Shown piece after piece: positions 1 to 64,000 of a stretch of DNA of 64,000 bases (position 1 is its first letter; each line of letters begins with the position of its first letter). The notes beneath the pieces were generated by a model. That model was not told the DNA's origin. It ran no database searches and was given only the letters and a program-made list of their open reading frames with translations. Position numbers and translations under genes: made by a program. The stretch comes from Salinispira pacifica (GTDB lineage Bacteria; Spirochaetota; Spirochaetia; DSM-27196; Salinispiraceae), in the NCBI RefSeq assembly GCF_000507245.1, contig NC_023035.1, positions 124,001-188,000 on the forward strand, given 5' to 3'.

Positions 1-657
1 AACATCTACCTCGACTTCTTTGACCAGTGGAGCATGGCACGAGGGTATCGCATAGTTCGCTATGCCGACGATATCCTCATCTTTGCTTCATCACAAAAAG
101 GTGCGGAACGTCGGCTTGCAGCTGCAACGCATTTTCTGGAAGAAGAAATGGGACTGGCTGTGAATCGTGAGAAAACTCACATTACAAACCTGTATAAGGG
201 GGTGCGCTACCTTGGAGTAGTAATCTCTCGTCACCACACCCGGATTCAGGAAAAGAAGGTGAAAGCCTTCAAGGACAAGGTCAGGAAACTGACCCGACGC
301 AACAGCGGGAGACCGCTGGGATCGACAATTTACGAACTCAATCCAGTACTACGCGGGTTTGCTAACTATTTCAGGATAGCAAATTGTACGAAGGTATTCA
401 GGGAGCTGATGAGCTGGGTACGCAGGCGATTGCGGGCTATTCAGTTGCGACTTTGGAAACGCTCTTCCCGGCTGCACCGCCGATTGCGGCAGCTGGGATT
501 TCAAGGCGAATTCAAACACATCAAGATGAGTTCGTGGAGATCGGCTAAAAGTCCGCTTGCAGCCATGGCGCTGCAAAACAAGCACTTTGAAGAGATGAAT
601 CTGTTTTCTCTCGACAAGGTACAGGTCGCAATTTCTGTCCGGCAGCTTGCTGGATAA
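1..657 (+). CDS. Group II intron reverse transcriptase/maturase, C-terminal part
   Basis: This is the intron-encoded protein that splices the intron RNA and copies it into DNA. Only the last 218 residues are in the window; the reading frame is open from base 1. The RT active-site motif YADD appears at the start of the visible part, followed by the thumb and the maturase (X) domain with the conserved GFANYFR-type segment. No HNH endonuclease domain follows, so the protein ends after the maturase region. It differs from the complete copy at 10338-11627 by one residue, K for E in the NLYKG segment, plus one silent base. The gene should be full length if the left neighbour window carries its 5' half. 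Confidence 0.93.
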   Translation, partial: NIYLDFFDQWSMARGYRIVRYADDILIFASSQKGAERRLAAATHFLEEEMGLAVNREKTHITNLYKGVRYLGVVISRHHTRIQEKKVKAFKDKVRKLTRRNSGRPLGSTIYELNPVLRGFANYFRIANCTKVFRELMSWVRRRLRAIQLRLWKRSSRLHRRLRQLGFQGEFKHIKMSSWRSAKSPLAAMALQNKHFEEMNLFSLDKVQVAISVRQLAG

Positions 658-749
658 CTGAAGACAGGAGCCGTATACGAGGTCCGTACGTACGGTTCTG
701 TGAGAGGGACAATAAAGGAGGTCATTCCTCCTTTATTGCCCTACTCGAT
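1..749 (+). mobile_element. Group II intron, 3' part (left-edge copy)
   Basis: This is the 3' end of a group II intron cut by the left edge of the window. It matches 10971-11719 base for base except for two substitutions that I could find. Domain V lies at 669-699: GAGCCGTA pairs with TACGGTTC, a conserved CG bulge is present, and the AGC catalytic triad is intact. Domain VI follows as a hairpin around 707-740 with a bulged A in the final segment CTACTCGAT. The intron therefore ends in AT at 749, fitting the AY rule. The 3' exon begins CTATCTG. It lies about 37 bases past the stop codon of the convergent gene that ends at 787. Confidence 0.9.
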
Positions 750-786
750 CTATCTGCAGATGGTTCAGGCTGCCCCTGCCCGGGTA

Positions 787-1410
787 TCAGTACCGGTATC
801 TGAAGCTGATCTGAGGGTAGAGTTCCACGGCAAATTGATTCTGCAGGGAACCGGCAGTGGGGAGCCATGTGAGACCGTATCCCACTTCTATGGGAATGGA
901 AAAATGGCTGAAGCCGATCAGTTCCATCCCTATTCCGAAACCTGCGGTGAATTGGGGCGTATACGAACCTGAGTAGGGCGGCACTTCAACATAGGTTTCA
1001 CTCTCCTCATCATAATAGGAGTCATCCACCCAGGGGATGTATCCCCGGTGCATAATCGAAGTGAAAATGTAGAGATTTCCTCCCAGAATGTCCTTCCACT
1101 GACTGCTGAACACCCGCCAATGATGTGAAAACCCCAGGCTGTAATCCAGAAGATTGCCGTAAAACTGAATTTCCGGAGAATAGAGTGCTCCGGCCACAAT
1201 CTGCCACCCTTTGCTGCCGTATGTTTTGTGATAGGTAAGGCCTGTGCCGGTCATGGGACCTGCGGAAAATCCCAGGGCTTCATCGTACACCTCTGCAATG
1301 GGGGTATGATGAGCTTCGCTGTTTTCCGACTCAATGGAAAACGCCGGTGTGAGCACCAGGAACAGCAATGCCCCGAAACAAAGCAGAGTTTTATTATAGA
1401 TTGTTTTCAT
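787..1410 (-). CDS. Exported beta-barrel-like protein of unknown function
   Basis: The product is 207 residues. It starts with a typical signal peptide (MKTIYNK, then a hydrophobic stretch ending in PAFS). The mature part has alternating Gly and aromatic residues and ends in ISFRYRY, a C-terminal aromatic pattern often seen in outer membrane barrels. I chose the second in-frame ATG, because a GGGGGAGG ribosome site lies 7 bases before it; the earlier ATG would add eight unlikely residues. No family is recognised. It may be an outer membrane or periplasmic surface protein. It stands alone, convergent with the truncated group II intron. Confidence 0.7.
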   Translation of the reverse strand: MKTIYNKTLLCFGALLFLVLTPAFSIESENSEAHHTPIAEVYDEALGFSAGPMTGTGLTYHKTYGSKGWQIVAGALYSPEIQFYGNLLDYSLGFSHHWRVFSSQWKDILGGNLYIFTSIMHRGYIPWVDDSYYDEESETYVEVPPYSGSYTPQFTAGFGIGMELIGFSHFSIPIEVGYGLTWLPTAGSLQNQFAVELYPQISFRYRY

Positions 1411-1573
1411 GGTAATCCTCCCCCGGATTCCCATGGGGAATCCGTATCCAGGAGTATAAATGTATACCCTGTAAAAGATGTTTACCAGATTCTGACCGGT
1501 AAAAGGGGAAGCTTAAAAAAGGGATGGCAGAAGAACTCCGCCATCCCCCTGGATGTTTAATGTGCCTAGAACA

Positions 1574-3832
1574 TCAGTTCACAGGAATGAGCAGCATTGA
1601 ACGGATGAGGGCCCGATTGACCTCCCCGTCCATGTTCCGGTTCTCCGGCAGATAGCGGAGCTGAAATGTATGGCTTCCCTGTTCAAGATTCATGAAGAGT
1701 CCTGAAGAGAGGCCGAAATCATCCCATTTTCGTTCGCCCCTCTGGGGCAGAATAATCGCTCCCTGCCGCTGTTCATCGGCAAACAGGGTACGGATTGCGG
1801 TTTTGTTATTGGTATTGATGGGACCTGATCCGTTTGCATATTCAAAAACGATGTAGAACCGGCCGTCCTCTTCTACATCTGTGCTGAACTCAAGAATCTG
1901 TTCGGGATCAGGAACAATCTCCACCGCTTCGTCGCCGGCGGGTGTTCTCAAAACCGAATCCGGATCGTAGGTCCAGCGGCTGAGATTGGAATGGAGTGTA
2001 CGGTTTTCCCCTTCCCTGGTGGAAAGGACGCTCCAGATATCGCCCCTGCCCTGCCTTCCGGGCCCGGCTTCACCCATGGGTGAACGTTCCCGGCCGTTCC
2101 ACAGGAAGCTTCGGGCATCAGACTGCAGGCTCCGGTAACTGAAATTACTTCCGGTATCCTGAATAAGCGGATCCTTGGGGGCTTCAATATCCGAGGCGAT
2201 GAGGTTAATGCTCCCCGAATCTCCGGATTGCTCAAGAACAATATCAATCTGGACAGGGCCCTGCCTCCACTGAAGAATGTTACGGGGGTCAGCAGGCTCA
2301 CCGTCGATTTGCATTGATGCGATCCGGGAACCTGTGCCCCTGACAGTCATATTCAATTCCATGCCTCTGAGCGTAAAACCGCTGAGGGTCACAGGCCCGC
2401 CTCCTAGGTTCTCAGGAAGCATAGGAGCAAAAGTCACCCCGTCACGCTGTACGTTGATGCCGAACAGCCCCCGGTACACCATGCCAAGATATCCGGCAAC
2501 AGACCAGAGCTGACGTTCTGAGTTGATCTCGGTACCGCTGTAATGGCCGTTGTCGTACACCATATTCTCCATGTGACTGAGGAAGAGGGCTGCGGACCGG
2601 GTCATGGCTTCCAGACTGTGGCTGAAGGCTGCCAAGTTGCCTTCCCGCACACCTGCGATGCCGTAGTAGGCTTCAACAAACGGCCAGATCCCCTTGTTGT
2701 GATAGGGAGGAATCCCGGGCTGCTGGGGCTCGATTGTGGGAATCCCGAAATGTACCACCGGAATTTCTGTGCTGAGACTGATCTCTCCGCCCAGAACCGC
2801 TGCCGGTGAATCCTGTTCTGCGGCCAGAATTGCAGCCAGAGAGTTGCTCAGGGTACCGGTTTTATCAACAGGCCGGCTGCCCTGAATCGGCGGATACAGG
2901 TAGAGGCTGTACAATCCGTTTTCCAGCCGGAATGCGTCGGCAATCAGGCGGTATTGCCTTTCGGCCATCCGGAAATACTCCATGCTCATTGGTGAGTCGC
3001 CTGCTTCGTCGTACATGTATGAGAGAATTTCCAGAGCCCGGGCATGCAGCAGGTTGGTGCTCATTGCCTTGCTTTCATAAATATCTTTGGGTTCCATCCA
3101 TTCAGGATATGTCTGCTCCCGCCAGTCCAGGAAGGAAGTTTCACCGAACAGAAGGCCGGTTTCCCGGTCCAGGGCGTTGAGCGTATCCCGCTGAATGCTG
3201 CGCTGGAGAATTTCCCGAGCATCATCCAGCCATTGAGCATCTCCCGTTGCCAGATACAGCTCCCAGGCTGCAATTGCCCACACAATTCTGTCGGTTGAGA
3301 TGGGCCAGGATCCTCCTGTACCGGTGTCCTGAATAATTTCTCCGTATTCGTTCACCTTGGCCATCAGACTGGTCAGGCTGTTTTCCGGGAGTACATAGGC
3401 AAGGGACAGCTGTATTGCATAGGATATGTCCCTGGTCCACACACCGTTCCATTTTTTCCCCGCCATGAAGCTTCCGTCGGAGCGGATATCCTGCAGGCTT
3501 TCTTCCAGAGCCATGTTGTACAGGGCTTCGTAAATGGGTGCTTCGGGACTGCTGAACTGCGGAAGAGAAGAGATATCCTCCTGGAGCAGCCAGGTTCTCT
3601 TCCTGGTTCCGTAGGTTGACTCGATCTTTTCGCTGCTGATTACCGTTGCGGTTTTCTCACCCTGGACCACTCTGTCCGGGTAGATTTCAAACTCTTCGTT
3701 CACCGGATACTCCCGTTCGAAACGTTCAACCCTGGGCGCCGGCGGCGGCGGAGGCGGGCTTGAACAGGCGGTGATAAAAACCGCCGCCAGTAATACAAAT
3801 CCCCAAATCATGATGCTGGCAGTGCGCTGCAT
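1574..3832 (-). CDS. Six-hairpin glycosidase lipoprotein (amylo-alpha-1,6-glucosidase-like)
   Basis: A 752-residue lipoprotein. Residues 1-23 form a lipoprotein signal with lipobox ITAC, followed by a run of prolines that probably acts as a spacer. Residues of roughly 90-500 look like an (alpha/alpha)6 barrel of the glycogen-debranching/trehalase/GH63 type, with a WTRDISYA motif near residue 130 and a conserved barrel end followed by a small beta domain. The last 200 residues look like an added beta-rich, possibly carbohydrate-binding, module. The exact substrate is not readable; an alpha-glucan is inferred from the neighbours. It follows a LacI-type regulator by 55 bases and has a good AAGGAG ribosome site, so the two form an operon. 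Confidence 0.75.
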   Translation of the reverse strand: MQRTASIMIWGFVLLAAVFITACSSPPPPPPAPRVERFEREYPVNEEFEIYPDRVVQGEKTATVISSEKIESTYGTRKRTWLLQEDISSLPQFSSPEAPIYEALYNMALEESLQDIRSDGSFMAGKKWNGVWTRDISYAIQLSLAYVLPENSLTSLMAKVNEYGEIIQDTGTGGSWPISTDRIVWAIAAWELYLATGDAQWLDDAREILQRSIQRDTLNALDRETGLLFGETSFLDWREQTYPEWMEPKDIYESKAMSTNLLHARALEILSYMYDEAGDSPMSMEYFRMAERQYRLIADAFRLENGLYSLYLYPPIQGSRPVDKTGTLSNSLAAILAAEQDSPAAVLGGEISLSTEIPVVHFGIPTIEPQQPGIPPYHNKGIWPFVEAYYGIAGVREGNLAAFSHSLEAMTRSAALFLSHMENMVYDNGHYSGTEINSERQLWSVAGYLGMVYRGLFGINVQRDGVTFAPMLPENLGGGPVTLSGFTLRGMELNMTVRGTGSRIASMQIDGEPADPRNILQWRQGPVQIDIVLEQSGDSGSINLIASDIEAPKDPLIQDTGSNFSYRSLQSDARSFLWNGRERSPMGEAGPGRQGRGDIWSVLSTREGENRTLHSNLSRWTYDPDSVLRTPAGDEAVEIVPDPEQILEFSTDVEEDGRFYIVFEYANGSGPINTNNKTAIRTLFADEQRQGAIILPQRGERKWDDFGLSSGLFMNLEQGSHTFQLRYLPENRNMDGEVNRALIRSMLLIPVN

Positions 3833-3887
3833 TGTGTTCTCCTTGATTGTATTCCGCCAAATGCGGATATATGATTGGCTGTGGTGG

Positions 3888-4877
3888 TTACTTCATACTG
3901 CGGTTTCTCAGATGCTCCAGGGCCAAAGGGCCACGAACAGATATGCCGGGTTTGAGGATGATCTCCTGCTCCCCCAGAAGAACGGTATCATTGATTAATC
4001 GGTACAGCAGCCGGGCTGCCTCATATCCGATCTCATCTTTGGGCTGATGAATGGTGGTGAGACCCAGGAAGCCGGTAAAATCCAGATCGTCATAGCCGAT
4101 AATTTCCAGATCCTTTTCCCAGCGGGCTACCGCCGGAAGAGATTCCAGGGCGTGGCTGTCGGAGAAAAAGAATATGCTGTCGATCTCGGGATGCTCCTTC
4201 AGCAATTCTTCCACTGCGGTATCGCTTTCAAACTGGTTGGGAACCAGTTTTTTCCCCACAACGGATATATCCGATTCTTCCAGCCGGCGCTGAAACCCGT
4301 TGAAGCGGTCAATCTGCTGCTGGGGGTTGCCCACGTCACCTACATATGCAGGGTACTTCAAGCCTTTGGATAGTATATGTTCCGCAGCCAGTTTTCCTCC
4401 GTAGCGGTTATCAACATACACCGACGGCCTGTGAGGCTTATGGTAGTCCAGGTAACAGTAGAGCAGCTTTTCATGATTCAGCATCTGCTCCTCTTCCCTG
4501 CTGAGATCATGGCTCATCACAAAGAGACCGATAATGTCTTCCTGAAGGATGTGACTCATCGCCTGTTCAGGGTGTTTGCCCCGGTTGAAGAGGATGAGGT
4601 TCATATCCATCTCTTCAACAAAGCGATAGATGCCCCGGAGTATGTAAAAATAAAATGGATGAATAAACAGGGGCATGAGAACGCCGAAGAAGCCGGAGCC
4701 CCTGTTTCCGGAAACCAGTTTTCGAGCTATCTTATTGGGGCGGTAATCCAGTTCCTTAATTGCCGCATGCACCCGGTCCCTGGTTTCGTCGCTCACAGGT
4801 CCGGTGCCGTTTACGACCCGGGATACGGTACCCAGACCGACTCCCGCTCGCTTGGCAATATCCTTCATCGTACTCAT
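3888..4877 (-). CDS. LacI/GalR-family transcriptional regulator
   Basis: The protein has 329 residues from the chosen start. Residues 1-50 form the classic LacI helix-turn-helix and hinge (MKDIAKRAGVGLGTVSRVVN, then YRPNKIARKL). The rest is a periplasmic-binding-protein-like sensor domain ending in the usual GYEAARLLYRLI segment. I chose the third Met (MSTMKD) because GAGG sits six bases upstream. It should bind as a dimer to palindromes such as the perfect 16-bp site that overlaps its own promoter, so it is probably autoregulated. The gene downstream encodes a glycosidase lipoprotein, so a sugar or oligosaccharide is the likely inducer. Confidence 0.93.
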   Translation of the reverse strand: MSTMKDIAKRAGVGLGTVSRVVNGTGPVSDETRDRVHAAIKELDYRPNKIARKLVSGNRGSGFFGVLMPLFIHPFYFYILRGIYRFVEEMDMNLILFNRGKHPEQAMSHILQEDIIGLFVMSHDLSREEEQMLNHEKLLYCYLDYHKPHRPSVYVDNRYGGKLAAEHILSKGLKYPAYVGDVGNPQQQIDRFNGFQRRLEESDISVVGKKLVPNQFESDTAVEELLKEHPEIDSIFFFSDSHALESLPAVARWEKDLEIIGYDDLDFTGFLGLTTIHQPKDEIGYEAARLLYRLINDTVLLGEQEIILKPGISVRGPLALEHLRNRSMK

Positions 4878-4890
4878 GATCATCCTCGGA

Positions 4891-4906
4891 GTGGAAACGT
4901 TTCCAC
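4891..4906. promoter_or_regulatory. LacI-type operator, perfect 16-bp palindrome
   Basis: GTGGAAACGTTTCCAC is its own reverse complement and carries the central CG typical of LacI/GalR sites; it also fits the cre consensus TGNAANCGNTNNCA. It lies 14 bases upstream of the regulator's start codon, over the predicted transcription start. The simplest reading is autorepression of the regulator and the glycosidase lipoprotein gene behind it. Confidence 0.85.
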
Positions 4907-4907
4907 C

Positions 4908-4936
4908 ATTATATTACACAATACTGTCAAAGACAA
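4908..4936 (-). promoter_or_regulatory. Promoter of the lacI-type regulator operon
   Basis: On the minus strand the -35 element TTGTCT (4931-4936) is separated by exactly 17 bases from a consensus -10 element TATAAT (4908-4913). The start site would fall near 4901, inside the operator palindrome. The -35 and spacer lie in the 3' end of the prepilin peptidase gene, so the regulator can be transcribed independently of it. Confidence 0.75.
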
Positions 4937-5408
4937 TACTGGAAATCATCCAATCGGCATGCACCCACAGCGGCATGAGCAAAAACCCCGCCAGCAGATA
5001 GGGCCCCACGGGAGCAGCAAAACCCCTGAGAGATTTCCATCGTCGGCGTCCGCCATATTTCAGTGAACAGAATACTCCATGAATCAGAAAAAGGCTGCAG
5101 CATCCCAGTACTCCCCTGTACCAGGTCGCAGCCGGTACAGACAGAGCCAAAGCGGTCAGGAGTTTCCCGTCCCCCCAGCCGAAACTTCCCGGGAAAACCC
5201 GGGCCGATGCGGCGGTGAACCACACAATCGCCCCGGCCAGCACAATGCTCTGAAGCATATCACCCGGGGTTCTGTGTACAGCGTACAGCAATCCGGGAAA
5301 AAAGAACAGAAGGGTGCCTGTATCGGGAATAATCTGTTCCCTCACATCCCGGGCGGCGCAGACTTCCAGAAGAAGAATGACAAAACCAAATCCCGCTGTA
5401 TTTTCCAT
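4914..5408 (-). CDS. Small A24-type prepilin peptidase (CpaA/TadV-like)
   Basis: A polytopic membrane protein of 164 residues. Two aspartates expected for type IV prepilin peptidases are present: D21 in the segment RDVREQIIPD and D80 in GWGDGK, the GxGD motif. The N-terminal methylase domain of PilD is missing, so its size fits the CpaA/TadV subgroup that cleaves Flp/Tad pilins. No pilin or Tad gene is seen nearby, so the substrate is unknown. The ribosome site is weak, which leaves some doubt about the start. It lies upstream of the LacI-type gene in the same direction, but that gene has its own promoter. Confidence 0.8.
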   Translation of the reverse strand: MENTAGFGFVILLLEVCAARDVREQIIPDTGTLLFFFPGLLYAVHRTPGDMLQSIVLAGAIVWFTAASARVFPGSFGWGDGKLLTALALSVPAATWYRGVLGCCSLFLIHGVFCSLKYGGRRRWKSLRGFAAPVGPYLLAGFLLMPLWVHADWMISSIVFDSIV

Positions 5409-5577
5409 ACAGTATATACCGGGAAAAACCTGATTTCTGCCTTGTGTTCAGCGGGATATCCCCGTGTATAAAAAAAGGGCAGCCCGTACCAAGCATTTTG
5501 GGGATGCATAGGAACGAACTGCCAACATCAAGGGGTGTGCACACCGGTTGCAGGCCGACGGCCGTTCAGCCTATCTG

Positions 5578-7431
5578 TTAAGCCTTCAAATTGGGGATTA
5601 TCCGGCTTTCCAGCCCCTGAAGCGAAGTGGTAAATATATCCGATTCCCTTACCCCGGGGGGCAGAGAATCTATGGGGATGGATATATCCTGCTTTTCAGA
5701 GCTTCGATTAATAAGCCCCAGCGCACACGTGTCCATAGTATAACGTGCAATAACCAGGATGTGTATATCTGAGTGGAGAATTTTGAAAATTCCATGTTTC
5801 AGTGCATCGCTGGAACGCCTGAGCGCAATAAGATCACGGTAAAAAGAGAGGGTCCCGGTATCCCAGCTTTCACGGTCCCAGTTCATGGGGTATCGGGCGC
5901 CTTCGTGGGAGTTTACATGTCCCTGAAGGCCGATCTCGTCACCGTAGTAAATTACCGGTGCGCCGGGGAGCATGAACTGAAGGGTTACCGCCGCACGGAT
6001 ATTCGCCGGACTGTTATGGTTATCGTTGGTGTGCAGCCGGCTGATATCGTGACTGTCCAGAAGGTTGAACTGGCTTTCGCGGAACTGACCGGGAACCGCC
6101 CGGTGTGCTTCTGTGAGTATATCGGCAAGCTGCCGGTTACCTGTGGGCCGGCATCGTTCGGGTGGATATTCCTCTTTGCTCAGATACCGGTCCCGTTCGC
6201 CCAGCCAGGCTCTCACCGGCCGTGATACCCCGAAATAGTTCATGCTTCCGTCCCACTGGTCCCCCTTCAGCCACGGGGAAGGATCATCCCAATGCTCCGC
6301 CAGAATATAGGCCTGGGGATTTTCCTCTTTGATCGCTTTCCGGGTTTCCCTCCAGATTTCGTCGGCAAAATCGTGATGGCGGTTTTTTCCTGTCTGGGCC
6401 GCCACATCGAAGCGCCAGCCGTCGATGGAGTAGGGGGGGCGGAGGAATTTTCTCAATACCGAATCTTTGCCTGCCCAGATCTGATTTCGGAGCTTTTCGC
6501 TTGAGTAATTCAGCTGGGGCAGCGTGGGAACGTCATACCATGCAAGATAGGAGCCGTCAGAATCGAAGTAATAATACTCGGCAGATTCAGGAACATCCTT
6601 TTCCGATGCACCGGATTCAAGGGCTTTCCTGGCTTCGGTGAACCAGGGGTGCCCGCTCCCGGTGTGATTTATGGAGATATCCAGTACCAGACGGATTCCC
6701 GCTTCATGAAGATCCCTGCTCAGATCCTCCAGAGCCTTGTCTCCCCCCAAATGCGGATCCACATGGAAAAAATCGACCGCATCGTATTTGTGGTGGGTGC
6801 GGGAGTGAAATATCGGGTTCAGATAGAGAGCTGTGATTCCCAGTTCCTGAAAGTAGGGAATGGACTGCCTGATCCCTTCCAGATCGCCGTTATAAAAATC
6901 TATACAGCGGCCCTCGTCCCATTCCAGGGGGATGGAATCCCAAGCCACTTCCTGACTGGTTCCGCCGTCAAAGCTGTACTCCCCGTCCCGCACGCCCAGA
7001 TCGGGATTTCCGTTTTTAAAGCGGTCGGGAAAAATCTGATAAAACACCGAATCCCCCACCCACTCTGCGGGGCGGTAATCCATGAAGAGCTGGAAACTCC
7101 TGCCGTCGTCCGGCGGTGAGAGGCGCTGACCGTCCGCTGCAAAATACAGGTCCTGTTCCCCCAGCCGGAAGGCAAAGTGGAACCGCATGTGTTGTTCTGG
7201 GTAGCTGATGCTGCAGCTGTAGCGCTGCCAGCCCCGGGATGCATCTCCCCGGGGAATCATATCAACATTTTTCATGCTCCCCTGGATCATCATCTGAAGT
7301 TTGAATTCACTCACATCTTCTTTGGCAAATGCGGTGATTTCAAACTCCTCATGTCTGGCCGGATAAAACGGCGATACGAAACCCCGGTGGGTATCGAAAA
7401 TGACTTTGGGTGAAACGTGTTCAGTGCTCAT
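5578..7431 (-). CDS. malZ: GH13 maltodextrin glucosidase / neopullulanase-like enzyme
   Basis: A cytoplasmic enzyme of 617 residues, close in length to E. coli MalZ (605). An N-terminal beta domain of the CBM34 type (about 1-115) precedes the GH13 barrel, which opens with GDSVFYQIFPDRF. The catalytic set is visible: nucleophile D342 in GWRFD, acid/base E379 in ILAEHW and the third Asp D462 in LLDSHD. There is no signal peptide. It should cut short maltodextrins to glucose or maltose. Its ATG overlaps the end of the TrmB-type gene by 11 bases and has an AGGAG site, so the two are translationally coupled. Cyclomaltodextrinase or neopullulanase activity cannot be excluded, so the symbol is tentative. 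Confidence 0.88.
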   Translation of the reverse strand: MSTEHVSPKVIFDTHRGFVSPFYPARHEEFEITAFAKEDVSEFKLQMMIQGSMKNVDMIPRGDASRGWQRYSCSISYPEQHMRFHFAFRLGEQDLYFAADGQRLSPPDDGRSFQLFMDYRPAEWVGDSVFYQIFPDRFKNGNPDLGVRDGEYSFDGGTSQEVAWDSIPLEWDEGRCIDFYNGDLEGIRQSIPYFQELGITALYLNPIFHSRTHHKYDAVDFFHVDPHLGGDKALEDLSRDLHEAGIRLVLDISINHTGSGHPWFTEARKALESGASEKDVPESAEYYYFDSDGSYLAWYDVPTLPQLNYSSEKLRNQIWAGKDSVLRKFLRPPYSIDGWRFDVAAQTGKNRHHDFADEIWRETRKAIKEENPQAYILAEHWDDPSPWLKGDQWDGSMNYFGVSRPVRAWLGERDRYLSKEEYPPERCRPTGNRQLADILTEAHRAVPGQFRESQFNLLDSHDISRLHTNDNHNSPANIRAAVTLQFMLPGAPVIYYGDEIGLQGHVNSHEGARYPMNWDRESWDTGTLSFYRDLIALRRSSDALKHGIFKILHSDIHILVIARYTMDTCALGLINRSSEKQDISIPIDSLPPGVRESDIFTTSLQGLESRIIPNLKA

Positions 7432-8254
7432 TTGGTTGGCTCCTGATATTTTGATTTGTATTTTCGGATTGTGACTCCATGATGGAGTTCACCAGTAATT
7501 TTTCGGGTATGTTGTCCAGACCGTAGGAACGCCTGAGGCCCAGCAGATAAATATCCAGATGGATATGCTCAGCAATCACCGAGGTGAGCAGGGGATTCTG
7601 ACTGAAGGTGGCAGTGAAATCCCCCTGGGATCGTCCTCCAAGGAGACAGCGCTCCATGTCTGAGGTGAGCATAAGACGGGAGCTGCCGTCGCAGTAGCTG
7701 TGTCCGGGCTCGGGGTTCCGGGCAGCATTGAAAAAACGGATTGGAAGATCCCCCGGATCCTGGGGATAAAAAGAGAACATGGTGACCTGTACGCCTCTGG
7801 CGCAGGCCTCCCGCAGTTCGGGATTGAATTCCGCCACGGGGATATCCGTATTAATAAGGATTTCCGTTCCGGTGCGGGAAATGATGGAGCGGGCCTTCCT
7901 GAGCACCTGGGGGGTGCCCCGGATATTGAAGAACTGTTCGCTGTCCGCATCGCCGGTGAGCGATTCCAGTTCCATGCTCAGTCTGTCTGCGGTACCGGTG
8001 TACCGGTCCTTCAGTTCGCCGATGAACTCCTTGGGGCTTTTCGCCGTGTACTCCCGGCTTTCACCGGGAATGAGGTACACTGCACCCTGTTTATACAGTG
8101 ACTGAAGGACATTATAGACGCCCGAGCGGCTGATGCCCAGATCCTTGGCTATCTGATAGCCGGTCATCTGACCGCCCCTGAGCAGACTGAGGTACACCTG
8201 TGCTTCGGTCCGGCTCAACCCGAGAATTTCAAGCTGTTCATATAGCTGGGTCAT
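7421..8254 (-). CDS. TrmB-family sugar-sensing transcriptional regulator
   Basis: The product has 277 residues. Residues 1-80 form the winged-helix TrmB domain (EQLEILGLSRTEAQVYLSLL, then GYQIAKDLGISRSGVYNVL). The remaining part is the phospholipase-D-like or sugar-binding C-terminal half common in TrmB-like proteins. I chose MTQLYEQ as start because GGAGAGG lies just upstream; a longer reading frame runs on through the divergent promoter region and is not credible. The gene is directly followed by the MalZ-like gene. A 33-bp palindrome sits 16 bases before the start, so the protein probably controls itself, malZ and the divergent aldo/keto reductase in response to a maltodextrin. Confidence 0.88.
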   Translation of the reverse strand: MTQLYEQLEILGLSRTEAQVYLSLLRGGQMTGYQIAKDLGISRSGVYNVLQSLYKQGAVYLIPGESREYTAKSPKEFIGELKDRYTGTADRLSMELESLTGDADSEQFFNIRGTPQVLRKARSIISRTGTEILINTDIPVAEFNPELREACARGVQVTMFSFYPQDPGDLPIRFFNAARNPEPGHSYCDGSSRLMLTSDMERCLLGGRSQGDFTATFSQNPLLTSVIAEHIHLDIYLLGLRRSYGLDNIPEKLLVNSIMESQSENTNQNIRSQPNEH

Positions 8255-8269
8255 GGTTCCTCTCCGTAG

Positions 8270-8302
8270 TTGAATAGTAGTACATAATGTACTACTATTC
8301 AA
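8270..8302. promoter_or_regulatory. 33-bp operator palindrome with overlapping divergent promoters
   Basis: Two 16-base arms, TTGAATAGTAGTACAT and its exact reverse complement, flank a single central A. Read on either strand, the palindrome contains TTGAAT, 17 bases, then TACTAT, which is a fair sigma-70 promoter. The plus-strand start would fall about 50 bases before the aldo/keto reductase ATG and the minus-strand start about 13 bases before the TrmB-type ATG. The palindrome is seen directly; binding by the TrmB-type protein is inferred. Confidence 0.85.
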
Positions 8303-8356
8303 TAGACGGGATGTACCACTACAAAAAGTGTCAGTTGAAAAATAAAGGAGACAGGT

Positions 8357-9340
8357 ATGAAAATGAAAAAGCCCGGACGTTTCGGTGAGGAAATCAGTGC
8401 AATAGGATTCGGTTCCTGGGGGATCAGCGGTGCCTGGGGGGAAATGGATGAGCAGGCATATATCCGCACCATCCACGCCGCTATAGATAACGGAATCAGC
8501 TTTTTCGATACCGCTCCCATTTACGGAATGGGAGTATCCGAGGAAATTCTGGGTAAGGCCATAGAAGGCCGCCGGGACAGGCTGTTCATCGCCAGCAAAT
8601 GCGGACTGGTATGGAACAATAAAAAGCGGGTCCGGAAGGATCTTTCTCCCGCAAGTCTCAGGAAAGAGATCGATCAATCACTGGAAAGACTGAGAACCGA
8701 TCATCTGGATCTCTGGCAAATTCACTGGCCCGATGAAAACTCCGACCACGATGCGGCCTTTGAGGCTCTGGCTGAAATCCGGGACAGCGGCAAGGTGCGG
8801 TTCCTGGGGCTCAGCAATTTTTCCGCCGCCGATCTTGAACGGGCTCACAAGATGGTCGGCATAGACTCCTACCAGGGACTGTTCAATATGTTTGAACAGA
8901 ATGCGGAAAAATATCACAGCATAGACCTTGATTACCGGGTGAAGAAAGAAATACTTCCCATTCTCCGCAGGGAAGGGATGGCTCTCCTTCCCTACAGCCC
9001 TCTCATGCAGGGAATGCTGGCAGGAGGTATCAGCCGGGATACATCCTTTGCCAAGGGGGATGTACGGGCTCATAACGGGAAGCTTTCAGCGGAAAACCGG
9101 GGAAAGTATCTGGAAATTCTGGAAAAACTGAAGCCCGTGGCCGGAGATCATAATCTGAGCCTGGCGCAGCTTGCCCTGGTGTGGACTCTGAATGTTGATG
9201 CCGTGGGATCGGTGATAGCAGGAGCACGGTCGGAGAAGCATGTGCTTTCCAATGCCCAGGCTGGGGAAGTATCGGGGCAGGAAGAGATTGTGAGAGAAGT
9301 TGAATCTGTACTTTCAGAATACCGGGGGCTGATTGAATAA
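8357..9340 (+). CDS. Aldo/keto reductase
   Basis: A soluble NADPH-dependent oxidoreductase of 327 residues, a normal length for the family. The catalytic tetrad is visible: D51 and Y56 in DTAPIYG, K81 in ASKCG and H123 in QIHWPD. The C-terminal segment GSVIAGARSEKH is the usual phosphate-binding loop for the cofactor. It resembles the YajO/general stress AKR subgroup that reduces aldehydes or sugars. AAAGGAG lies seven bases upstream of the start. It is divergent from the trmB-malZ pair and shares their palindromic control region, so it may act on a sugar linked to maltodextrin use. The substrate is unknown. Confidence 0.92.
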   Translation: MKMKKPGRFGEEISAIGFGSWGISGAWGEMDEQAYIRTIHAAIDNGISFFDTAPIYGMGVSEEILGKAIEGRRDRLFIASKCGLVWNNKKRVRKDLSPASLRKEIDQSLERLRTDHLDLWQIHWPDENSDHDAAFEALAEIRDSGKVRFLGLSNFSAADLERAHKMVGIDSYQGLFNMFEQNAEKYHSIDLDYRVKKEILPILRREGMALLPYSPLMQGMLAGGISRDTSFAKGDVRAHNGKLSAENRGKYLEILEKLKPVAGDHNLSLAQLALVWTLNVDAVGSVIAGARSEKHVLSNAQAGEVSGQEEIVREVESVLSEYRGLIE

Positions 9341-9353
9341 TATGTCGGCCATG

Positions 9354-9380
9354 CCCCGGTTTTTTCAAAAAAAATCGGGG
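9354..9380. repeat. Inverted repeat after the aldo/keto reductase gene
   Basis: CCCCGGTTTTTT and AAAAAATCGGGG face each other across three bases, 13 bases past the stop codon. The RNA would form a long hairpin with one G-U pair, but no T-run follows it, so it is not a standard intrinsic terminator. It could protect or attenuate the transcript. Confidence 0.5.
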
Positions 9381-9398
9381 GCGGGTATTGCAAACTTT

Positions 9399-9427
9399 TT
9401 GTTAATTGACGATTATATCTCTAATAT
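9399..9427 (+). promoter_or_regulatory. Promoter in front of an apparently gene-free stretch
   Basis: TTGTTA (9399-9404), 17 bases, then TAATAT (9422-9427). The start would fall near 9434. No convincing gene follows before the terminator at 9536-9570; the only short frame begins at 9429, before the predicted start site, and lacks a ribosome site. Confidence 0.55.
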
Positions 9428-9433
9428 TATGAA

Positions 9434-9570
9434 AACACGTGCAAACAGCTACATCCAGATTATTCTCTCTCAGCCGGTGAACGGATACGTCACTGATGTC
9501 GGGGGTGGACTGTAGCATAATCCGATTATGTTCAGAAAAGCCCGCGGCCTGTATGCTGCGGGCTTTTTTT
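9434..9570 (+). ncRNA. Candidate small RNA, about 137 nt
   Basis: A promoter-like pair ends at 9427 and a strong intrinsic terminator ends at 9570, with no supported reading frame in between. Just before the terminator there is a short perfect palindrome at 9516-9530 (CATAATC C GATTATG). The simplest reading is an independent small RNA, but a leader or relic of an interrupted gene is possible. The group II intron begins directly after the T-run. Confidence 0.35.
9536..9570 (+). terminator. Rho-independent terminator next to the intron
   Basis: AAAAGCCCGC pairs with GCGGGCTTTT across a 12-base loop and is followed by further T residues up to 9570. The predicted first intron base is 9571, so the intron sits right at the end of the terminator. 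Confidence 0.85.
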
Positions 9571-11719
9571 GTATGCCCAGCGAAGCGCAGGCATACCCGA
9601 CCGGTTGGAAGATACCGGTGTCGCCTCGTTCAGGAGGAAGACAATCCGAATTGCAAGGGCGCAGCTGGCAACGGTTGGGTCTGAAGGAAGCAATAGGAAG
9701 TGAACAGCACATAGCGAAAGCGAACCTGATACGGCACAACAGGGGTGGTAAGCGTGCAAAATAGCGCGAAGCCCGAAACCTGAACAGACCTGTAGTGTGT
9801 TTGAGGATGGCGTTGTTTACAGGGACTGCGCACAGTATCTGGGGAAACCTGTTGAAATCCCAGCAAAGGGTAGGGAACGACAAGCAGAAATGCAAGTCAG
9901 ATCGAAGTTTCAGCAGGTGGCAGATGAGTCCGTAGTAGTGAGTAAGTTCCGGCCAGTGAAAGCCAGTAATGGTGTGGAGGAGAAAACCGGAATGACCTCG
10001 TCCCCGGTGACGAGGACTGCATTCAGGCCAAAAGCCGGATGCGGATGCGAAGGGACGAAGTTTTTTAGTAAATCTTGTTTCGATGAAAAGGCTGGTCGGC
10101 AGCTACGCTGCCTGCTCGCCTATGCAACCGAAGGAGCGTGAAGCCTAAACAGAAAGTTGCTGGAAAGTGAGCAGAGTATGTGGCCACGGCCGACTGGGGA
10201 ACCAGGAAGCTGAGCCAGAATACCGTTGACCTGAGTATCTTTTTGACCAGCTGAATATTGCCGGAAAATGGCTAAGAGACAGCTGCAGAGGAGAGAATGA
10301 GCAGGAGTTTCACCGCCGAGGTTTCAAACGAAAGAAGATGCAGACACAAGGAAATCGTAAAATCTGGTACAGCCTCTACGGCAGGATGCTCGAGAGACCA
10401 CGGCTGGAGGCCGCTTTCAGGAAGGTGAAGGCAGCGAACGGAGCCCCCGGAGTAGACGGAGTGAGCGTCAAAGCCTTTGCCGACCGTCTGGCGGAGCAAC
10501 TCGATGTACTTGTGAAGGAATTGAAGGACAAGAGCTACCGACCGCTTCCAGTCTTGAGGGTGGAAATACCCAAAGACGGGGGAGGAGTAAGGAAACTCGG
10601 GATACCTTCGGTTCGCGACCGGGTAGTCCAGCAAGCCTTACTGGACATTCTAAACCCAATATTTGACCCGGACTTTCATCCGTCCAGTTACGGATACCGA
10701 CCGGGCAGAAGCGCACATCAGGCAATTGATAAGGCATCTACGTTCATGCGCAGGTATGAATTGGAATGGGTAGTGGATATGGACTTGTCGAAGTGTTTTG
10801 ACACACTGAAGCATGACTTTTTACTGACTCAAGTACGAAAACGAGTTGCCGATGGAAGCATCTTGAATCTCATACGCCTCTTTCTTGAAAGTGGTGTGAT
10901 GACGGATGCTGGTGAAGAGAACACTGAAGAAGGGAGTCCCCAGGGCGGGGTGATTAGTCCGCTTCTCGCGAACATCTACCTCGACTTCTTTGACCAGTGG
11001 AGCATGGCACGAGGGTATCGCATAGTTCGCTATGCCGACGATATCCTCATCTTTGCTTCATCACAAAAAGGTGCGGAACGTCGGCTTGCAGCTGCAACGC
11101 ATTTTCTGGAAGAAGAAATGGGACTGGCTGTGAATCGTGAGAAAACTCACATTACAAACCTGTATGAGGGGGTGCGCTACCTTGGAGTAGTAATCTCTCG
11201 TCACCACACCCGGATTCAGGAAAAGAAGGTGAAAGCCTTCAAGGACAAGGTCAGGAAACTGACCCGACGCAACAGCGGGAGACCGCTGGGATCGACAATT
11301 TACGAACTCAATCCAGTACTACGCGGGTTTGCTAACTATTTCAGGATAGCAAATTGTACGAAGGTATTCAGGGAGCTGATGAGCTGGGTACGCAGGCGAT
11401 TGCGGGCTATTCAGTTGCGACTTTGGAAACGCTCTTCCCGGCTGCACCGCCGATTGCGGCAGCTGGGATTTCAAGGCGAGTTCAAACACATCAAGATGAG
11501 TTCGTGGAGATCGGCTAAAAGTCCGCTTGCAGCCATGGCGCTGCAAAACAAGCACTTTGAAGAGATGAATCTGTTTTCTCTCGACAAGGTACAGGTCGCA
11601 ATTTCTGTCCGGCAGCTTGCTGGATAACTGAAGACAGGAGCCGTATACGAGGTCCGTACGTACGGTTCTGTGAGAGGGACAATAAAGGAGGTCATTCCTC
11701 CTTTATTGCCCTACTCGAT
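9571..11719 (+). mobile_element. Complete group II intron
   Basis: A self-splicing retroelement of about 2.15 kb. I place the 5' end at GTATGCCC (9571), which starts a hairpin typical of domain I and follows a terminator T-run. The 767 bases up to 10337 hold no gene and represent domains I to IV of the ribozyme. The maturase gene fills domain IV. Domain V is at 11639-11669 with the AGC triad and CG bulge, and domain VI ends in CTACTCGAT at 11719. The 3' exon starts ATATCTG, sharing TATCTG with the left-edge copy. Landing behind a terminator is typical of group IIC introns, but the AGC triad fits IIA/IIB better, so the class is open. Confidence 0.88.
10338..11627 (+). CDS. ltrA: Group II intron reverse transcriptase/maturase
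   Basis: The full intron-encoded protein has 429 residues. The RT domain spans roughly 15-290 with the fingers motif GAPGVDG (residues 36-42), SPQGG (200-204) and the active-site YADD (232-235). The maturase domain covers about 310-385. There is no HNH endonuclease after it, so mobility would rely on nicked, single-stranded or replication-fork DNA. No frameshift or stop is present, so the element is probably active. Start ATG at 10338 lies in domain IV without a clear ribosome site. The symbol follows general LtrA usage. It is encoded on the same strand as the left-edge copy. Confidence 0.95.
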   Translation: MQTQGNRKIWYSLYGRMLERPRLEAAFRKVKAANGAPGVDGVSVKAFADRLAEQLDVLVKELKDKSYRPLPVLRVEIPKDGGGVRKLGIPSVRDRVVQQALLDILNPIFDPDFHPSSYGYRPGRSAHQAIDKASTFMRRYELEWVVDMDLSKCFDTLKHDFLLTQVRKRVADGSILNLIRLFLESGVMTDAGEENTEEGSPQGGVISPLLANIYLDFFDQWSMARGYRIVRYADDILIFASSQKGAERRLAAATHFLEEEMGLAVNREKTHITNLYEGVRYLGVVISRHHTRIQEKKVKAFKDKVRKLTRRNSGRPLGSTIYELNPVLRGFANYFRIANCTKVFRELMSWVRRRLRAIQLRLWKRSSRLHRRLRQLGFQGEFKHIKMSSWRSAKSPLAAMALQNKHFEEMNLFSLDKVQVAISVRQLAG

Positions 11720-11804
11720 ATATCTGTGCATTCCTGCTTCTCCTGGAAACGGGCTGTCCGGGGAAACGGGCTGCACAGGAAAACAGAATGCCGAGGAGGA
11801 CGTC

Positions 11805-12791
11805 ATGGCAGTGGAAGTACGGAACCTTGAAAAGACATTCAGAATGCGAAAACGGGGAGAGGGTCTCAGGGGCTATTTTTCCCGAAGCACCCATCAGGTG
11901 AAGGCGGTGCAGAATATCAGCCTGAACATCGATGACGGAGAACTGCTTGCATTTATCGGGCCCAACGGAGCCGGAAAGTCCACAACCATCAAACTGATCA
12001 CCGGTATTCTGTATCCCGACAGGGGAGAAATATCGGTGCTTGGAATGGATCCCCACCGGCAGCGCAGGGAGCTGGCCGGCCGGATCGGCACGGTGTTCGG
12101 ACAGAAGAGCCAGCTGTGGTACCATCTCCCGCCCCTGGACAGTCTCCGTCTGCTGGGAGCCATCTACGGGATGAAGCGTCATGCAGTTGAAGACCGGATT
12201 GAACAGCTGAGTGAAGTGCTGGATATTCGTGAGTTCCTCCAGCAGCCGGTACGGAAGCTGAGCCTGGGGCAGAGAATCCGCTGTGAAATCGCAGGCAGCC
12301 TGATACATTCCCCGGAAATCCTCTTTCTGGATGAGCCCAGTATTGGGCTGGACCTGGTGGCCAAGCAGCGACTGCGGCAGTTTATCAGAAAAATCAACAG
12401 GGAACAGAATGTGACCATCTTTCTCACCAGCCACGATGTGGGTGATATTGAAAAAATATGCCGACGGGTGGTCATTATAAACCAGGGGAATCTGGTCTGG
12501 GACGGGAAAACCACAGATCTCAAGTACAAGCTCATGGACAAAAGAGTGATGAGCCTGAAATGCGGGGATGATGTGGATATTGACCTTCCCGGCGTCCAGG
12601 TTCTGAAGCGCCGCAACGGTGCCCTGAAACTGGAAGTGCAGCTGGGGACTACAGCAGTGAAGGATGTGCTTCAGTATGTGATGGAACGCACCGAGGTGCA
12701 TGACGTCGGAGTAAGTTCGGTGCCCATGGAAGAGGTAATAGCGGAGATTTACGCCGGAAGGATGACCCAGGAGGGAACATGCGTGCCATGA
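11805..12791 (+). CDS. ABC-2 type exporter, ATP-binding subunit
   Basis: A 328-residue ATPase. Walker A is GPNGAGKST, the signature is LSLGQRIRCE and Walker B is EILFLDEPS, followed by the H-loop in TSHDVGD. The N-terminal stretch before Walker A includes an insert resembling those of polysaccharide or DUF990-linked exporters. I chose the ATG at 11805 because GAGGAGG precedes it; the frame is open further upstream, but that part reads through the end of the intron. The next two genes encode the permeases and overlap or abut, giving a three-gene operon. The substrate is unknown. The intron now separates the operon from whatever promoter lay upstream. Confidence 0.93.
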   Translation: MAVEVRNLEKTFRMRKRGEGLRGYFSRSTHQVKAVQNISLNIDDGELLAFIGPNGAGKSTTIKLITGILYPDRGEISVLGMDPHRQRRELAGRIGTVFGQKSQLWYHLPPLDSLRLLGAIYGMKRHAVEDRIEQLSEVLDIREFLQQPVRKLSLGQRIRCEIAGSLIHSPEILFLDEPSIGLDLVAKQRLRQFIRKINREQNVTIFLTSHDVGDIEKICRRVVIINQGNLVWDGKTTDLKYKLMDKRVMSLKCGDDVDIDLPGVQVLKRRNGALKLEVQLGTTAVKDVLQYVMERTEVHDVGVSSVPMEEVIAEIYAGRMTQEGTCVP

Positions 12792-13567
12792 GCTATGCCA
12801 TGGTGGGAGGGATTGCCGTCCGCCATCAGTTTCAGTACCTGGGAAATATCTTCTTTAAAAATATTTTTCTGGTGATAGTGCTCTTTATTTTTGCATCCAT
12901 CTGGCGGGTCGTTTTCGCCGGCCAGGCGGTGATCGCCGGGTTCACCATGGTGCAGACTCTCTGGTATCTGAGTTTCACCGAGATCCCGGAAATGGGGAAA
13001 AGCAGAATGATGACCCCCATTCAGGAAGAGATAAAGAGCGGGAGCATAGCCTACACATTGATCAGGCCCTACAACTACGTGCTCTTTTATCTATCCAGGG
13101 GGCTGGGGGAAAGCCTGGTGAATGCCTTCCCCATGCTGATTATCGGTTTCGGGGTTTCTTCCCTGATGGTTGGGCTGCTCCCGGGATACTTCACTGCAAT
13201 ACTTCCGGGGCTGCTGCTGATTTCCGGCGGGCTCATGCTGAACCTGCTTCTGCAGATCATCATCGGGCTGCTTGCGTTCTGGATGGAAGAGTCCACCCCG
13301 GTGTACTGGATTATTCAGAAGGCGGTGTTCATTCTCGGGGGGCTGTTCTTCCCCATAGATTTTTTCCCTCCCTGGCTGGCGGGAATCAGCAAAGCTTTGC
13401 CCTTCGCCTATATCACCTACTGGCCGGCCCGGGCGATTGTTGATTTCGATTTTCAAATCTGGATCAGGGTTCTTGGCGGTCAGATGATGTACGGTCTGCT
13501 GTTCTTTGCCGGTGCCTCTATTCTTTTCCGCAGCGGGATGAAGAGGCTGGAATCCAACGGAGGATGA
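12779..13567 (+). CDS. ABC-2 family permease (DUF990-like), first subunit
   Basis: A membrane protein of 262 residues with about six hydrophobic spans. The segment with EIKSGSIAYTLIRPYNY is characteristic of the ABC-2 permeases formerly called DUF990, which work in pairs with one ATPase. The start overlaps the end of the ATPase gene by 13 bases and has an AGGAGG site five bases ahead, so translation is coupled. Together with the next gene it would form the transmembrane channel of an exporter in the inner membrane. Related systems are annotated as exporters of toxic compounds such as viologens, but the substrate here cannot be read from sequence. Confidence 0.88.
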   Translation: MRAMSYAMVGGIAVRHQFQYLGNIFFKNIFLVIVLFIFASIWRVVFAGQAVIAGFTMVQTLWYLSFTEIPEMGKSRMMTPIQEEIKSGSIAYTLIRPYNYVLFYLSRGLGESLVNAFPMLIIGFGVSSLMVGLLPGYFTAILPGLLLISGGLMLNLLLQIIIGLLAFWMEESTPVYWIIQKAVFILGGLFFPIDFFPPWLAGISKALPFAYITYWPARAIVDFDFQIWIRVLGGQMMYGLLFFAGASILFRSGMKRLESNGG

Positions 13568-13568
13568 T

Positions 13569-14360
13569 ATGCTGATATTACAGTACGTAAAAACCAATAT
13601 CCGGGCCGCCATGGAATACCGCGGCGCATTTCTGGTGCAGGTATTCGGAATGGTTCTGAATAATTCCGCATTTATTTTCTTCTGGTATTTCCTTCTGCAG
13701 CGAATCGGAGGAGAGCTGAACGGCTATGCATTCAGGGATGTGATGTATCTGTGGTCCCTTACTTCCATAGGGTTCGGTCTGTCGGTGACATTTTTCGGAA
13801 ACGCTCCCCGGCTGAGTCAGTTAATAACCAATGGAGAGCTCGATGTGTACCTTCTTCAGCCCGCCCCCCTGTTGCCCAACATTCTTGCCAGCAGGATGAA
13901 TGTTTCGGGTATTGGAGATGTGATCTATGGCATCCTGCTGTTTGCCTTCACCCAGTCAGCAGGCATCGCCGACTGGGTGCTGTTCGGCGTCTCGGCGGTT
14001 CTGAGTACGCTGATGTTCACAGCTGTGAGTGTTTTGTATCATTCCCTGACATTTTTCATCGGGAACGGGCAGGAGAGTGCCGGACTGGCCTTTGAAGGAT
14101 TCCTGAGTTTCAGCATTTATCCGGGCTCCATCTTTAAGGGACCTTTGCGCTGGATTCTCCACAGTTTTATTCCCGTAGCCTGGGCGGCATGGATTCCGGC
14201 TGAGCTGGCAGCGGGGCTTGTAAAGGGGGAAGGATTGAATTGGACTCTGATCCCGCCTCTGCTCGCCGGGGACGGGCTGTTCATCGCTGCTGCTGCGGCG
14301 GTCTTTCATCTGGGAGTCCGGAAATATGAATCGGGAAATAAAGTTGGCGCCCGACTGTGA
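13569..14360 (+). CDS. ABC-2 family permease (DUF990-like), second subunit
   Basis: A 263-residue membrane protein with about six spans and the subfamily pattern TNGELDVYLLQPAPLL, the counterpart of the RPYNY segment in the partner. It starts one base after the stop codon of the first permease with GGAGG just ahead. It completes an ATPase-permease-permease exporter. The C-terminus ends in a short basic stretch. The last bases of the gene form the first copy of a degenerate direct repeat that continues into the next intergenic region. Confidence 0.88.
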   Translation: MLILQYVKTNIRAAMEYRGAFLVQVFGMVLNNSAFIFFWYFLLQRIGGELNGYAFRDVMYLWSLTSIGFGLSVTFFGNAPRLSQLITNGELDVYLLQPAPLLPNILASRMNVSGIGDVIYGILLFAFTQSAGIADWVLFGVSAVLSTLMFTAVSVLYHSLTFFIGNGQESAGLAFEGFLSFSIYPGSIFKGPLRWILHSFIPVAWAAWIPAELAAGLVKGEGLNWTLIPPLLAGDGLFIAAAAAVFHLGVRKYESGNKVGARL

Positions 14361-14404
14361 TGTGTAAATAAAAGGTGGGCGCCCGGCTGCGTTGTGCGGA
14401 TAAT
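14347..14404. repeat. Degenerate direct repeat, 26-base unit at 32-base spacing
   Basis: 14347-14372 and 14379-14404 share 20 of 26 bases, both starting GGCGCCCG and ending ATAA. The first copy overlaps the end of the second permease gene. Further down, GGCCGGAAC-GTAATG and GGGCCGGAC-GTAATG look like weaker echoes. The 153 bases between the permease and the alkyltransferase-like gene hold nothing else I can identify. Confidence 0.45.
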
Positions 14405-14513
14405 TTCGACTGCAATGTGACTGGCCGGAACCGTAATGCGCCGGACTGAGACGGGTTCAGGCTGATATGGGGCTGGAGTGCAGCGGGCCGGACAGTAATG
14501 GAGAACAAGAACC

Positions 14514-14837
14514 ATGACTGAACTGACAGCACGGATTATTGAGGAAATACGGGCGGTACCTCCTGGCAGGGTCGCCTCATACGGGGAAATAGCCCGGCGT
14601 GCCGGGAATCCCCGGGGAGCACGGCAGGTTGTGCGGGTGCTCCACAGCTACTCCGCATCCTGCAATCTGCCCTGGCACCGGATACTTGGAAAGGACGGGA
14701 AAATCCGCCTTCCCCCGGGGGGCGGTCTGGAGGATCAGGCCGCTCTGCTGTCCGGGGAAGGAATTGAGCTGAAGGTATCCCGAAACGGCGAAGAGATCCG
14801 GGTGGATATGGGGCGGTACGGCGGAATTACTCCTTGA
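14514..14837 (+). CDS. Alkyltransferase-like protein (ATL)
   Basis: A small DNA-binding protein of 107 residues related to the C-terminal domain of O6-methylguanine methyltransferase. The helix-turn-helix and arginine finger region (GRVASYGEIARRAGNPRGARQV) is well preserved. The active-site motif is PWHR with Trp at residue 54, where true methyltransferases have the acceptor Cys in PCHR. This change defines the ATL group, which binds alkylated bases and hands them to nucleotide excision repair instead of removing the alkyl group. Its 3' end overlaps the convergent MFS gene by 11 bases. A GGAG site lies rather far (11 bases) ahead of the start. Confidence 0.92.
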   Translation: MTELTARIIEEIRAVPPGRVASYGEIARRAGNPRGARQVVRVLHSYSASCNLPWHRILGKDGKIRLPPGGGLEDQAALLSGEGIELKVSRNGEEIRVDMGRYGGITP

Positions 14838-16038
14838 GAGAATATTCCTGATTGATCATTCTCCGGAATTCCGGATCCAGAAGTGCGGGAATAAATCCAA
14901 GTCCCACCAGCAGCCCGCTTACCAGCTGAATGACGGGAATGGAAATGTACTCCGCAAGAATTCCCCCCAGTGCCATCCCCAGGGGCGTGAGCCCTCCGGA
15001 CATGGCTCCCAGAAATCCGAAAACCTTGCCTCTGAGATGATTCGGCACCATCAGTTGACCGGCTGCTGCGATCAGGCTGTTCAGCTGACTCACTGCAAAT
15101 CCGAACACTGCAAACTGGATACAGATAATAAGCAGAGAATCGAAGCTGAACAAAGAGGTCCGGCCGATCACGAACAGCAGGGTGTGAACGGCAAACCATC
15201 CGAAATGCATCCCTTTGGGAAGTTTCCAGCTCATGAGAAGAAGAAACCCCAGCAGCGAAGAAGCCGATAAAATAGCCATGGCAAGACCGAAGGTCTCAGG
15301 GCCCAGTTCGGTTCTCTGCTCAAAATAGGGCAGGAACAGCACTCCGCTGAGAGAGAGAAGGAAGTTGAGACTGAACACCGAGATGAGCAGAACAACCATT
15401 CCCCGGTGGGCCCGGATAAACCTGAAGCCCTCCTTCATATCGGTGAAAAAGTGAAATTCGCCGGGCTCCTGCTCCACCGGGGGAACAGATATGAACAGTT
15501 CGCTGAATGCGGATATAAGATAACTTACGCCGTTGAACAAAAACAGGAGGGGTGCACCAAGGGCTGCAAAGAGAACTCCCCCCATGGCATTGCCCACTAT
15601 GCCTGCTCCCGTCTGATTCACTGCAAAGAGGGAGTTCACCTGTACCAGATGCTCTTTGGAGCTGATGCTGGGAATAGTGCTGCTGACCGTGGGGTCAAAA
15701 AATGCCGCACATAGGCCGATCACAATTGCAGCGGTAATAATCACCGGTATGGTCAGCCAGCCTCCGAATGCTGCAACGGTTACCACTACCACGGTAATTC
15801 CCCGGATAAAATCCATCATTACCAGGAGCCATTTTCGGTTCATACGGTCCACAAGGACCCCGGCGAATGGGGAAATGAGGCTTCGGGGAATAAACCCCGC
15901 CGCCATTACAATTCCCATTACCGCAGTTGATCCGGTGTAGCCCAGAACCCAGAATCCCAGAGCCACCTGATACACCATATCTCCAACTGCGGAGACCAGC
16001 TGCCCCTGCCAGAGAAGCACAACATTTCGATTCCACAT
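14827..16038 (-). CDS. MFS transporter (MFS_3/EntS-like)
   Basis: An inner-membrane protein of 403 residues with about twelve predicted spans. The loop 2-3 motif reads GVLVDRMNRKWLL, the usual MFS signature. The overall pattern, with NSLFAVNQTGAGIVGNAMGGVL in the fifth span and an internal loop with EQEPGEFHFF, fits the group that includes EntS and multidrug exporters. The likely role is proton-driven export of a small hydrophobic compound or siderophore, but no siderophore genes are in the window. It is divergent from a second MFS gene across 139 bases and convergent with the ATL gene. Confidence 0.88.
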   Translation of the reverse strand: MWNRNVVLLWQGQLVSAVGDMVYQVALGFWVLGYTGSTAVMGIVMAAGFIPRSLISPFAGVLVDRMNRKWLLVMMDFIRGITVVVVTVAAFGGWLTIPVIITAAIVIGLCAAFFDPTVSSTIPSISSKEHLVQVNSLFAVNQTGAGIVGNAMGGVLFAALGAPLLFLFNGVSYLISAFSELFISVPPVEQEPGEFHFFTDMKEGFRFIRAHRGMVVLLISVFSLNFLLSLSGVLFLPYFEQRTELGPETFGLAMAILSASSLLGFLLLMSWKLPKGMHFGWFAVHTLLFVIGRTSLFSFDSLLIICIQFAVFGFAVSQLNSLIAAAGQLMVPNHLRGKVFGFLGAMSGGLTPLGMALGGILAEYISIPVIQLVSGLLVGLGFIPALLDPEFRRMINQEYSLKE

Positions 16039-16177
16039 ATGGAAACTATATGCGAAGCAGGATTTTTGAGCTATAGTTTATCTCCGTTCCCATGATCGAC
16101 GGGCCCAAACATGTCTGCGGGTCAGAAAAATCCAATTATAAAATCTTGTGATAGTACATTGTCATCAGGAGTCCCCA

Positions 16178-17308
16178 ATGTCCCACGGTATTCTCAAATT
16201 CCGAATCCTCTTCGGCCATTTTCTTTTTGCTCTGGTTGTAAATACCCATCAGCCCATGCTGCCGGTGCTCCAGCGGAATCTGGATATCAGCATAGGCCAG
16301 AGCAGTCTCATACCCGCCACTATAACGATGATGGTTTTGGTGGCAAATCTTGTGGTGGGTGTGCTCATCGCCCGTCTCGGGCAGAAGACAGTGTTTATTG
16401 CCGCCGTGATTCTGGGAATCGGAGGTGCGCTCCTTGTTTCAGCGGCATCCGGCTTTCTCCTGATTATTCTGGCCTTTGCAATGATCGGACTGGCTACCGG
16501 GTCGGCGTTCACCAGTCTCACCACCATGTATGCGGGTCTTCCCGAGGAGATGCAGAATTTCGGGCTGTATCATGCATTCTTCGGTTTGGGGGGGATGGTT
16601 GCTCCCCTGCTTCTGGGAACCTGGATACGCCTGGAGTGGTCTTATGAATGGCTTTTTGTATTCTATGCCGGTCTCTACGTTCTGCTTCTGATTCTGAGTC
16701 TGGCCTCCCGGAGCATGAAGAATACCAAGTTCAGCGATTTCAAACTGGCGGATGTGGGACAGGTGTTCCGGACCCCTGTGGTGCTTCTGGGAGCTTCCGC
16801 CCTGGGGCTGTATGCTGCTGTGGAAATCGGCAGCACAACCTGGAGCAGCAACATGTCCATAGACGGGTACGGGATAGACCCGGCGGACGCCAGTTTCATA
16901 CTCAGCGGATTCTGGCTGATGTTCACCCTTATTCGTCTCTTTGCCGACCGGGCTGCCCGGAAATTCGGCCCCATTCATGTGGTTTCCGCCCTTACCGCCC
17001 TGGCGGGTGCGGTGGTTCTTGCATGGGTGCTGGGGGCTTCGCCCTATATTTTCATACTATTGGGTGCTCTTTATGGCCCGGTATTTCCTATTATTCAGAA
17101 GTACGTGAACAATCATCTGCCTGCACGCCAAAAGGGGCTGTTCAATGGGATATCGTATGCGGCAACCAGTCTGATCACCACCGGAATTCTCCCGGTGATG
17201 GGCTTTATCGGCGATTACCGTATGTCCCTGGCCTTTGTTCCCACCCTCGTGTGTATTGTAATGCTGATGGCAGTCGCCAGAGCTCTGCGGAAAAAGGCCG
17301 GGGTGTAG
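16178..17308 (+). CDS. MFS transporter
   Basis: A 376-residue inner-membrane protein with twelve spans. I chose MSHGILKF as start because CAGGAG lies six bases ahead; a longer frame adds ten residues without a ribosome site. The loop after span 2 (RLGQKTVF) is the MFS signature in short form. The family resembles FucP- or glucose-permease-like MFS proteins, in which sugar uptake is common, so a sugar substrate is possible but not shown. It lies 7 bases from the convergent GNAT gene, leaving no room for separate terminators. Confidence 0.85.
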   Translation: MSHGILKFRILFGHFLFALVVNTHQPMLPVLQRNLDISIGQSSLIPATITMMVLVANLVVGVLIARLGQKTVFIAAVILGIGGALLVSAASGFLLIILAFAMIGLATGSAFTSLTTMYAGLPEEMQNFGLYHAFFGLGGMVAPLLLGTWIRLEWSYEWLFVFYAGLYVLLLILSLASRSMKNTKFSDFKLADVGQVFRTPVVLLGASALGLYAAVEIGSTTWSSNMSIDGYGIDPADASFILSGFWLMFTLIRLFADRAARKFGPIHVVSALTALAGAVVLAWVLGASPYIFILLGALYGPVFPIIQKYVNNHLPARQKGLFNGISYAATSLITTGILPVMGFIGDYRMSLAFVPTLVCIVMLMAVARALRKKAGV

Positions 17309-17315
17309 ACCCGGC

Positions 17316-18335
17316 TCATACCGGAGGATCTCCGCACTCGGCGGAAAACAGAAGAACATCGTCTCTGCGCTGCCAGCCCAGATGATGATAAAATCTCCGG
17401 GCGTCGGTGTTGCTGTCCAGCACGAAAAGATGGGTTTTGCGCACCGACCGTTCAGCTCCCAACTGGAGTATGCGCTGAAGAATTGCCCTGGCTGTTCCCA
17501 ATCTCCTGAATCCCGGGTGCACTCCCAGATGATGAACGTAGAAGCGCCGCCCGTCCCAGCCGGTGATTGCCGCTGCAATAACCGCGCCTTCACCTGTCTG
17601 GCCGGGCCCGTCGAGACGGGCGGTCAGGCACAGTTCGGGATTCCGCGCCAGGAACCTGGTCAGTTCCTCCCTGCTGTCTTCAGCATCTTCATAGAGAACA
17701 ATCCCCTCACAGCGTTTCCATAGGCGTAGCGTTTCGGGAATATCAGCAGGTTTCATTGTATGCAGCTTCCAGCCGGGCTTCCACTGCATAATCAGATCGC
17801 CGCTCCGTTTTTCATGAATCCGGAACCCTGCAGATTCGTACAACGAACGGGCAACATGGTTTTCCGTTTCCACACTCAGGCTGATAGACGCAGCAATGCC
17901 GTACCCATCATTTTCTCCGGCGGTCCCCTGCTCGGGTATTCGGCTCCGCTCGGGTAATCGGCTCCCGGTTAGGGCTTTTTTCAACATGTGCTGCTGTGCC
18001 ATTTTCAGGAGGGTGCGCCCCAGACCCAGGCCCCGGTAGCCCGGTGCCACGGCTATGCCCAGTTCGGGAATATCCTGTGAAATATACCCGTAGGAATGAT
18101 AATCTTCCTGCCAATACCGCAGCCAGACAACTCCCAGGAGCGTACCGGTCCGGGTATCTTCGGCCAAAACTCCGAAATCCCCAGGCCGTTCCGTCCAGCC
18201 CTCTACTATGTAGAGCAGATCCCCTGGCGGCGAGGTGTCCGTCGCCGCTGATCTCCAATCCGCCGCCCATGCCAGCCCCTGCAGGAGGAAGTCCCGGTTT
18301 TTTGTTCCGATTTCCGTGAATTCGATATTTTCCAT
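17316..18335 (-). CDS. Tandem GNAT acetyltransferase
   Basis: A soluble protein of 339 residues with two GNAT domains. The first (about 1-180) has the acetyl-CoA loop APGYRGLGLGRTLL; the second (about 185-339) has HPGFRRLGTARAIL. Both keep the Q/RxxGxG/A pyrophosphate-binding pattern, although the second is looser. A low-complexity patch with repeated Arg-Ile-Pro residues lies in the first domain. I start at MENIEFTE, where AGAGGT sits just ahead; a longer open frame overlaps the pullulanase gene on the other strand and is rejected. The substrate is unknown. It is divergent from the pullulanase gene with 61 bases between them. Confidence 0.85.
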   Translation of the reverse strand: MENIEFTEIGTKNRDFLLQGLAWAADWRSAATDTSPPGDLLYIVEGWTERPGDFGVLAEDTRTGTLLGVVWLRYWQEDYHSYGYISQDIPELGIAVAPGYRGLGLGRTLLKMAQQHMLKKALTGSRLPERSRIPEQGTAGENDGYGIAASISLSVETENHVARSLYESAGFRIHEKRSGDLIMQWKPGWKLHTMKPADIPETLRLWKRCEGIVLYEDAEDSREELTRFLARNPELCLTARLDGPGQTGEGAVIAAAITGWDGRRFYVHHLGVHPGFRRLGTARAILQRILQLGAERSVRKTHLFVLDSNTDARRFYHHLGWQRRDDVLLFSAECGDPPV

Positions 18336-18364
18336 TTGACCTCTGAAAATAATGGTTCTATGAT
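18336..18364 (+). promoter_or_regulatory. Promoter of the pullulanase gene
   Basis: TTGACC (18336-18341), 17 bases, then TATGAT (18359-18364), followed by a 5' leader of about 26 bases with a GGGGG ribosome site. The -35 lies directly next to the start codon of the divergent GNAT gene. Confidence 0.7.
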
Positions 18365-18396
18365 AACAAACTGAAATTATATTATGGGGGTAATAT

Positions 18397-21189
18397 ATGC
18401 GTAAATGGGCCATCGTCCTCAGCGGACTCATGAGCCTGTTGCTGGTATTTGCTTCCTGTGCCACTGGAAACGTTTCCGGGGGGCTGCAGGCAGAGCCAGG
18501 AACAATTGAAGTAAAAGGGCATCCCGCAATGCCCAAGGTGGCTGCAGCGGCTGAAGAAGTCGATCCTGCAGATGATGAAATTGTAATCTATTATTACCGG
18601 GCAGATGAGAACTACGAACCCTGGGCTTTCTGGGTCTGGGCTCCCGGTGACGGAGACGGAAGTCTCAACTTTGATTATACCCAGAACATTCAGGTTACCA
18701 ACGGCGTCGGGTATTTGAAATTCAAAGCCGACGGTTCCGATATCGGACAGTCTCCGGTGAACGCTCTGGGGGAAATCGGTTTTATCCGCCGCCCCGATTC
18801 AGGCTGGGACGGTCAGACCAGGGACTTCATCTGGCCTGTGGATACCAAAGGCAATGAAGTGGTGCTATTCGAAGACACTCTGGAACCAACAACCCTGGGC
18901 GATTATGTTCCCGAGTTTAAGGTTGTGGTTGCAGAAGAGCCGGATCTGCTGAAGGCAGCTCTTTCCGGAAAACATGCGCTCACTCCCGAAGCTTCAGACA
19001 ACGGTTTTGTGGTTAAGGATAATGAAGGCAATGTAGTGCCCATCACCGATGTGGTGAACATGCGCGCAATCAATGACCGCAGCAAGAACTACACGGAAAG
19101 TATCTACATCCGCCTGGGAGAAGAGCTCACTCCGGATAAGTCATACACCATTGAGCATCCGGAATACATCGCTCCCGAACCGGTGGATATTTCCGAAATG
19201 GTTCTGGCGAAGATTGATGAAACCACTCCTGCAGAGGACTATGAGCTTGGAGCAATCTACAATTCTTCTGCGGCAAGCGTGGAATTCCGCCTCTGGGCTC
19301 CCCTGGCGAAGGATGTAACCGCGCTGCTCTACAACGTAAGCATCGCTGAAAATGCATCTGCTGCGCCTGTGGCTGAAGTTCCCATGACCAAAAATGCAGA
19401 TACCGGTGTGTGGACTGCAGTATACGATGAGCAGGATCCTGACGGATTCTTCTATGTATACCGTGTGGAACAGGGCAACGGACTGGTGCGGGATGTGCTT
19501 GATCCATACGCAAAGAGCATGGACGCCTATATGAATGAAGGCGGTAACGGTCGCGCAGCAATCGTTGATCTTGCAAAAGCAGGGCCCGACGGAGGCTGGG
19601 AAGGCCTGGAATCCGCTCAGGACGGCGGCTACTACCAGACCCGGGAAGATGCGGTGATTTATGAAGTAAGCGTGCGGGACTTTACCATCAGCCCCGATGC
19701 CAATGTGAATGCCGAACCCGGAACCTATGAAGCGTTTATTGAGAAGATTCCCTATCTTGTTGATATGGGCGTAACTCATATTCAGCTCATGCCCACCCTG
19801 AACTTCTACTACACCGATGAAACTGATAAGTCCTACGACGGTTCAGGCAGCACAACCAACAGCAACTACAACTGGGGCTACGATCCCCACAGCTACTTCA
19901 CACCCGAGGGCTGGCATTCCTCTGATCCGGCGGATCCCTATGCCCGGATGGTGGAACTGAAAAATCTTGTAAAAGCGGCCCACGATAGCGGCCTCCGGGT
20001 TCTGCTGGATGTTGTATACAACCACATGGGAAGCACCAACTTCCTGGAACACATTCTGCCCGGTTACTTCTTCCGCATGAATGCCAACGGCGGTTTTACT
20101 TCCTCTTCCGGTGTGGGCAACGACTTTGCATCAACACGGAAAATGGCCCGGAAGCTCATTGTGGACTCAGTACGCTATCTTGTGGATGAATACAAGATTG
20201 ACGGTTTCCGCTTCGACCTCATGGGTCTCACCGACACTGAAACAATGGAACAGGCCTACGCCGAAGCTGCGGAAATTAAACCCGACGTACTGTTCGAAGG
20301 CGAGGGCTGGAAGATGTACAACGGACCTGCGGGTACCAGAGGTGCCGATCAGGACTACATGACCAGCACCGATAATATCAGCGTATTCAACGATGAAATC
20401 CGCGACATGCTGAAGGGCGGAGGATTTAACGAAGAGGCTCAGGCGTTTATTACCACAGGTAACAAGCCCGCAGAACCTATTTTCCGGAATCTGATCGGCC
20501 AGCCCCAGGGCAATTACACCGCGGACGATCCCGGTGACAGCATGCTCTACATTGCGGCTCATGACGGGCTTACCCTTGCGGACAGCATCGCCCACAATGT
20601 GGGGCTGAGCAACCGCAGCGCTGAAGGCCGTGCAGAGATCGCACAGCGTGCCAAGCTTGGTAACTTTATGATCCTTACCGGTCAGGGCATCCCTTTCATC
20701 CATGCAGGACAGGAAAGCGGCCGTACCAAACCCAATGTGAATAACTCACGGAGCGAAACCATCGGCCGGTTTGTACGGAACAGCTACGATTCAGCGGACA
20801 ACATCAACCAGTTTGTCTGGGAACTTCCCGCCGAGTACGAAGAACTGCGTCAGTTCACCTTCGGTCTGGTGGATATCCGCCGGGCAAACCCTGTTTTCCG
20901 TCTGGAAACCATGGAGCAAGTGAACGAAGCAGCCGAGTTCCTTCCCCAGTCTGGAGAGTTCAAGCTGGCCTATAAGCTCAGCGACGGAAATCGCGACTAC
21001 TACCTGCTGGTGAACGCTGCAGAAGAGGCCCAGGATTTTACTCTGGATGCGGATGTCAGCGGCGGACAGGTTCTCGTGGACCGGGTTGCTGCTGAAGCTG
21101 AAGGAATCAGCAATGTACAGGGAGTTGAGATTAACGGCGACAGCGTTACACTGGACGCACTCACTCCTGCACTGATTGTAGTCGAATAA
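18397..21189 (+). CDS. pulA: Type I pullulanase lipoprotein (GH13_14)
   Basis: A 930-residue surface or periplasmic lipoprotein with signal and lipobox FASC, Cys at residue 21. A CBM41-like domain (about 45-145) precedes further beta domains and a CBM48 (about 285-390). The GH13 barrel carries the type I pullulanase signature YNWGYDP near residue 490. Catalytic residues are nucleophile D607 in GFRFD, acid/base E634 in LFEGEG and D723 in AAHDG. It hydrolyses alpha-1,6 links in pullulan and branched dextrins. It has its own promoter and is followed by a strong terminator, so it is a single-gene unit. A palindrome core identical to the LacI operator lies 70 bases into the coding region. Confidence 0.95.
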   Translation: MRKWAIVLSGLMSLLLVFASCATGNVSGGLQAEPGTIEVKGHPAMPKVAAAAEEVDPADDEIVIYYYRADENYEPWAFWVWAPGDGDGSLNFDYTQNIQVTNGVGYLKFKADGSDIGQSPVNALGEIGFIRRPDSGWDGQTRDFIWPVDTKGNEVVLFEDTLEPTTLGDYVPEFKVVVAEEPDLLKAALSGKHALTPEASDNGFVVKDNEGNVVPITDVVNMRAINDRSKNYTESIYIRLGEELTPDKSYTIEHPEYIAPEPVDISEMVLAKIDETTPAEDYELGAIYNSSAASVEFRLWAPLAKDVTALLYNVSIAENASAAPVAEVPMTKNADTGVWTAVYDEQDPDGFFYVYRVEQGNGLVRDVLDPYAKSMDAYMNEGGNGRAAIVDLAKAGPDGGWEGLESAQDGGYYQTREDAVIYEVSVRDFTISPDANVNAEPGTYEAFIEKIPYLVDMGVTHIQLMPTLNFYYTDETDKSYDGSGSTTNSNYNWGYDPHSYFTPEGWHSSDPADPYARMVELKNLVKAAHDSGLRVLLDVVYNHMGSTNFLEHILPGYFFRMNANGGFTSSSGVGNDFASTRKMARKLIVDSVRYLVDEYKIDGFRFDLMGLTDTETMEQAYAEAAEIKPDVLFEGEGWKMYNGPAGTRGADQDYMTSTDNISVFNDEIRDMLKGGGFNEEAQAFITTGNKPAEPIFRNLIGQPQGNYTADDPGDSMLYIAAHDGLTLADSIAHNVGLSNRSAEGRAEIAQRAKLGNFMILTGQGIPFIHAGQESGRTKPNVNNSRSETIGRFVRNSYDSADNINQFVWELPAEYEELRQFTFGLVDIRRANPVFRLETMEQVNEAAEFLPQSGEFKLAYKLSDGNRDYYLLVNAAEEAQDFTLDADVSGGQVLVDRVAAEAEGISNVQGVEINGDSVTLDALTPALIVVE
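18466..18477. promoter_or_regulatory. Possible intragenic LacI-type operator
   Basis: GGAAACGTTTCC is a perfect 12-bp palindrome identical to the core of the operator at 4891-4906; the 14-base form differs from the cre-like consensus only in its last base. It lies within the signal-peptide region of the pullulanase gene, about 95 bases after the predicted transcription start. At this place a bound repressor would block elongation rather than initiation. Confidence 0.55.
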
Positions 21190-21229
21190 TTCATTCCTCA
21201 CGAATGAACTGATTCGATACAGAAGTGAA

Positions 21230-21267
21230 AAGCCACGCTCCGGGACCTCCGGGGTGTGGTTTTTTTG
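21230..21267 (+). terminator. Rho-independent terminator of the pullulanase gene
   Basis: CCACGCTCCGG pairs with CCGGGGTGTGG, with G-U pairs, and is followed by seven T residues. Confidence 0.85.
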
Positions 21268-21284
21268 TTTCTCTGCTGTATGCT

Positions 21285-22307
21285 ATGAGCATGGCAACAA
21301 CGGGTAATCCCATCATGGAATCAAAGCACAAGACATTTCTACTGCAACTGGTACTGGCGTTCGGCGCATTCGGCGGTGTGGTTATCGCACTTCTGAAACT
21401 TCTTCAGGGCGATGCCATCATCATGGTGGTTGTGCCGTTGATCTGGGCGGTTATTTCGGTGGTTTTTCTCTTTATTCACCGTCAGATCCGGAATGAAAAC
21501 TGGATACGGGCTGTCACGGTTATTCTCTACAATTTTCTGTTGTACCCCATACTCTGGGTTGCAGGGCACGGTATTTACGGGCCCCTGCCCATGTATTTTC
21601 TGATTTTTCTGGTGATATCGGTGCTGCTGATCCGGAGAACCGAACTGATGGTACTGACCGTGGTGGGTTTTACCGTGCTGACTGCAGCTCTCATGCTCAT
21701 GGAGCCTGCAGGAAGTCCCCTGGGCCGGGAGTACGCCAGCGTGTACGAGCGCAGGTTTGATCTGGTATTCAACCTCATTTTTGCGGGAATAATCGTCAGT
21801 GTTTTCCTCCGCTATCTGTATCAGAGAATAGAACAGCTTCAGCGGGAACTGGAACTGAGTAAAACTCTGGATGAACTTACCGGGCTGCTTAACCGAAAAC
21901 GAATTCTGGAAATTCTGAAAACCGAACTACTGCGCAGCTCCCGGGAAAAGAGAGAACTCTCCATCGTGGTGCTTGGGATAACCGGGCTTCCCAGAATCAG
22001 CAAGGATCTGGGGCACCATTCCACGGAGGTATACCTCAAGCGTTCTGCCCATAATATCAGAAGCAACAGCCGAATGTATGATTACATCGGCCGGCTGAAC
22101 TATTCCTGCTTTCTCTGCATTCTCCCCGGATCCAGCCGCAGCGAAGCCGAGGAATACTTGAAGCGCATCAGGGAAGCGTTCGGTGAACAGGAAGAAGTGT
22201 ATCTGAATAAAAGCGGTTCCATCCGGGGGATCATTCATTCAGCTGAAAGGCTGAGTTATGACCAAACGGTTCAGAAAATCGAAGCCGGGGTGCGTGAGCT
22301 GTTATAG
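21285..22307 (+). CDS. Membrane protein with degenerate GGDEF domain
   Basis: Residues up to about 190 contain five or six hydrophobic spans; the rest resembles a GGDEF domain. The family opening DELTGLLNRKRILEIL is clear, but where GGDEF/GGEEF should stand the sequence reads YIGRLNYSCFLC. The product should not make cyclic di-GMP. It may bind GTP, sense through its membrane part, or partner another signalling protein. The start is uncertain: ATG codons at 21285, 21291 and 21315 are in frame and none has a strong ribosome site. I used 21285 as the first after the pullulanase terminator. The frame itself is open further upstream across the terminator. Confidence 0.75.
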   Translation: MSMATTGNPIMESKHKTFLLQLVLAFGAFGGVVIALLKLLQGDAIIMVVVPLIWAVISVVFLFIHRQIRNENWIRAVTVILYNFLLYPILWVAGHGIYGPLPMYFLIFLVISVLLIRRTELMVLTVVGFTVLTAALMLMEPAGSPLGREYASVYERRFDLVFNLIFAGIIVSVFLRYLYQRIEQLQRELELSKTLDELTGLLNRKRILEILKTELLRSSREKRELSIVVLGITGLPRISKDLGHHSTEVYLKRSAHNIRSNSRMYDYIGRLNYSCFLCILPGSSRSEAEEYLKRIREAFGEQEEVYLNKSGSIRGIIHSAERLSYDQTVQKIEAGVRELL

Positions 22308-22396
22308 CAGCACACGATACTGACCGCGCGCCGTTCCGGATTATGAAACAGCCGCCAGATATTTATCTGTCCCTGTGAAAGATGCCGCATTCCTAC

Positions 22397-22402
22397 TATA
22401 AT
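22397..22402 (+). promoter_or_regulatory. -10 element close to the HAD gene start
   Basis: A consensus TATAAT ends nine bases before the ATG at 22411. No good -35 is seen at 16-18 bases. Transcription would begin at or next to the ATG, and no ribosome site lies between, so a leaderless mRNA is possible. Confidence 0.45.
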
Positions 22403-22410
22403 CCAGACAT

Positions 22411-23178
22411 ATGAAAAGCATAATTTCCGACATGGACGGGGTAATATACCGGGGAAAATCCCTGATTCCCGGAGCAAACGAGTTTATCCAGCGGTTGAGA
22501 AGCGAAGGCATCCAGTTTTTGTTTCTCACCAATAATTCCGGAGATGCTCCCGGTGATCTGAAGGACAAGCTTGAGCAGAAGGGCGTTCACGGGCTGAATG
22601 AAGAAGATTTCATCACCGCCGCCATGGCAACCGCCCTTTTTTTGAAAAGTCAGCGGCCCCAGGCCCGGGTGTACGCCATCGGCGGAAGCGGTCTGACCCG
22701 GGAACTGTACGACGCAGGATTTGTTATCAGCGAGAATCGTCCGGACTATGTGGTTGTTGGAAAGACCGCCGATTTCAGCTTTGACCAGATGCGCAAAGCC
22801 GCCCGCTTTATCCGAAACGGCGCACGGTTTATCGGAACCAATCCGGATATTATCGATCCCACAGAAGAGGGGTTTGAGCCGGCCTGCGGCAGCATCCTGG
22901 CCTCCATCGAAGCAGCCAGCGGAAAGAAACCCTATATTATTGGTAAGCCCAACAGTCTGATGATGACCATCGCCACCAGGAAGCTGGGGGTTCACCCCGA
23001 TGACACTGCGGTGATCGGCGACAGAATGGACACAGACATCGTGGGCGGCCTGGAAGCGGGGATGACCACCTGTCTGGTGCTCTCAGGGGTTACCGCAGAA
23101 GCGGATGTGGATGCCTTTCCCTATCGGCCGGACCATATTTTTCCGTCTGTTGCTGATATTAATCCCCGGGAGCTGTAG
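22411..23178 (+). CDS. HAD-IIA phosphatase (NagD-like)
   Basis: A soluble phosphatase of 255 residues. Motif I is SDMDGVIYRG with catalytic D7 and D9, motif II is LFLTNNS, the C2-type cap lies between, and motif III/IV are IGKP and GDRMDTDI. The order and spacing fit the HAD-IIA branch of NagD, 4-nitrophenylphosphatase and phosphoglycolate phosphatases. The physiological substrate is likely a small phosphate ester or nucleotide. The gene has a -10 element almost touching its start codon, which suggests a leaderless transcript. It converges with the barrel protein gene at 23221. Confidence 0.93.
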   Translation: MKSIISDMDGVIYRGKSLIPGANEFIQRLRSEGIQFLFLTNNSGDAPGDLKDKLEQKGVHGLNEEDFITAAMATALFLKSQRPQARVYAIGGSGLTRELYDAGFVISENRPDYVVVGKTADFSFDQMRKAARFIRNGARFIGTNPDIIDPTEEGFEPACGSILASIEAASGKKPYIIGKPNSLMMTIATRKLGVHPDDTAVIGDRMDTDIVGGLEAGMTTCLVLSGVTAEADVDAFPYRPDHIFPSVADINPREL

Positions 23179-23220
23179 CTCCCGGCCATAAGCAGAACTG
23201 ACCTCCCGTCCCGCCCTGAA

Positions 23221-23904
23221 TCAGCGGAGTTTCCAGCGGATACCCAGAAGGACAGGGATTTCGAATCCAGGTTGATCAACAGCTTTATCGGCATCTTCCC
23301 AGGTGAATTCGTTTCTTGGATTGTCATCAACACCGTCAGGAGAGTAAAGGTATTTTCCGTGGCCCTCCAGTGTTGCAGGAAAGAAGTAACTGAACCCTGC
23401 AGACAACGTCAGATCCAGCCTTTCGTGTACCGGCAGGACACCCTGAAAACCCAACTCCAAACCGGCCTGATTGGAGCTGATGTCGAATTCCTCGTTGTCG
23501 CCGATAAACGCGTAGTGCCCCTTGTAGAAACTGCCCCGGGGGCCTCCGTAGAGTCGTAGTTCAATATCATTCTGCTGCAATAGTTGAATTCTGATATCAG
23601 CACCGATGCGAACGGCCTGCCCGTGCTTTTCAATGGTTCCTCCGGTGGCGTCATTTATGAAGATTCGCCGGGCGTCTTCGGCGTTTCCCGAATCAAACTG
23701 GTAGCTGTACCCCCCGTGAAAGCCCACGCTTACTCCCAATTGCGGATTCAGATTTTCAAAATCCAGAGTCATATTCACCCCCGCATCGCCGTAATAGCCC
23801 AGCTGCACTCCCTGGTGCAGGTTCTGAGCTTGAAGTGACGTGGCGGGAACCCAAACAGCTGTCAGAATTACCATGAATCGCAGCACATGCGAATTTACAC
23901 CCAT
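23221..23904 (-). CDS. Exported outer-membrane beta-barrel-like protein
   Basis: A 227-residue protein with a signal peptide (MGVNSHVLRFMVILTAVWVP to LQAQ). The mature part shows alternating polar and nonpolar strands with many Gly and Tyr residues (QLGYYGDAGVNM, LRLYGGPRGSFYKGHYAF, LSAGFSYFFPATL) and ends in LLGIRWKLR, as in small opacity-type barrels. I chose the Met preceded by GGAGG; the frame runs 23 residues further upstream without signal-peptide logic. Function is unknown. It is transcribed alone. Confidence 0.72.
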   Translation of the reverse strand: MGVNSHVLRFMVILTAVWVPATSLQAQNLHQGVQLGYYGDAGVNMTLDFENLNPQLGVSVGFHGGYSYQFDSGNAEDARRIFINDATGGTIEKHGQAVRIGADIRIQLLQQNDIELRLYGGPRGSFYKGHYAFIGDNEEFDISSNQAGLELGFQGVLPVHERLDLTLSAGFSYFFPATLEGHGKYLYSPDGVDDNPRNEFTWEDADKAVDQPGFEIPVLLGIRWKLR

Positions 23905-24058
23905 CTTATATCCTCCCTTCCAATAACAGCGTAATTTATCGTAAAAATTGGAAAATGCAAGGATAATCTGCAAAACCGTATATTTTGCCGGAATTCATAG
24001 GTACCGGAAGCAGTTTTGGAGGTGCGGGACCGGGATAAGCGGACGGGGCAGGATAAAC

Positions 24059-24090
24059 AGAAAAAAAAACAGCGCCCCGAAAGGCGCTGC
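24059..24090 (-). terminator. Rho-independent terminator after the PPIase gene
   Basis: On the minus strand CAGCGCC and GGCGCTG pair across six bases and are followed by nine T residues (24061-24069 as A on the plus strand). Confidence 0.88.
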
Positions 24091-24139
24091 CGTATATGCG
24101 AAGGGACCGAAAAGCACTTCAGCCTGACGGTCCAGGTTG

Positions 24140-25192
24140 TTATTTAACCTGAATCAGCTCAATTTCAAAGTAAAGGTATGCATTGGGGGGGATGACCCCG
24201 CCGCCGGCACCCTGTTCTCCGTATGCCATATCCGGGGGAAGAACAACACTCCGCTGCTCCCCCTCCTTCATGAGAAGTACAATTTCATCCCAGCCGGGGA
24301 TGAGGCGGCCCACACCGATCTCCACCTCCAGAGGACCCCGGCCCTGTGAGCTGTCAAAAACCTGTCCGTTCAGGAAAGCGCCGGTATAATTGATTTCAAC
24401 CGTATCTCCTGCTTCCGGACTCTTTCCGGTACCCTGTTGGGTGATCTTATAAAAAATTCCGCTGTCGGTTTTTTCCGCATCGGGAATAATGGAGGCTGCC
24501 CGTTCTTCGTCGGCCTCCTGCTTATTCCGTTCAAACTGTGCCTGATGCTCCTCTATTCCCTGAAGCGCGCTGTCGAAGGCATCCTGATCCGCACTGAAAT
24601 TTTCCGCATCTGAGCCTTTGCGGATAATATTTACTGTATCGATGCTGTCGCCCTGTTCGATGCTGTTCACCACATCCATGCCTTCGACTACTCTGCCGAA
24701 TACCGCATGTTTATAATCCAGCCAGGGGGTTTCCTTGTGTGTTATAAAAAACTGGCTTCCGTTGGTGTTGGGGCCGGCATTGGCCATGGAAAGAATGCCC
24801 GGTTCATCATGAACCAGATCCATGTGGAATTCATCGGGAAAGCGGTACCCAGGTCCGCCGGTTCCTTTACCCTCAGGGTCTCCGCCCTGGACCATGAAGT
24901 CATCGATGACCCGGTGAAAAATGAGTCCGTCGTAAAAGGGCTCTCCCTCTCCCTCAGAATGCTTGATGGTTCCCTCGGCCAGGCCGACGAAATTGATGAC
25001 TGTCAAAGGAACTTTCTTATATTCAAGTTCAAGAAGAATTGAACCCTTTGATGTGTCCATTTGGGCATAAAGCCCGTCAGAATGATTATCCATGTTAAAT
25101 ACTCCTGATTCTGATGACTGTGCAGATACGCTGCCAAGGGCGGCGAAAAGCATGATCATCGCCGTAATGACCGTGGCTGTTTGTTTTTGCAT
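24140..25192 (-). CDS. Cyclophilin-FKBP fusion peptidyl-prolyl isomerase, exported
   Basis: A periplasmic or secreted foldase of 350 residues with a signal peptide ending in VSAQ. Residues about 35-190 are a bacterial cyclophilin domain ([45 protein letters not shown]). A helical, charged linker (about 200-235) joins it to an FKBP domain (about 240-350) with the family sequence [21 protein letters not shown] and a Y-x-F end. The two isomerase folds normally occur in separate proteins. It should speed prolyl isomerisation of exported proteins. AAGGAG lies eleven bases ahead of the start, and it has its own terminator. Confidence 0.93.
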
Positions 25193-25242
25193 ATGAAATT
25201 CTGCTCCTTGTGGCTGTATTGCATTGTATCATACTCCCGGCA

Positions 25243-25277
25243 TGAAAAAAAAGGGAAGGAGCCAAAGCTCCTTCCCG
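25243..25277 (-). terminator. Rho-independent terminator after serA
   Basis: A perfect ten-base stem, GGGAAGGAGC with GCTCCTTCCC, has a four-base loop; on the minus strand it ends in eight T residues. Confidence 0.9.
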
Positions 25278-25303
25278 TATTCCGATTGCGGCTGGGAGAA
25301 TCG

Positions 25304-26470
25304 TTACTTTTTGATTACCCGGGCTCTGATCACACCTTCAATTGCTTCAAGGCGTTTTACTCCTTCGGGAGATATGTCGCCGTCCACATCGATGATGGTC
25401 ACAGCCACCTCATCCCGGTGTTTATTGATCATGTCTGAAATGTTGATTTTCTCATCTGCCAGCACACTGGTGATCTGTCCCACCATGGAGGGAACGTTGC
25501 GGTTGAGAATTACCAGACGGATATCAGTTGAAAATTCCATTTCAACCGAGGGAAAGTTTACCGAGTTTTTGATGTTTCCCGAGCTGAGATAGTCTGCGAG
25601 CTGCCGGCTGGCCATCACCGCACAGTTTTCTTCCGCTTCAGGAGTGGAGGCCCCTAAATGGGGTATGGGCAGAACATTTTCCTGGTTCAGAAGCTCGGCA
25701 TTGGGAAAATCAGTGATGTATTTGGCCACTTTTCCGCTTTCCAGGGCCGTAATGATATCGGCATCGTTCACCAGGGGGCCCCGGGCGAAATTAAGAATGC
25801 GAACACCGTCTTTCATCCGGGATATGAGCGAACTGTCCACCATTCCTTTGGTGCTTTCCAGAAGAGGTACATGTATGGAGATAAAGTCGCATTCCGCCAC
25901 CGCTGCTTCCAGGCTCTTGGCTCTTCGTACTCCGGCGCTGAGACCCCAGGCGCTGTCCACGGAAATGTAGGGATCGAAACCCAGAACATTCATTCCCAGG
26001 TCGGCTGCGGCGTTTGCCACCATTACTCCGATGGCGCCGAGACCAATCACACCCAGGGTTTTTCCCATGATTTCCGGTCCGGCATAGTCCTTCTTGCCTT
26101 TTTCCACGGTCTTCTCAACGTCCGATTCGCCCTTCAGATTCCGGGCCCAGCTTACGCCTTCCACGATTTTTCTGCTTGAAAGGAGCATGCCGCTGATCAC
26201 CAGCTCCTTTACCGAGTTGGCGTTGGCACCGGGGGTGTTGAAGACCACGATTCCCTTGTCTGTGCAGGATTCTATGGGGATGTTGTTTACCCCTGCTCCC
26301 GCCCGTGCAACAGCGAGCAGACTCTCCGGGAGAGTCATATCGTGCATTTTGTGGGATCGGAGAATGATGCCTTCGGGCTGAGCCGCATCATCCTTGACGG
26401 CGAATCGTTCGGGGTCGAGGAGTCCAAGACCCTTTTCCGATATCTTGTTAAGCGTCTGTATGGTGAACAT
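25304..26470 (-). CDS. serA: D-3-phosphoglycerate dehydrogenase
   Basis: A 388-residue enzyme that oxidises 3-phosphoglycerate to start serine synthesis. The Rossmann motif is GVIGLGAIGVMVANAAADLG, the substrate-binding Arg lies in NFARGPLVN and the catalytic His in PHLGAST. Residues from about 310 form an ACT domain (VPSMVGQITSVLADEKINISDM), expected to bind serine for feedback control. The intermediate allosteric substrate-binding domain of long-form enzymes is missing, so it is a short form similar to many Firmicutes and spirochaete enzymes. GAGG lies ahead of the start. The gene has its own terminator, and the upstream aspS gene is 99 bases away. Confidence 0.95.
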   Translation of the reverse strand: MFTIQTLNKISEKGLGLLDPERFAVKDDAAQPEGIILRSHKMHDMTLPESLLAVARAGAGVNNIPIESCTDKGIVVFNTPGANANSVKELVISGMLLSSRKIVEGVSWARNLKGESDVEKTVEKGKKDYAGPEIMGKTLGVIGLGAIGVMVANAAADLGMNVLGFDPYISVDSAWGLSAGVRRAKSLEAAVAECDFISIHVPLLESTKGMVDSSLISRMKDGVRILNFARGPLVNDADIITALESGKVAKYITDFPNAELLNQENVLPIPHLGASTPEAEENCAVMASRQLADYLSSGNIKNSVNFPSVEMEFSTDIRLVILNRNVPSMVGQITSVLADEKINISDMINKHRDEVAVTIIDVDGDISPEGVKRLEAIEGVIRARVIKK

Positions 26471-26569
26471 GTTGCCTCCTATGTCTGCCGATTATCGCGG
26501 GAGATAATGGTTGCCGGATTGAGGGGTTGGATTTAACCTGGCACGCAGCGGCAGATCCTTCCCGGGATG

Positions 26570-28363
26570 TTATTCCCGGTCAGGGAGTTTGAGTTCAAGT
26601 CCAAGTTCCTTCAGCTGAGCCGGATCCACCGGTGAAGGAGAGTCATCCATGGGATTGATCCCCTGGGTGTTTTTCGGGAAAGCCATCACCTCACGAATGG
26701 TGGATTCACCGGACATGAGCATGACCAGTCTGTCCAGTCCCGGAGCAATGCCTCCGTGGGGAGGTGCGCCGTAGCGGAATGCATTCATCAGGAAGCCGAA
26801 GCGTCGTTCCGCCTCTTCCTTGTTGAAGCCCACGATGTCAAATATCCGCTGCTGGAGCCGGGGATCATGAATACGGATGGAGCCGGAGGCAAGTTCAATG
26901 CCGTTGCACACCAGATCGTAAAGGGCACCCTTGACGGCACCGGGATCGTTCTCCATGGAATCCAGGTATTTTGCCTGAGGCATGGTGAACATATGATGTG
27001 CGGCCTCCCACTTCTCACCTTCCTCATCGTATTCAAAGAGAGGGAAGTCAACGATCCATGCAAAGGCGAAATGAGAGGGCGTTGCCCCGCCTTTTTCTAC
27101 CAGTTCAAGTTCACTGCCCAGACGCTTGCGCACAGCACCCAGGGCGGTACAGCTTACCTTCCAGCTGTCGGCTACAAATAACAGCAGGTCGCCGGGAGAT
27201 GCCGAGAGTTCTGAAAGAATCTTTTCGCTTGAGTCGGTGAAAAATTTTCCGATTCCGCCCTCAAGAGTTCCTTCTTCACTCACTTTGGTCCAGGCCAGGC
27301 CTTTGGCGCCGTAAGTCTTCGCAGTCTCCTCAAGATCGGTGATCTGTTTTCTGCTGTAACCCGCAGCACCCGGGGCCACCAGAACCTTCACTGCGCCGCC
27401 GTTTTCCACAACAGATTCAAACACGCCGAATCCGCTGCCGGGTACATGGGCGTTGAAATCCTGCATCTCCATGTCAAAGCGGAGATCAGGTTTATCCGAG
27501 CCGTAAAGGTTCATGGCATCGTCGTAGCTGATTCGGGGAAACGGCGTTTTCAGATCGATGTTCAGAGTGTGTTTGAAAACATGTTCCATCAAACCTTCAA
27601 TGAGCCGGAAAATATCATCCTGGTCCACGAAGCTCATCTCAATATCCACCTGGGTGTGCTCAGGCTGGCGGTCGCCCCGCAAATCTTCATCACGGAAACA
27701 GTGTGCGAGCTGAAAGTATTTATCAAAACCCGAGACCATGAGTATCTGCTTGAAAAGCTGGGGGCTTTGGGGCATTGCATAGAAGCTGCCGGGATTCAAA
27801 CGGCTGGGGATGAGGAAGTCCCGGGCACCTTCGGGGGTGGATCGAATCATTGTGGGTGTTTCTATCTCCAGAAAGCCTTCTGTGCCCAGGTACTCCCGTA
27901 CCCGGTAGCTCACGTCGGCCCGGAGTTTGATTTTTCGCTGCATGGAAAATGAGCGGAGATCCAGATAGCGGTATTTCAGTCTGAGATCTTCATTGGTTTC
28001 GCTGCGCTCATCGATCATAAAGGGAAGGGTCTCACAGGTGGTAAGCACCACAATGGTATCAGCCTGAATTTCCACCTCGCCGGTGGTCATGTCGGTATTT
28101 ACCATGGAATCTGGCCTGCGCCGGACGGTTCCCTCCACGGCTATGCAGTATTCGTATTTCAGGGATTCTGCAGTGTCCCGGAGATCGGCGGACGCATCTT
28201 CGTCTATTACAACCTGGGTAATCCCGTAGCGGTCCCGGAGATTGATAAAATGAACACCGCCGTGATTACGGTTTCTATGAACCCATCCGTTGAGGGTTAC
28301 ACGTTCACCTGCCTGAGCGGCGGTCAGCTCTCCGCAGGTGTGACTTCTCTTGTATTGTTCCAT
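26570..28363 (-). CDS. aspS: Aspartyl-tRNA synthetase
   Basis: A class II tRNA synthetase of 597 residues, the usual bacterial length, with the N-terminal anticodon-binding OB fold, the catalytic core and the inserted GAD domain (about 290-400). Motif 2 is FRDEDLRGDRQPEHTQ and motif 3 is GGIAPGLDRLVMLM. It charges tRNA-Asp and may also charge tRNA-Asn if AsnRS is missing, which the window does not show. I start at MEQYKRS; a TTG two codons upstream also fits and neither has a good ribosome site. It lies 26 bases past the YhhN-like gene stop in the same direction. Confidence 0.96.
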   Translation of the reverse strand: MEQYKRSHTCGELTAAQAGERVTLNGWVHRNRNHGGVHFINLRDRYGITQVVIDEDASADLRDTAESLKYEYCIAVEGTVRRRPDSMVNTDMTTGEVEIQADTIVVLTTCETLPFMIDERSETNEDLRLKYRYLDLRSFSMQRKIKLRADVSYRVREYLGTEGFLEIETPTMIRSTPEGARDFLIPSRLNPGSFYAMPQSPQLFKQILMVSGFDKYFQLAHCFRDEDLRGDRQPEHTQVDIEMSFVDQDDIFRLIEGLMEHVFKHTLNIDLKTPFPRISYDDAMNLYGSDKPDLRFDMEMQDFNAHVPGSGFGVFESVVENGGAVKVLVAPGAAGYSRKQITDLEETAKTYGAKGLAWTKVSEEGTLEGGIGKFFTDSSEKILSELSASPGDLLLFVADSWKVSCTALGAVRKRLGSELELVEKGGATPSHFAFAWIVDFPLFEYDEEGEKWEAAHHMFTMPQAKYLDSMENDPGAVKGALYDLVCNGIELASGSIRIHDPRLQQRIFDIVGFNKEEAERRFGFLMNAFRYGAPPHGGIAPGLDRLVMLMSGESTIREVMAFPKNTQGINPMDDSPSPVDPAQLKELGLELKLPDRE

Positions 28364-28388
28364 GACCAAGAGAGTAGCATTATACCGA

Positions 28389-29042
28389 TTATGCGTTCAA
28401 GATAATTCCGCTTACGATTCCCGCCTGTGCAAGGATATAGCTGATCATAATGAGCAGCTGATCTCCCCGGAAACGCTTTTTGAAGTAGCTGTAGCCCAGC
28501 ATGGTATCGCTGAAGATAAACAGAAGGCTGCCGGCTGCCACCAGAATACCGCTGACACCGCCCACAAACTCAAGTCTTGCAAAGGCGGATATGCCCAACG
28601 CGGTGAGGGCTGCGGAGTAGAGAAGCAGTCCCAGCTGATATTCCCGCTCTGCAGGCCAGATGGTGCTGAGAATAAACCAGGCCAGTGCGGCGAAGCCCAA
28701 AATGGCGGTGAGCACCAGGGGCGTCATTGCCGGTTGGGAAATATCCAGCAGAAAGGTGAGAATATAAAATACATGGCCTACAAGAAAACTGCTCAGCCCC
28801 AGAAAAAAGGCGGATTTTTTCCTGTTGAGAAGGATCACATCCCCGGCCCAGCCTGCGATGAGTCCGCCCAGGATGAACCATCTGGGGGTGATGGCAAGGG
28901 ACAAATAGATAAACACCAGCAGAGGCATGAGAACGGGCTTGGTGAATATTCTGAACCGGCTCCGGTCACTGCTGATAAGAAGAATATCGCCGGCGGATGC
29001 GACGATCAGCAGGACGATGGGTATAAGAACGTATTCGCTCAT
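28389..29042 (-). CDS. YhhN/TMEM86 family membrane protein
   Basis: A polytopic inner-membrane protein of 217 residues with about eight spans. The family pattern is present: TKPVLMPLL, then AGDVILL, FFLGLSSFLVGHVFYI and LLFIFSDTMLGY. Mammalian relatives hydrolyse lysoplasmalogens; bacterial ones are little studied but some have the same activity. The start at MSEYVLIP is favoured because an upstream frame overlaps a repeat-like region and has no ribosome site. The gene lies directly upstream of aspS and could be cotranscribed with it. Confidence 0.85.
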   Translation of the reverse strand: MSEYVLIPIVLLIVASAGDILLISSDRSRFRIFTKPVLMPLLVFIYLSLAITPRWFILGGLIAGWAGDVILLNRKKSAFFLGLSSFLVGHVFYILTFLLDISQPAMTPLVLTAILGFAALAWFILSTIWPAEREYQLGLLLYSAALTALGISAFARLEFVGGVSGILVAAGSLLFIFSDTMLGYSYFKKRFRGDQLLIMISYILAQAGIVSGIILNA

Positions 29043-29100
29043 ACATCTAAGTGTAGTATCATTCGGCGGTTCCGGCAAATTTCATTACAGAGGGCCGGAA

Positions 29101-29209
29101 ATGGTGCCGCCGCAAAATGAGCCGTTGGTACCAATTCGCCGGTACTGAGCCGGCTGTACCGAGGCGCTAGTAAAGGGCCGCCGGTACCAAGCCGCTTCCC
29201 CGGTCGGGA
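29101..29209. repeat. Degenerate GCCGnnGGTACC-type repeats
   Basis: Four or five imperfect copies of a motif close to GCCGCCGGTACCAA lie in tandem between the zinc-ribbon gene and the YhhN-like gene: forms near 29120, 29137, 29149 and 29178. Spacing varies between 12 and 29 bases. They could be binding sites or a decayed repeat; I see no open reading frame worth calling here. Confidence 0.4.
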
Positions 29210-29229
29210 GAGTCTATTTGGTATCTATA

Positions 29230-29673
29230 TTATCGTACCCGCTTGCATTCGGTGCAGCCCACCACATGGACATGATCCTTCCTTCCCGCCTTCCGGTAGG
29301 TTCTGGCCACAAGATAGCCGTCTTTGCTCAGGGTTTTGCTGCATACCGGGCATGTTCTGGGGTGCTGGGAGTTATCCGGCCAGCAGTGGGGGCATCCGTA
29401 GATGTGGGTGAATATTTCCTCAACCTTCAGATTTTCATGCCTTCCGGCATTCCGGTAATATACACTGTGGACGGTCTGGCCTTTTTTCAACATGCTGCCG
29501 CACACCGGGCAGGGTTTCAGTACTTCCAGGCGGTTCCGGTCTTCACCGGCCATTTTCAGAGCAAGCTGCTGAAAATCCCCCTTGCCCAGTTTTATGAGGC
29601 TGATAATCAGCAGGATGATAATTATGCCCAAAACGGACATCACCAGATAGGAACTCAGCACGCTAATCTCCAC
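29230..29673 (-). CDS. Membrane-anchored zinc-ribbon-like protein, unknown
   Basis: The product has 147 residues. One N-terminal transmembrane helix (about 8-28) is followed by a cytoplasmic or periplasmic tail with two cysteine clusters: CPVCGSMLKKG paired with CPHCW, and CPVCSKTLSKDG paired with CTEC. This looks like two repeated zinc-ribbon modules, each with a YxRxAGR-type segment between the Cys pairs. No named family is recognised. It may be a metal-binding scaffold or nucleic acid-associated membrane protein. It is divergent from rsmI. Confidence 0.7.
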   Translation of the reverse strand: MEISVLSSYLVMSVLGIIIILLIISLIKLGKGDFQQLALKMAGEDRNRLEVLKPCPVCGSMLKKGQTVHSVYYRNAGRHENLKVEEIFTHIYGCPHCWPDNSQHPRTCPVCSKTLSKDGYLVARTYRKAGRKDHVHVVGCTECKRVR

Positions 29674-29778
29674 AGATCATGTTCAGGTCTGCTACAATGT
29701 TCGGCATCCGGGGGACAAAATCCAAGGAAAACAGGTCGGGAATCCGGCACAGTGGGCTGGGTCCCGCGGGAGGAATAA

Positions 29779-30474
29779 ATGGCGGTGTTATATGTGGTGG
29801 GTACGCCCATAGGCAATTTAAAGGATATTACGCTCAGAGCCCTGGAAGTTCTGCAGGAGGTGGAGGTGGTTGCCTGTGAAGATACCCGCCACAGCATGCG
29901 TCTTCTCAATGCCCATGGCATCCGCAAGCGTCTCATCCCCTGCCATGCCCGGAACGAGGCCAAATCCGCTCAGGGGATTGTAGCACTTCTGAACGAAGGG
30001 AAGAATGTGGCCTACATCAGCGATGCGGGTACACCCGGGATCAGTGATCCGGGTTCGCAGCTGGTAAGGGCGGTGAGAGACGCAGGGCATTCAACCGTAC
30101 CCATACCCGGAGCATCTGCGGTGACCGCCATGATGAGCATTACGGCTTTCCCCGGCAAGCGGGTGATTTTTGAAGGTTTTCTCAGCCCCAAGGGGGGAAG
30201 AAGGAAAAATCAGCTTAAGAATTTGATGGAAACCGGCGATGCTTTTATTATCTACGAATCACCCTTTCGAATTGTGAAAATGCTGCAGGATCTCGATGAT
30301 CTGTGCGGAGAAATGGAAGATCCCCGGTCCGTATTGTGCGGCAGGGAATTAACCAAGGTTCATGAGGAAATTATGGAAGGAAATCCCGGAGATATTCGTG
30401 CCGAACTGGAAAACCGGCCTTCTGTCAAGGGGGAATTCGCAGTACTTGTTGCCCCAAGGGAAAAAAGGCCTTAA
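29779..30474 (+). CDS. rsmI: 16S rRNA 2'-O-ribose C1402 methyltransferase
   Basis: A 231-residue SAM-dependent enzyme that methylates C1402 of 16S rRNA, fine-tuning start-codon choice. The tetrapyrrole-methylase-type fold shows VGTPIGNLKDITLRAL at the N-terminus, CEDTRHSMRLL, the conserved SDAGTPGISDPG loop and PGASAVTAMMSITAFP. The C-terminal helical tail of longer homologues is short here. A GGAGG ribosome site is four to eight bases ahead. It is followed 47 bases later by the FlgM-like gene in the same direction. Confidence 0.96.
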   Translation: MAVLYVVGTPIGNLKDITLRALEVLQEVEVVACEDTRHSMRLLNAHGIRKRLIPCHARNEAKSAQGIVALLNEGKNVAYISDAGTPGISDPGSQLVRAVRDAGHSTVPIPGASAVTAMMSITAFPGKRVIFEGFLSPKGGRRKNQLKNLMETGDAFIIYESPFRIVKMLQDLDDLCGEMEDPRSVLCGRELTKVHEEIMEGNPGDIRAELENRPSVKGEFAVLVAPREKRP

Positions 30475-30521
30475 CATTTCGGGTAAAATGACCGATACTG
30501 TTAATGAAAGGAAGGATTATT

Positions 30522-30806
30522 ATGAGTATCGAACGACTTGGTCCATTAGATCCTATATCGACCTACAATAAAAACCAGAAGCAGAACAAGGTCGAGTCCA
30601 AGCCCGCTCGGGATTCCATCTCAGTATCGAATGAAGCGAAGACCAAAGCGGAAATGCTGAAACTCAACGAAGAAGTTCAATCAGCTTCTGATGTACGTGA
30701 AGAACGAATCGCCGAAGTGAGAGAAAAACTGAAGGATCCTTCCTATATTAACGATGCAGTGCTGAACAATGTTGCCGACAAGCTCATGGATTTATTCGGC
30801 CTATAA
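30522..30806 (+). CDS. flgM: FlgM-like flagellar anti-sigma-28 factor
   Basis: A small protein of 94 residues. The N-terminal half is polar and probably disordered, as in FlgM. The C-terminal half reads REERIAEVREKLKDPSYIND then VADKLMDLFGL, matching the sigma-binding helices of FlgM. FlgM holds sigma-28 (FliA) inactive until the hook is done and it is exported, which links late flagellar genes to assembly. I chose the ATG with AAGGAAGGA ahead. No other flagellar gene is in the window. It is followed by a terminator, so it ends its transcript. Confidence 0.8.
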   Translation: MSIERLGPLDPISTYNKNQKQNKVESKPARDSISVSNEAKTKAEMLKLNEEVQSASDVREERIAEVREKLKDPSYINDAVLNNVADKLMDLFGL

Positions 30807-30852
30807 AATACCCGGCCCCCAGGGGCTGATCCGCCGGTTGAGACCGGCCCGA

Positions 30853-30888
30853 CCGGAGTTGCTGATTTTCAGCGATTCCGGTTTTTTT
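30853..30888 (+). terminator. Rho-independent terminator after flgM
   Basis: CCGGA-TGCTGA pairs with TCAGCGA-CCGG with small mismatches and is followed by seven T residues. Confidence 0.78.
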
Positions 30889-30947
30889 GTAACCCGGCGG
30901 AGGTATGGCGGGTTACTGGAATGTGAGGAGAGTTCGCATGTTCTGCT

Positions 30948-32225
30948 GTGAATTATGCTCATGTTCGAGAATTGTTCCATGGAGATATCAAGTTGAATAT
31001 TCAGTCGCCATCCTCTATGCTTTTAGAAGATCACGAGTACACAGTTCGACAACAAGTCGTTGATTCCAGGATTGCAATGGGTGAATTAGAGCTCCAGGGA
31101 ATAGAGCACCTGCGCTTCGGTGTGGATTCCATACAGCACATTATCGATACGGTCAAACCCCTGGGAACCCGGGTACTCCTTGTAACCGAGCGAAGCGGCG
31201 GGGATCAGGACAATGTAAACCGTATTCAGGGGTTTCTCCGGGCCGGAGGAATTGATCCGGTGGTGTTTGATGATATCAGGCCGGGCATCAAAACCTCTGT
31301 GATTCAGACTATTGCAGATATCGGCACCGCCGGTCAGGTTCAGGTGGTTGTGGGTTTCGGCGGAATGCGTGTCCTTTCCCTTGCCCGGGCCGCCACAGTG
31401 CTCATCGGCAGCGATCTGGGGCTGAATGACATGCTCAGGGACCGGCAGCCGGAAAACGTGGACTGCAGTTATGTTGAAATACCCAATTCATGCCGCAATC
31501 ATTTCATGATGAAATCGGACGTGGTGGTGAGTGATTCAGTGAGCGAGCGTGCCAGAAGAATCCGGTTGCCCTTCGGTCTGACCAAGGCGGTGATCATCGA
31601 CCCCCAGCTGACTCTGGGGCTCAGCATGAAGTATCAGCTTGTTGCCATATTGGATACGCTGCTGGCGTCCATTGAAGGCTATTTATCCAAAAGGCGGAAT
31701 TTTCTCTCAGATATTCAACTGCTGGAGGCTATGCACCGGCTTCACCGTTCGCTTTTTCAGACCATGCGCAGACCGGATGATATTCAGGTCAGGGTGCTGG
31801 CCAGCCAGGGCGGACTTCTCTCCGGCCTGGGCCTTGCCACTTCCAGTCAGGGAATCGGCGGCACTCTGGCTTACATGATCAATGCTGCCTTCAAGGTTCC
31901 CAAGAGCTGGATTGCCATGGTGATGCTGCCCCATATTCTGGACATGTACGTTGAGCGTCAGCCCGAACGTCTTGCAAGAATTGCCGATGCGTTGGGTGAG
32001 GACGTAAGCGACCTTCCCAGTGAAAAGGCTGCCCCCATGGCAGCGGCGGCAGCCCGTCGCTTTCTGGCGAGACTTGAGCTGCCCACCCGTCTGAGGGACT
32101 TTAATCTGAGCCTGGATGAGCTGTATACCGTCTGTGAAGCATCTGCAGGCTTTTATCTGAATGAACTATGCGGGCTGGAACTCAGCTCCCAGGATGTGTG
32201 CAGCCTCATCAAACGGGCGTTTTAA
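30948..32225 (+). CDS. Degenerate iron-dependent alcohol dehydrogenase-like protein
   Basis: A 425-residue protein with the fold pattern of group III (iron-containing) alcohol dehydrogenases or glycerol dehydrogenase. The N-terminal segment GVDSIQHIIDTVKPLGTRVLLVTERSGG matches the family, and VVVGFGGMRVLSLARA stands at the NAD-binding GGGS-type site. The metal ligands are not kept: the site normally DxxxHAxE reads DTLLASIEG, and the GxxHxxxH helix reads SSQGIGGTLAYM. It may be an inactive member used as a scaffold or regulator. The start is a GTG; a GAGGAG lies about 20 bases ahead, so the start is uncertain. The next gene begins five bases after its stop. Confidence 0.75.
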   Translation: MNYAHVRELFHGDIKLNIQSPSSMLLEDHEYTVRQQVVDSRIAMGELELQGIEHLRFGVDSIQHIIDTVKPLGTRVLLVTERSGGDQDNVNRIQGFLRAGGIDPVVFDDIRPGIKTSVIQTIADIGTAGQVQVVVGFGGMRVLSLARAATVLIGSDLGLNDMLRDRQPENVDCSYVEIPNSCRNHFMMKSDVVVSDSVSERARRIRLPFGLTKAVIIDPQLTLGLSMKYQLVAILDTLLASIEGYLSKRRNFLSDIQLLEAMHRLHRSLFQTMRRPDDIQVRVLASQGGLLSGLGLATSSQGIGGTLAYMINAAFKVPKSWIAMVMLPHILDMYVERQPERLARIADALGEDVSDLPSEKAAPMAAAAARRFLARLELPTRLRDFNLSLDELYTVCEASAGFYLNELCGLELSSQDVCSLIKRAF

Positions 32226-32229
32226 TTCC

Positions 32230-33180
32230 ATGATTACCCTGAGAAAATTTCTACAGCTCAAGCCCGGCACCAGAAAACGCAAACTGGTGAGAATTATCGG
32301 CGATTATGAACAGTTTCTCGCAGGCAAACTTCAGGGCAATAAGACGGCATTTCTCCGGTTCTTTGAGGATCTGGAGCGCAATCTGCCCCAGGATCTTGTA
32401 GACCCGGGTGAATGGCATAATTTTGTCAGGGCTGCCAACAGCATCCACGCCGGCTTTGCGGCCAACCGTCTGCGCCATCTTCTCATGGATGAAATCGGTG
32501 CGGTTGCTGCAGACTGGGATGAATACTCCGGACCATCCCCCGGTTCCGGCGGCCAGGGTGGCCCCGGTTTTGATCCCGGCCCCGAATATCGGGACCCCAT
32601 GGAGAATAAGCTGGACCTTGGCGATCCTCCCAGGCTTCCTCACCTGCCGCCGGGGGGCCGGGGGCTGTACCTGGATGATATCCGAGCCCCGTTCAACGTG
32701 GGGGCAGTGTTCCGCACCGCAGCGTTTTTCGGTATTTCACCCATTATAGTATCCCCGGATACTCCCAAGCCGGGTACGCCCCGACTGGATAAGACCTCCA
32801 TGGGAATGTCATTTCAGAGTCGGTGGGGGGTATTATCCAGGGAGGACTTTATTAATTCTTTCCCGGCTTCCGGCGCCGGAGACCGGGCTGCCGACACCAT
32901 TCCACCGTTGTATCTGCTGGAAACAGGGGGCGAGGCCATCGGTGAAACTCTGCTGAAGTCGGGAGGCTGGCTGATTCTGGGAAATGAAGAGCTGGGAGTG
33001 CATCCCGACCTCCTTGAGTTGAGCAGAGAGCTTTCTCAAAGCGCAGGAAGCGGCGAACTGCAGGAGAATCAAAAAAGCCGGATACTCAGCATACCCGGCT
33101 CCGGAAAAAAAGCTTCCCTGAATGTCTCTGTGGCTTTCGGCATTGCTGCAGCCTACTGGTGTGATTCCAGGGAGGTGTAA
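32230..33180 (+). CDS. SpoU/TrmH-family RNA methyltransferase
   Basis: A 316-residue SAM-dependent 2'-O-methyltransferase of the SPOUT class. Motif 1 is LDDIRAPFNVGAVFRTAAFFGI, motif 2 LILGNEELGVHPDLL and motif 3 KKASLNVSVAFGIAAAYW, all in the C-terminal 170 residues. The N-terminal 120 residues are specific to this protein and may choose the RNA. A Gly/Pro-rich stretch lies around 105-125. The target (tRNA or 23S rRNA) cannot be read. It begins five bases after the iron-ADH-like gene. Confidence 0.9.
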   Translation: MITLRKFLQLKPGTRKRKLVRIIGDYEQFLAGKLQGNKTAFLRFFEDLERNLPQDLVDPGEWHNFVRAANSIHAGFAANRLRHLLMDEIGAVAADWDEYSGPSPGSGGQGGPGFDPGPEYRDPMENKLDLGDPPRLPHLPPGGRGLYLDDIRAPFNVGAVFRTAAFFGISPIIVSPDTPKPGTPRLDKTSMGMSFQSRWGVLSREDFINSFPASGAGDRAADTIPPLYLLETGGEAIGETLLKSGGWLILGNEELGVHPDLLELSRELSQSAGSGELQENQKSRILSIPGSGKKASLNVSVAFGIAAAYWCDSREV

Positions 33181-33224
33181 TTCCAGGGAGTAGATTTCAG
33201 CATACCCGATGGCGAGCGGGAGAA

Positions 33225-33680
33225 TTACAGCTCCTCGCCCTGCCTGCCTTCCGCCGCCTTTTCACCGTTCAGTCTGAGCTCAAAGCTGATATCAGCCGTG
33301 TGTTTGAGTGTGGCGGATACACCGCAGTAATCGTTCAGTGACAGATCTATAGCCCGGAGAATTTTTTTCTGATCCAGGGCGCTCCGATCCCCGGTGAACG
33401 CATAGGTGATGTGGATTTTTGTGTATACCTTGGGGTGGGAGTCTGACGTTTCGCCATCAATATCAAGCGTGAATTCTTCAAACGGCACCTTCATTTTGCC
33501 CAGGATGGAGGTCACATCCATGCCGGTGCACCCCGCCAGGGCTGACAACATGAGTCCCTTGGGCTGGGGACCGTAGTCTTTGCCGCCCACTTTTTCCACC
33601 GCATCCACGGGAATGGTTCTCCCCTGAAGATCGAGATCGAAGGCCATACCGCCTTTCCAGTTTGCCGTGCTTTTTGCCAT
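33225..33680 (-). CDS. OsmC family protein
   Basis: The protein has 151 residues, with the two conserved cysteines: C51 in ALAGCTGMDV and C119 in NDYCGVSATL. The OsmC/Ohr fold is supported by the surrounding pattern. OsmC and Ohr reduce organic hydroperoxides, while the YhfA-like branch, to which the C-terminal spacing seems closer, has no fixed substrate. GGAGGA lies seven bases ahead of the start. It lies near a glutaredoxin-like gene on the same strand, hinting at redox defence. Confidence 0.9.
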   Translation of the reverse strand: MAKSTANWKGGMAFDLDLQGRTIPVDAVEKVGGKDYGPQPKGLMLSALAGCTGMDVTSILGKMKVPFEEFTLDIDGETSDSHPKVYTKIHITYAFTGDRSALDQKKILRAIDLSLNDYCGVSATLKHTADISFELRLNGEKAAEGRQGEEL

Positions 33681-33818
33681 ACTTTGTCCTCCTTCGTTGG
33701 ACTGCCGCCGCATGTTTTTCCACAGTCTGCCCTGTCGCTCTGCTTCCTTATGCCGCTGCTGTCTGCGGACATTTTGGATGCCCCAGGGTCCTGCTGCAGA
33801 AGGTATGAGCGGAAAAAA

Positions 33819-34049
33819 TCAGCGTTTCAGCGCCCGTTCAATTTTATCCCGGTCAAATCCCACTATGACTTTTCCGTGTACATCCAGAACCGGTACTCCC
33901 ATCTGGCCGGATTTTCGAACCATTTCGTCAGCCTTCCGCTGATCCCGGGAAACATCATGCTCTTTAAAGGTGATTCTGTTCTCCCGCATCCACTGCTTGG
34001 CCTTTACGCAGAAACTGCAGCTGGGAGTGGTGTAGATGGAAACTGCCAT
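33819..34049 (-). CDS. Glutaredoxin-like protein
   Basis: A 76-residue thioredoxin-fold protein. The active site is C11-S-F-C14, close to the N-terminus, and the cis-proline segment reads MGVPVLDV. Length and active site fit the NrdH/MauG-type short glutaredoxins that receive electrons for ribonucleotide reductase or other targets. I start at MAVSIYTT, which has AAGGAG seven bases ahead; the frame is open for 24 more residues without support. The 138 bases between it and osmC hold nothing else recognisable. Confidence 0.9.
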   Translation of the reverse strand: MAVSIYTTPSCSFCVKAKQWMRENRITFKEHDVSRDQRKADEMVRKSGQMGVPVLDVHGKVIVGFDRDKIERALKR

Positions 34050-34179
34050 TGTATGCTCCTTATATCTAAATGCTTTTAATCGTATATAAGGAAAATAATA
34101 TATTGAGTGCTGCCATGTCAAATGATTTCAGTATCCGGTGTACCGGTCCCGGGCGGGCTGCATAATGCCGCAGCCGGGA

Positions 34180-35658
34180 TTACATGCTCCGCTCTTCTTC
34201 GAACTTCTGTGAAAGCTTGGCATGAATTCGCATTAAATGATCCATTGTGGGGATATTAAACCGACTGATCACTGTTGGATCGATCTGTTCATATCCGTTG
34301 GTTTTCTCATCGATGTTTGCAAGGGCGTTAGCGAGATACACGGTATCCACAATCATCCGGTAGTTTTTGTCCGCACTGTGTGGGTCGTGATGAAAACGGA
34401 TGGCATCGATAAGAATTTCCGGAAAATTCCATTTCTCGGCTATCATGGCTCCGATTTCAGCATGATTCAGTCCGGCGGAAAAGTCTTCAAAAAGATGCGA
34501 AGGGATCCCTTTCTGGTTGGTAAAGTTTGCGATGTTTGAAATGAGATCCGGATGAACTGAACTGAAAACAATTTTTCCCATGTCGTGGAGAATGCCTCCC
34601 ACGTACACATCGTCCAGGATTTCCTTCTTTTTCAAAATGCTCCGGGCTATGGTATAGGCATAAAACGCCGTTCGGTAGGAGTGCATCCAGAGGCCCTTGG
34701 TCTCTTCGTTTCCTTCCCCGAGAGTCTTCTGTGCCCCGTAGGAGTACAGAAGGTTGCGCAGCCTTCTCAGCCCCACCAGTTTCACCGCTTCACTGATGTT
34801 GTCCACCCGTTTGGGAAGCATGAAAGCGGCGGAGTTCACCAGCTTGAGGAGGTCGGCGGTAAGTGAAGGGTCGGTGGCGATTTTCCTTGCAATATCGCTG
34901 AGTTCCACGTCGGGATCATTTATTTCCGCCTGAAGGGCTGCGATATTCTCGGGAAATTTCGGCAGACTGTCGATGTGTTCAATGAGTTTTGCGGATACTT
35001 CATTGATTTGTTCAAGCCTGAGTTCGCTCATGGGTATGGTGACACGGGCGATGGTCTCCCCGTCTTCGGTATCGATGTCGAAGGCGTCTTCATTCAATCC
35101 CAGCTTTTTCAGCATGAGCACAAGTATCACGATTCCCAGGCCCGCACCCTCACTGTCGTCCAGAACGGTGGCAAGGGCTTCTTCCATGCTGTTGAACGCC
35201 CGGCTTCGGGCGATTCTGTCGTACACCCGCATCTGTTCTTTTCGGGTCATCTCCGTATTATTGATAACGTAGATGTGCAGCTTATCTGCTTTCGAATGGA
35301 AAATGATCTTTACGTATAATCCGCGATCCTTCTGAAGTTTCAGATAGTGCTGAATATTGTCCAGGGTGGTTTGTTTGAAGTTCTCCATCCCCTTCCCATA
35401 GTCGTCTTCACTGCTGATATCCAGCTCCAGTTCCTGAAAATATACACGCTTGGTATTGGCCTTTTTGGCATTCACCGCCAGCTCCCGCAGGCAGTAAAAT
35501 AAGGAGTCTTTAAGTGATTCCTGTCCCATTTCCAGAAGGAAAACTTCAAGAATTTCCTCAAGCTGCAACTCGGTCTCGTTGGGAAGGGTAAAGGTCTTTA
35601 CGGTAAGGGGTACGGAGCTGCGGGCCGCTTTCCGGACTTTTTCAGCATCGATCTTCAT
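34180..35658 (-). CDS. HATPase-like plus HDOD domain signalling protein
   Basis: A cytoplasmic protein of 492 residues. Residues about 25-210 resemble a GHKL ATPase: the N box reads RELAVNAKKAN (residues 58-68) and the G box reads SEGAGLGIVILVL (169-181). Residues about 225-430 form an HDOD domain (LPKFPENIAAL, then an HD-like LHDMGK at 357-362 and HAEIGAM). HDOD proteins act in signalling, often with cyclic di-GMP or two-component systems; the fusion with a histidine-kinase-like ATPase domain but no phospho-acceptor His is unusual. I start at MKIDAEK; a TTG seven codons earlier is possible. Confidence 0.85.
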   Translation of the reverse strand: MKIDAEKVRKAARSSVPLTVKTFTLPNETELQLEEILEVFLLEMGQESLKDSLFYCLRELAVNAKKANTKRVYFQELELDISSEDDYGKGMENFKQTTLDNIQHYLKLQKDRGLYVKIIFHSKADKLHIYVINNTEMTRKEQMRVYDRIARSRAFNSMEEALATVLDDSEGAGLGIVILVLMLKKLGLNEDAFDIDTEDGETIARVTIPMSELRLEQINEVSAKLIEHIDSLPKFPENIAALQAEINDPDVELSDIARKIATDPSLTADLLKLVNSAAFMLPKRVDNISEAVKLVGLRRLRNLLYSYGAQKTLGEGNEETKGLWMHSYRTAFYAYTIARSILKKKEILDDVYVGGILHDMGKIVFSSVHPDLISNIANFTNQKGIPSHLFEDFSAGLNHAEIGAMIAEKWNFPEILIDAIRFHHDPHSADKNYRMIVDTVYLANALANIDEKTNGYEQIDPTVISRFNIPTMDHLMRIHAKLSQKFEEERSM

Positions 35659-35898
35659 AGTATGTGTCCCGTGATTCAAACATTTTATCTATCGTATCCG
35701 GCATTATGCAGCCGGGTACTGCTTCTTAACATTCACCCAACCCTCAACCGAAAGCAGGTGTCTATATACTATTATAATTCCTATCTCATCATATGCAATT
35801 CTCTATTTATATTCAATATTTATAATTTATACATAAAGGGACAAAAAATACTGATTTCGCCAGTGAGCCCCCTTGAAACAGCAACTGAATGCCGGGCC
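35659..35898. other. AT-rich intergenic stretch between two minus-strand genes
   Basis: 240 bases without a gene. Its centre (35757-35856) is strikingly AT-rich for this genome and probably contains promoters of the HDOD gene, but no single -35/-10 pair stands out. I see no repeat or terminator. Confidence 0.6.
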
Positions 35899-38412
35899 TT
35901 ACCCGGGATGTTTTCCCCGGTCATCAGGTTCGGTCTCATCGGAGCCATCTCCGTGATCCTTCATGATATCCGCCATTTCCCTGAGCCTCCGTTCCACCCG
36001 GAAATTGAGTGAGTCTTCAGGGAAGCTGCCGTTCTCTGTTCGTTCTCCGGCGGTCATGCCGCTGAGGATCTCCATTCCCTGATCGATGGTGCTGGTCGCC
36101 CAGATATGAAACATGCCGTTTTCAATCGCCCGGCTCACATCCCGGTTCAGAATGAGGCTTTCGGTATTCTGAATGGGGATAATAACACCCTGCTCTCCGC
36201 TGAGACCCATCTGCCGGCACACTTCGAAGAAGCCTTCAATTTTCTCTATAACCCCTCCCACCGGCTGGATCTCTCCCATCTGGTTCACCGAGCCGGTGAC
36301 CGCAACGTCCTGCCGGAGGGGAATGCTGCCGATGGCCGACAGCAAAGCGAAAATCTCGCTGGAGCTTGCACTGTCACCCTCAACTTCCACATAGCTCTGT
36401 TCAAAGGCAATGCGTGCAGTAATGGAGAGGGGAAAGTCCCGGGCATAGCGTGCGTGAATATAGGATTCCACGATATATGAACCTTTGTCGTGGATCTCTC
36501 CGCTGAGCCCGGCCTCCCGCTCAACGTTGATCAGTCCGTCATTTCCCGGCACCGCCTGGGCACTGATTACTGTAGGGCGGCCGAAGCTGTAGTATCCCCG
36601 GTCAAGCACCGCGAGTCCGTTCACCCGGCCCACCTCGTTTCCCTTGATTCGGATGAGCAGTTCGCCGCTGCGGATCTGCTCGTCTATTTTTTCCTCGGGA
36701 AGGTTGAGAAGAAAGGCCCGTTCTTTCAGCGCCCGTTCTATGGCCTCCCGGTCGATTTCCTGTTTGCCTTCAACTCCTGCCCAGTAATCCGCTTCCCTGA
36801 GAATATCTGCCACAAGGCTGAACTGGGTTGAAAGCTGATCCCGGAATTCCGCCAGCCGGACCCCGTACTCAAGAACTGCGGCTATGCCGCTTCTGGAAGC
36901 ACTTCGGAGATTCTCATCCCTGGTAATGAGCCGGATGAAATTAATGTACTCGCCTGTGGTCCGGCGGTTCCGGGGCATTACGTAATCAAATTCTGCAGGC
37001 ACCTTGAACAGCTTCTGGAAGTCTTCATCCTGCAGATAGAGGGCGTCGTAGAGGCTCTCCTTGCCCATAACCACCACTTTCAGGTTCACCTTCACCGGAT
37101 CGGGTTTAATATAACCGTGGGAGGGGCTCCCCGGAGAACTGGGATTGCGGATTTCCGTTGATCCGTTTTGGAGAACTCGCTTGAGATGAAGATAGGCTTC
37201 CTCTTCCATGAGAATATCTTCGGCCTTCAGCACAAGATATCCGCCGCTTGCCCTGAGAATCGAGCCGGGCCGAAGGTGAAGAAATCCGTAGGTGGGTTCG
37301 CCGCCGCTTCCTGAATCCGACGGAATATCGATGCTGCCGAACAGCCGGGCGTAGTCAGGCGCGGTTTCCTCGATTACCGGCGGCCCGTGGGTGCTTCCGT
37401 GGTCGATGAGGATGTTCGCATCGTAGCGGGTCAGGGGCTCGGGGAGGGGCTGGGTTGAAAGTTCGGGTTCGCCCTCGAAGGCTTCCTCGTTACTTTCATT
37501 GATAATCACTGAAATTCTCTGAAGCAGGTCACTTCCCAGACTGTCCAGATAGTCGGCAATCCGTTCGCGTTCATGGGGTTTCAGAGGGGATTCCGGTGAG
37601 CAGAATTCCTTCTTCAGTCTGCTCACCCCCTCCTTCACATCCGGAGACATGGTTTCCACATGAAGGGCGTCCAGTTCGCTGCTGATCTTCACCCGTGAGT
37701 TTCTGATGCGGCTGAGCACCTGTTTAAGCTCATCCATGTACTGGAAATACTTTTCCCGTAATTCCTTGTAGTCCTTCGGGCTGAGGCTTCCCCGGCTGAC
37801 CCGTTTCTGCAGCTCGTCGAAATCCGAAGGCTCATCGTCGATCATGGGGGCAAGGTCCGCCCGTTCCTGGTCGTCCTCTTCAATCTGGACAATTTTAAAA
37901 CCTTCCTGCTCCACCCGGTCTTCAAAATCGAAGAGCATCTGATTTTCTTCAGATTCGGTGCGCAGCATGATCTGATCCCTGGCTTCCTTGAATCCGCTGC
38001 GGTTCTTGATGGTCAGTCCCAGCTCCCGGATCGAGAGTACAAATCTCCGGAGCAGCTTCTTGAAGCGCTTTCCCTGGCCTGCGGGCAGATAAAGCACCCT
38101 GGGACTGTCCTGCTGAATCATATTGTGAACAAATAGAATGTCTCTGAGCAATTCGGGTTTCAGTTTCTGAGCGGCAAGAATATGGTTGACAGCGGTTCGT
38201 TTTCCCGTACCCGCTGCGCCGCTGGCAAAAATGTTATATCCCTTGGAGGATATGGATATTGCCATCTGAAGGGCCTGAATGGCCCGTTCCTGTCCGATTA
38301 TTCCAAAGCTGGCCTGATCCCTGGGCTCCACGTTCAACTCTTCTTCGGGGATGGAGAAAAGTACCCTTGAGGCTTCCAGGCGGCAGGTCAGAGATGCATG
38401 GGAAGTATTCAT
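35899..38412 (-). CDS. Lon-like ATP-dependent protease (LonB/YcbZ type)
   Basis: An 837-residue AAA+ protease. The N-terminal Walker A is GAAGTGKRT (residues 65-73), and a long coiled-coil insert (about 150-300) divides the ATPase module. The C-terminal Lon peptidase domain keeps the Ser/Lys pair, Ser in EGDSASSSEI near residue 680 and Lys in GGVIEKIEGFF some 40 residues later. The form resembles the E. coli YcbZ/LonC group rather than Lon itself, as the Lon substrate-binding N-domain is absent. It should degrade misfolded or regulatory proteins in the cytoplasm. It stands alone, upstream of the HDOD gene. Confidence 0.93.
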   Translation of the reverse strand: MNTSHASLTCRLEASRVLFSIPEEELNVEPRDQASFGIIGQERAIQALQMAISISSKGYNIFASGAAGTGKRTAVNHILAAQKLKPELLRDILFVHNMIQQDSPRVLYLPAGQGKRFKKLLRRFVLSIRELGLTIKNRSGFKEARDQIMLRTESEENQMLFDFEDRVEQEGFKIVQIEEDDQERADLAPMIDDEPSDFDELQKRVSRGSLSPKDYKELREKYFQYMDELKQVLSRIRNSRVKISSELDALHVETMSPDVKEGVSRLKKEFCSPESPLKPHERERIADYLDSLGSDLLQRISVIINESNEEAFEGEPELSTQPLPEPLTRYDANILIDHGSTHGPPVIEETAPDYARLFGSIDIPSDSGSGGEPTYGFLHLRPGSILRASGGYLVLKAEDILMEEEAYLHLKRVLQNGSTEIRNPSSPGSPSHGYIKPDPVKVNLKVVVMGKESLYDALYLQDEDFQKLFKVPAEFDYVMPRNRRTTGEYINFIRLITRDENLRSASRSGIAAVLEYGVRLAEFRDQLSTQFSLVADILREADYWAGVEGKQEIDREAIERALKERAFLLNLPEEKIDEQIRSGELLIRIKGNEVGRVNGLAVLDRGYYSFGRPTVISAQAVPGNDGLINVEREAGLSGEIHDKGSYIVESYIHARYARDFPLSITARIAFEQSYVEVEGDSASSSEIFALLSAIGSIPLRQDVAVTGSVNQMGEIQPVGGVIEKIEGFFEVCRQMGLSGEQGVIIPIQNTESLILNRDVSRAIENGMFHIWATSTIDQGMEILSGMTAGERTENGSFPEDSLNFRVERRLREMADIMKDHGDGSDETEPDDRGKHPG

Positions 38413-38535
38413 GTACGTATCCGTCCAATGGCAGCTTGAAAACTGCCGGTTGTATAATCAGTATAGAGGCGGGACAAATCTCTGTCCAACTTCGGATGCC
38501 GCATGATAATCTACTGATATGAGGAGCAGTATACT

Positions 38536-39309
38536 ATGAATATTTCTCAACTAGACAGATGGTTGAAGGAAGAACTTAACATGGAGCAGTTCTCCCGCAT
38601 CGATAACAGTAAAAACGGTCTGCAGGTTTCCCGGCGTGAGCAGAAGATATCCACGGCCGCATTCGCCGTGGATGCAAGCCTGGAGACATTTCGGCGCTGT
38701 GAAGATATAGGAGCGGATATTCTGATTGTGCATCACGGCCTGTTCTGGGGAAGAGAAGAACTTCTTACCGGTTACCACTACGAGCGGATCAGGTTTCTCA
38801 TGGAGCATGATATCGCCCTCTATGCAATTCACCTTCCCCTGGACGCCCATCCGTCACTGGGAAACAATGCAGGAATTGCCGCAAGTCTGGGGCTGAGTGA
38901 TGTGAAACCCTTCGGCCTTCACAAGGGCATACCCATCGGCATGGCTGGACGTCTGGACCGCCCAATGGAACTGTTTGCCATTCAGCAGAAGCTGTTCGGT
39001 TTCGATGGAAATGTAATCGCAAGCCTGCCTTTCGGTCCCGACGAAATCAGCTCGGTGGCAATTGTTTCAGGCGGAGCGGCGTTTGATGTGGATGAAGCCA
39101 TCGAAAAGGGGTACGATTTGTTCATTACCGGTGATGCCTCCCACACCATTTATCATCGTTGTCTGGAGGCGGGGATTAATGTTATATTCGCCGGACATTA
39201 TTTAACAGAGGTCTGGGGTGTCAAGCTTCTCATGGAACATCTGCTCAAAGGGCCCGGCAGCGAAGCGGGAATCCACGCAGAATTCATAGATGTACCTACG
39301 GGTCTTTAA
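38536..39309 (+). CDS. Nif3-like dinuclear metal centre protein
   Basis: A 257-residue member of the Nif3/DUF34 family, which form hexameric rings with two metal ions per subunit. Metal ligands are visible: HH in IVHHGLFW, D in HLPLDAHPSLGNN, and H/E in FAGHYLTEVWG. The family has been linked to GTP cyclohydrolase-like fold and cofactor repair, but its function is unsettled. It is the first gene of a tight operon with lspA, a small membrane protein and an alpha-amylase. GGAGCAG lies eight bases ahead. Confidence 0.93.
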   Translation: MNISQLDRWLKEELNMEQFSRIDNSKNGLQVSRREQKISTAAFAVDASLETFRRCEDIGADILIVHHGLFWGREELLTGYHYERIRFLMEHDIALYAIHLPLDAHPSLGNNAGIAASLGLSDVKPFGLHKGIPIGMAGRLDRPMELFAIQQKLFGFDGNVIASLPFGPDEISSVAIVSGGAAFDVDEAIEKGYDLFITGDASHTIYHRCLEAGINVIFAGHYLTEVWGVKLLMEHLLKGPGSEAGIHAEFIDVPTGL

Positions 39310-39321
39310 ACGGGACAGGAA

Positions 39322-39936
39322 ATGAAAGAAAAAACATATCACCTCAAACCGCTGATTCTCACCGCGGTCATAGTGCTCCTCGATCAGCTAACCAAGCTGA
39401 TTATTGTGAGGACCATCCCTCTGAATACCATTGGTTCGTCTCATTTGGACGGATTTTTCCGGATAATCCATGTGAGGAATCTGGGTGCAGCCTTCAGTCT
39501 TGGAGATTCGTTTGCACCGGTATTTCGAATTATTCTGATGATAATCATTCCATCCATCGTGATTATCGGCGTACTGGTTTTTCTGATCCGGTCCCGGGAG
39601 ATCAGCAATTTCCAGCGATGGCTTCTGGCCGGGATTGCCGGAGGCGGCATAGGAAATGTGTTCTTCGACAGGATATTTCGTCCTCTGGGGGTTGTGGATT
39701 TTCTGGACTTCAAATTTTACGGATTGTTCGGACTGGATCGATGGCCCACGTTCAATATTGCGGATATGTCCACAGTAATCAGCGGCGTTCTGCTGATGAT
39801 CACCCTGGTATTTGCAGGCGAACATATTTCGGGAACCACGACGGGAGAACAGAACGCCGGGGAACCAACATCCGGGGTACAGAATACCGGAGAACAGAAC
39901 GTGATCGATACCGAGAATGAAAACCGGGAGGTTTAA
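39322..39936 (+). CDS. lspA: Lipoprotein signal peptidase II
   Basis: An inner-membrane aspartic protease of 204 residues that removes the signal peptide from prolipoproteins. It has four spans and the catalytic pair D126 in GVVDFLDF and D148 in FNIADMST; NLGAAFS and GGGIGNVFFDR are the other conserved blocks. It would process the many lipoproteins of the window. The last 35 residues form an unusual polar tail of repeated GEQN/GVQN units, not found in standard LspA. It starts 12 bases after the nif3-like gene. Confidence 0.96.
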   Translation: MKEKTYHLKPLILTAVIVLLDQLTKLIIVRTIPLNTIGSSHLDGFFRIIHVRNLGAAFSLGDSFAPVFRIILMIIIPSIVIIGVLVFLIRSREISNFQRWLLAGIAGGGIGNVFFDRIFRPLGVVDFLDFKFYGLFGLDRWPTFNIADMSTVISGVLLMITLVFAGEHISGTTTGEQNAGEPTSGVQNTGEQNVIDTENENREV

Positions 39937-39937
39937 C

Positions 39938-40306
39938 ATGACAGATAATGAACATGACGGAAACAGCCGGGAAGGTGTTGAATCCGGCTCAGCCCACAGC
40001 GGGAACGAGAAATCCGGACGCAAAATGAACAAGAAACTGAATTCGGTGCTGTTTATTCTGGGTGCAACGGTGATGAATGTGGGCATAATGATTGCCATGC
40101 TGCTGCTGCTGGCAACCCTCTACGCCCGCTTCCTCTCCGGGGTATTCGGCCAGGGCGGTGCACAGGTGGCTCTGATTGTGATTTTCTTTGTTTCCGTTGC
40201 ATCCTCTTATCTGTTTTATCATCTGTTTATTAAATGGCTTTCCAAAAAAGTGGACATGGATAAATATTTCGATCCGATTTTCAGAATAGGAGCCCGAAAG
40301 AGATGA
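39938..40306 (+). CDS. Small membrane protein in the lspA operon, unknown
   Basis: A protein of 122 residues with an acidic, polar N-terminus (about 1-35), two transmembrane helices (about 40-65 and 70-95), and a basic C-terminus. It starts one base after the lspA stop with GGGAGG ahead and overlaps the next gene by four bases (ATGA), so it is cotranscribed. I do not recognise a family. The position between lspA and an exported alpha-amylase suggests a cell-envelope role, but that is an inference. Confidence 0.78.
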   Translation: MTDNEHDGNSREGVESGSAHSGNEKSGRKMNKKLNSVLFILGATVMNVGIMIAMLLLLATLYARFLSGVFGQGGAQVALIVIFFVSVASSYLFYHLFIKWLSKKVDMDKYFDPIFRIGARKR

Positions 40307-41775
40307 CGTTTTCTGTTTCATGGAACATGGCCCGGAAAGCTTTGCTTCTGCTGCTCATTCTATCTGCATCAGTTTTTAATCTGTGGGGCCAGTTCGGACC
40401 CGAGGACTCGGTCTATTTCCTGTTTACCGACCGCTTTTATGACGGTGATGAGAGCAATAACTATACGGTGAACATCAGAAATCTGAAGGGGTACCATGGA
40501 GGGGATTTTGCCGGACTGACGGAGAAGCTCCCGTACATAGCCGGGATGGGCTTCAGCGCAATCTGGATATCTTCCGTGGTGGATAACCAGGCCGGAGGAT
40601 ACCACGGTTACTGGGCACAGGATTATTACCGGGTTGAAGAACATTTCGGTGATATGGAAAGTCTGAAAACCATGGTTGACCGGGCTCACGAGCTGGGTAT
40701 TAAGGTGATCCTGGATCTGGCCATAAATCACACCGGGATTCAGCACGATTTTTTCGGGGATCCTGCATACCAGGACTGGTTTCATCCCCGGCAGGATATT
40801 GATGATTACTCCGATCAGTATCAGGTGGAAAACCATTGGCTTCAGAATCTTCCGGATCTGAATCATGAGAACCCCGAGGTGCGTCAGTACCTTATAGATA
40901 TGTCCATCTGGTGGATTGAGCAGACCGGCATTGACGGATACCGCCTGGATGCCCTGAGGCATGTTCCTGCGGATTTCTGGAGGGAATACTCCGCCGCCGT
41001 CAAGGAGCAGTTTCCGGATTTCTACCTTATCGGCGAGGTGTTTGACGGCAACCCCGCCAACCTGGGCAAATATCAGAATGCGGGAATCGACGGACTTCTG
41101 GATTTCCCCGCATATTTTGCAATTCAGGATATGGTGCGTAACGGCGAACCCGCCACCCGTTTTGCCCAGTCTGTCATCAATTCCAAACGGAACTATCCCC
41201 ATGAAGAGCTTATGGGAACCTTTATAGACAACCATGATGTGCGACGCTTCGTGAACCAGGTGTACCGGAACAGAGAGGAGAAGCTCGCCCAGTCCCTCAT
41301 GTTTCTGTTCAGCTACACGGGCATACCAATTATGTATTACGGCACGGAAATTCCCATGGACGGCGGTTCCGAACATTCGGGCAGGAGTCTCATGGCCTGG
41401 GACGAACCCGCCCTCTACAAAGATCTTGTGACATCTTTGAATGAACTGCGAAGTCTCCATCCTGCTCTCAGCAGCGGCGAATTCACCATTGTGGACCGGA
41501 GTATGAGCCGCTTTGTGTATGCCCGCCACGATGCGGATGATGTTTTTCTCACAATTCTGAATAATGGCGATGAAGAGCGTTTTTCCATTGAACTTCCCGA
41601 CGAATTGAGGCGGGATTTCCGATGGGCCCGCAGCATGGTTCTGGATTCAGCCGGCGAACCCCTGGCGCCGGGTGTTCCGGAGCTGGAGAGCATCCGGATT
41701 CGTCGGGGCCGCTTGAGGATGGAACTTCCCGCCTATACGGGGGTGGTTTTGAAACTCAGCAGGGAAAGAGAGTAA
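40303..41775 (+). CDS. Exported GH13 alpha-amylase-like enzyme
   Basis: A 490-residue GH13 hydrolase. The N-terminal signal (about residues 9-30, ending FNLWGQ) has no lipobox, so it is exported rather than lipid-anchored. The barrel begins at DSVYFLFTDRFYDGD. Catalytic residues are nucleophile D216 in GYRLD, acid/base E245 in LIGEVF and D312 in IDNHD. It resembles small bacterial alpha-amylases and cyclomaltodextrinase-like proteins that lack extra domains. Its ATG overlaps the preceding stop by four bases. Likely role is periplasmic or external cleavage of starch or maltodextrin. Confidence 0.9.
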   Translation: MTFSVSWNMARKALLLLLILSASVFNLWGQFGPEDSVYFLFTDRFYDGDESNNYTVNIRNLKGYHGGDFAGLTEKLPYIAGMGFSAIWISSVVDNQAGGYHGYWAQDYYRVEEHFGDMESLKTMVDRAHELGIKVILDLAINHTGIQHDFFGDPAYQDWFHPRQDIDDYSDQYQVENHWLQNLPDLNHENPEVRQYLIDMSIWWIEQTGIDGYRLDALRHVPADFWREYSAAVKEQFPDFYLIGEVFDGNPANLGKYQNAGIDGLLDFPAYFAIQDMVRNGEPATRFAQSVINSKRNYPHEELMGTFIDNHDVRRFVNQVYRNREEKLAQSLMFLFSYTGIPIMYYGTEIPMDGGSEHSGRSLMAWDEPALYKDLVTSLNELRSLHPALSSGEFTIVDRSMSRFVYARHDADDVFLTILNNGDEERFSIELPDELRRDFRWARSMVLDSAGEPLAPGVPELESIRIRRGRLRMELPAYTGVVLKLSRERE

Positions 41776-41848
41776 AAAAAGACCGGTACGCGCCGCACCT
41801 ACATGCAACGTACAGGCCTTGAACATGTAACGCACAGGCTGTGAAGGA

Positions 41849-43570
41849 TCAGTACCCGTCGGATATGGCCCGGTTCTGGTCCTTTTTATACAGTTCATTG
41901 TAAACAAATCCCCGGTTTTTCAATTTATCCTTCACATTTTGGGGGAAGGGAACGTAACGCCAGAAAATCGAGCGGACATCCCGTTCCATTTTCTGGGTAC
42001 CTTCTGATTCCTTGGTAATCCAGAGAATGTAATCCTGAATGAAGGCATCCTTTACATCCCCTTTTCTCTTCTTGTCGGAAAAATCCTGATAATACCAGCC
42101 GGTGAGTCCTTCCTCCATCCAGTAATGCTGGGCTTTTTCTTTGGCCACCTGCCATCGCAGATCACCCAGGGCGGAGATCACCGCCACCCTCAGATCCTTG
42201 GGGAATACCGGGATTGCAAGCCTTCCCCGGCTGGTTGCCCGGTTATGCCGTTCGAAAGGCTCCCAGCAGATCCCCGTGTCCCCGTAACAGGGAATCAGGA
42301 TGATATTCGGCACAATTCTATTGGTCTGCTGCTTGAATGTCCGCTTAAACACGTCGGGATCCAGGGCTTCCACCTCGGCAAGGGTGTTCACCACATTTTC
42401 CTTGGTTCCGATATCCCGGATATTGGGAATGAAGTATTGTTTCAGCAGCATGGGAAAGTGGTTGCCCTGTCTGCCCACACACAGCTTGGCCATCTGGCGG
42501 ACGGTGTTCATCTCTTCCCCCACGGCCTGGGTATCCGCAGCCGCATCATCGTCCTGATCGTTTTCTTCCCTGCGGAGTTTTTCCAGCTGATCGCTAACGC
42601 TGTCCAGCTCCTTGTAGGCGGTGCTGAGCTGGCGGTTGAGATTATTAAGGCGTCGGATGTTTGAATTCAGTTCACTGAGACCGTTTTTCTGGGCATCGTC
42701 ATAAGGAGCAGGAAGATTGTCGTAGCGGTTCATGGGCTGATGCCGAAGCAGGAGTTCAACCTGCTCCTTCATGATCCGCTCCTGAGTCTGCATTTCACTC
42801 ACATAGTTCTTCACTACCTGAATCTGAGCGTCGTAGCGTCCTCTGGCCTTATCCAGCATGGCCGAGACTTTCGCTCCCTTGTTTTTGGAGGGCATTTTCG
42901 TTTCATCGGTTGCCGATGCGCTCACCCTTCCGAAGGCCACCGCTTTCAGCCACTCATCGGCGTAATACACCGGTTCGTCGCAGCTGGTTTTATAGGGAAT
43001 TCTGCTGATCAGCATCCGCTGTTCGGCGGAGATTGCCGTGGGCAGAAGTATGCCGAAACGCAGAAGAAGAATCTTGGGTACCGGTAGTTTGCGGGTCACC
43101 TTGGATGCAACGGAAGCGGCGAAGTCCCAATATGCAGGCGTCAGCCTTCCCCTGTGCATGGTTCTGTCCTGGGGATCATCGGCTTTGAGAAAATTGCCCA
43201 GCATGCTGTGTACATGCTTTGCGCTCTCACCTTCACCGTTAAGAAGGATCTTGTAATAATTCTTATTCTTGAAAATGGGCTGGGGCTTATCGGTGAGAAG
43301 TTTTTCAAAGGTTGAAAATTTTTCATCTTCCACCTGATCCAGAGCAGAACTGAAATCCGGTGCGGCGCTCATTTCCACCGGCCGCTCTTCATCGAAGAGG
43401 TCAGAGAAATCAGGGGGAGCCTGGGAATCACCGGTTTCATTGCTCCCGGCGGGGTGTTCCTTTGCCTCCAGAAGCTGGGAGTCCTCGTCATCTCCGAACG
43501 TGATGGTAGCTTCTTCGCTTTCCACCAATCCTGCAAAAATGTTTTCAGTGTCAGAGTTTTGATCAGCCAT
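41849..43570 (-). CDS. Large coiled-coil protein of unknown function
   Basis: A 573-residue soluble protein. The first 100 residues are acidic and low in order. Residues about 100-215 form a folded, conserved-looking region with many aromatic and basic residues. A coiled coil follows (about 225-345) and a second globular part (about 360-570) rich in Trp, including RLAIPVFPKDLRVAVISALGDLRWQ. No signal peptide or transmembrane span is visible, and I recognise no family. It could be a spirochaete-specific cytoskeletal or signalling protein. It lies just downstream of tRNA-Ala. Confidence 0.8.
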   Translation of the reverse strand: MADQNSDTENIFAGLVESEEATITFGDDEDSQLLEAKEHPAGSNETGDSQAPPDFSDLFDEERPVEMSAAPDFSSALDQVEDEKFSTFEKLLTDKPQPIFKNKNYYKILLNGEGESAKHVHSMLGNFLKADDPQDRTMHRGRLTPAYWDFAASVASKVTRKLPVPKILLLRFGILLPTAISAEQRMLISRIPYKTSCDEPVYYADEWLKAVAFGRVSASATDETKMPSKNKGAKVSAMLDKARGRYDAQIQVVKNYVSEMQTQERIMKEQVELLLRHQPMNRYDNLPAPYDDAQKNGLSELNSNIRRLNNLNRQLSTAYKELDSVSDQLEKLRREENDQDDDAAADTQAVGEEMNTVRQMAKLCVGRQGNHFPMLLKQYFIPNIRDIGTKENVVNTLAEVEALDPDVFKRTFKQQTNRIVPNIILIPCYGDTGICWEPFERHNRATSRGRLAIPVFPKDLRVAVISALGDLRWQVAKEKAQHYWMEEGLTGWYYQDFSDKKRKGDVKDAFIQDYILWITKESEGTQKMERDVRSIFWRYVPFPQNVKDKLKNRGFVYNELYKKDQNRAISDGY

Positions 43571-43685
43571 AGTTCTTCACTCCAGTATATCTGAGAAGTT
43601 CGGGAAAAGCCATGCACTGGTATTATGAAATTCAGTCAGAATTATATTGAAATATGAATTATATGTTGGGCGGGAAAGAAAAAAA

Positions 43686-43759
43686 TGGAGGTGACGGGAC
43701 TCGAACCCGTGACCCCTAGCATGCCATGCTAGTGCTCTAGCCAACTGAGCTACACCCCC
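43686..43759 (-). tRNA. tRNA-Ala (anticodon GGC)
   Basis: A full cloverleaf. The acceptor GGGGGTG pairs with CACCTCC and contains the G3-U70 pair that marks alanine tRNAs, followed by discriminator A. The D arm AGCTCAGTTGGCTAGAGC, anticodon stem CTAGC with loop ATGGCAT, and T arm CGGGTTCGAGTCCCG are standard. The loop gives anticodon GGC. The CCA end is not encoded, as T residues follow, so it must be added enzymatically. Confidence 0.98.
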
Positions 43760-43772
43760 GGAAGAGGCTCCT

Positions 43773-43801
43773 ATAATGAGCATATTTTATTGGATTGTCA
43801 A
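43773..43801 (-). promoter_or_regulatory. Promoter of tRNA-Ala
   Basis: On the minus strand TTGACA (43796-43801) is separated by 17 bases from CATTAT (43773-43778), with the tRNA 5' end 13 bases further on. The -35 element lies in the last codons of the preceding 76-residue gene. Confidence 0.7.
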
Positions 43802-44017
43802 TAACTCTTCTGATATTTCCTGCAGGTAGCCGGTGCGGATGCAGGACTCGAAAAGATCTTTGCTGAGCTCTTCGGTGGATTCGTTTTTCCCCCAGGCAGT
43901 CATGCTGGTCATCCGGATATCAATATGCTTTTCATCCTCTCCGAGTACGGATATTACCGTCTCAAAGCCGTTCAGACCCTGAACTTTATAGCTCTTTCCG
44001 ATGCGTTTGCGTTTCAT
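43787..44017 (-). CDS. Small conserved-looking protein, unknown
   Basis: A 76-residue protein with a basic start (MKRKRIGKSYKV) followed by an acidic, amphipathic C-terminal half. No family, signal or span is recognised. A strong GGGAGGA ribosome site six bases ahead argues that it is translated. Its last codons contain the -35 box of the tRNA-Ala promoter. The function is unknown. Confidence 0.68.
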   Translation of the reverse strand: MKRKRIGKSYKVQGLNGFETVISVLGEDEKHIDIRMTSMTAWGKNESTEELSKDLFESCIRTGYLQEISEELLTIQ

Positions 44018-44211
44018 ACAGTCCTCCCTTCCACACGGCCTCCAGGCCCGGGAAATATATTCTTAATTCCCGCCGTTTCAAATGTGCAATCCGAATCAGC
44101 GGCCTGTATTAATTTTCGCCATAAAATGAAATCACTTTAGCACTATACGACTCTCGGGAATTTGTTGAGGAACAGCTTGCGAATGAAAAACCCCCATGCA
44201 AGAATGGAATT

Positions 44212-44505
44212 ATGATAGTTCATGTTGTGATGTGGAAATTCAAAGATGATATTGACGGTCCGGGGGAATTTCCCGGAATGAAGAAGGAACTGGAAGCCCT
44301 TGTTGGAACCGTTCCCGGATTGATCTCCCTGGAGCTCGGTCTGAACGAAAACAGCTCAGCACCGGCCTGGGATGTGACTCTGCGGAGCGAACATGAAAGC
44401 CCCCGGGCCCTGGAAGAGTATCGGGTGCACCCGGCTCACAAGGCAGCTGCTGAAAGAATCTCCTCCATGATGAAGGACCGGGCGGTGGTGGATTACCGCC
44501 GTTGA
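44212..44505 (+). CDS. Dabb (stress-responsive alpha/beta barrel) protein
   Basis: A 97-residue protein with the Dabb pattern: start MIVHVVMWKFKDD, then a helix, PGLISLELGLNEN and the end YRVHPAHKAAAE. These small dimeric ferredoxin-like barrels occur as stress proteins in plants and as enzyme-like domains in bacteria; the function here is unknown. It lies 29 bases before the addB start on the same strand. The 194 bases upstream contain no other gene and no obvious promoter. Confidence 0.9.
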   Translation: MIVHVVMWKFKDDIDGPGEFPGMKKELEALVGTVPGLISLELGLNENSSAPAWDVTLRSEHESPRALEEYRVHPAHKAAAERISSMMKDRAVVDYRR

Positions 44506-44534
44506 CCTCTCCGGGGTTACCGAGGGATTTGAGA

Positions 44535-47306
44535 ATGAAAACTATTAACGATCTGCTGCAGCGCTTTCTTGAAGGTGATGAAATTTTCGTGCTCCCTTCG
44601 GAGATTGCCGCTGAAAGCTGGGCACGAACCATCGCCCGGCAAAGCATAGCGGTGAACCGCAGACGCCTGATATCCTGGGACAGCTTTAAAGAGCTCACAT
44701 TTTTCGGACAGCAGAGCTGGCGGCCTGCAAACGGTATTACCCGTTCGGTGTTCGCCCGGCTGATACTGGAACAAAACCGGCAGGAACAACTCTTCTCCCG
44801 GATCGTGCCGGTAAAATACCGGAATGATGTGGGGCTCTATGCACAGGGGATCTCCCGGATGCTTCCTGCTCTGGGTTCGCTGTGCCGGATGCCCCGGGAA
44901 CGGCTGGAGAAGGTGCTGGGACGGGCTCTGGCAGCTGACATTTTCAGGCTGGAAACGGCATACCGGAACTTTCTGGAACATCACCAGCGCTATGAGCCCT
45001 CATGGCAGGAGACATCGTATGTATCCGACGGCCGTTCCTACCTCATACTTTTCCCCGGGCTTCTGGAAGATTTCGAGGACTATAAATCCCAGCTGGAGTC
45101 TGCCTCCGGAATCCGTTTTCAGTTTCTCGGAGAGATGGAAGGAAATCAGCAGCTGAACCGGTATGAAGATCATCGGCAGGAACTGTTCCGGGTCATGGAG
45201 AACGTGGGTGAGCTGCTCCAGACGGGGGTGAATGCCTGGGAGATTGGCGTCTCCGTGGCCGGTTTTGATGAACTCAAAACCCGGCTGTCATACACTGCAA
45301 ATTCCATGGGAATTCCCCTCTCATTCAGAAAAGGACGCCCCCTTATTGAGTACCCTTCGGTGGCGTGGCTGGCACAGGTGGCTGCGCTGAGAAGCGATAA
45401 TTATTCGTTCCATGCCCTCCGCCGTCTGCTGAAAAATCCGGGGCTTCCCTGGAAGCCCGGGGCGGAAGCCGCCATCAAAGCTCTACTCGGGGAAGCTGTT
45501 GATACGGGGCTTGTGGAAGGGGGCTTAAGAGCCTGGAAGCGGCTGGCGGGATCCATCGACGGCAATTTCCGGAATTACGGATTAACCTCACGGCCGGGAA
45601 TTCAAAGCCTGTTTTCTTATTTTGATAATATGCTGGATGCGCCGAACGGTACTGAGTTATTTGACCGCATATATGAATTTTTCCGGGCATGGCTGAATAC
45701 GGAATCCTGGGGTGCAGGGGATGCAGCCGCCTGGCAGCGCTGTGCCGAGGAGATTAAATCCCTGGAAAAATCTTTGGGAGAGTACCCTGAATTCACCCCG
45801 GATATGTTTGAGTTCCTTAGCGCAGAGCTTGCCTCACGGCTGTATCTGCCCCAGGAGCAGGGCGGAGGAATTCAGGTGTACGATTATCGGGTGGCATCTG
45901 GCGCCGCCTTTCCGTATCATTTCGTGCTGAATCTGAACGCCGCAGACAGCAGAGTTCAAAAATCGGGCCTGGGATTTCTCCGGGAAGATCAGTACCGGGA
46001 GCTCTTCGGCGAAAACGGGGATATGACCCGTGCCTTTCTGAAGGGCTATGAATGTTCCGCTTCCCGTGTATTCATGAGCTGCAGCAGCATGTTGAAGGGG
46101 CGGGCTGTTCTGCCGGCTGAGAACTTCCTTACTGAACGTCATGGAAATGCTCCCTGGGCGTCCCCTGAGTATCTCCTACCCGGGGAACCCGAACAGATGG
46201 GCCCGTTCCCGGGAGTATCCACCGGCTGTGAGATCCCCGAAGACTTTGAAGGCAGCCGTTGGTCACAGCAGCTGGGAATTCCCGGAGAACGAATATCCAT
46301 GAGCAGGGTTCAGTCCTACATCGATTGTCCCCAGGGAATGTTCTGGAGACTTCAGAACATGGAACCCTGCAGGACAATTCCCGACGTCTACCCGGCGTCG
46401 TCCATCGGTAATGCTTTTCACCGCATTATGGAGGATCTCTACCGAATCATTCGGGACGGAGACGGCAGTTCGCCGCCCCAGTCCTTCCTCTCCTCCAGAC
46501 TTGAACAGTACCGGGGACTGGCGGACACACTGGTAAAGCGGATGTTCGGTGTGGACCGCAGCAAGCCCGGTTCTCCCCAGAGAAACATTCCCCGGTCCCT
46601 CCATGAACAGCTGAAGCAGCGTTTCATCCGTGCCGCACAGCATATTCTGGATCAGGACGCCGTACTTTTCGATTCATGGGAAATTTTCGGTCTGGAAATG
46701 GAGCTGGAGACAACCCTGAATTTCCGGGGTGAGAATATCAGGTTCCACGGCCGTGCCGACCGGGTAATGCGGAACCCCGCTGACGGTACGGTGGCGGTGC
46801 TGGATTATAAAAGCTCCAGTGTGCCGCCGTTTTCCCGGGTGCTCAACGGCATACAGCAGCATCTTCCGACGGTAAAGGAACAGAAGGGCATGGACCCGGA
46901 GGATGTCATCAGGCTGATACAGGATTGCTCAAGCGAACCCCTCTCAATTCAGCTCCCCGCATACGCATATTTATTGGCCAGCATGGGATATGAAGTAAGC
47001 AGGATGGGGTATTACATTTTGAAACCGGGTGATAACGGTCTCAGCGGAAACTACACATCGGTCCTGGATATTCAGGATCCTCCGCCGGCCACAGTTTCCT
47101 CCCAGGCACCCATGAAACATCCGGTGCTTCTGAATGCCGTCAGGCAGGGTGCGGAAACGCAGACAATTGCGGCTCTGGAAGGCATGGCACAGGGGGATTT
47201 CCGAATGCCCGATGAAACCTGTTCAAGCTGCAGCTTCAAGGGGCTCTGCCGCCATCGTTTTGCGGTGAAAATGCCCCATGAGGTAAAACCAAGGAATGAA
47301 GCATGA
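44535..47306 (+). CDS. addB: AddB/RexB-like exonuclease subunit with iron-sulfur nuclease domain
   Basis: A protein of 923 residues. The N-terminal part is helicase-like but has no recognisable Walker A, as in RexB-type subunits. Close to residue 597 the first Cys of a putative iron-sulfur site lies in YIDCPQGMF; the other three are in CSSCSFKGLC near 895-904. Between them the PD-(D/E)XK core reads VLDYKSSS near residue 754. With AddA it should process double-strand ends and load RecA. I start at MKTINDLL because a TTG start 11 codons upstream lacks support. Its stop overlaps the AddA start by four bases. Confidence 0.88.
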   Translation: MKTINDLLQRFLEGDEIFVLPSEIAAESWARTIARQSIAVNRRRLISWDSFKELTFFGQQSWRPANGITRSVFARLILEQNRQEQLFSRIVPVKYRNDVGLYAQGISRMLPALGSLCRMPRERLEKVLGRALAADIFRLETAYRNFLEHHQRYEPSWQETSYVSDGRSYLILFPGLLEDFEDYKSQLESASGIRFQFLGEMEGNQQLNRYEDHRQELFRVMENVGELLQTGVNAWEIGVSVAGFDELKTRLSYTANSMGIPLSFRKGRPLIEYPSVAWLAQVAALRSDNYSFHALRRLLKNPGLPWKPGAEAAIKALLGEAVDTGLVEGGLRAWKRLAGSIDGNFRNYGLTSRPGIQSLFSYFDNMLDAPNGTELFDRIYEFFRAWLNTESWGAGDAAAWQRCAEEIKSLEKSLGEYPEFTPDMFEFLSAELASRLYLPQEQGGGIQVYDYRVASGAAFPYHFVLNLNAADSRVQKSGLGFLREDQYRELFGENGDMTRAFLKGYECSASRVFMSCSSMLKGRAVLPAENFLTERHGNAPWASPEYLLPGEPEQMGPFPGVSTGCEIPEDFEGSRWSQQLGIPGERISMSRVQSYIDCPQGMFWRLQNMEPCRTIPDVYPASSIGNAFHRIMEDLYRIIRDGDGSSPPQSFLSSRLEQYRGLADTLVKRMFGVDRSKPGSPQRNIPRSLHEQLKQRFIRAAQHILDQDAVLFDSWEIFGLEMELETTLNFRGENIRFHGRADRVMRNPADGTVAVLDYKSSSVPPFSRVLNGIQQHLPTVKEQKGMDPEDVIRLIQDCSSEPLSIQLPAYAYLLASMGYEVSRMGYYILKPGDNGLSGNYTSVLDIQDPPPATVSSQAPMKHPVLLNAVRQGAETQTIAALEGMAQGDFRMPDETCSSCSFKGLCRHRFAVKMPHEVKPRNEA

Positions 47307-50300
47307 AATTTTCTGAAAATCAGCTCAAGGCCATCGAAACCAGAGAGCACAGCATCGTATCTGCCGGGGCGGGTGCAGGAAAAACGTCCGTACTTGTTGA
47401 ACGGTATCTGAGTCTGCTGAATAATGACGGCTGCGGGGTTGAAAACATATTGTGCCTCACTTTCACCCGGAAAGCCGCAGGTGAGATGTATGAACGGGTT
47501 CACCGTCGGCTTATGAACGAAACTGAAAATCCCCTCTTTCGTCGGCAGTTTGAACGTTTTGACCGGGCGCGAATTACAACCATCGACGGTTTCTGCAACA
47601 CCATTCTGCGGCCATACCTGAGCGATTTCGGCTATCCCGGAACTGTTTCCGTGGTATCCGACGAGATGGACCGGGAGCTGAATCAATTCTGTCTGAATTT
47701 TCTCAGCCGCAATCTCTCGTCCCCCGGAATATCACGCCTGCTGGAGCATTTTTCATTTCACGGATTGGTGGATGATCTATTCATGCCGCTGATAAAATCC
47801 CCGGATAGATCATCAGACGGCCCCCCGGATAGAGCTGCAGATACATCTACAGATGGAGCCGCAGCTAAATCTGCAGATAGCCCTCCCAATAGAGCTCCAA
47901 ATAGACCCACAGAGAGCGGGGGATCATTTTATGCAGTTCACCGGAACCTCCTGCTGGAGCTTGTGAACCGTGCTCTTTCGGATCTTCATGATTCCCTGAC
48001 GGGAATTCTCGGCCTCAGGGGGGATCTGGATGAAAAATCCCTGAAAGGAAAACTGACTGAGGTTCTGACCACCCTGGATGACGCACTGGCTCATCTGGAT
48101 CAGATCCCTTCCCTGCTTACAGAGCCTGACCCTCAGATTATCCAGAGCATGCTTCCTGTGCTGATGAATCTCAAGGTCGGGCTGTCCGGATTCACATCTT
48201 CTACAGCCAAGGCTGCACACCCCTGGAAAGAGTACCGGGACGTTCACAGAAAGGTTCTGGAACAGCTGCTTATCCCTTCCCTGATCATTCTCAGCGAAGA
48301 TGAAGCCTACGAAGACATGTACCGGGTGCTTGAAGAGTTCAAAGTGAAGGCTGCCGAGTTTAAGCGCCGCAACGGAATTCTTTTCTTCCAGGACCTTCTG
48401 CACATGGCCCGGTATGTGCTTCTGGAATATCCCGATTTTGCAGACGTTCTCCGGCGGGAAATCCGCTTTATTATGATTGATGAATTTCAGGACAACAACG
48501 AGGATCAGAAGGAACTGCTGTTTCTCCTGGCTGCAGAGCCCGGGTACCGGGAAAAACGGGTGCCGGAATTCCGGGAGCTGAGACCGGGAGTACTCTACTT
48601 TGTAGGGGATCAGAAACAGTCCATCTACCGTTTCCGGAATGCCGATGTATCAGTCTTTAAAGCACTGTCGGGAGAGCTTCCTCCCGGGGGCAGGGCCATC
48701 AGTCTGTCGGAAAACTTCCGGAGCAGTCCCGGCCTGATAAATGGATTCAACCGGATGTTTCCCCACATTATGGGAGGAGAAAAAAGCTTTGAGGCTGAAT
48801 ATGAGCAGCTTTCTCCGGGCCTGAAGCAGCTGGGGAATTCCCGTTTTGAGCTGCTTGCGGGGTTCAAGGATGATCACGGCGGTGAATACCTTTCTGCATC
48901 GGAACATGAAGCTTATGTGGTGGCGGAAAAAATCAGAAGGATTGTAAGCTCCGATGACTATCTGATTCCGGATGAAGAGACTTCAGAACTCCGAAGGCCT
49001 GATTTTGAGGATATCGCCGTTTTATATAAAACCGGAAGCCTTCAAAATCAGCTGGAGGCCATGTTCAGGCGCTTTTCCATTCCCTACACGGGAGACAGTA
49101 CACGGTCGCTGTTTCATGACGCTCCTGCGTATGATATCCACTCCTTTCTGAAATTCTGTGTCTATCCGGAAGATCGGGTTTCATTTGCATCATTTCTCCG
49201 TTCGCCCATGGTTGCTCTGGGAGACCGGAGTATAACCGGGCTGATTGCCGCCCTTCCGGAACACATCAATCCGGAAGAACTTGCGAATAGAATCCTTGCT
49301 GCAGAACCGGGAGATGCTCCGGGCGAACTCACTGACAATGATGAGCTGCAGCGTTTGAAAGAAGGGATTTCCCTGTGGGCCGACTGCAGGAGCAAGATTG
49401 ACCGGATTTCCCATCAGGAGCTGCTGGCGCATATCTGGAGAGAATCCGGGTATGAGGCGTTTATGCATTCCGATCCGTACAAAAGGGGATTCCTGGAATA
49501 CTATGATTATCTTCTTGAATTCTTTGAGCAGCATGAGGGGTTTACTGTTGCCGAACTGCTGGAAGATCTGGAGGAGTATTTGGGCAGTAATAAACGGGCT
49601 GACGATTTATCCATCTTCCGGGAAACCGGGGGAGGGGTGCAGCTCATGACTATCCATAAATCCAAAGGCCTTGAATTTCCCGTGGTGTTCCTGGTGAACA
49701 CAAATTCACGGGGCAGGGCGGATACCAGCGCATCCAAGCCCTTTATTCCCTCTCCCGAAGGCACACCTCTGGTGTACGGAGGCATCAGTGAGGATGTGGT
49801 CCACACATGGTTTCCCGGAGATACACAGGCTGGAAAGAATTTCCGAAATCCGCTGGTACGGGAGCTGCAGGCCAGGACCCGAATGGAGGAAAATGCCGAA
49901 GCAAGACGGCTGCTCTATGTCGCTCTCACCAGGGCTCAGCAGCATGTGATCGTAACGGCGGATAATATTTCACGTACCGGAAAAAAAGCCGCAGGCAGTG
50001 ACAGCGACGGAGGTATTCCTGACCGGCGCCATTCAACCGATGAAGAGGAGAATCTCTACGATCTATTGGAATCCGCTCTCCAGATTGGCCGAACCGCTCT
50101 TGGCGACATGGAGCCTGGATCCCGGCTGCGCCACAGCCTGTGGGAAAATTCTTTTCAGATTGAAATACATCGGACAACCTCTGTTCCTGTATCCGCCATA
50201 TCCACCCGAAGCTCCGGTGCCGCGGGTATCGAACCTCTGTCCGGACCTCCGTCTCCCCTGAAGCTGCCCGCATTTCCGCCCTACAGTATCAGTGTTACAG

Positions 50301-51004
50301 GCCTGCAAGCCTATCTCCATGAAACCCGGGAAAATCGGTCCCGGAGGGAAGATAGTCTTCCATACCCGTCAGAATCGGAGCTTGAAGCCGGTTCTGTGCC
50401 GCAAAAGCAGGGCGAAGCGGCCCGGCTTGGAACCCTGGTTCATCGTATTATTGAATTGAATCTTAACTCACGGCAAAACCTGCTTTCCCGGGAAGGGAGG
50501 GATCTTCAGTGGCCTCTGGGTCAGCTGGATGATATGTTTGCAGACAGCTATGATCCGCAGGAATGGAAGCGGCTGCAACCTCAGGCTGAAGAGCTCTGCC
50601 GGAATTTTTTCTCATCCGAACTGTATGAAAGAATATGCGGTTCTGATGACCGGGAAACGGAACTGCCGTTCTCTCTTTATCTGGGCGATGCCTATGTTCA
50701 GGGACAGATAGATCTGATTTTCCTGGAAAATGACCGGCTGTATATACTGGATTTTAAAACCGGTGAAGAAGTTGACCCCGTACAGTATTCATTGCAGCTC
50801 GATATCTACCGCCTCGCCCTGGAGCATATGCTGGATCAGTTGTGGCCCGGGAAGGAAACGCAGAATTTCAGCATGGAAGGGGCAATTGCTGATGTGAGAA
50901 ATGCGAAGCTGGTTCCGGTTCCCCGGGAATTCGGGATGGATGATATTCAAAACCTGGTATCAGAGTACCGGCTGGGGCGGAACCATGCAGCCGGAGAAAT
51001 CTGA
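47303..51004 (+). CDS. addA: AddA-type helicase-nuclease
   Basis: A large UvrD-family helicase with nuclease domain, 1233 residues. Walker A is SAGAGAGKTS (residues 20-29), motif Ia LTFTRKAAGEMYERV, Walker B MIDEFQDNNEDQ near 391, and motif VI LLYVALTRAQQHV. The C-terminal PD-(D/E)XK domain has GTLVHRIIELN, and LYILDFKTGEE near 1146. Residues about 166-209 are a low-complexity insert of repeated DRA/DG/AAD-type units, not found in AddA from other groups that I know. With AddB it forms the RecBCD-like end-resection enzyme. Confidence 0.93.
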   Translation: MKFSENQLKAIETREHSIVSAGAGAGKTSVLVERYLSLLNNDGCGVENILCLTFTRKAAGEMYERVHRRLMNETENPLFRRQFERFDRARITTIDGFCNTILRPYLSDFGYPGTVSVVSDEMDRELNQFCLNFLSRNLSSPGISRLLEHFSFHGLVDDLFMPLIKSPDRSSDGPPDRAADTSTDGAAAKSADSPPNRAPNRPTESGGSFYAVHRNLLLELVNRALSDLHDSLTGILGLRGDLDEKSLKGKLTEVLTTLDDALAHLDQIPSLLTEPDPQIIQSMLPVLMNLKVGLSGFTSSTAKAAHPWKEYRDVHRKVLEQLLIPSLIILSEDEAYEDMYRVLEEFKVKAAEFKRRNGILFFQDLLHMARYVLLEYPDFADVLRREIRFIMIDEFQDNNEDQKELLFLLAAEPGYREKRVPEFRELRPGVLYFVGDQKQSIYRFRNADVSVFKALSGELPPGGRAISLSENFRSSPGLINGFNRMFPHIMGGEKSFEAEYEQLSPGLKQLGNSRFELLAGFKDDHGGEYLSASEHEAYVVAEKIRRIVSSDDYLIPDEETSELRRPDFEDIAVLYKTGSLQNQLEAMFRRFSIPYTGDSTRSLFHDAPAYDIHSFLKFCVYPEDRVSFASFLRSPMVALGDRSITGLIAALPEHINPEELANRILAAEPGDAPGELTDNDELQRLKEGISLWADCRSKIDRISHQELLAHIWRESGYEAFMHSDPYKRGFLEYYDYLLEFFEQHEGFTVAELLEDLEEYLGSNKRADDLSIFRETGGGVQLMTIHKSKGLEFPVVFLVNTNSRGRADTSASKPFIPSPEGTPLVYGGISEDVVHTWFPGDTQAGKNFRNPLVRELQARTRMEENAEARRLLYVALTRAQQHVIVTADNISRTGKKAAGSDSDGGIPDRRHSTDEEENLYDLLESALQIGRTALGDMEPGSRLRHSLWENSFQIEIHRTTSVPVSAISTRSSGAAGIEPLSGPPSPLKLPAFPPYSISVTGLQAYLHETRENRSRREDSLPYPSESELEAGSVPQKQGEAARLGTLVHRIIELNLNSRQNLLSREGRDLQWPLGQLDDMFADSYDPQEWKRLQPQAEELCRNFFSSELYERICGSDDRETELPFSLYLGDAYVQGQIDLIFLENDRLYILDFKTGEEVDPVQYSLQLDIYRLALEHMLDQLWPGKETQNFSMEGAIADVRNAKLVPVPREFGMDDIQNLVSEYRLGRNHAAGEI

Positions 51005-51039
51005 CATCTACACTATTTCCACACTCTTCGGGGTAATCT

Positions 51040-52050
51040 TTACCAGATAAAGTAGTTTCCGCCGAAAGTCAGGCCGGAGCCGAAACCGATGGTGAGAACC
51101 TTATCTCCACGCTTCAGCAGGCCCTTCCGCTGCATCTCCTCCATAGCGATGGGGATGCTTGCAGCGGAAGTGTTGGCATAGTGACGAATGTTCATAAAGA
51201 ACTTTTCTTCGGGCCATCCGTTGCGTTTACAGGCGGCCTCAATAATGCGTTTGTTCGCCTGGTGGGGAATTACATGGTCGATTTCATCCATGCTGACCGA
51301 ATTGATCTCCAGCAGGCGATTAATGCTGTCTGTTATTGCCTGAACGGCGAAGACATATACCTGCCGGCCGTTCATGTGAAGATACAAGTCCTCTTCGGGA
51401 GTGATGCCCGGAACATAGGGGGTACGGGTGCCGCCTGCGGGACGCAGCAGGTGCTCTACACCGCTGCCCCGGCTTCCAAGCACAGATGAAAAAATGCCGC
51501 TACCCGCAGTTTTTTCTCCGGGGCTGACTACCACCGCTCCGGCGCCGTCCCCGAACAGAACGCATGTGGACCGGTCTTTCCAGTTGATAATTTTCGAGTA
51601 TACTTCAGCCCCCACAACCAGAACGTTCCTGGCGGCTCCGCTGAGGACGAAGTTTTTCGCCGTTTCCAGACCGTATATGAACCCGGTGCAGGCCGCAACA
51701 AGGTCCATGGCACCGGCGTTTTCGGCCCCCAGTTTATCCTGAACGATGCAGGCGGTGGACGGCAGCCCCGGATAGTCGGGGGTGGATGTGGCAAGAAGAA
51801 CCAGATCGATGTCGGATCCTTTCAGCTCTTCTCCCCCGGGGTCCTGAAGGGAAATATTATCCAGTGCATGCCGGACTGCAGCATACCCAAGGTCGCTGGC
51901 AGCTTCATTCTCTGCCGCAACCCGCCGTTCCTTGATTCCTGTATGAGAAAAGATCCACTCGTCATTTGTGTCGATAGTCTTTGCCAGGTCATCATTTGTG
52001 ATAATTTTTTCGGGAACATACGCTCCCACCGATCGAATATATGCCTGCAT
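51040..52050 (-). CDS. fabH: 3-oxoacyl-ACP synthase III
   Basis: The condensing enzyme that starts fatty acid synthesis from an acyl-CoA and malonyl-ACP, 336 residues. The catalytic triad is visible: C121 in AACTGF, H263 in IPHQAN and N293 in HYANTSAAS. The C-terminal GFGSGLTFGGNYFIW is standard. I chose MQAYIRSV with AAGGAG eight bases ahead; the frame also allows TTG two codons before. It is on the minus strand, separated from fabG and fabF on the plus strand by an unknown gene. Confidence 0.96.
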   Translation of the reverse strand: MQAYIRSVGAYVPEKIITNDDLAKTIDTNDEWIFSHTGIKERRVAAENEAASDLGYAAVRHALDNISLQDPGGEELKGSDIDLVLLATSTPDYPGLPSTACIVQDKLGAENAGAMDLVAACTGFIYGLETAKNFVLSGAARNVLVVGAEVYSKIINWKDRSTCVLFGDGAGAVVVSPGEKTAGSGIFSSVLGSRGSGVEHLLRPAGGTRTPYVPGITPEEDLYLHMNGRQVYVFAVQAITDSINRLLEINSVSMDEIDHVIPHQANKRIIEAACKRNGWPEEKFFMNIRHYANTSAASIPIAMEEMQRKGLLKRGDKVLTIGFGSGLTFGGNYFIW

Positions 52051-52135
52051 ATTCAATGCTCCTTACTGTAAAATGGATGGCCGGTGCAGGAAGCCCGGGA
52101 GGCAGATTATCCTGCTGAATTGGGCGAACATCCGG

Positions 52136-53377
52136 CTAATCATTGAACCGCTCAAGCAGTTCTTTCCGGTCTTCAGAGAATCTTCGAATGAAATCATTCA
52201 CATCATCGCTGTCCGCGTCTTCATATCGGGTTCCGGGAAAATTGGAAATGGCAAATTCCGTATTTTCCTCATTCACAAAATCGGGAATGGCCGTTGCCGT
52301 ATCCAGGTTGTGCAATTCATTAAACACTATGTACAGATCCGCCATCTGCCTGAAGAGAAGGTCGGAGCCTCCGTTGTTGTCATTGGTATACCCGATGGCA
52401 AAATTGGTATGGCCGATTGCAGTGTCTCCGGTGAACGGCATATCTTCCATTGCGATTGCAAAGGGAAAGAGCCGATCGCCGGTCCCGTTTTCTTTCATGC
52501 GTTCAATTGCAGCGGTCATGAGACCGTTCACCGGATGCTGTGCTCGTGAGGTGGTGAAGCTGCTGGGCCAGGGACTGTGAAACAGTACCGTTGCGACCCT
52601 GTCGCCGTACCTATCGGCAAGGATTCTTCCGCTCTGGCGGGACTCCTCCATTCCGATGGCATTCATTTCTTCTGCATGGGATTTCAGGAGGAAATCGGTA
52701 AAGGCTTTTTCCCGATCAAGAAAAACCAGGGCGGATTCTCCCTTCTCCAGAATTGATGCGCTGATTGTCCGGGCGATGAACTCGTCGGGATTTCCTTCTT
52801 CCATCACCTGCCGCAGTTTGTTGGGATCGCGAAAGTCGTCTGTTGTGCTGAGATGGGCGTAACTCTGGAATACATTTAATCCCAACACTCTGAATGGTCC
52901 TTCCGGGGAGTTGTTTACCCGCCAGGCGGCTTCAAGCAGCTGCACGTATTCGTTGTATCCCCATGTGACAAGGCGGCGCATAAGCAGTTCTTCCGCCGTA
53001 TCTCTGTCAAATTCAGGGGCATTAATCAGGTTGTCGATCGTGTCCTGGTCGGATGCCAAAAGATGTTCCAGGCCCAGGATCCGCACACCTGCGCCGGGAA
53101 GCTGCGGGAGAAGTTCTGCGATAAAGTCGACCTCATTTTTGATAATTCCCAGTTCACCGGCCAGAACTACCTGGTGGTCCTGAAAAAGGTCGAGAACGCC
53201 CCTGGAGGGGTCGGTTTTCCCCTGTTCTATTTCGGAAACCAGCCGGCTCACCTGCTCCGGATCCAGCTCAGGAAGAGGATGTTCCTCCGGCTCCAGCCAG
53301 CCGAACGGGTTGAAAATAACAAATACCACTCCCAGACCAAGAAGAATCAGGGCAACAATTGTGACTCGCTCATTCAT
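52136..53377 (-). CDS. Membrane-anchored protein with EreA/ChaN-like fold, unknown
   Basis: A 413-residue protein with one N-terminal transmembrane helix (about 5-28) and an extracytoplasmic domain. The start of that domain, VVLAGELGIIKNEVDFIAELLPQL, resembles the GExH segment of erythromycin esterase-like and ChaN-like proteins, but the His is replaced by Gly. Asp and Glu residues are numerous towards the end. I am not sure of the family. It lies upstream of fabH on the same strand by 85 bases. Confidence 0.6.
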   Translation of the reverse strand: MNERVTIVALILLGLGVVFVIFNPFGWLEPEEHPLPELDPEQVSRLVSEIEQGKTDPSRGVLDLFQDHQVVLAGELGIIKNEVDFIAELLPQLPGAGVRILGLEHLLASDQDTIDNLINAPEFDRDTAEELLMRRLVTWGYNEYVQLLEAAWRVNNSPEGPFRVLGLNVFQSYAHLSTTDDFRDPNKLRQVMEEGNPDEFIARTISASILEKGESALVFLDREKAFTDFLLKSHAEEMNAIGMEESRQSGRILADRYGDRVATVLFHSPWPSSFTTSRAQHPVNGLMTAAIERMKENGTGDRLFPFAIAMEDMPFTGDTAIGHTNFAIGYTNDNNGGSDLLFRQMADLYIVFNELHNLDTATAIPDFVNEENTEFAISNFPGTRYEDADSDDVNDFIRRFSEDRKELLERFND

Positions 53378-53460
53378 ATCAGCTCACTATACCTGTGTGG
53401 AAAAAATTATGCCAGAGTTTAGAATATTTCCTGAATAGTGTTCAATAATATCTTCCATTT

Positions 53461-53489
53461 TTGAATCATATTCGGTAATCTTGTAATAT
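53461..53489 (+). promoter_or_regulatory. Promoter of fabG
   Basis: TTGAAT (53461-53466), 17 bases, then TAATAT (53484-53489), giving a leader of about 25 bases with GGGGGAG ahead of the ATG. Confidence 0.7.
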
Positions 53490-53521
53490 ACAAGAAAACA
53501 CAATTTCACATGGGGGAGCAT

Positions 53522-54265
53522 ATGTTGTTAAAAGGAAAAAATGCCATAGTAACCGGCGGATCACGGGGAATCGGAAGGGAAATTGTCCTTGCGTTTCTCA
53601 GAGAAGGAGCTTCTGTCTGGTATCTGGATCTGGCGGAAGGTGAATATCTGAAGGAATACCAGGATCTTGCTTCAAGCAATGGTGCGACCGCTGCATTTAA
53701 AGAGTGCAACGTAGCGGACGAGGAACGGGTTCAGGCAGTAATTTCCGAGGTGATTTCTGAAGCGGGAACCGTGGATATTGCGGTGAACAACGCGGGCATT
53801 ACCCGAGACACCCTGATGATGCGTATGAAAACCGAGGACTGGAAGTCGGTGCTGGATGTGAATCTTACCAGTGCATTTCTGGTGAGCCGGGCTCTGTATC
53901 GGCAGATGGCCAAGCAGAAAGGCGGCTCAATTATTAATGTAGCTTCCATTGTTGGAATAATCGGGAATGGAGGGCAGACCAATTACTCTGCCAGCAAGGC
54001 CGGACTTATCGGGATGACCAAAAGTATGGCCCGGGAAGTTGCAAGCCGTAATGTCCGGGTGAACGCCGTTGCCCCCGGATTCATTGTCACGCCCATGACC
54101 GACAAGCTGAATGAAGATCAGAAAAAAGCGCTGTACGATCAAATACCAATGGGAAGGCTGGGTGAGCCGGCAGAGGTGGCAAAGACCATCGTTTTTCTGG
54201 CATCCGATCTGGCCTCCTACGTGACAGGCGAAGTGATTAAAATAACAGGCGGCCTGGGAATGTAG
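53522..54265 (+). CDS. fabG: 3-oxoacyl-ACP reductase
   Basis: A short-chain dehydrogenase of 247 residues that reduces 3-oxoacyl-ACP with NADPH in fatty acid elongation. The cofactor motif is TGGSRGIG (residues 11-18) and the catalytic set is S142, Y155 and K159, with NNAG at 89-92. I start at MLLKGKN, four codons inside the longest frame, where GGGGGAG is five bases ahead. It is followed by fabF after 93 bases; acpP is not in the window between them. It has its own promoter. Confidence 0.95.
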   Translation: MLLKGKNAIVTGGSRGIGREIVLAFLREGASVWYLDLAEGEYLKEYQDLASSNGATAAFKECNVADEERVQAVISEVISEAGTVDIAVNNAGITRDTLMMRMKTEDWKSVLDVNLTSAFLVSRALYRQMAKQKGGSIINVASIVGIIGNGGQTNYSASKAGLIGMTKSMAREVASRNVRVNAVAPGFIVTPMTDKLNEDQKKALYDQIPMGRLGEPAEVAKTIVFLASDLASYVTGEVIKITGGLGM

Positions 54266-54358
54266 GTCGTCGAATCACTTTTCGATACAGAATTGCCTTC
54301 TCCGGAGCCCGTTTTCCGGGGAAGGTCCGGGCACGGGGACTCAACAGGAGATGGTACC

Positions 54359-55603
54359 ATGGCGAGAAGGGTAGTAATTACCGGTATGGGGAGTGTAAAT
54401 CCTCTTGGACACAATGTGAAGGATTTCTGGAAGGGTATCCGTGAGGGAAGGAGCGGGGTGGGACCGATAACCCACTTTGATCCTTCGGAACATGCCACCA
54501 GGATTGCCGCAGAAATCAAGGATTTCAACGTCCGGGATTTTATGGATCCCAAGGAAGCGAAAAAACTTGAACCGTTTTCCCAGTTCGCCGTGGTGAGTGC
54601 CTATGAAGCATGGGCTCAGGCGGGGTTTCAGGACGGTGATGTGGATCCCGTGCGAGTCGGCTGCATCCTGGGTGTGGGGATCGGCGGTTTCAGTACCCTG
54701 GAAAAATCTTTCCATGATATGACTACCCGGGGCCCCCGCAGAGTACATCCCATGACCATTCCGAAGCTGATTAGCAATATCGGGCCCGGAAATGTTGCAA
54801 TCTATCTGAATGCCCAGGGGCCGGCCTACTCTCTGGCAACGGCCTGTGCATCGGGCACGGATGCCATCGGGCACGGCATGAGAAATATTCAGGACGGAAT
54901 TACCGATGTGGTGATTACCGGAGGAGTTGAGGCAACAATTACCCCCCTCGGTATTGCAGCCTTTAATGCAATTCATGCCCTGAGTACCGCCTACAATGAC
55001 GAACCTCAGCGGGCCAGCCGGCCGTTCGATAAAGACCGTGACGGTTTTGTGATGGGTGAAGGTGCGGGCATTCTGATTCTGGAAGAACTGGAGCATGCCA
55101 GAAAGAGAGGGGCGCAGATTCTTGCGGAAGTCGTGGCAAACGGCGCATCAACCGACGCAAGTCATTTGACCGCCCCCCATCCCCAGGGCCGGGGAGCAAT
55201 TCTGGCCATTAACCACGCACTCCGGCAGGCAGGCATCACTCCGGAGCAGATTGATTACATCAACGCCCATGGAACCTCCACTCCCATAAATGATCCCACG
55301 GAAACCAGGGCCATAAAGCAGGTGTTCGGCGAATATGCGAAAAAGCTGAAAGTGTCCTCAACCAAATCAATGACCGGCCACTGCATCGGTGCCGCCGGGG
55401 CCTTGGAGGCAATAATTTGTACCAAAGCAATTGAGGATCAGTTTTTTCCGGCTACAATAAACTATGAAAATCCCGATCCGGAATGTGATCTGGACTACGT
55501 GCCCAACAAGGGTGTAAGCGGAAAGATAGAATATACAATGTCCAACAGTCTTGGCTTCGGCGGACATAACTCAATTCTCATTCTGAAAAGATTTCAGGAT
55601 TAG
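54359..55603 (+). CDS. fabF: 3-oxoacyl-ACP synthase II
   Basis: The elongating condensing enzyme, 414 residues. Catalytic C163 lies in TACASG, and the two His in HGTSTPINDPTE and MTGHCIGAAG. It extends acyl-ACP with malonyl-ACP and affects membrane unsaturation or length. I start at MARRVVITG, with CAGGAG eight bases ahead; the longer frame reads into GC-rich hairpin sequence. It is cotranscribed with fabG and followed 35 bases later by the reductase gene. Confidence 0.96.
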   Translation: MARRVVITGMGSVNPLGHNVKDFWKGIREGRSGVGPITHFDPSEHATRIAAEIKDFNVRDFMDPKEAKKLEPFSQFAVVSAYEAWAQAGFQDGDVDPVRVGCILGVGIGGFSTLEKSFHDMTTRGPRRVHPMTIPKLISNIGPGNVAIYLNAQGPAYSLATACASGTDAIGHGMRNIQDGITDVVITGGVEATITPLGIAAFNAIHALSTAYNDEPQRASRPFDKDRDGFVMGEGAGILILEELEHARKRGAQILAEVVANGASTDASHLTAPHPQGRGAILAINHALRQAGITPEQIDYINAHGTSTPINDPTETRAIKQVFGEYAKKLKVSSTKSMTGHCIGAAGALEAIICTKAIEDQFFPATINYENPDPECDLDYVPNKGVSGKIEYTMSNSLGFGGHNSILILKRFQD

Positions 55604-55638
55604 TCTTCAACATGCTATACTTCAGGGGTGGAGTAGCT

Positions 55639-56958
55639 ATGAAAAAGACGATTCTTAACCTTGCGGCCCTGGTTCTCCTGGTGCTGCCGCCGGCAACGTA
55701 TATCTTCATAAATCCGGTTGTTGATGCGTTCATGTTTATCAGAGTTTTCGGTCTTGTGGGTTTTACCCTGATCAGTCTGCAGTTTCTCTTGTCATCCCGA
55801 CTGCCGTTCATAGAGAAGACCTACGGTCAGGATCAGCTCATTTATGTTCATAGACTCGCGGGTATTACTGCGGTTCTTCTTCTTATCGGTCATGGGGTCA
55901 TTTATCTCGTCTACAGAATTTCCGCAAGCGGCGGACTGCGGTTGCGGTTCCCGTCGGATATTCCGGTGCTTGGGGGAATTGCCGGCCTCATACTGCTGAT
56001 TCTGGTTGCATTTACCGCAGCATTCAGGGTGAATCTCAAGCTGTCATATGAGCGCTGGAAAATTCTGCACAGAATTACCTTTGTTCTGTATCCGGGATTG
56101 TTTATTCACTCAATGCTTCTGGGCACCACCATCGCTTCAAACAGGCTGGTGTATATTCTGTGGCTGACCATGTTCGCCATGGTGCTTTTTTCCTGGGTCT
56201 GGAGAATACATCTCTATCTTCGATCACGGAAGAAACCGTATATGCTCAGCTCCATCGAACCGTTGAACCATGACGTGGTTCAGCTCTCGTTCGCCGGAGA
56301 GGATCTCGATCATAAACCGGGCCAGTTCGCATTTATCAGCCTGAAGATTGGCGATAAAACCGAACCGGCCCACCCGTTTACCATCAGCTCCTCGCCTATC
56401 AGTAAGGATGTGGTTTTCACCATCAAGGCTGTGGGGGATTTTACTTCCCAGCTTGTTGATAATCATGCAGGTTCATCAGCTTACATAGAAGGTCCTTACG
56501 GCCGTTTTTCCTATACGAATGTTGATGATTCTTCTCCATTGCTTTTTATCGCCGGGGGAGTGGGAATTACTCCTATGCTCAGCATGCTTCGACTTCTGAG
56601 AAAAGATGATCCCGACCGGCGAATCGTTTTCATCTGGGGCAATAAAACGGAAGAAGATATTTTCCTGAAGGAAGAACTCCGTGAGATTCAGAACGACATG
56701 AAGAATTTGAAAATGGTTCATGTACTCAGCAAGGCCCAGGATCCCGGATCGGTGAATGCTGCGCAGGCGGCGGAGATTCCCGGGCTGCTGGATTACGGCT
56801 TTGTGGATGAGTCCTGCCTGAACAGACACGCAGCGGTGGAGAAGGATTGGGAGGTGTTTGTATGCGGTCCTCCCGTGATGATGAGTAAATTGAGCAAAAC
56901 CCTTAAAGTATCGGGTGTTCCATCAGCCAAAGTCCATATGGAAAAATTCAGTCTCTGA
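55639..56958 (+). CDS. Ferric reductase-like flavocytochrome
   Basis: A membrane enzyme of 439 residues. The first 200 residues hold about six spans with two His pairs: YVHRLAG with LIGHGVI, and ILHRITF with LFIHSML, the spacing expected for two haem b groups. An FAD domain follows (HPFTISSSP) and an NAD(P) domain (IAGGVGITPM, FVCGPPVMM). It resembles ferric reductase/NADPH oxidase-type proteins, moving electrons from NAD(P)H across the membrane to an acceptor such as ferric iron or a quinone. It starts 35 bases after fabF with a GTGGAG site. Confidence 0.9.
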   Translation: MKKTILNLAALVLLVLPPATYIFINPVVDAFMFIRVFGLVGFTLISLQFLLSSRLPFIEKTYGQDQLIYVHRLAGITAVLLLIGHGVIYLVYRISASGGLRLRFPSDIPVLGGIAGLILLILVAFTAAFRVNLKLSYERWKILHRITFVLYPGLFIHSMLLGTTIASNRLVYILWLTMFAMVLFSWVWRIHLYLRSRKKPYMLSSIEPLNHDVVQLSFAGEDLDHKPGQFAFISLKIGDKTEPAHPFTISSSPISKDVVFTIKAVGDFTSQLVDNHAGSSAYIEGPYGRFSYTNVDDSSPLLFIAGGVGITPMLSMLRLLRKDDPDRRIVFIWGNKTEEDIFLKEELREIQNDMKNLKMVHVLSKAQDPGSVNAAQAAEIPGLLDYGFVDESCLNRHAAVEKDWEVFVCGPPVMMSKLSKTLKVSGVPSAKVHMEKFSL

Positions 56959-57081
56959 GTATCGGTTTCTGCCGGTCCCCCACTCATCAGGGAAAAATCA
57001 GCCCAGGGGGGCTGAATATCTGGATCAGTGTTTGCCCCTTCTTCTCTGATTAAGTATGGTATACGGAAGGGAGTTTTTACT

Positions 57082-57519
57082 ATGAGTTTATCGAAAGCCT
57101 TCGCCCGGATATTTTGGTGGTTTGCGGCAGCACTGCTGGCGGTGGCCATCGTCTTCGGGGTCATACAGTTGTCCCGCATATCCGGAGCACGTCCGGTGAG
57201 CGGGGAAATTATACGGTATCGGGTAGTGCAGAATGCCATTCCGTTTACCGAGGAGGATAGCGGAATTCAAAATTATCCGGTTATCCGTTATGAAGCCATG
57301 GACGGTTCTTCCAATGAGTTCATTTCACCCCGTCCTGTGGATACCGAAGAGTATTCGGTTGGAGATTCCATCGGGCTCTTGCTCACCACAGGAGACAGAG
57401 TGATAGTAGACAGCTTTTGGGGAATCTGGGGCCGTTCCATTGTTTTTGCAGGAACTGCGCTGATATTTTTTATCTTCGGTCTTGCCGCGCTGAAAGGATT
57501 TGATACCAAGGAGTATTAA
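57082..57519 (+). CDS. DUF3592-like membrane protein
   Basis: The protein has 145 residues with one hydrophobic span near each end (about 10-30 and 115-138). The middle extracytoplasmic part has PVIRYEAMDGSSNEFISPRPVDTEEYSVGDSIGLL, which fits the DUF3592 pattern. No function is known. AAGGGAG lies nine bases ahead of the chosen ATG, whereas the frame upstream is unsupported. It ends just before a bidirectional terminator. Confidence 0.8.
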   Translation: MSLSKAFARIFWWFAAALLAVAIVFGVIQLSRISGARPVSGEIIRYRVVQNAIPFTEEDSGIQNYPVIRYEAMDGSSNEFISPRPVDTEEYSVGDSIGLLLTTGDRVIVDSFWGIWGRSIVFAGTALIFFIFGLAALKGFDTKEY

Positions 57520-57535
57520 TGAGGCGCGAGGAACG

Positions 57536-57570
57536 AAAAAGCCGCCCGGGTTAATCCTGAGCGGCTTTTT
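57536..57570. terminator. Bidirectional rho-independent terminator
   Basis: AAAAAGCCGC and GCGGCTTTTT pair exactly, with A and T runs on the two sides, so the hairpin can stop transcripts from the DUF3592 gene and from the convergent HTH-receiver gene. Confidence 0.88.
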
Positions 57571-57617
57571 ATGTTGCGTATGTGTGGAAAGAAGTTTGTG
57601 GTGTGTTGGCGGCTGAA

Positions 57618-58232
57618 TCAGGAATTCTGGCGTTTCTCCTGCAGATCGTCAATCAGTGATGACAGTTCATCAAAATTAATAGGCTTGGCCATGAATGCAT
57701 CTGCACCTGCTTCCATTGCTTTTGATTCGGTGTCATCCAGACCCATTCCGCTGATGGCGATGATGATGGGGTTTGCCAGCTTTTCATCTGCTGTAAATGT
57801 TTTACACAGCTTGAATCCGTCTACACCGGGAAGATCAATGTCCAGGATGATAAGGTTGGGCTTGCTCTCAACACTCACCCGGCCGGCTTCGAACCCGTCT
57901 GTGGCCTGCAGAATGGTGAGGTCGGGATCCATCATTTCCAGCCCCTTTTTCAGGCTGTCATTCAATGCCTGATCGTCATCGACAATCAGAATGGTACGCA
58001 GACTCTGTATTTCTTCCATCATTTTCTGCAGTTCCACAGGTAAGCGCATCCCGCGCCCGCTGAGAAAGCTGATGAGGTCCTCGGCGTAGACGCGATACTG
58101 TCCGCCGGGAGTTGTAAATGCTTTCAGGTAGCCGTTTTTTATCCAGTTTATGGCGGTTTGGTTAACCACACCGCAGATGTTTGCTACTTCAAGAGCTGAG
58201 AATATTCGGATTTTCTTGTCAGTCCGTGCCAT
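57618..58232 (-). CDS. HTH-receiver response regulator, reversed domain order
   Basis: A 204-residue regulator. Residues about 8-60 form a MerR/excisionase-like DNA-binding domain (ALEVANICGVVNQTAINWIKNG, then a FTTPGGQYRVYAEDL wing). Residues from 79 form a receiver domain: acidic pocket DDD at 85-87, phospho-acceptor D131 in IILDIDLPG and K183 in AKP. In most response regulators the receiver is first. It should bind DNA and be controlled by phosphorylation; no partner kinase is in the window. A TTGACA-type promoter lies upstream in the gap to recX. Confidence 0.85.
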   Translation of the reverse strand: MARTDKKIRIFSALEVANICGVVNQTAINWIKNGYLKAFTTPGGQYRVYAEDLISFLSGRGMRLPVELQKMMEEIQSLRTILIVDDDQALNDSLKKGLEMMDPDLTILQATDGFEAGRVSVESKPNLIILDIDLPGVDGFKLCKTFTADEKLANPIIIAISGMGLDDTESKAMEAGADAFMAKPINFDELSSLIDDLQEKRQNS

Positions 58233-58276
58233 AATACACCCCTAAGGATTGGATTTTTTTGGATGTTGATTTATAG

Positions 58277-58305
58277 AATGTAATAAAATATATCTAATAT
58301 GTCAA
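58277..58305 (-). promoter_or_regulatory. Promoter of the HTH-receiver gene
   Basis: On the minus strand TTGACA (58300-58305), 17 bases, then TACATT (58277-58282), in an AT-rich gap. The leader would be about 40 bases. Confidence 0.6.
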
Positions 58306-58314
58306 GGTAAAAAA

Positions 58315-59082
58315 TCAATAAATCTTCATCCCAGTAATACTATAAAACTCCTTACTGCAATTCTCAAGATTTTTAATGCTAAAACCTCTTTTTCTGCAGG
58401 AAAAGATAAGTTCTTCAGAATCAGCATTTTTCCTATGCATTTTGAGCAAAAAATTGAGGCAGGCGTAGGTGAACAGACCGGGATCGTCTGTTTCCAGTTC
58501 GCCCAATACTTCATTGCAGGTACTGCGGTGAACTCCCCGCTGCTGCAGGCCGGCGATTATATTGATCCGCCCTTCCGGGTGCCGTTGAAGGCGGTTCCGC
58601 GTCCACTGTTCTGCAAAGCGTCGGTCACTGAGGGAGTCTTCATTCTCAAGTTCATCCAGCGCCCGGCGGATCTGTTCGGCGGAATATCCTTTCCTTCGAA
58701 GCTTGATGCTCAACTGCTGTCTGCTGTGTTCTCTTCGTGAAACATATGTAAGGCCCTGCAGGTAACAGTTCTGCAATGCTTCCGCTTCAAGAACTGTGGA
58801 GATACCGGGCTTACCCTCCATTTCGATCTCAATCAGCAGATCGTGAACAAACGGTTCCCGGATCGTAAGCTCCCTGGGCAGAACAGTATCGAAGGGGCTC
58901 CCGTCCTGCACATCCGGGGTTTCCTGAATGCGGAAGCTGAGAGTCCTCCTGTCTTCCTGAAAGGACCAATGCAGTACGTCAGGTGCATCGGGGGGGAGGG
59001 AAGAGATCGGAGACGGGGGACTGTGGTAAGGGCCGGCTGTCCCGGGGGCGTTCGCTCCGGAATCGGCGGAATTATCAGTCAT
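58315..59082 (-). CDS. recX: RecX-family regulatory protein
   Basis: A 255-residue protein. The C-terminal half contains the RecX helical repeats (QLSIKLRRKGYSAEQIRRALDELENEDSLSDRRFAEQWTRNRL), which bind RecA filaments and limit strand exchange. The N-terminal 100 residues are an extra, Pro/Ser-rich and beta-like domain not present in standard RecX of about 150 residues. I start at MTDNSADSG, though no strong ribosome site is seen; the frame further upstream overlaps the rpsI terminator and gene. recA itself is not in the window. Confidence 0.82.
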   Translation of the reverse strand: MTDNSADSGANAPGTAGPYHSPPSPISSLPPDAPDVLHWSFQEDRRTLSFRIQETPDVQDGSPFDTVLPRELTIREPFVHDLLIEIEMEGKPGISTVLEAEALQNCYLQGLTYVSRREHSRQQLSIKLRRKGYSAEQIRRALDELENEDSLSDRRFAEQWTRNRLQRHPEGRINIIAGLQQRGVHRSTCNEVLGELETDDPGLFTYACLNFLLKMHRKNADSEELIFSCRKRGFSIKNLENCSKEFYSITGMKIY

Positions 59083-59110
59083 AGGTAAAATATACTCAAA
59101 ACCCGGGTAT

Positions 59111-59138
59111 AAAAAAACCGGCGGATATCCCGCCGGTT
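59111..59138 (-). terminator. Rho-independent terminator after rpsI
   Basis: AACCGGCGG pairs exactly with CCGCCGGTT; on the minus strand the hairpin ends in seven T residues. Confidence 0.88.
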
Positions 59139-59194
59139 GAATTTCCGTTCCCAGGGAACGGGGATGGATCCAAGTAATGTTGGATGAATGGTGA

Positions 59195-59590
59195 TTAACG
59201 CTTTGAGAACTGGAACTGACGACGCGCGCCGCGCTGACCGTACTTCTTCCGTTCAACCATTCTGTCGTCACGGGTCATGAAACCGTTGGCTCTGAGAGCC
59301 TTGTGGTTTGCTTCATCGTGGGCAACAAGAGCCCGGGACAAACCCATGAGGATTGCGCCGGCCTGACCGGTTTTTCCGCCGCCGCGTACGGTTACCAGAA
59401 CATCGTAGTTGCTTTTGTTGTCGGTAACGTCCAGGGGCTGGTTGATAATGTACACCAGTTCTTCCCGGTTAAAGTATTCGGCAGCAGGTTTGCTGTTTAC
59501 GGTAATGGTTCCGTTTCCTTTCCGGAGATACACACGGGCTACTGACGTCTTTCTCCGTCCTGTTCCCAGTGCAAGATTTTTTTTATCCAC
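59195..59590 (-). CDS. rpsI: 30S ribosomal protein S9
   Basis: A 131-residue ribosomal protein. Diagnostic blocks are GTGRRKTSVARVYL, VRGGGKTGQAGAILMGLSRAL and the basic end KKYGQRGARRQFQFSKR, whose last residues contact P-site tRNA. It follows rplM by 11 bases in the conserved bacterial order L13-S9. Confidence 0.98.
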   Translation of the reverse strand: MDKKNLALGTGRRKTSVARVYLRKGNGTITVNSKPAAEYFNREELVYIINQPLDVTDNKSNYDVLVTVRGGGKTGQAGAILMGLSRALVAHDEANHKALRANGFMTRDDRMVERKKYGQRGARRQFQFSKR

Positions 59591-59601
59591 AATATAACTC
59601 C

Positions 59602-60030
59602 TTAAATTTCGAGGGCAGCAGGTTTCTGTGCTCCATGGGGATGATTGGGGCCGGCGTAAACTTTTACGTTCTTGAAGATCTTCCGTCCCAGACGGTTATG
59701 GGGCAGCATGCCCTTAATCGCCTTTTCCACCGGCGTGGTAGGCTTCTTATCCAGCATCTCGCTGAGATTGGTCTCTTTCAAGCCGCCCATGTATCCGCTG
59801 TGCCGATAATACATTTTGCTCTGCAGTTTATCGCCGGTTACGGCAACTTTATCTGCATTCACAACAACCACAAAATCCCCGCATTCCTGATGGGGTGTGT
59901 AATAGGGTTTATGCTTTCCTCTGAGGATCTGGGCTACCTTTGAAGCCAGGCGGCCCAGGTTTTTGCCTTCAGCATCAATAACGTACCAGCTGCGATCGAA
60001 ATCTACCGGTTTTTTGAATATCGTTTTCAT
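59602..60030 (-). CDS. rplM: 50S ribosomal protein L13
   Basis: A 142-residue early-assembly ribosomal protein. Blocks [57 protein letters not shown] match L13. It is the first gene of the L13-S9 operon and has a strong promoter 60-90 bases upstream. Confidence 0.98.
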
Positions 60031-60407
60031 TGCAATTAGCCTTTTCTTTCCTTACTCAATTTTCCTCACGCAGTTAAGGAAATGCTCCTCAATTATCTAG
60101 TCCGTAAGGATTTATCTTGTCAAAGTGGTTGTGCATATTTCCACATCCACAACAAAATGTCAAGGGATTCACAGCCCGCACAAAGTCCGCACCAACGGTG
60201 GGAGTCTTTGAGGGAGAAGGGAATCCGGAAATTGTGTTGGATTCAGCAGGGAAAGGGTGGGGCTGAAACTGCCAACATATATGCGGGGAATCGAATTTTG
60301 TCAGCCTGAACGGAGCAGTGTTCAGTCCTGACTCACATCCTCATCCCCATACCGGGGATCAACCTTTTTGCAAGGAAGACCCGCCGTGTACTGATTATCT
60401 GTGTCTG
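60031..60407. other. 377-base gene-free stretch upstream of rplM
   Basis: The left part holds the rplM promoter. A second, weaker TTGACA at 60158-60163 with AAATAT 17 bases on lies exactly 40 bases further upstream. From about 60170 to 60407 I see no gene, RNA or terminator that I can support; the minus-strand gene at 60408 ends here. Confidence 0.7.
60092..60123 (-). promoter_or_regulatory. Promoter of rplM-rpsI
   Basis: On the minus strand TTGACA (60118-60123), 18 bases, then TAGATA within TAGATAAT (60092-60099). Leader length is about 55 bases, enough for regulation by a ribosomal protein, but no structure is obvious. Confidence 0.75.
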
Positions 60408-60647
60408 TTACTTCTTTTCCGAATTCTGATTTTTCTGTTCTTCAGCTTCTTCTTTTTTGGCTTCGATGCGGTCCTTGATATCTGCTATCCCGATGAAAAC
60501 GGCGATAAGACCGATGAAGAGAGCAAACACAGGGATTCCGCCCTGAAGAAATGCAATCATCTGATCCCACCAGTTCAAGAGCAGGTCGGGCCAAACTGAA
60601 ACAACCGCAAAAGCGATAAAAAGAATTCCAATAATGAGAGCTACCAT
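60408..60647 (-). CDS. Small membrane protein with charged tail, unknown
   Basis: A 79-residue protein with two hydrophobic helices (about 3-22 and 35-55) and a strongly charged C-terminal tail (KDRIEAKKEEAEEQKNQNSEKK). GGAGG is three to seven bases ahead, so translation is likely. No family is recognised. It is the last gene of a minus-strand run from uvrD. Confidence 0.7.
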   Translation of the reverse strand: MVALIIGILFIAFAVVSVWPDLLLNWWDQMIAFLQGGIPVFALFIGLIAVFIGIADIKDRIEAKKEEAEEQKNQNSEKK

Positions 60648-60710
60648 AGTTCCTCCAAAGCCGCTGTATGATTAAAACTAAAGCATGAAGTCGGCGGATT
60701 GGTCAAGCAT

Positions 60711-61001
60711 TCAGGTTTTTCTGTTGAGCATCACCAGCAGTCCTATGCTGATAAACAGCATGGGTAAATTCTCCATCAGTGCCCGTGCGCTGATATTCAG
60801 CACTTCAATGGGCAGATTGATTCTGGCCATGCCGAATAGTTCCAGAGCCTGGAATACCGTACCCCCGTAATACACCACCACCCCGATAATAATGAGCATC
60901 CACGCGCTGTCACGGGTTCTGGCCCAGAGAAGGATTGCGAAAAGGGTGGTGATGGCGCCTACGCCGAGGCGCACCATCATCAGAATGGTGGCGTCTGTCA
61001 T
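60711..61001 (-). CDS. Three-span membrane protein, unknown
   Basis: A 96-residue protein with about three hydrophobic helices (6-26, 33-52, 70-92). AGGAGA lies ahead and its ATG overlaps the stop codon of the gene upstream by four bases, so the two are translationally coupled. No family is recognised. Confidence 0.72.
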   Translation of the reverse strand: MTDATILMMVRLGVGAITTLFAILLWARTRDSAWMLIIIGVVVYYGGTVFQALELFGMARINLPIEVLNISARALMENLPMLFISIGLLVMLNRKT

Positions 61002-62032
61002 GATGTTTCTCCTGTGGTTCCTTCCATTCTACTCTGAATATACTGCAAAGTCCGGCGGATATCACCCGCTTCCCGCTGAGAGGCTATTGCCGGCAGCACC
61101 AGAATATCCCCGGCCGACGGAGGAAGCAGAATCCCCTGTTGCAGCAACTCCCGGCTCAGCTCCTTCCAGACCGCCGTCGCCTGTTCAGATTCGACGCTCT
61201 CTTGAGTTCTTCTGGATCTGTCCGGCGGGAATCTGCCCGGCGGGATGAGATAGGGACCTGTGCGGGTGAAATAGTTAAGCTCAGCCGGTATGAAGCGCAG
61301 CCACTGCTCTTCACTGAAGAGAAAGTTGCTTACTCCCATGGCTTTTCGGTGTTTTTCAGGCTGATATTTCTGCTTGGCAGCCGAACGGAAACTCCCGAGC
61401 TGAACTGCCCGCCGGGTTAATCCCATGCAATGCTGTAATCCGTGGAGGGCGATCCCCGGGCATCCGGGTACATTTTTCGGGTTCAGACCTGCGTCCCGGG
61501 CGTACATAAGCACCTGGGGAGAATTTTCTCCGGGTTGGGGAAATACGGGCAGAATTACACGGGGGGCCGGGGATGCGCCTGTCTGAGAACCGGGGGCGGG
61601 GAAGAGCGGTCTATCGGGGTCAAAATCAACAGAGAAGGACCGGTCACCCGCAGCGGCATGCGGCTCAGACAGCGGGGCTGCAAAGGGACGCCACACCAGT
61701 ACGCCGTTGTGAAGTTCATGAGGTGAACTGAAGTCGGCAGCAGCGAAATCTTCCCGGGTCATGCCAAGGAAATCCAGGGCATCCCGGCGATGAGGAAATA
61801 TCAACGGCTGATATCCGGGAAAAAGCGATCGCAGTTCCCTGCTGACGATACCGTGAATCCGGGTGCCAACATCCGTGTACAGCCCCCGGGAGATGGCGTT
61901 TTTATAGCTTTTCCCCAGGCCCGGAGGAGTGTGACCGAAGAGGGCCCTTCCGCCGTCCAGTGCCAGGTCCAGCATTCTGAGTTTCGGGTTGCCGAAATAG
62001 AGCCGATAATTCCGGGCTCTGGTAATTTTCAT
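60998..62032 (-). CDS. PLP-aminotransferase-like protein of unknown function
   Basis: A 344-residue soluble protein. The N-terminus (YRLYFGNPKLRMLDLALDGG and then RALFGHTPPG) resembles the entry of class III aminotransferases (e.g. a segment such as DxDGGxAxxGHxHP), and GLYTDVGTRIHG and the RTGPYLIPPGRF segment fit a fold-type I layout. I do not see the conserved Lys-containing motif that binds PLP, and the protein is about 80 residues shorter than active enzymes. It may be a degenerate member. It lies 54 bases after the uvrD gene and overlaps the next gene by four bases. Confidence 0.6.
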   Translation of the reverse strand: MKITRARNYRLYFGNPKLRMLDLALDGGRALFGHTPPGLGKSYKNAISRGLYTDVGTRIHGIVSRELRSLFPGYQPLIFPHRRDALDFLGMTREDFAAADFSSPHELHNGVLVWRPFAAPLSEPHAAAGDRSFSVDFDPDRPLFPAPGSQTGASPAPRVILPVFPQPGENSPQVLMYARDAGLNPKNVPGCPGIALHGLQHCMGLTRRAVQLGSFRSAAKQKYQPEKHRKAMGVSNFLFSEEQWLRFIPAELNYFTRTGPYLIPPGRFPPDRSRRTQESVESEQATAVWKELSRELLQQGILLPPSAGDILVLPAIASQREAGDIRRTLQYIQSRMEGTTGETS

Positions 62033-62085
62033 ATGTATTCCGTCCTTGTATCCCTGAATACACCCGCGGGTGTAAATAGGCGGGC

Positions 62086-64000
62086 TTAGAAGCTGCTGAT
62101 TTTTTCTATACCGCTGAAGCGGGGGATGAACTGGGCGGTTTGTCCCGACTGAAACCTGACGATGATCACTTCCTCGCTGCCGTTGAACATGCTTTTGATC
62201 ACCTCTCCGGGACCATAATCGTCATGGTACACCGCCTGCCCACGGGGATAGTCACCCTGGACGTCTTCCTCTTTGCCGCCGGAGTGACGGGAAAATCCGG
62301 GTTCGCCCTGTCCTGCCCGGGACCATGCGGCCCAGGGGTCTTCGTCTGAGAATATTGAAGAGGGATCCCCGGGGGTGTCCGGTGCACTGCGTCCGGAAAA
62401 TTCAACCAGTTCGCCGGGGATTTCCCCCAGAAAACGGGAGGGGTTCAGCCGCTGAATTCTTCCGTGGATGCGGCGGGAAGCGCAGCTGGTAATATGAAGC
62501 TCATGCCGGGCACGGGTTATGGCCACATAAAAAAGCCGGCGCTCCTCTTCAAGGGCGTCCGGGTCTCCGTTATCCGCCCGGGGGAACAGATCATCTTCCA
62601 GACCGGTAATCACAACTCTGTCGAACTCCAGCCCTTTGGTATTATGCATGGTGATGAGAGTCACCATGGCATCTTCATCACTTTGCTCCCGGGAGCTGTC
62701 CAGTTCTATGGCTTCAAGGAATTCCACCAGACCTTCGTAATCCGGTGAATAGAGGCTGGCTGCATTCACAAGTTCTTCCAGGTTTTGAATTTTAGTGCTC
62801 CCGGCAATTTCGTCCTGATTGATATAGTATTGGGCGAGACCGCTGCGCTCCAGGCCGGAATTGATCAGCTCCCCAAGATGCCCGCCGCCGCTCTCCTTGA
62901 GTTGCGTTTCCATTCCCCTGATCACATCCAGAAAGGCTGCGATTCCGGTTGATGTGCGTTTTCTGGCTGATGCCATTGCGTATTCCGCCGCAAGAACCAG
63001 GTTGCCCCGGGCGGGGTGAAGGTGAGTTTTTATATCCGCCAGCGCAGACTTTCCGATGCCTCTGGATGGTTTGTTGATAATTCTGTTGAAGGATACTTCA
63101 TCCTTCGGGTTGGCGATGAGTTTCAGAAGGGCAACGGCATCCTTGATCTCTTCCCGTTCATAAAACCGCAGGGTCCCGACGATTCGGTAAGGTATGCCTT
63201 CCTGAAGGAACCGGGTCTCAAAGAGACGGCTCTGTGCATTGGTGCGGTACAGGATGGCAGTTTCACCCTCAAAATCATCCCGTATCAGCCGGAGTACATA
63301 GTCAACTTCTGCATCACTGTCGCTGAGTCTGGCGATTACCGGAAGGGCTCCGTCTTCACGGCTTGTCCAGAGCTGTTTTCCCAGCCGTCCCTGGTTATTG
63401 GCCACCACAGAGCCGGCCAGTTCGAGAATGGGATTGGTGCTGCGGTAATTCTGTTCAAGTTTGATGATATCCGTGTTATCGAACAGCTCCGGGAAGTTCA
63501 GGATGTTTTTCACTTCAGCTCCCCTGAACCGGTAAATGGACTGGTCGTCGTCTCCCACTACACAAATATAGCTTCCCGGGCGGTACAGTTCACTGAGCAG
63601 CCGGTACTGAGCGTGGTTGGAGTCCTGATATTCATCCACCAGGATTACGGAAAAGCGGTTCCGGATGCGTTCCGCTATGGCGGGGTCGGATTGAAGCAAT
63701 TCGATGGGGCGGAGAATCAGATCTCCGAAATCGCTGTTCCCGATTTCCCTCAGCCGCCGTTCGTAGGCTGCATATACTGTCTGCAGTTCCGGATCCCCGC
63801 TGATATCTTCCAGGGAATCATCCGGGCCGAGACAGCTGTCTTTTGCCCGACTGATCAGGGTATTATACTGTTTCAGCTGCTGTCGTGATTTTTCCGGATA
63901 CAGGGTTGCAAGAAGGCTCAGGCTGTCATCGTCGTCGTAAATGGTAAAGTTTGATGATAAATTCAGTGCGGCAGCATTCCTGCGCATGAGCCAGGCTCCG
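62086..64000 (-). CDS. UvrD/PcrA-type DNA helicase, C-terminal part
   Basis: A superfamily 1A helicase whose N-terminus lies beyond the right edge; 638 codons are visible. Walker A is off-window. Visible are the sequence NFTIYDDDDS after motif Ib, Walker B VILVDEYQDSNHAQ, motif III VVGDDDQSIYRFRGA, motif V TLITMHNTKGLEFD and motif VI RRLFYVAITRARHEL. A Tudor-like end (VYHDDYGPGEVIKSM) fits PcrA/UvrD. The role is mismatch and excision repair or replication restart. The frame is open up to base 64000 (GAWLMRRN), so the apparent ATG at 63987 is internal. Confidence 0.93.
   Translation of the reverse strand, partial: GAWLMRRNAAALNLSSNFTIYDDDDSLSLLATLYPEKSRQQLKQYNTLISRAKDSCLGPDDSLEDISGDPELQTVYAAYERRLREIGNSDFGDLILRPIELLQSDPAIAERIRNRFSVILVDEYQDSNHAQYRLLSELYRPGSYICVVGDDDQSIYRFRGAEVKNILNFPELFDNTDIIKLEQNYRSTNPILELAGSVVANNQGRLGKQLWTSREDGALPVIARLSDSDAEVDYVLRLIRDDFEGETAILYRTNAQSRLFETRFLQEGIPYRIVGTLRFYEREEIKDAVALLKLIANPKDEVSFNRIINKPSRGIGKSALADIKTHLHPARGNLVLAAEYAMASARKRTSTGIAAFLDVIRGMETQLKESGGGHLGELINSGLERSGLAQYYINQDEIAGSTKIQNLEELVNAASLYSPDYEGLVEFLEAIELDSSREQSDEDAMVTLITMHNTKGLEFDRVVITGLEDDLFPRADNGDPDALEEERRLFYVAITRARHELHITSCASRRIHGRIQRLNPSRFLGEIPGELVEFSGRSAPDTPGDPSSIFSDEDPWAAWSRAGQGEPGFSRHSGGKEEDVQGDYPRGQAVYHDDYGPGEVIKSMFNGSEEVIIVRFQSGQTAQFIPRFSGIEKISSF

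Follow-up and report, generated by a model that had tools for sequence, protein, structure and literature searches.

A perfect palindrome upstream of trmB in Salinispira pacifica: a predicted TrmB-family operator, probably shared by two divergent promoters

In Salinispira pacifica, the trmB-malZ operon and a divergent aldo/keto reductase gene are separated by a region that carries a long palindrome. Which protein recognizes this palindrome, and does it control one of these transcription units or both? The sequence TTGAATAGTAGTACAT-A-ATGTACTACTATTCAA (positions 8270-8302 of the window, i.e., of the whole 64-kb stretch of DNA analyzed here; no strand) consists of two 16-nt arms, 100% complementary, around a single central base (8286). 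Its edges lie 15 bp from the start codon of trmB and 54 bp from that of the reductase gene. No perfect inverted repeat of the window with a spacer of up to 10 is longer. Arms did not exceed 9-12 nt in 20 first-order Markov simulations of 64 kb, and arms of at least 16 nt are expected 1.7e-4 times per window and 0.01 times per genome. The 33-bp palindrome reported by the sequence-only reading is therefore real and far above chance. It is also single-copy, being the sole match in the 3,782,798-bp genome with three mismatches allowed. The runner-up inverted repeat of the window has 12-nt arms and is present twice (710-738 and 11680-11708). This repeat (CAATAAAGGAGGTCATTCCTCCTTTATTG) is found directly after each of two near-identical reverse-transcriptase (group II intron-like) ORFs (34-738 and 10338-11708), which have the same orientation and bracket the cluster of glycoside hydrolase, LacI, malZ, trmB and reductase genes.

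The gene closest to the palindrome (7421-8254, minus strand) encodes a TrmB-family regulator of 277 aa, whose start codon agrees with that of aligned homologues. The regulator has the TrmB winged-helix DNA-binding domain (PF01978, residues 8-75, 67.1 bits for a cut-off of 25.6, E 1.2e-18). Its match to the effector-binding domain of archaeal TrmB (PF11495) is just above the threshold (22.4 bits for a cut-off of 22.2) and covers only positions 2-97 of the 233 of the profile (residues 108-208), and its match to the solved archaeal TrmB 3qph stops at residue 160. The trmB gene overlaps by 11 bp the gene of a GH13 enzyme of the maltodextrin glucosidase (MalZ) type (5578-7431, minus strand; PF00128), which scores 479 bits with NF008051 (maltodextrin glucosidase), under its cut-off of 568, and whose top PDB match is maltodextrin glucosidase (5bn7/7vt9). 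On the other side, the plus strand encodes an IolS/GSP69/YdjG-like aldo/keto reductase (8357-9340; PF00248, E 1.8e-72). Pullulan, starch, maltose and trehalose support the growth of S. pacifica L21-RPul-D2 (PMC4511686). A search of its genome for the MalF-type domain (PF16296) was negative and, therefore, no maltose ABC transporter can be named as a target. Downstream of malZ and on the same strand are found genes encoding a LacI-family regulator (3888-4883) and a lipoprotein-like glycoside hydrolase with a weak Bac_rhamnosid6H match (1574-3832); this LacI regulator may also control the cluster.

The regulator homologues were gathered from the class and from named genomes, the latter by an alignment-based search; a query of genome contigs with the single protein retrieved no homologue. 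An inverted repeat, GTWGT-N9-ACWAC, recurs upstream of these homologues in Spirochaetota, Bacillota and Fusobacteriota. All 5-mer inverted repeats with spacers from 0 to 14 were counted in the 150 bp preceding each of 86 homologues. In the resulting ranking, the GTTGT form took the top place and the GTAGT form came third, behind an element that is itself a fragment of this site. GTWGT-N9-ACWAC is present within 150 bp upstream of 32 of the 86 homologues and in none of 69 control windows. In S. pacifica, it occupies positions 8277-8295 within a conserved 23-bp core, TAGTAGTACATAATGTACTACTA (8275-8297, no strand). This core is identical, at every letter, in Clostridium ganghwense (L082), and near-identical cores were found in C. 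guangxiense, Oceanirhabdus, Treponema and further spirochaetes. Elsewhere, the site precedes the first gene of a trmB-containing operon or a likely target gene. No recognizable site was found at the G007 (L007/L055), L020/L021, Vibrio and Endozoicomonas homologues; the conservation of the site is thus wide but not universal.

At positions 3, 7 and 10, counted outward from the middle of the site, its two arms change in concert, which fits a site for a homodimer. Furthermore, the base at position 7 tracks residues 32-33 of the helix-turn-helix, Gly-Tyr going with A and Gly-Ser or Ala-Tyr with T in 44 of 45 cases (Fisher 8e-12, a value that is too strong because the relatives are not independent). 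The regulator of the window obeys this rule (GY at 32-33, A in the arm). On the tree, each of the two traits shows about five changes. Well-supported branches yielded only two independent pairs, of which one agrees and one shows no difference, too few for significance. Overall, the cross-phylum footprinting and the operator/protein covariation strongly support the proposal, already made from the sequence, that the palindrome serves as operator for the TrmB-type protein, the core at 8275-8297 being its predicted binding site.

An explanation by structure rather than by protein binding was also considered. The region 8255-8356 folds strongly as a single strand (-18.3 kcal/mol with DNA parameters, z -5.1), as expected if the palindrome were an RNA or DNA structure element such as a terminator, an attenuator or a repeat element. 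However, the core sequence is kept at trmB promoters across phyla while its centre and flanks vary, and the palindrome is single-copy and lies between divergent genes, which makes this explanation very improbable. The terminator reading was rejected since there is no T tract and no terminator call, and the repeat-element reading was rejected because of the single copy.

The TrmB operator thus appears as the best explanation of the core, and its reach in the genome seems limited. Searches with TAGTAGT-N9-ACTACTA, GTWGTACA-N3-TGTACWAC and TAGTACAT-N-ATGTACTA, with up to three mismatches, did not reveal any second convincing site in the S. pacifica genome (the reversed-pattern control of this search was poor, 616 versus 25, because its base composition differs). 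This suggests that TrmB is a local regulator, and local autoregulation is well supported. The genome encodes a second TrmB-family protein (1,102,277-1,102,969), whose gene is adjoined by twin TTTACTATTATAGTAGTAA sequences located upstream of a carbamate-kinase-like gene (L070, 6933-6951 and 7046-7065; G000:C1, ~1,100,932-1,101,064). Their half-site order is inverted, and they are probably the operators of this paralogue.

Which promoters does the operator control? Read on both strands, the palindrome contains TTGAAT-17-TACTAT, as the sequence-only reading had pointed out, since a palindrome shows any promoter on either strand. The candidate reductase promoter (8270-8298, plus strand) would have its -35 box at 8270-8275 and its -10 box at 8293-8298, with a start at ~8305. 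The candidate trmB-malZ promoter (8274-8302, minus strand) would have its -35 box at 8302-8297 and its -10 box at 8279-8274, with a start at ~8267; the predicted 5′ leader of trmB (~13 nt) would still hold GGAGAGG. Each candidate -35 box shares 2 bp with the -10 box of the opposite promoter. The predicted starts are ~38 bp apart, lie outside the palindrome, and their transcripts leave in opposite directions. The promoters would therefore overlap completely and be divergent, instead of face-to-face as initially described.

Promoters were scored with approximate E. coli hexamer frequencies. The palindrome promoter ranks first on the reductase side (8200-8356; 8.42, the next reaching 4.4) as well as on the trmB side (8255-8410; 8.42, the next reaching 7.11). 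However, both candidates match the consensus at only 8 of 12 positions, which is under the cut-off of a stricter scanner, and about 9% of the tiles of the window score as high. The relatives mostly have promoters of the TTGACA-17-TATAAT type (scores of 10-16). Most of these promoters are one-sided, with the operator on or downstream of the -10 box and generally centred near -7, +4 or +10. That of S. pacifica would be centred near -19, in the spacer between the hexamers, a placement that was found in none of the relatives scanned and that would allow one site to serve two mirror-image promoters. The proposal of two overlapping promoters thus stands in part: each outscores every other candidate in its direction, but their match to the consensus is limited and their placement is not seen in relatives.

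These observations leave room for an unlikely, though not negligible, alternative in which the TrmB operator controls only trmB-malZ, the reductase gene having its promoter elsewhere or being barely transcribed. The apparent reductase promoter would then be a by-product of symmetry, since a palindrome automatically displays any promoter on both strands. The one-sided layout of most relatives and the lack of linkage between the reductase and trmB in relatives are consistent with this alternative. However, no rival reductase promoter exceeds 4.4 in 8200-8356. Furthermore, the arms of the palindrome reach five bases each past the conserved core, exactly onto both -35 boxes; these flanks lie outside the conserved operator and yet are perfectly mirrored. 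This mirroring favours two promoters mildly: it is weak evidence because relatives devoid of a second promoter also show extended symmetry, with a slight excess at the same bases. A still less likely alternative is that the palindrome is a TrmB operator but that the real promoters use other hexamers, or that TrmB is an activator. For example, TTTGTA as -35 box and TTGAAT as weak -10 box would place the operator of trmB at +4, a class common in relatives. This arrangement scores 5.05 compared to 8.42 for TTGAAT/TACTAT, and nothing comparable is found on the reductase side. Taken as a whole, both genes probably have their promoters within the palindrome, and a single bound regulator would then shut the two of them down. 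The block of both units by a single dimer would hold only if both promoters are correct.

Other layouts were encountered during this survey. In L064, a 38-bp palindrome (5917-5954, TTCATAGTAGTAGTT...AACTACTACTATGAA) separates a TrmB-family gene from one encoding a P-type ATPase, and its centre contains a candidate -10 box for each of them. In L113 (~4920-4990, between uvrC and trmB), the operator is flanked by good, mirrored candidate promoters (16.45 toward trmB, 12.32 toward uvrC) that are truly face-to-face, with the operator at +4 for both. Shared operators may therefore have evolved repeatedly. In another TrmB subfamily (L026, L028, L030, L032 and L033), ACTAC-N4-GTAGT (ACTACTATGGTAGT) is found within ~30 bp around the trmB start, where it overlaps the start codon of trmB itself just 3′ of the -10 box. 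Other elements have the same half-sites as the window but separated by N10 instead of N9 (L065 at 9368 and 12934, L066 at 8449, L067 at 8249); the corresponding TrmB genes are near a diaminopimelate dehydrogenase gene, which in L065 is also preceded by a site.

The sequence-only reading also suggested, from the shared palindrome, that the reductase belongs to maltodextrin use, and proposed to search relatives for the same palindrome between these genes. The core recurs at trmB promoters of relatives. None of the relatives examined carries the reductase gene beside trmB or malZ, and no homologue of the reductase was found at 1e-85 in 392 other genomes of the phylum. Synteny therefore gives no support to this role; the shared site is its only hint, and we consider it a guess. 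Disposal of sugar-derived aldehydes by the reductase would be another guess.

We propose the following mechanism, to which we give a probability of about 0.6 as a whole. TrmB would bind the core as a symmetric dimer, the operator being located between the hexamers of two mirror-image sigma-70-type promoters, that of trmB-malZ and that of the aldo/keto reductase gene. Bound TrmB would cover the spacer and both -10 boxes and exclude RNA polymerase from both promoters, leading to autoregulation and to co-repression of the reductase. An inducer, probably a maltodextrin-type sugar, would free the operator, and polymerases of both orientations would then compete for the same 29 bp. The palindrome, the conserved operator, the regulator family and the gene layout are observed. 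Dimer binding and the two promoters are predicted from these features. Repression rather than activation is suggested by the position of the operator here and in relatives, where it overlaps the -10 box or the start. A sugar inducer is suggested by the adjacent malZ and by the sugar genes that the site precedes in relatives: GH13 genes (L102-104, of which L103 alone was scanned for the GH13 domain), a phosphorylase gene in Sebaldella (L106), an SBP-MalF transporter (L056) and a trmB-MATE-GH13-GH31 cluster in Treponema (L063). Other members of the family adjoin MATE, PfkB or nucleotidyltransferase genes and, therefore, the effector is not set by the family.

Control of two overlapping promoters by a single palindromic operator is a classical arrangement. 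In argECBH and in the E. coli bio locus (bioA/bioBFCD), a single operator governs two overlapping promoters of divergent transcription units; the repressors are ArgR for arg and BirA for bio, compared to TrmB here. The bio promoters are face-to-face (PMC3494674). As in these systems, the S. pacifica genes are divergent with one palindromic site between them. The best candidate promoters would both overlap this operator, at only 8/12 to the consensus. Unlike those of bio, they would be divergent, with -35 and -10 boxes mirrored around the operator centre instead of facing each other. Bidirectional promoters with shared or overlapping -10 elements are common, their starts being typically 10, 18 or 23 bp apart (Warman et al., PMC12825309). 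The present locus resembles them by symmetric DNA that would drive divergent transcription and by the predicted mutual exclusion of polymerases of opposite orientations, but its candidate -10 boxes (8293-8298 and 8279-8274) are separate and its predicted starts ~38 bp apart, compared to a shared -10 and ~10-23 bp.

Archaeal TrmB operators include TACT-N3-AGTA, TGM TATCAC-N5-GTGATA and TACT-N7-8-GAGTA (PMC4158304). They too are palindromic sites of a sugar regulator overlapping a promoter, and some are autoregulated, but their half-site order and spacing differ from GTAGT-N9-ACTAC, in which AGTA precedes TACT. The TrmB loci of Clostridium, Treponema and other spirochaetes have the same operator at the promoter of the operon of the regulator but differ by its position (near -7, +4 or +10 versus -19) and by their neighbour genes. 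The literature searched gave no description of a bacterial TrmB operator or operator family, which is weak evidence of novelty since most subscription journals and regulon databases lay outside this search. The bacterial TrmB site family and its spacer-centred version are apparently new. The odds are about even that the locus is a three-way exclusive switch, in which a TrmB dimer and polymerases of both orientations vie for the 33 bp of the palindrome. The outer bases of the operator would double as the -10 boxes of two exactly mirrored promoters and its flanks would supply their -35 boxes, and the site would belong to a cross-phylum family of bacterial TrmB operators undescribed in this literature. 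The TrmB family has so far been studied mostly in archaea, and GTWGT-N9-ACWAC, with residues 32-33 of the helix-turn-helix tracking the middle base of the arm, provides a testable DNA-binding code for its bacterial members. If both promoters are true, the locus would be a minimal natural divergent switch, whose operator and two promoters lie on shared bases, and would be useful for studies of polymerase competition.
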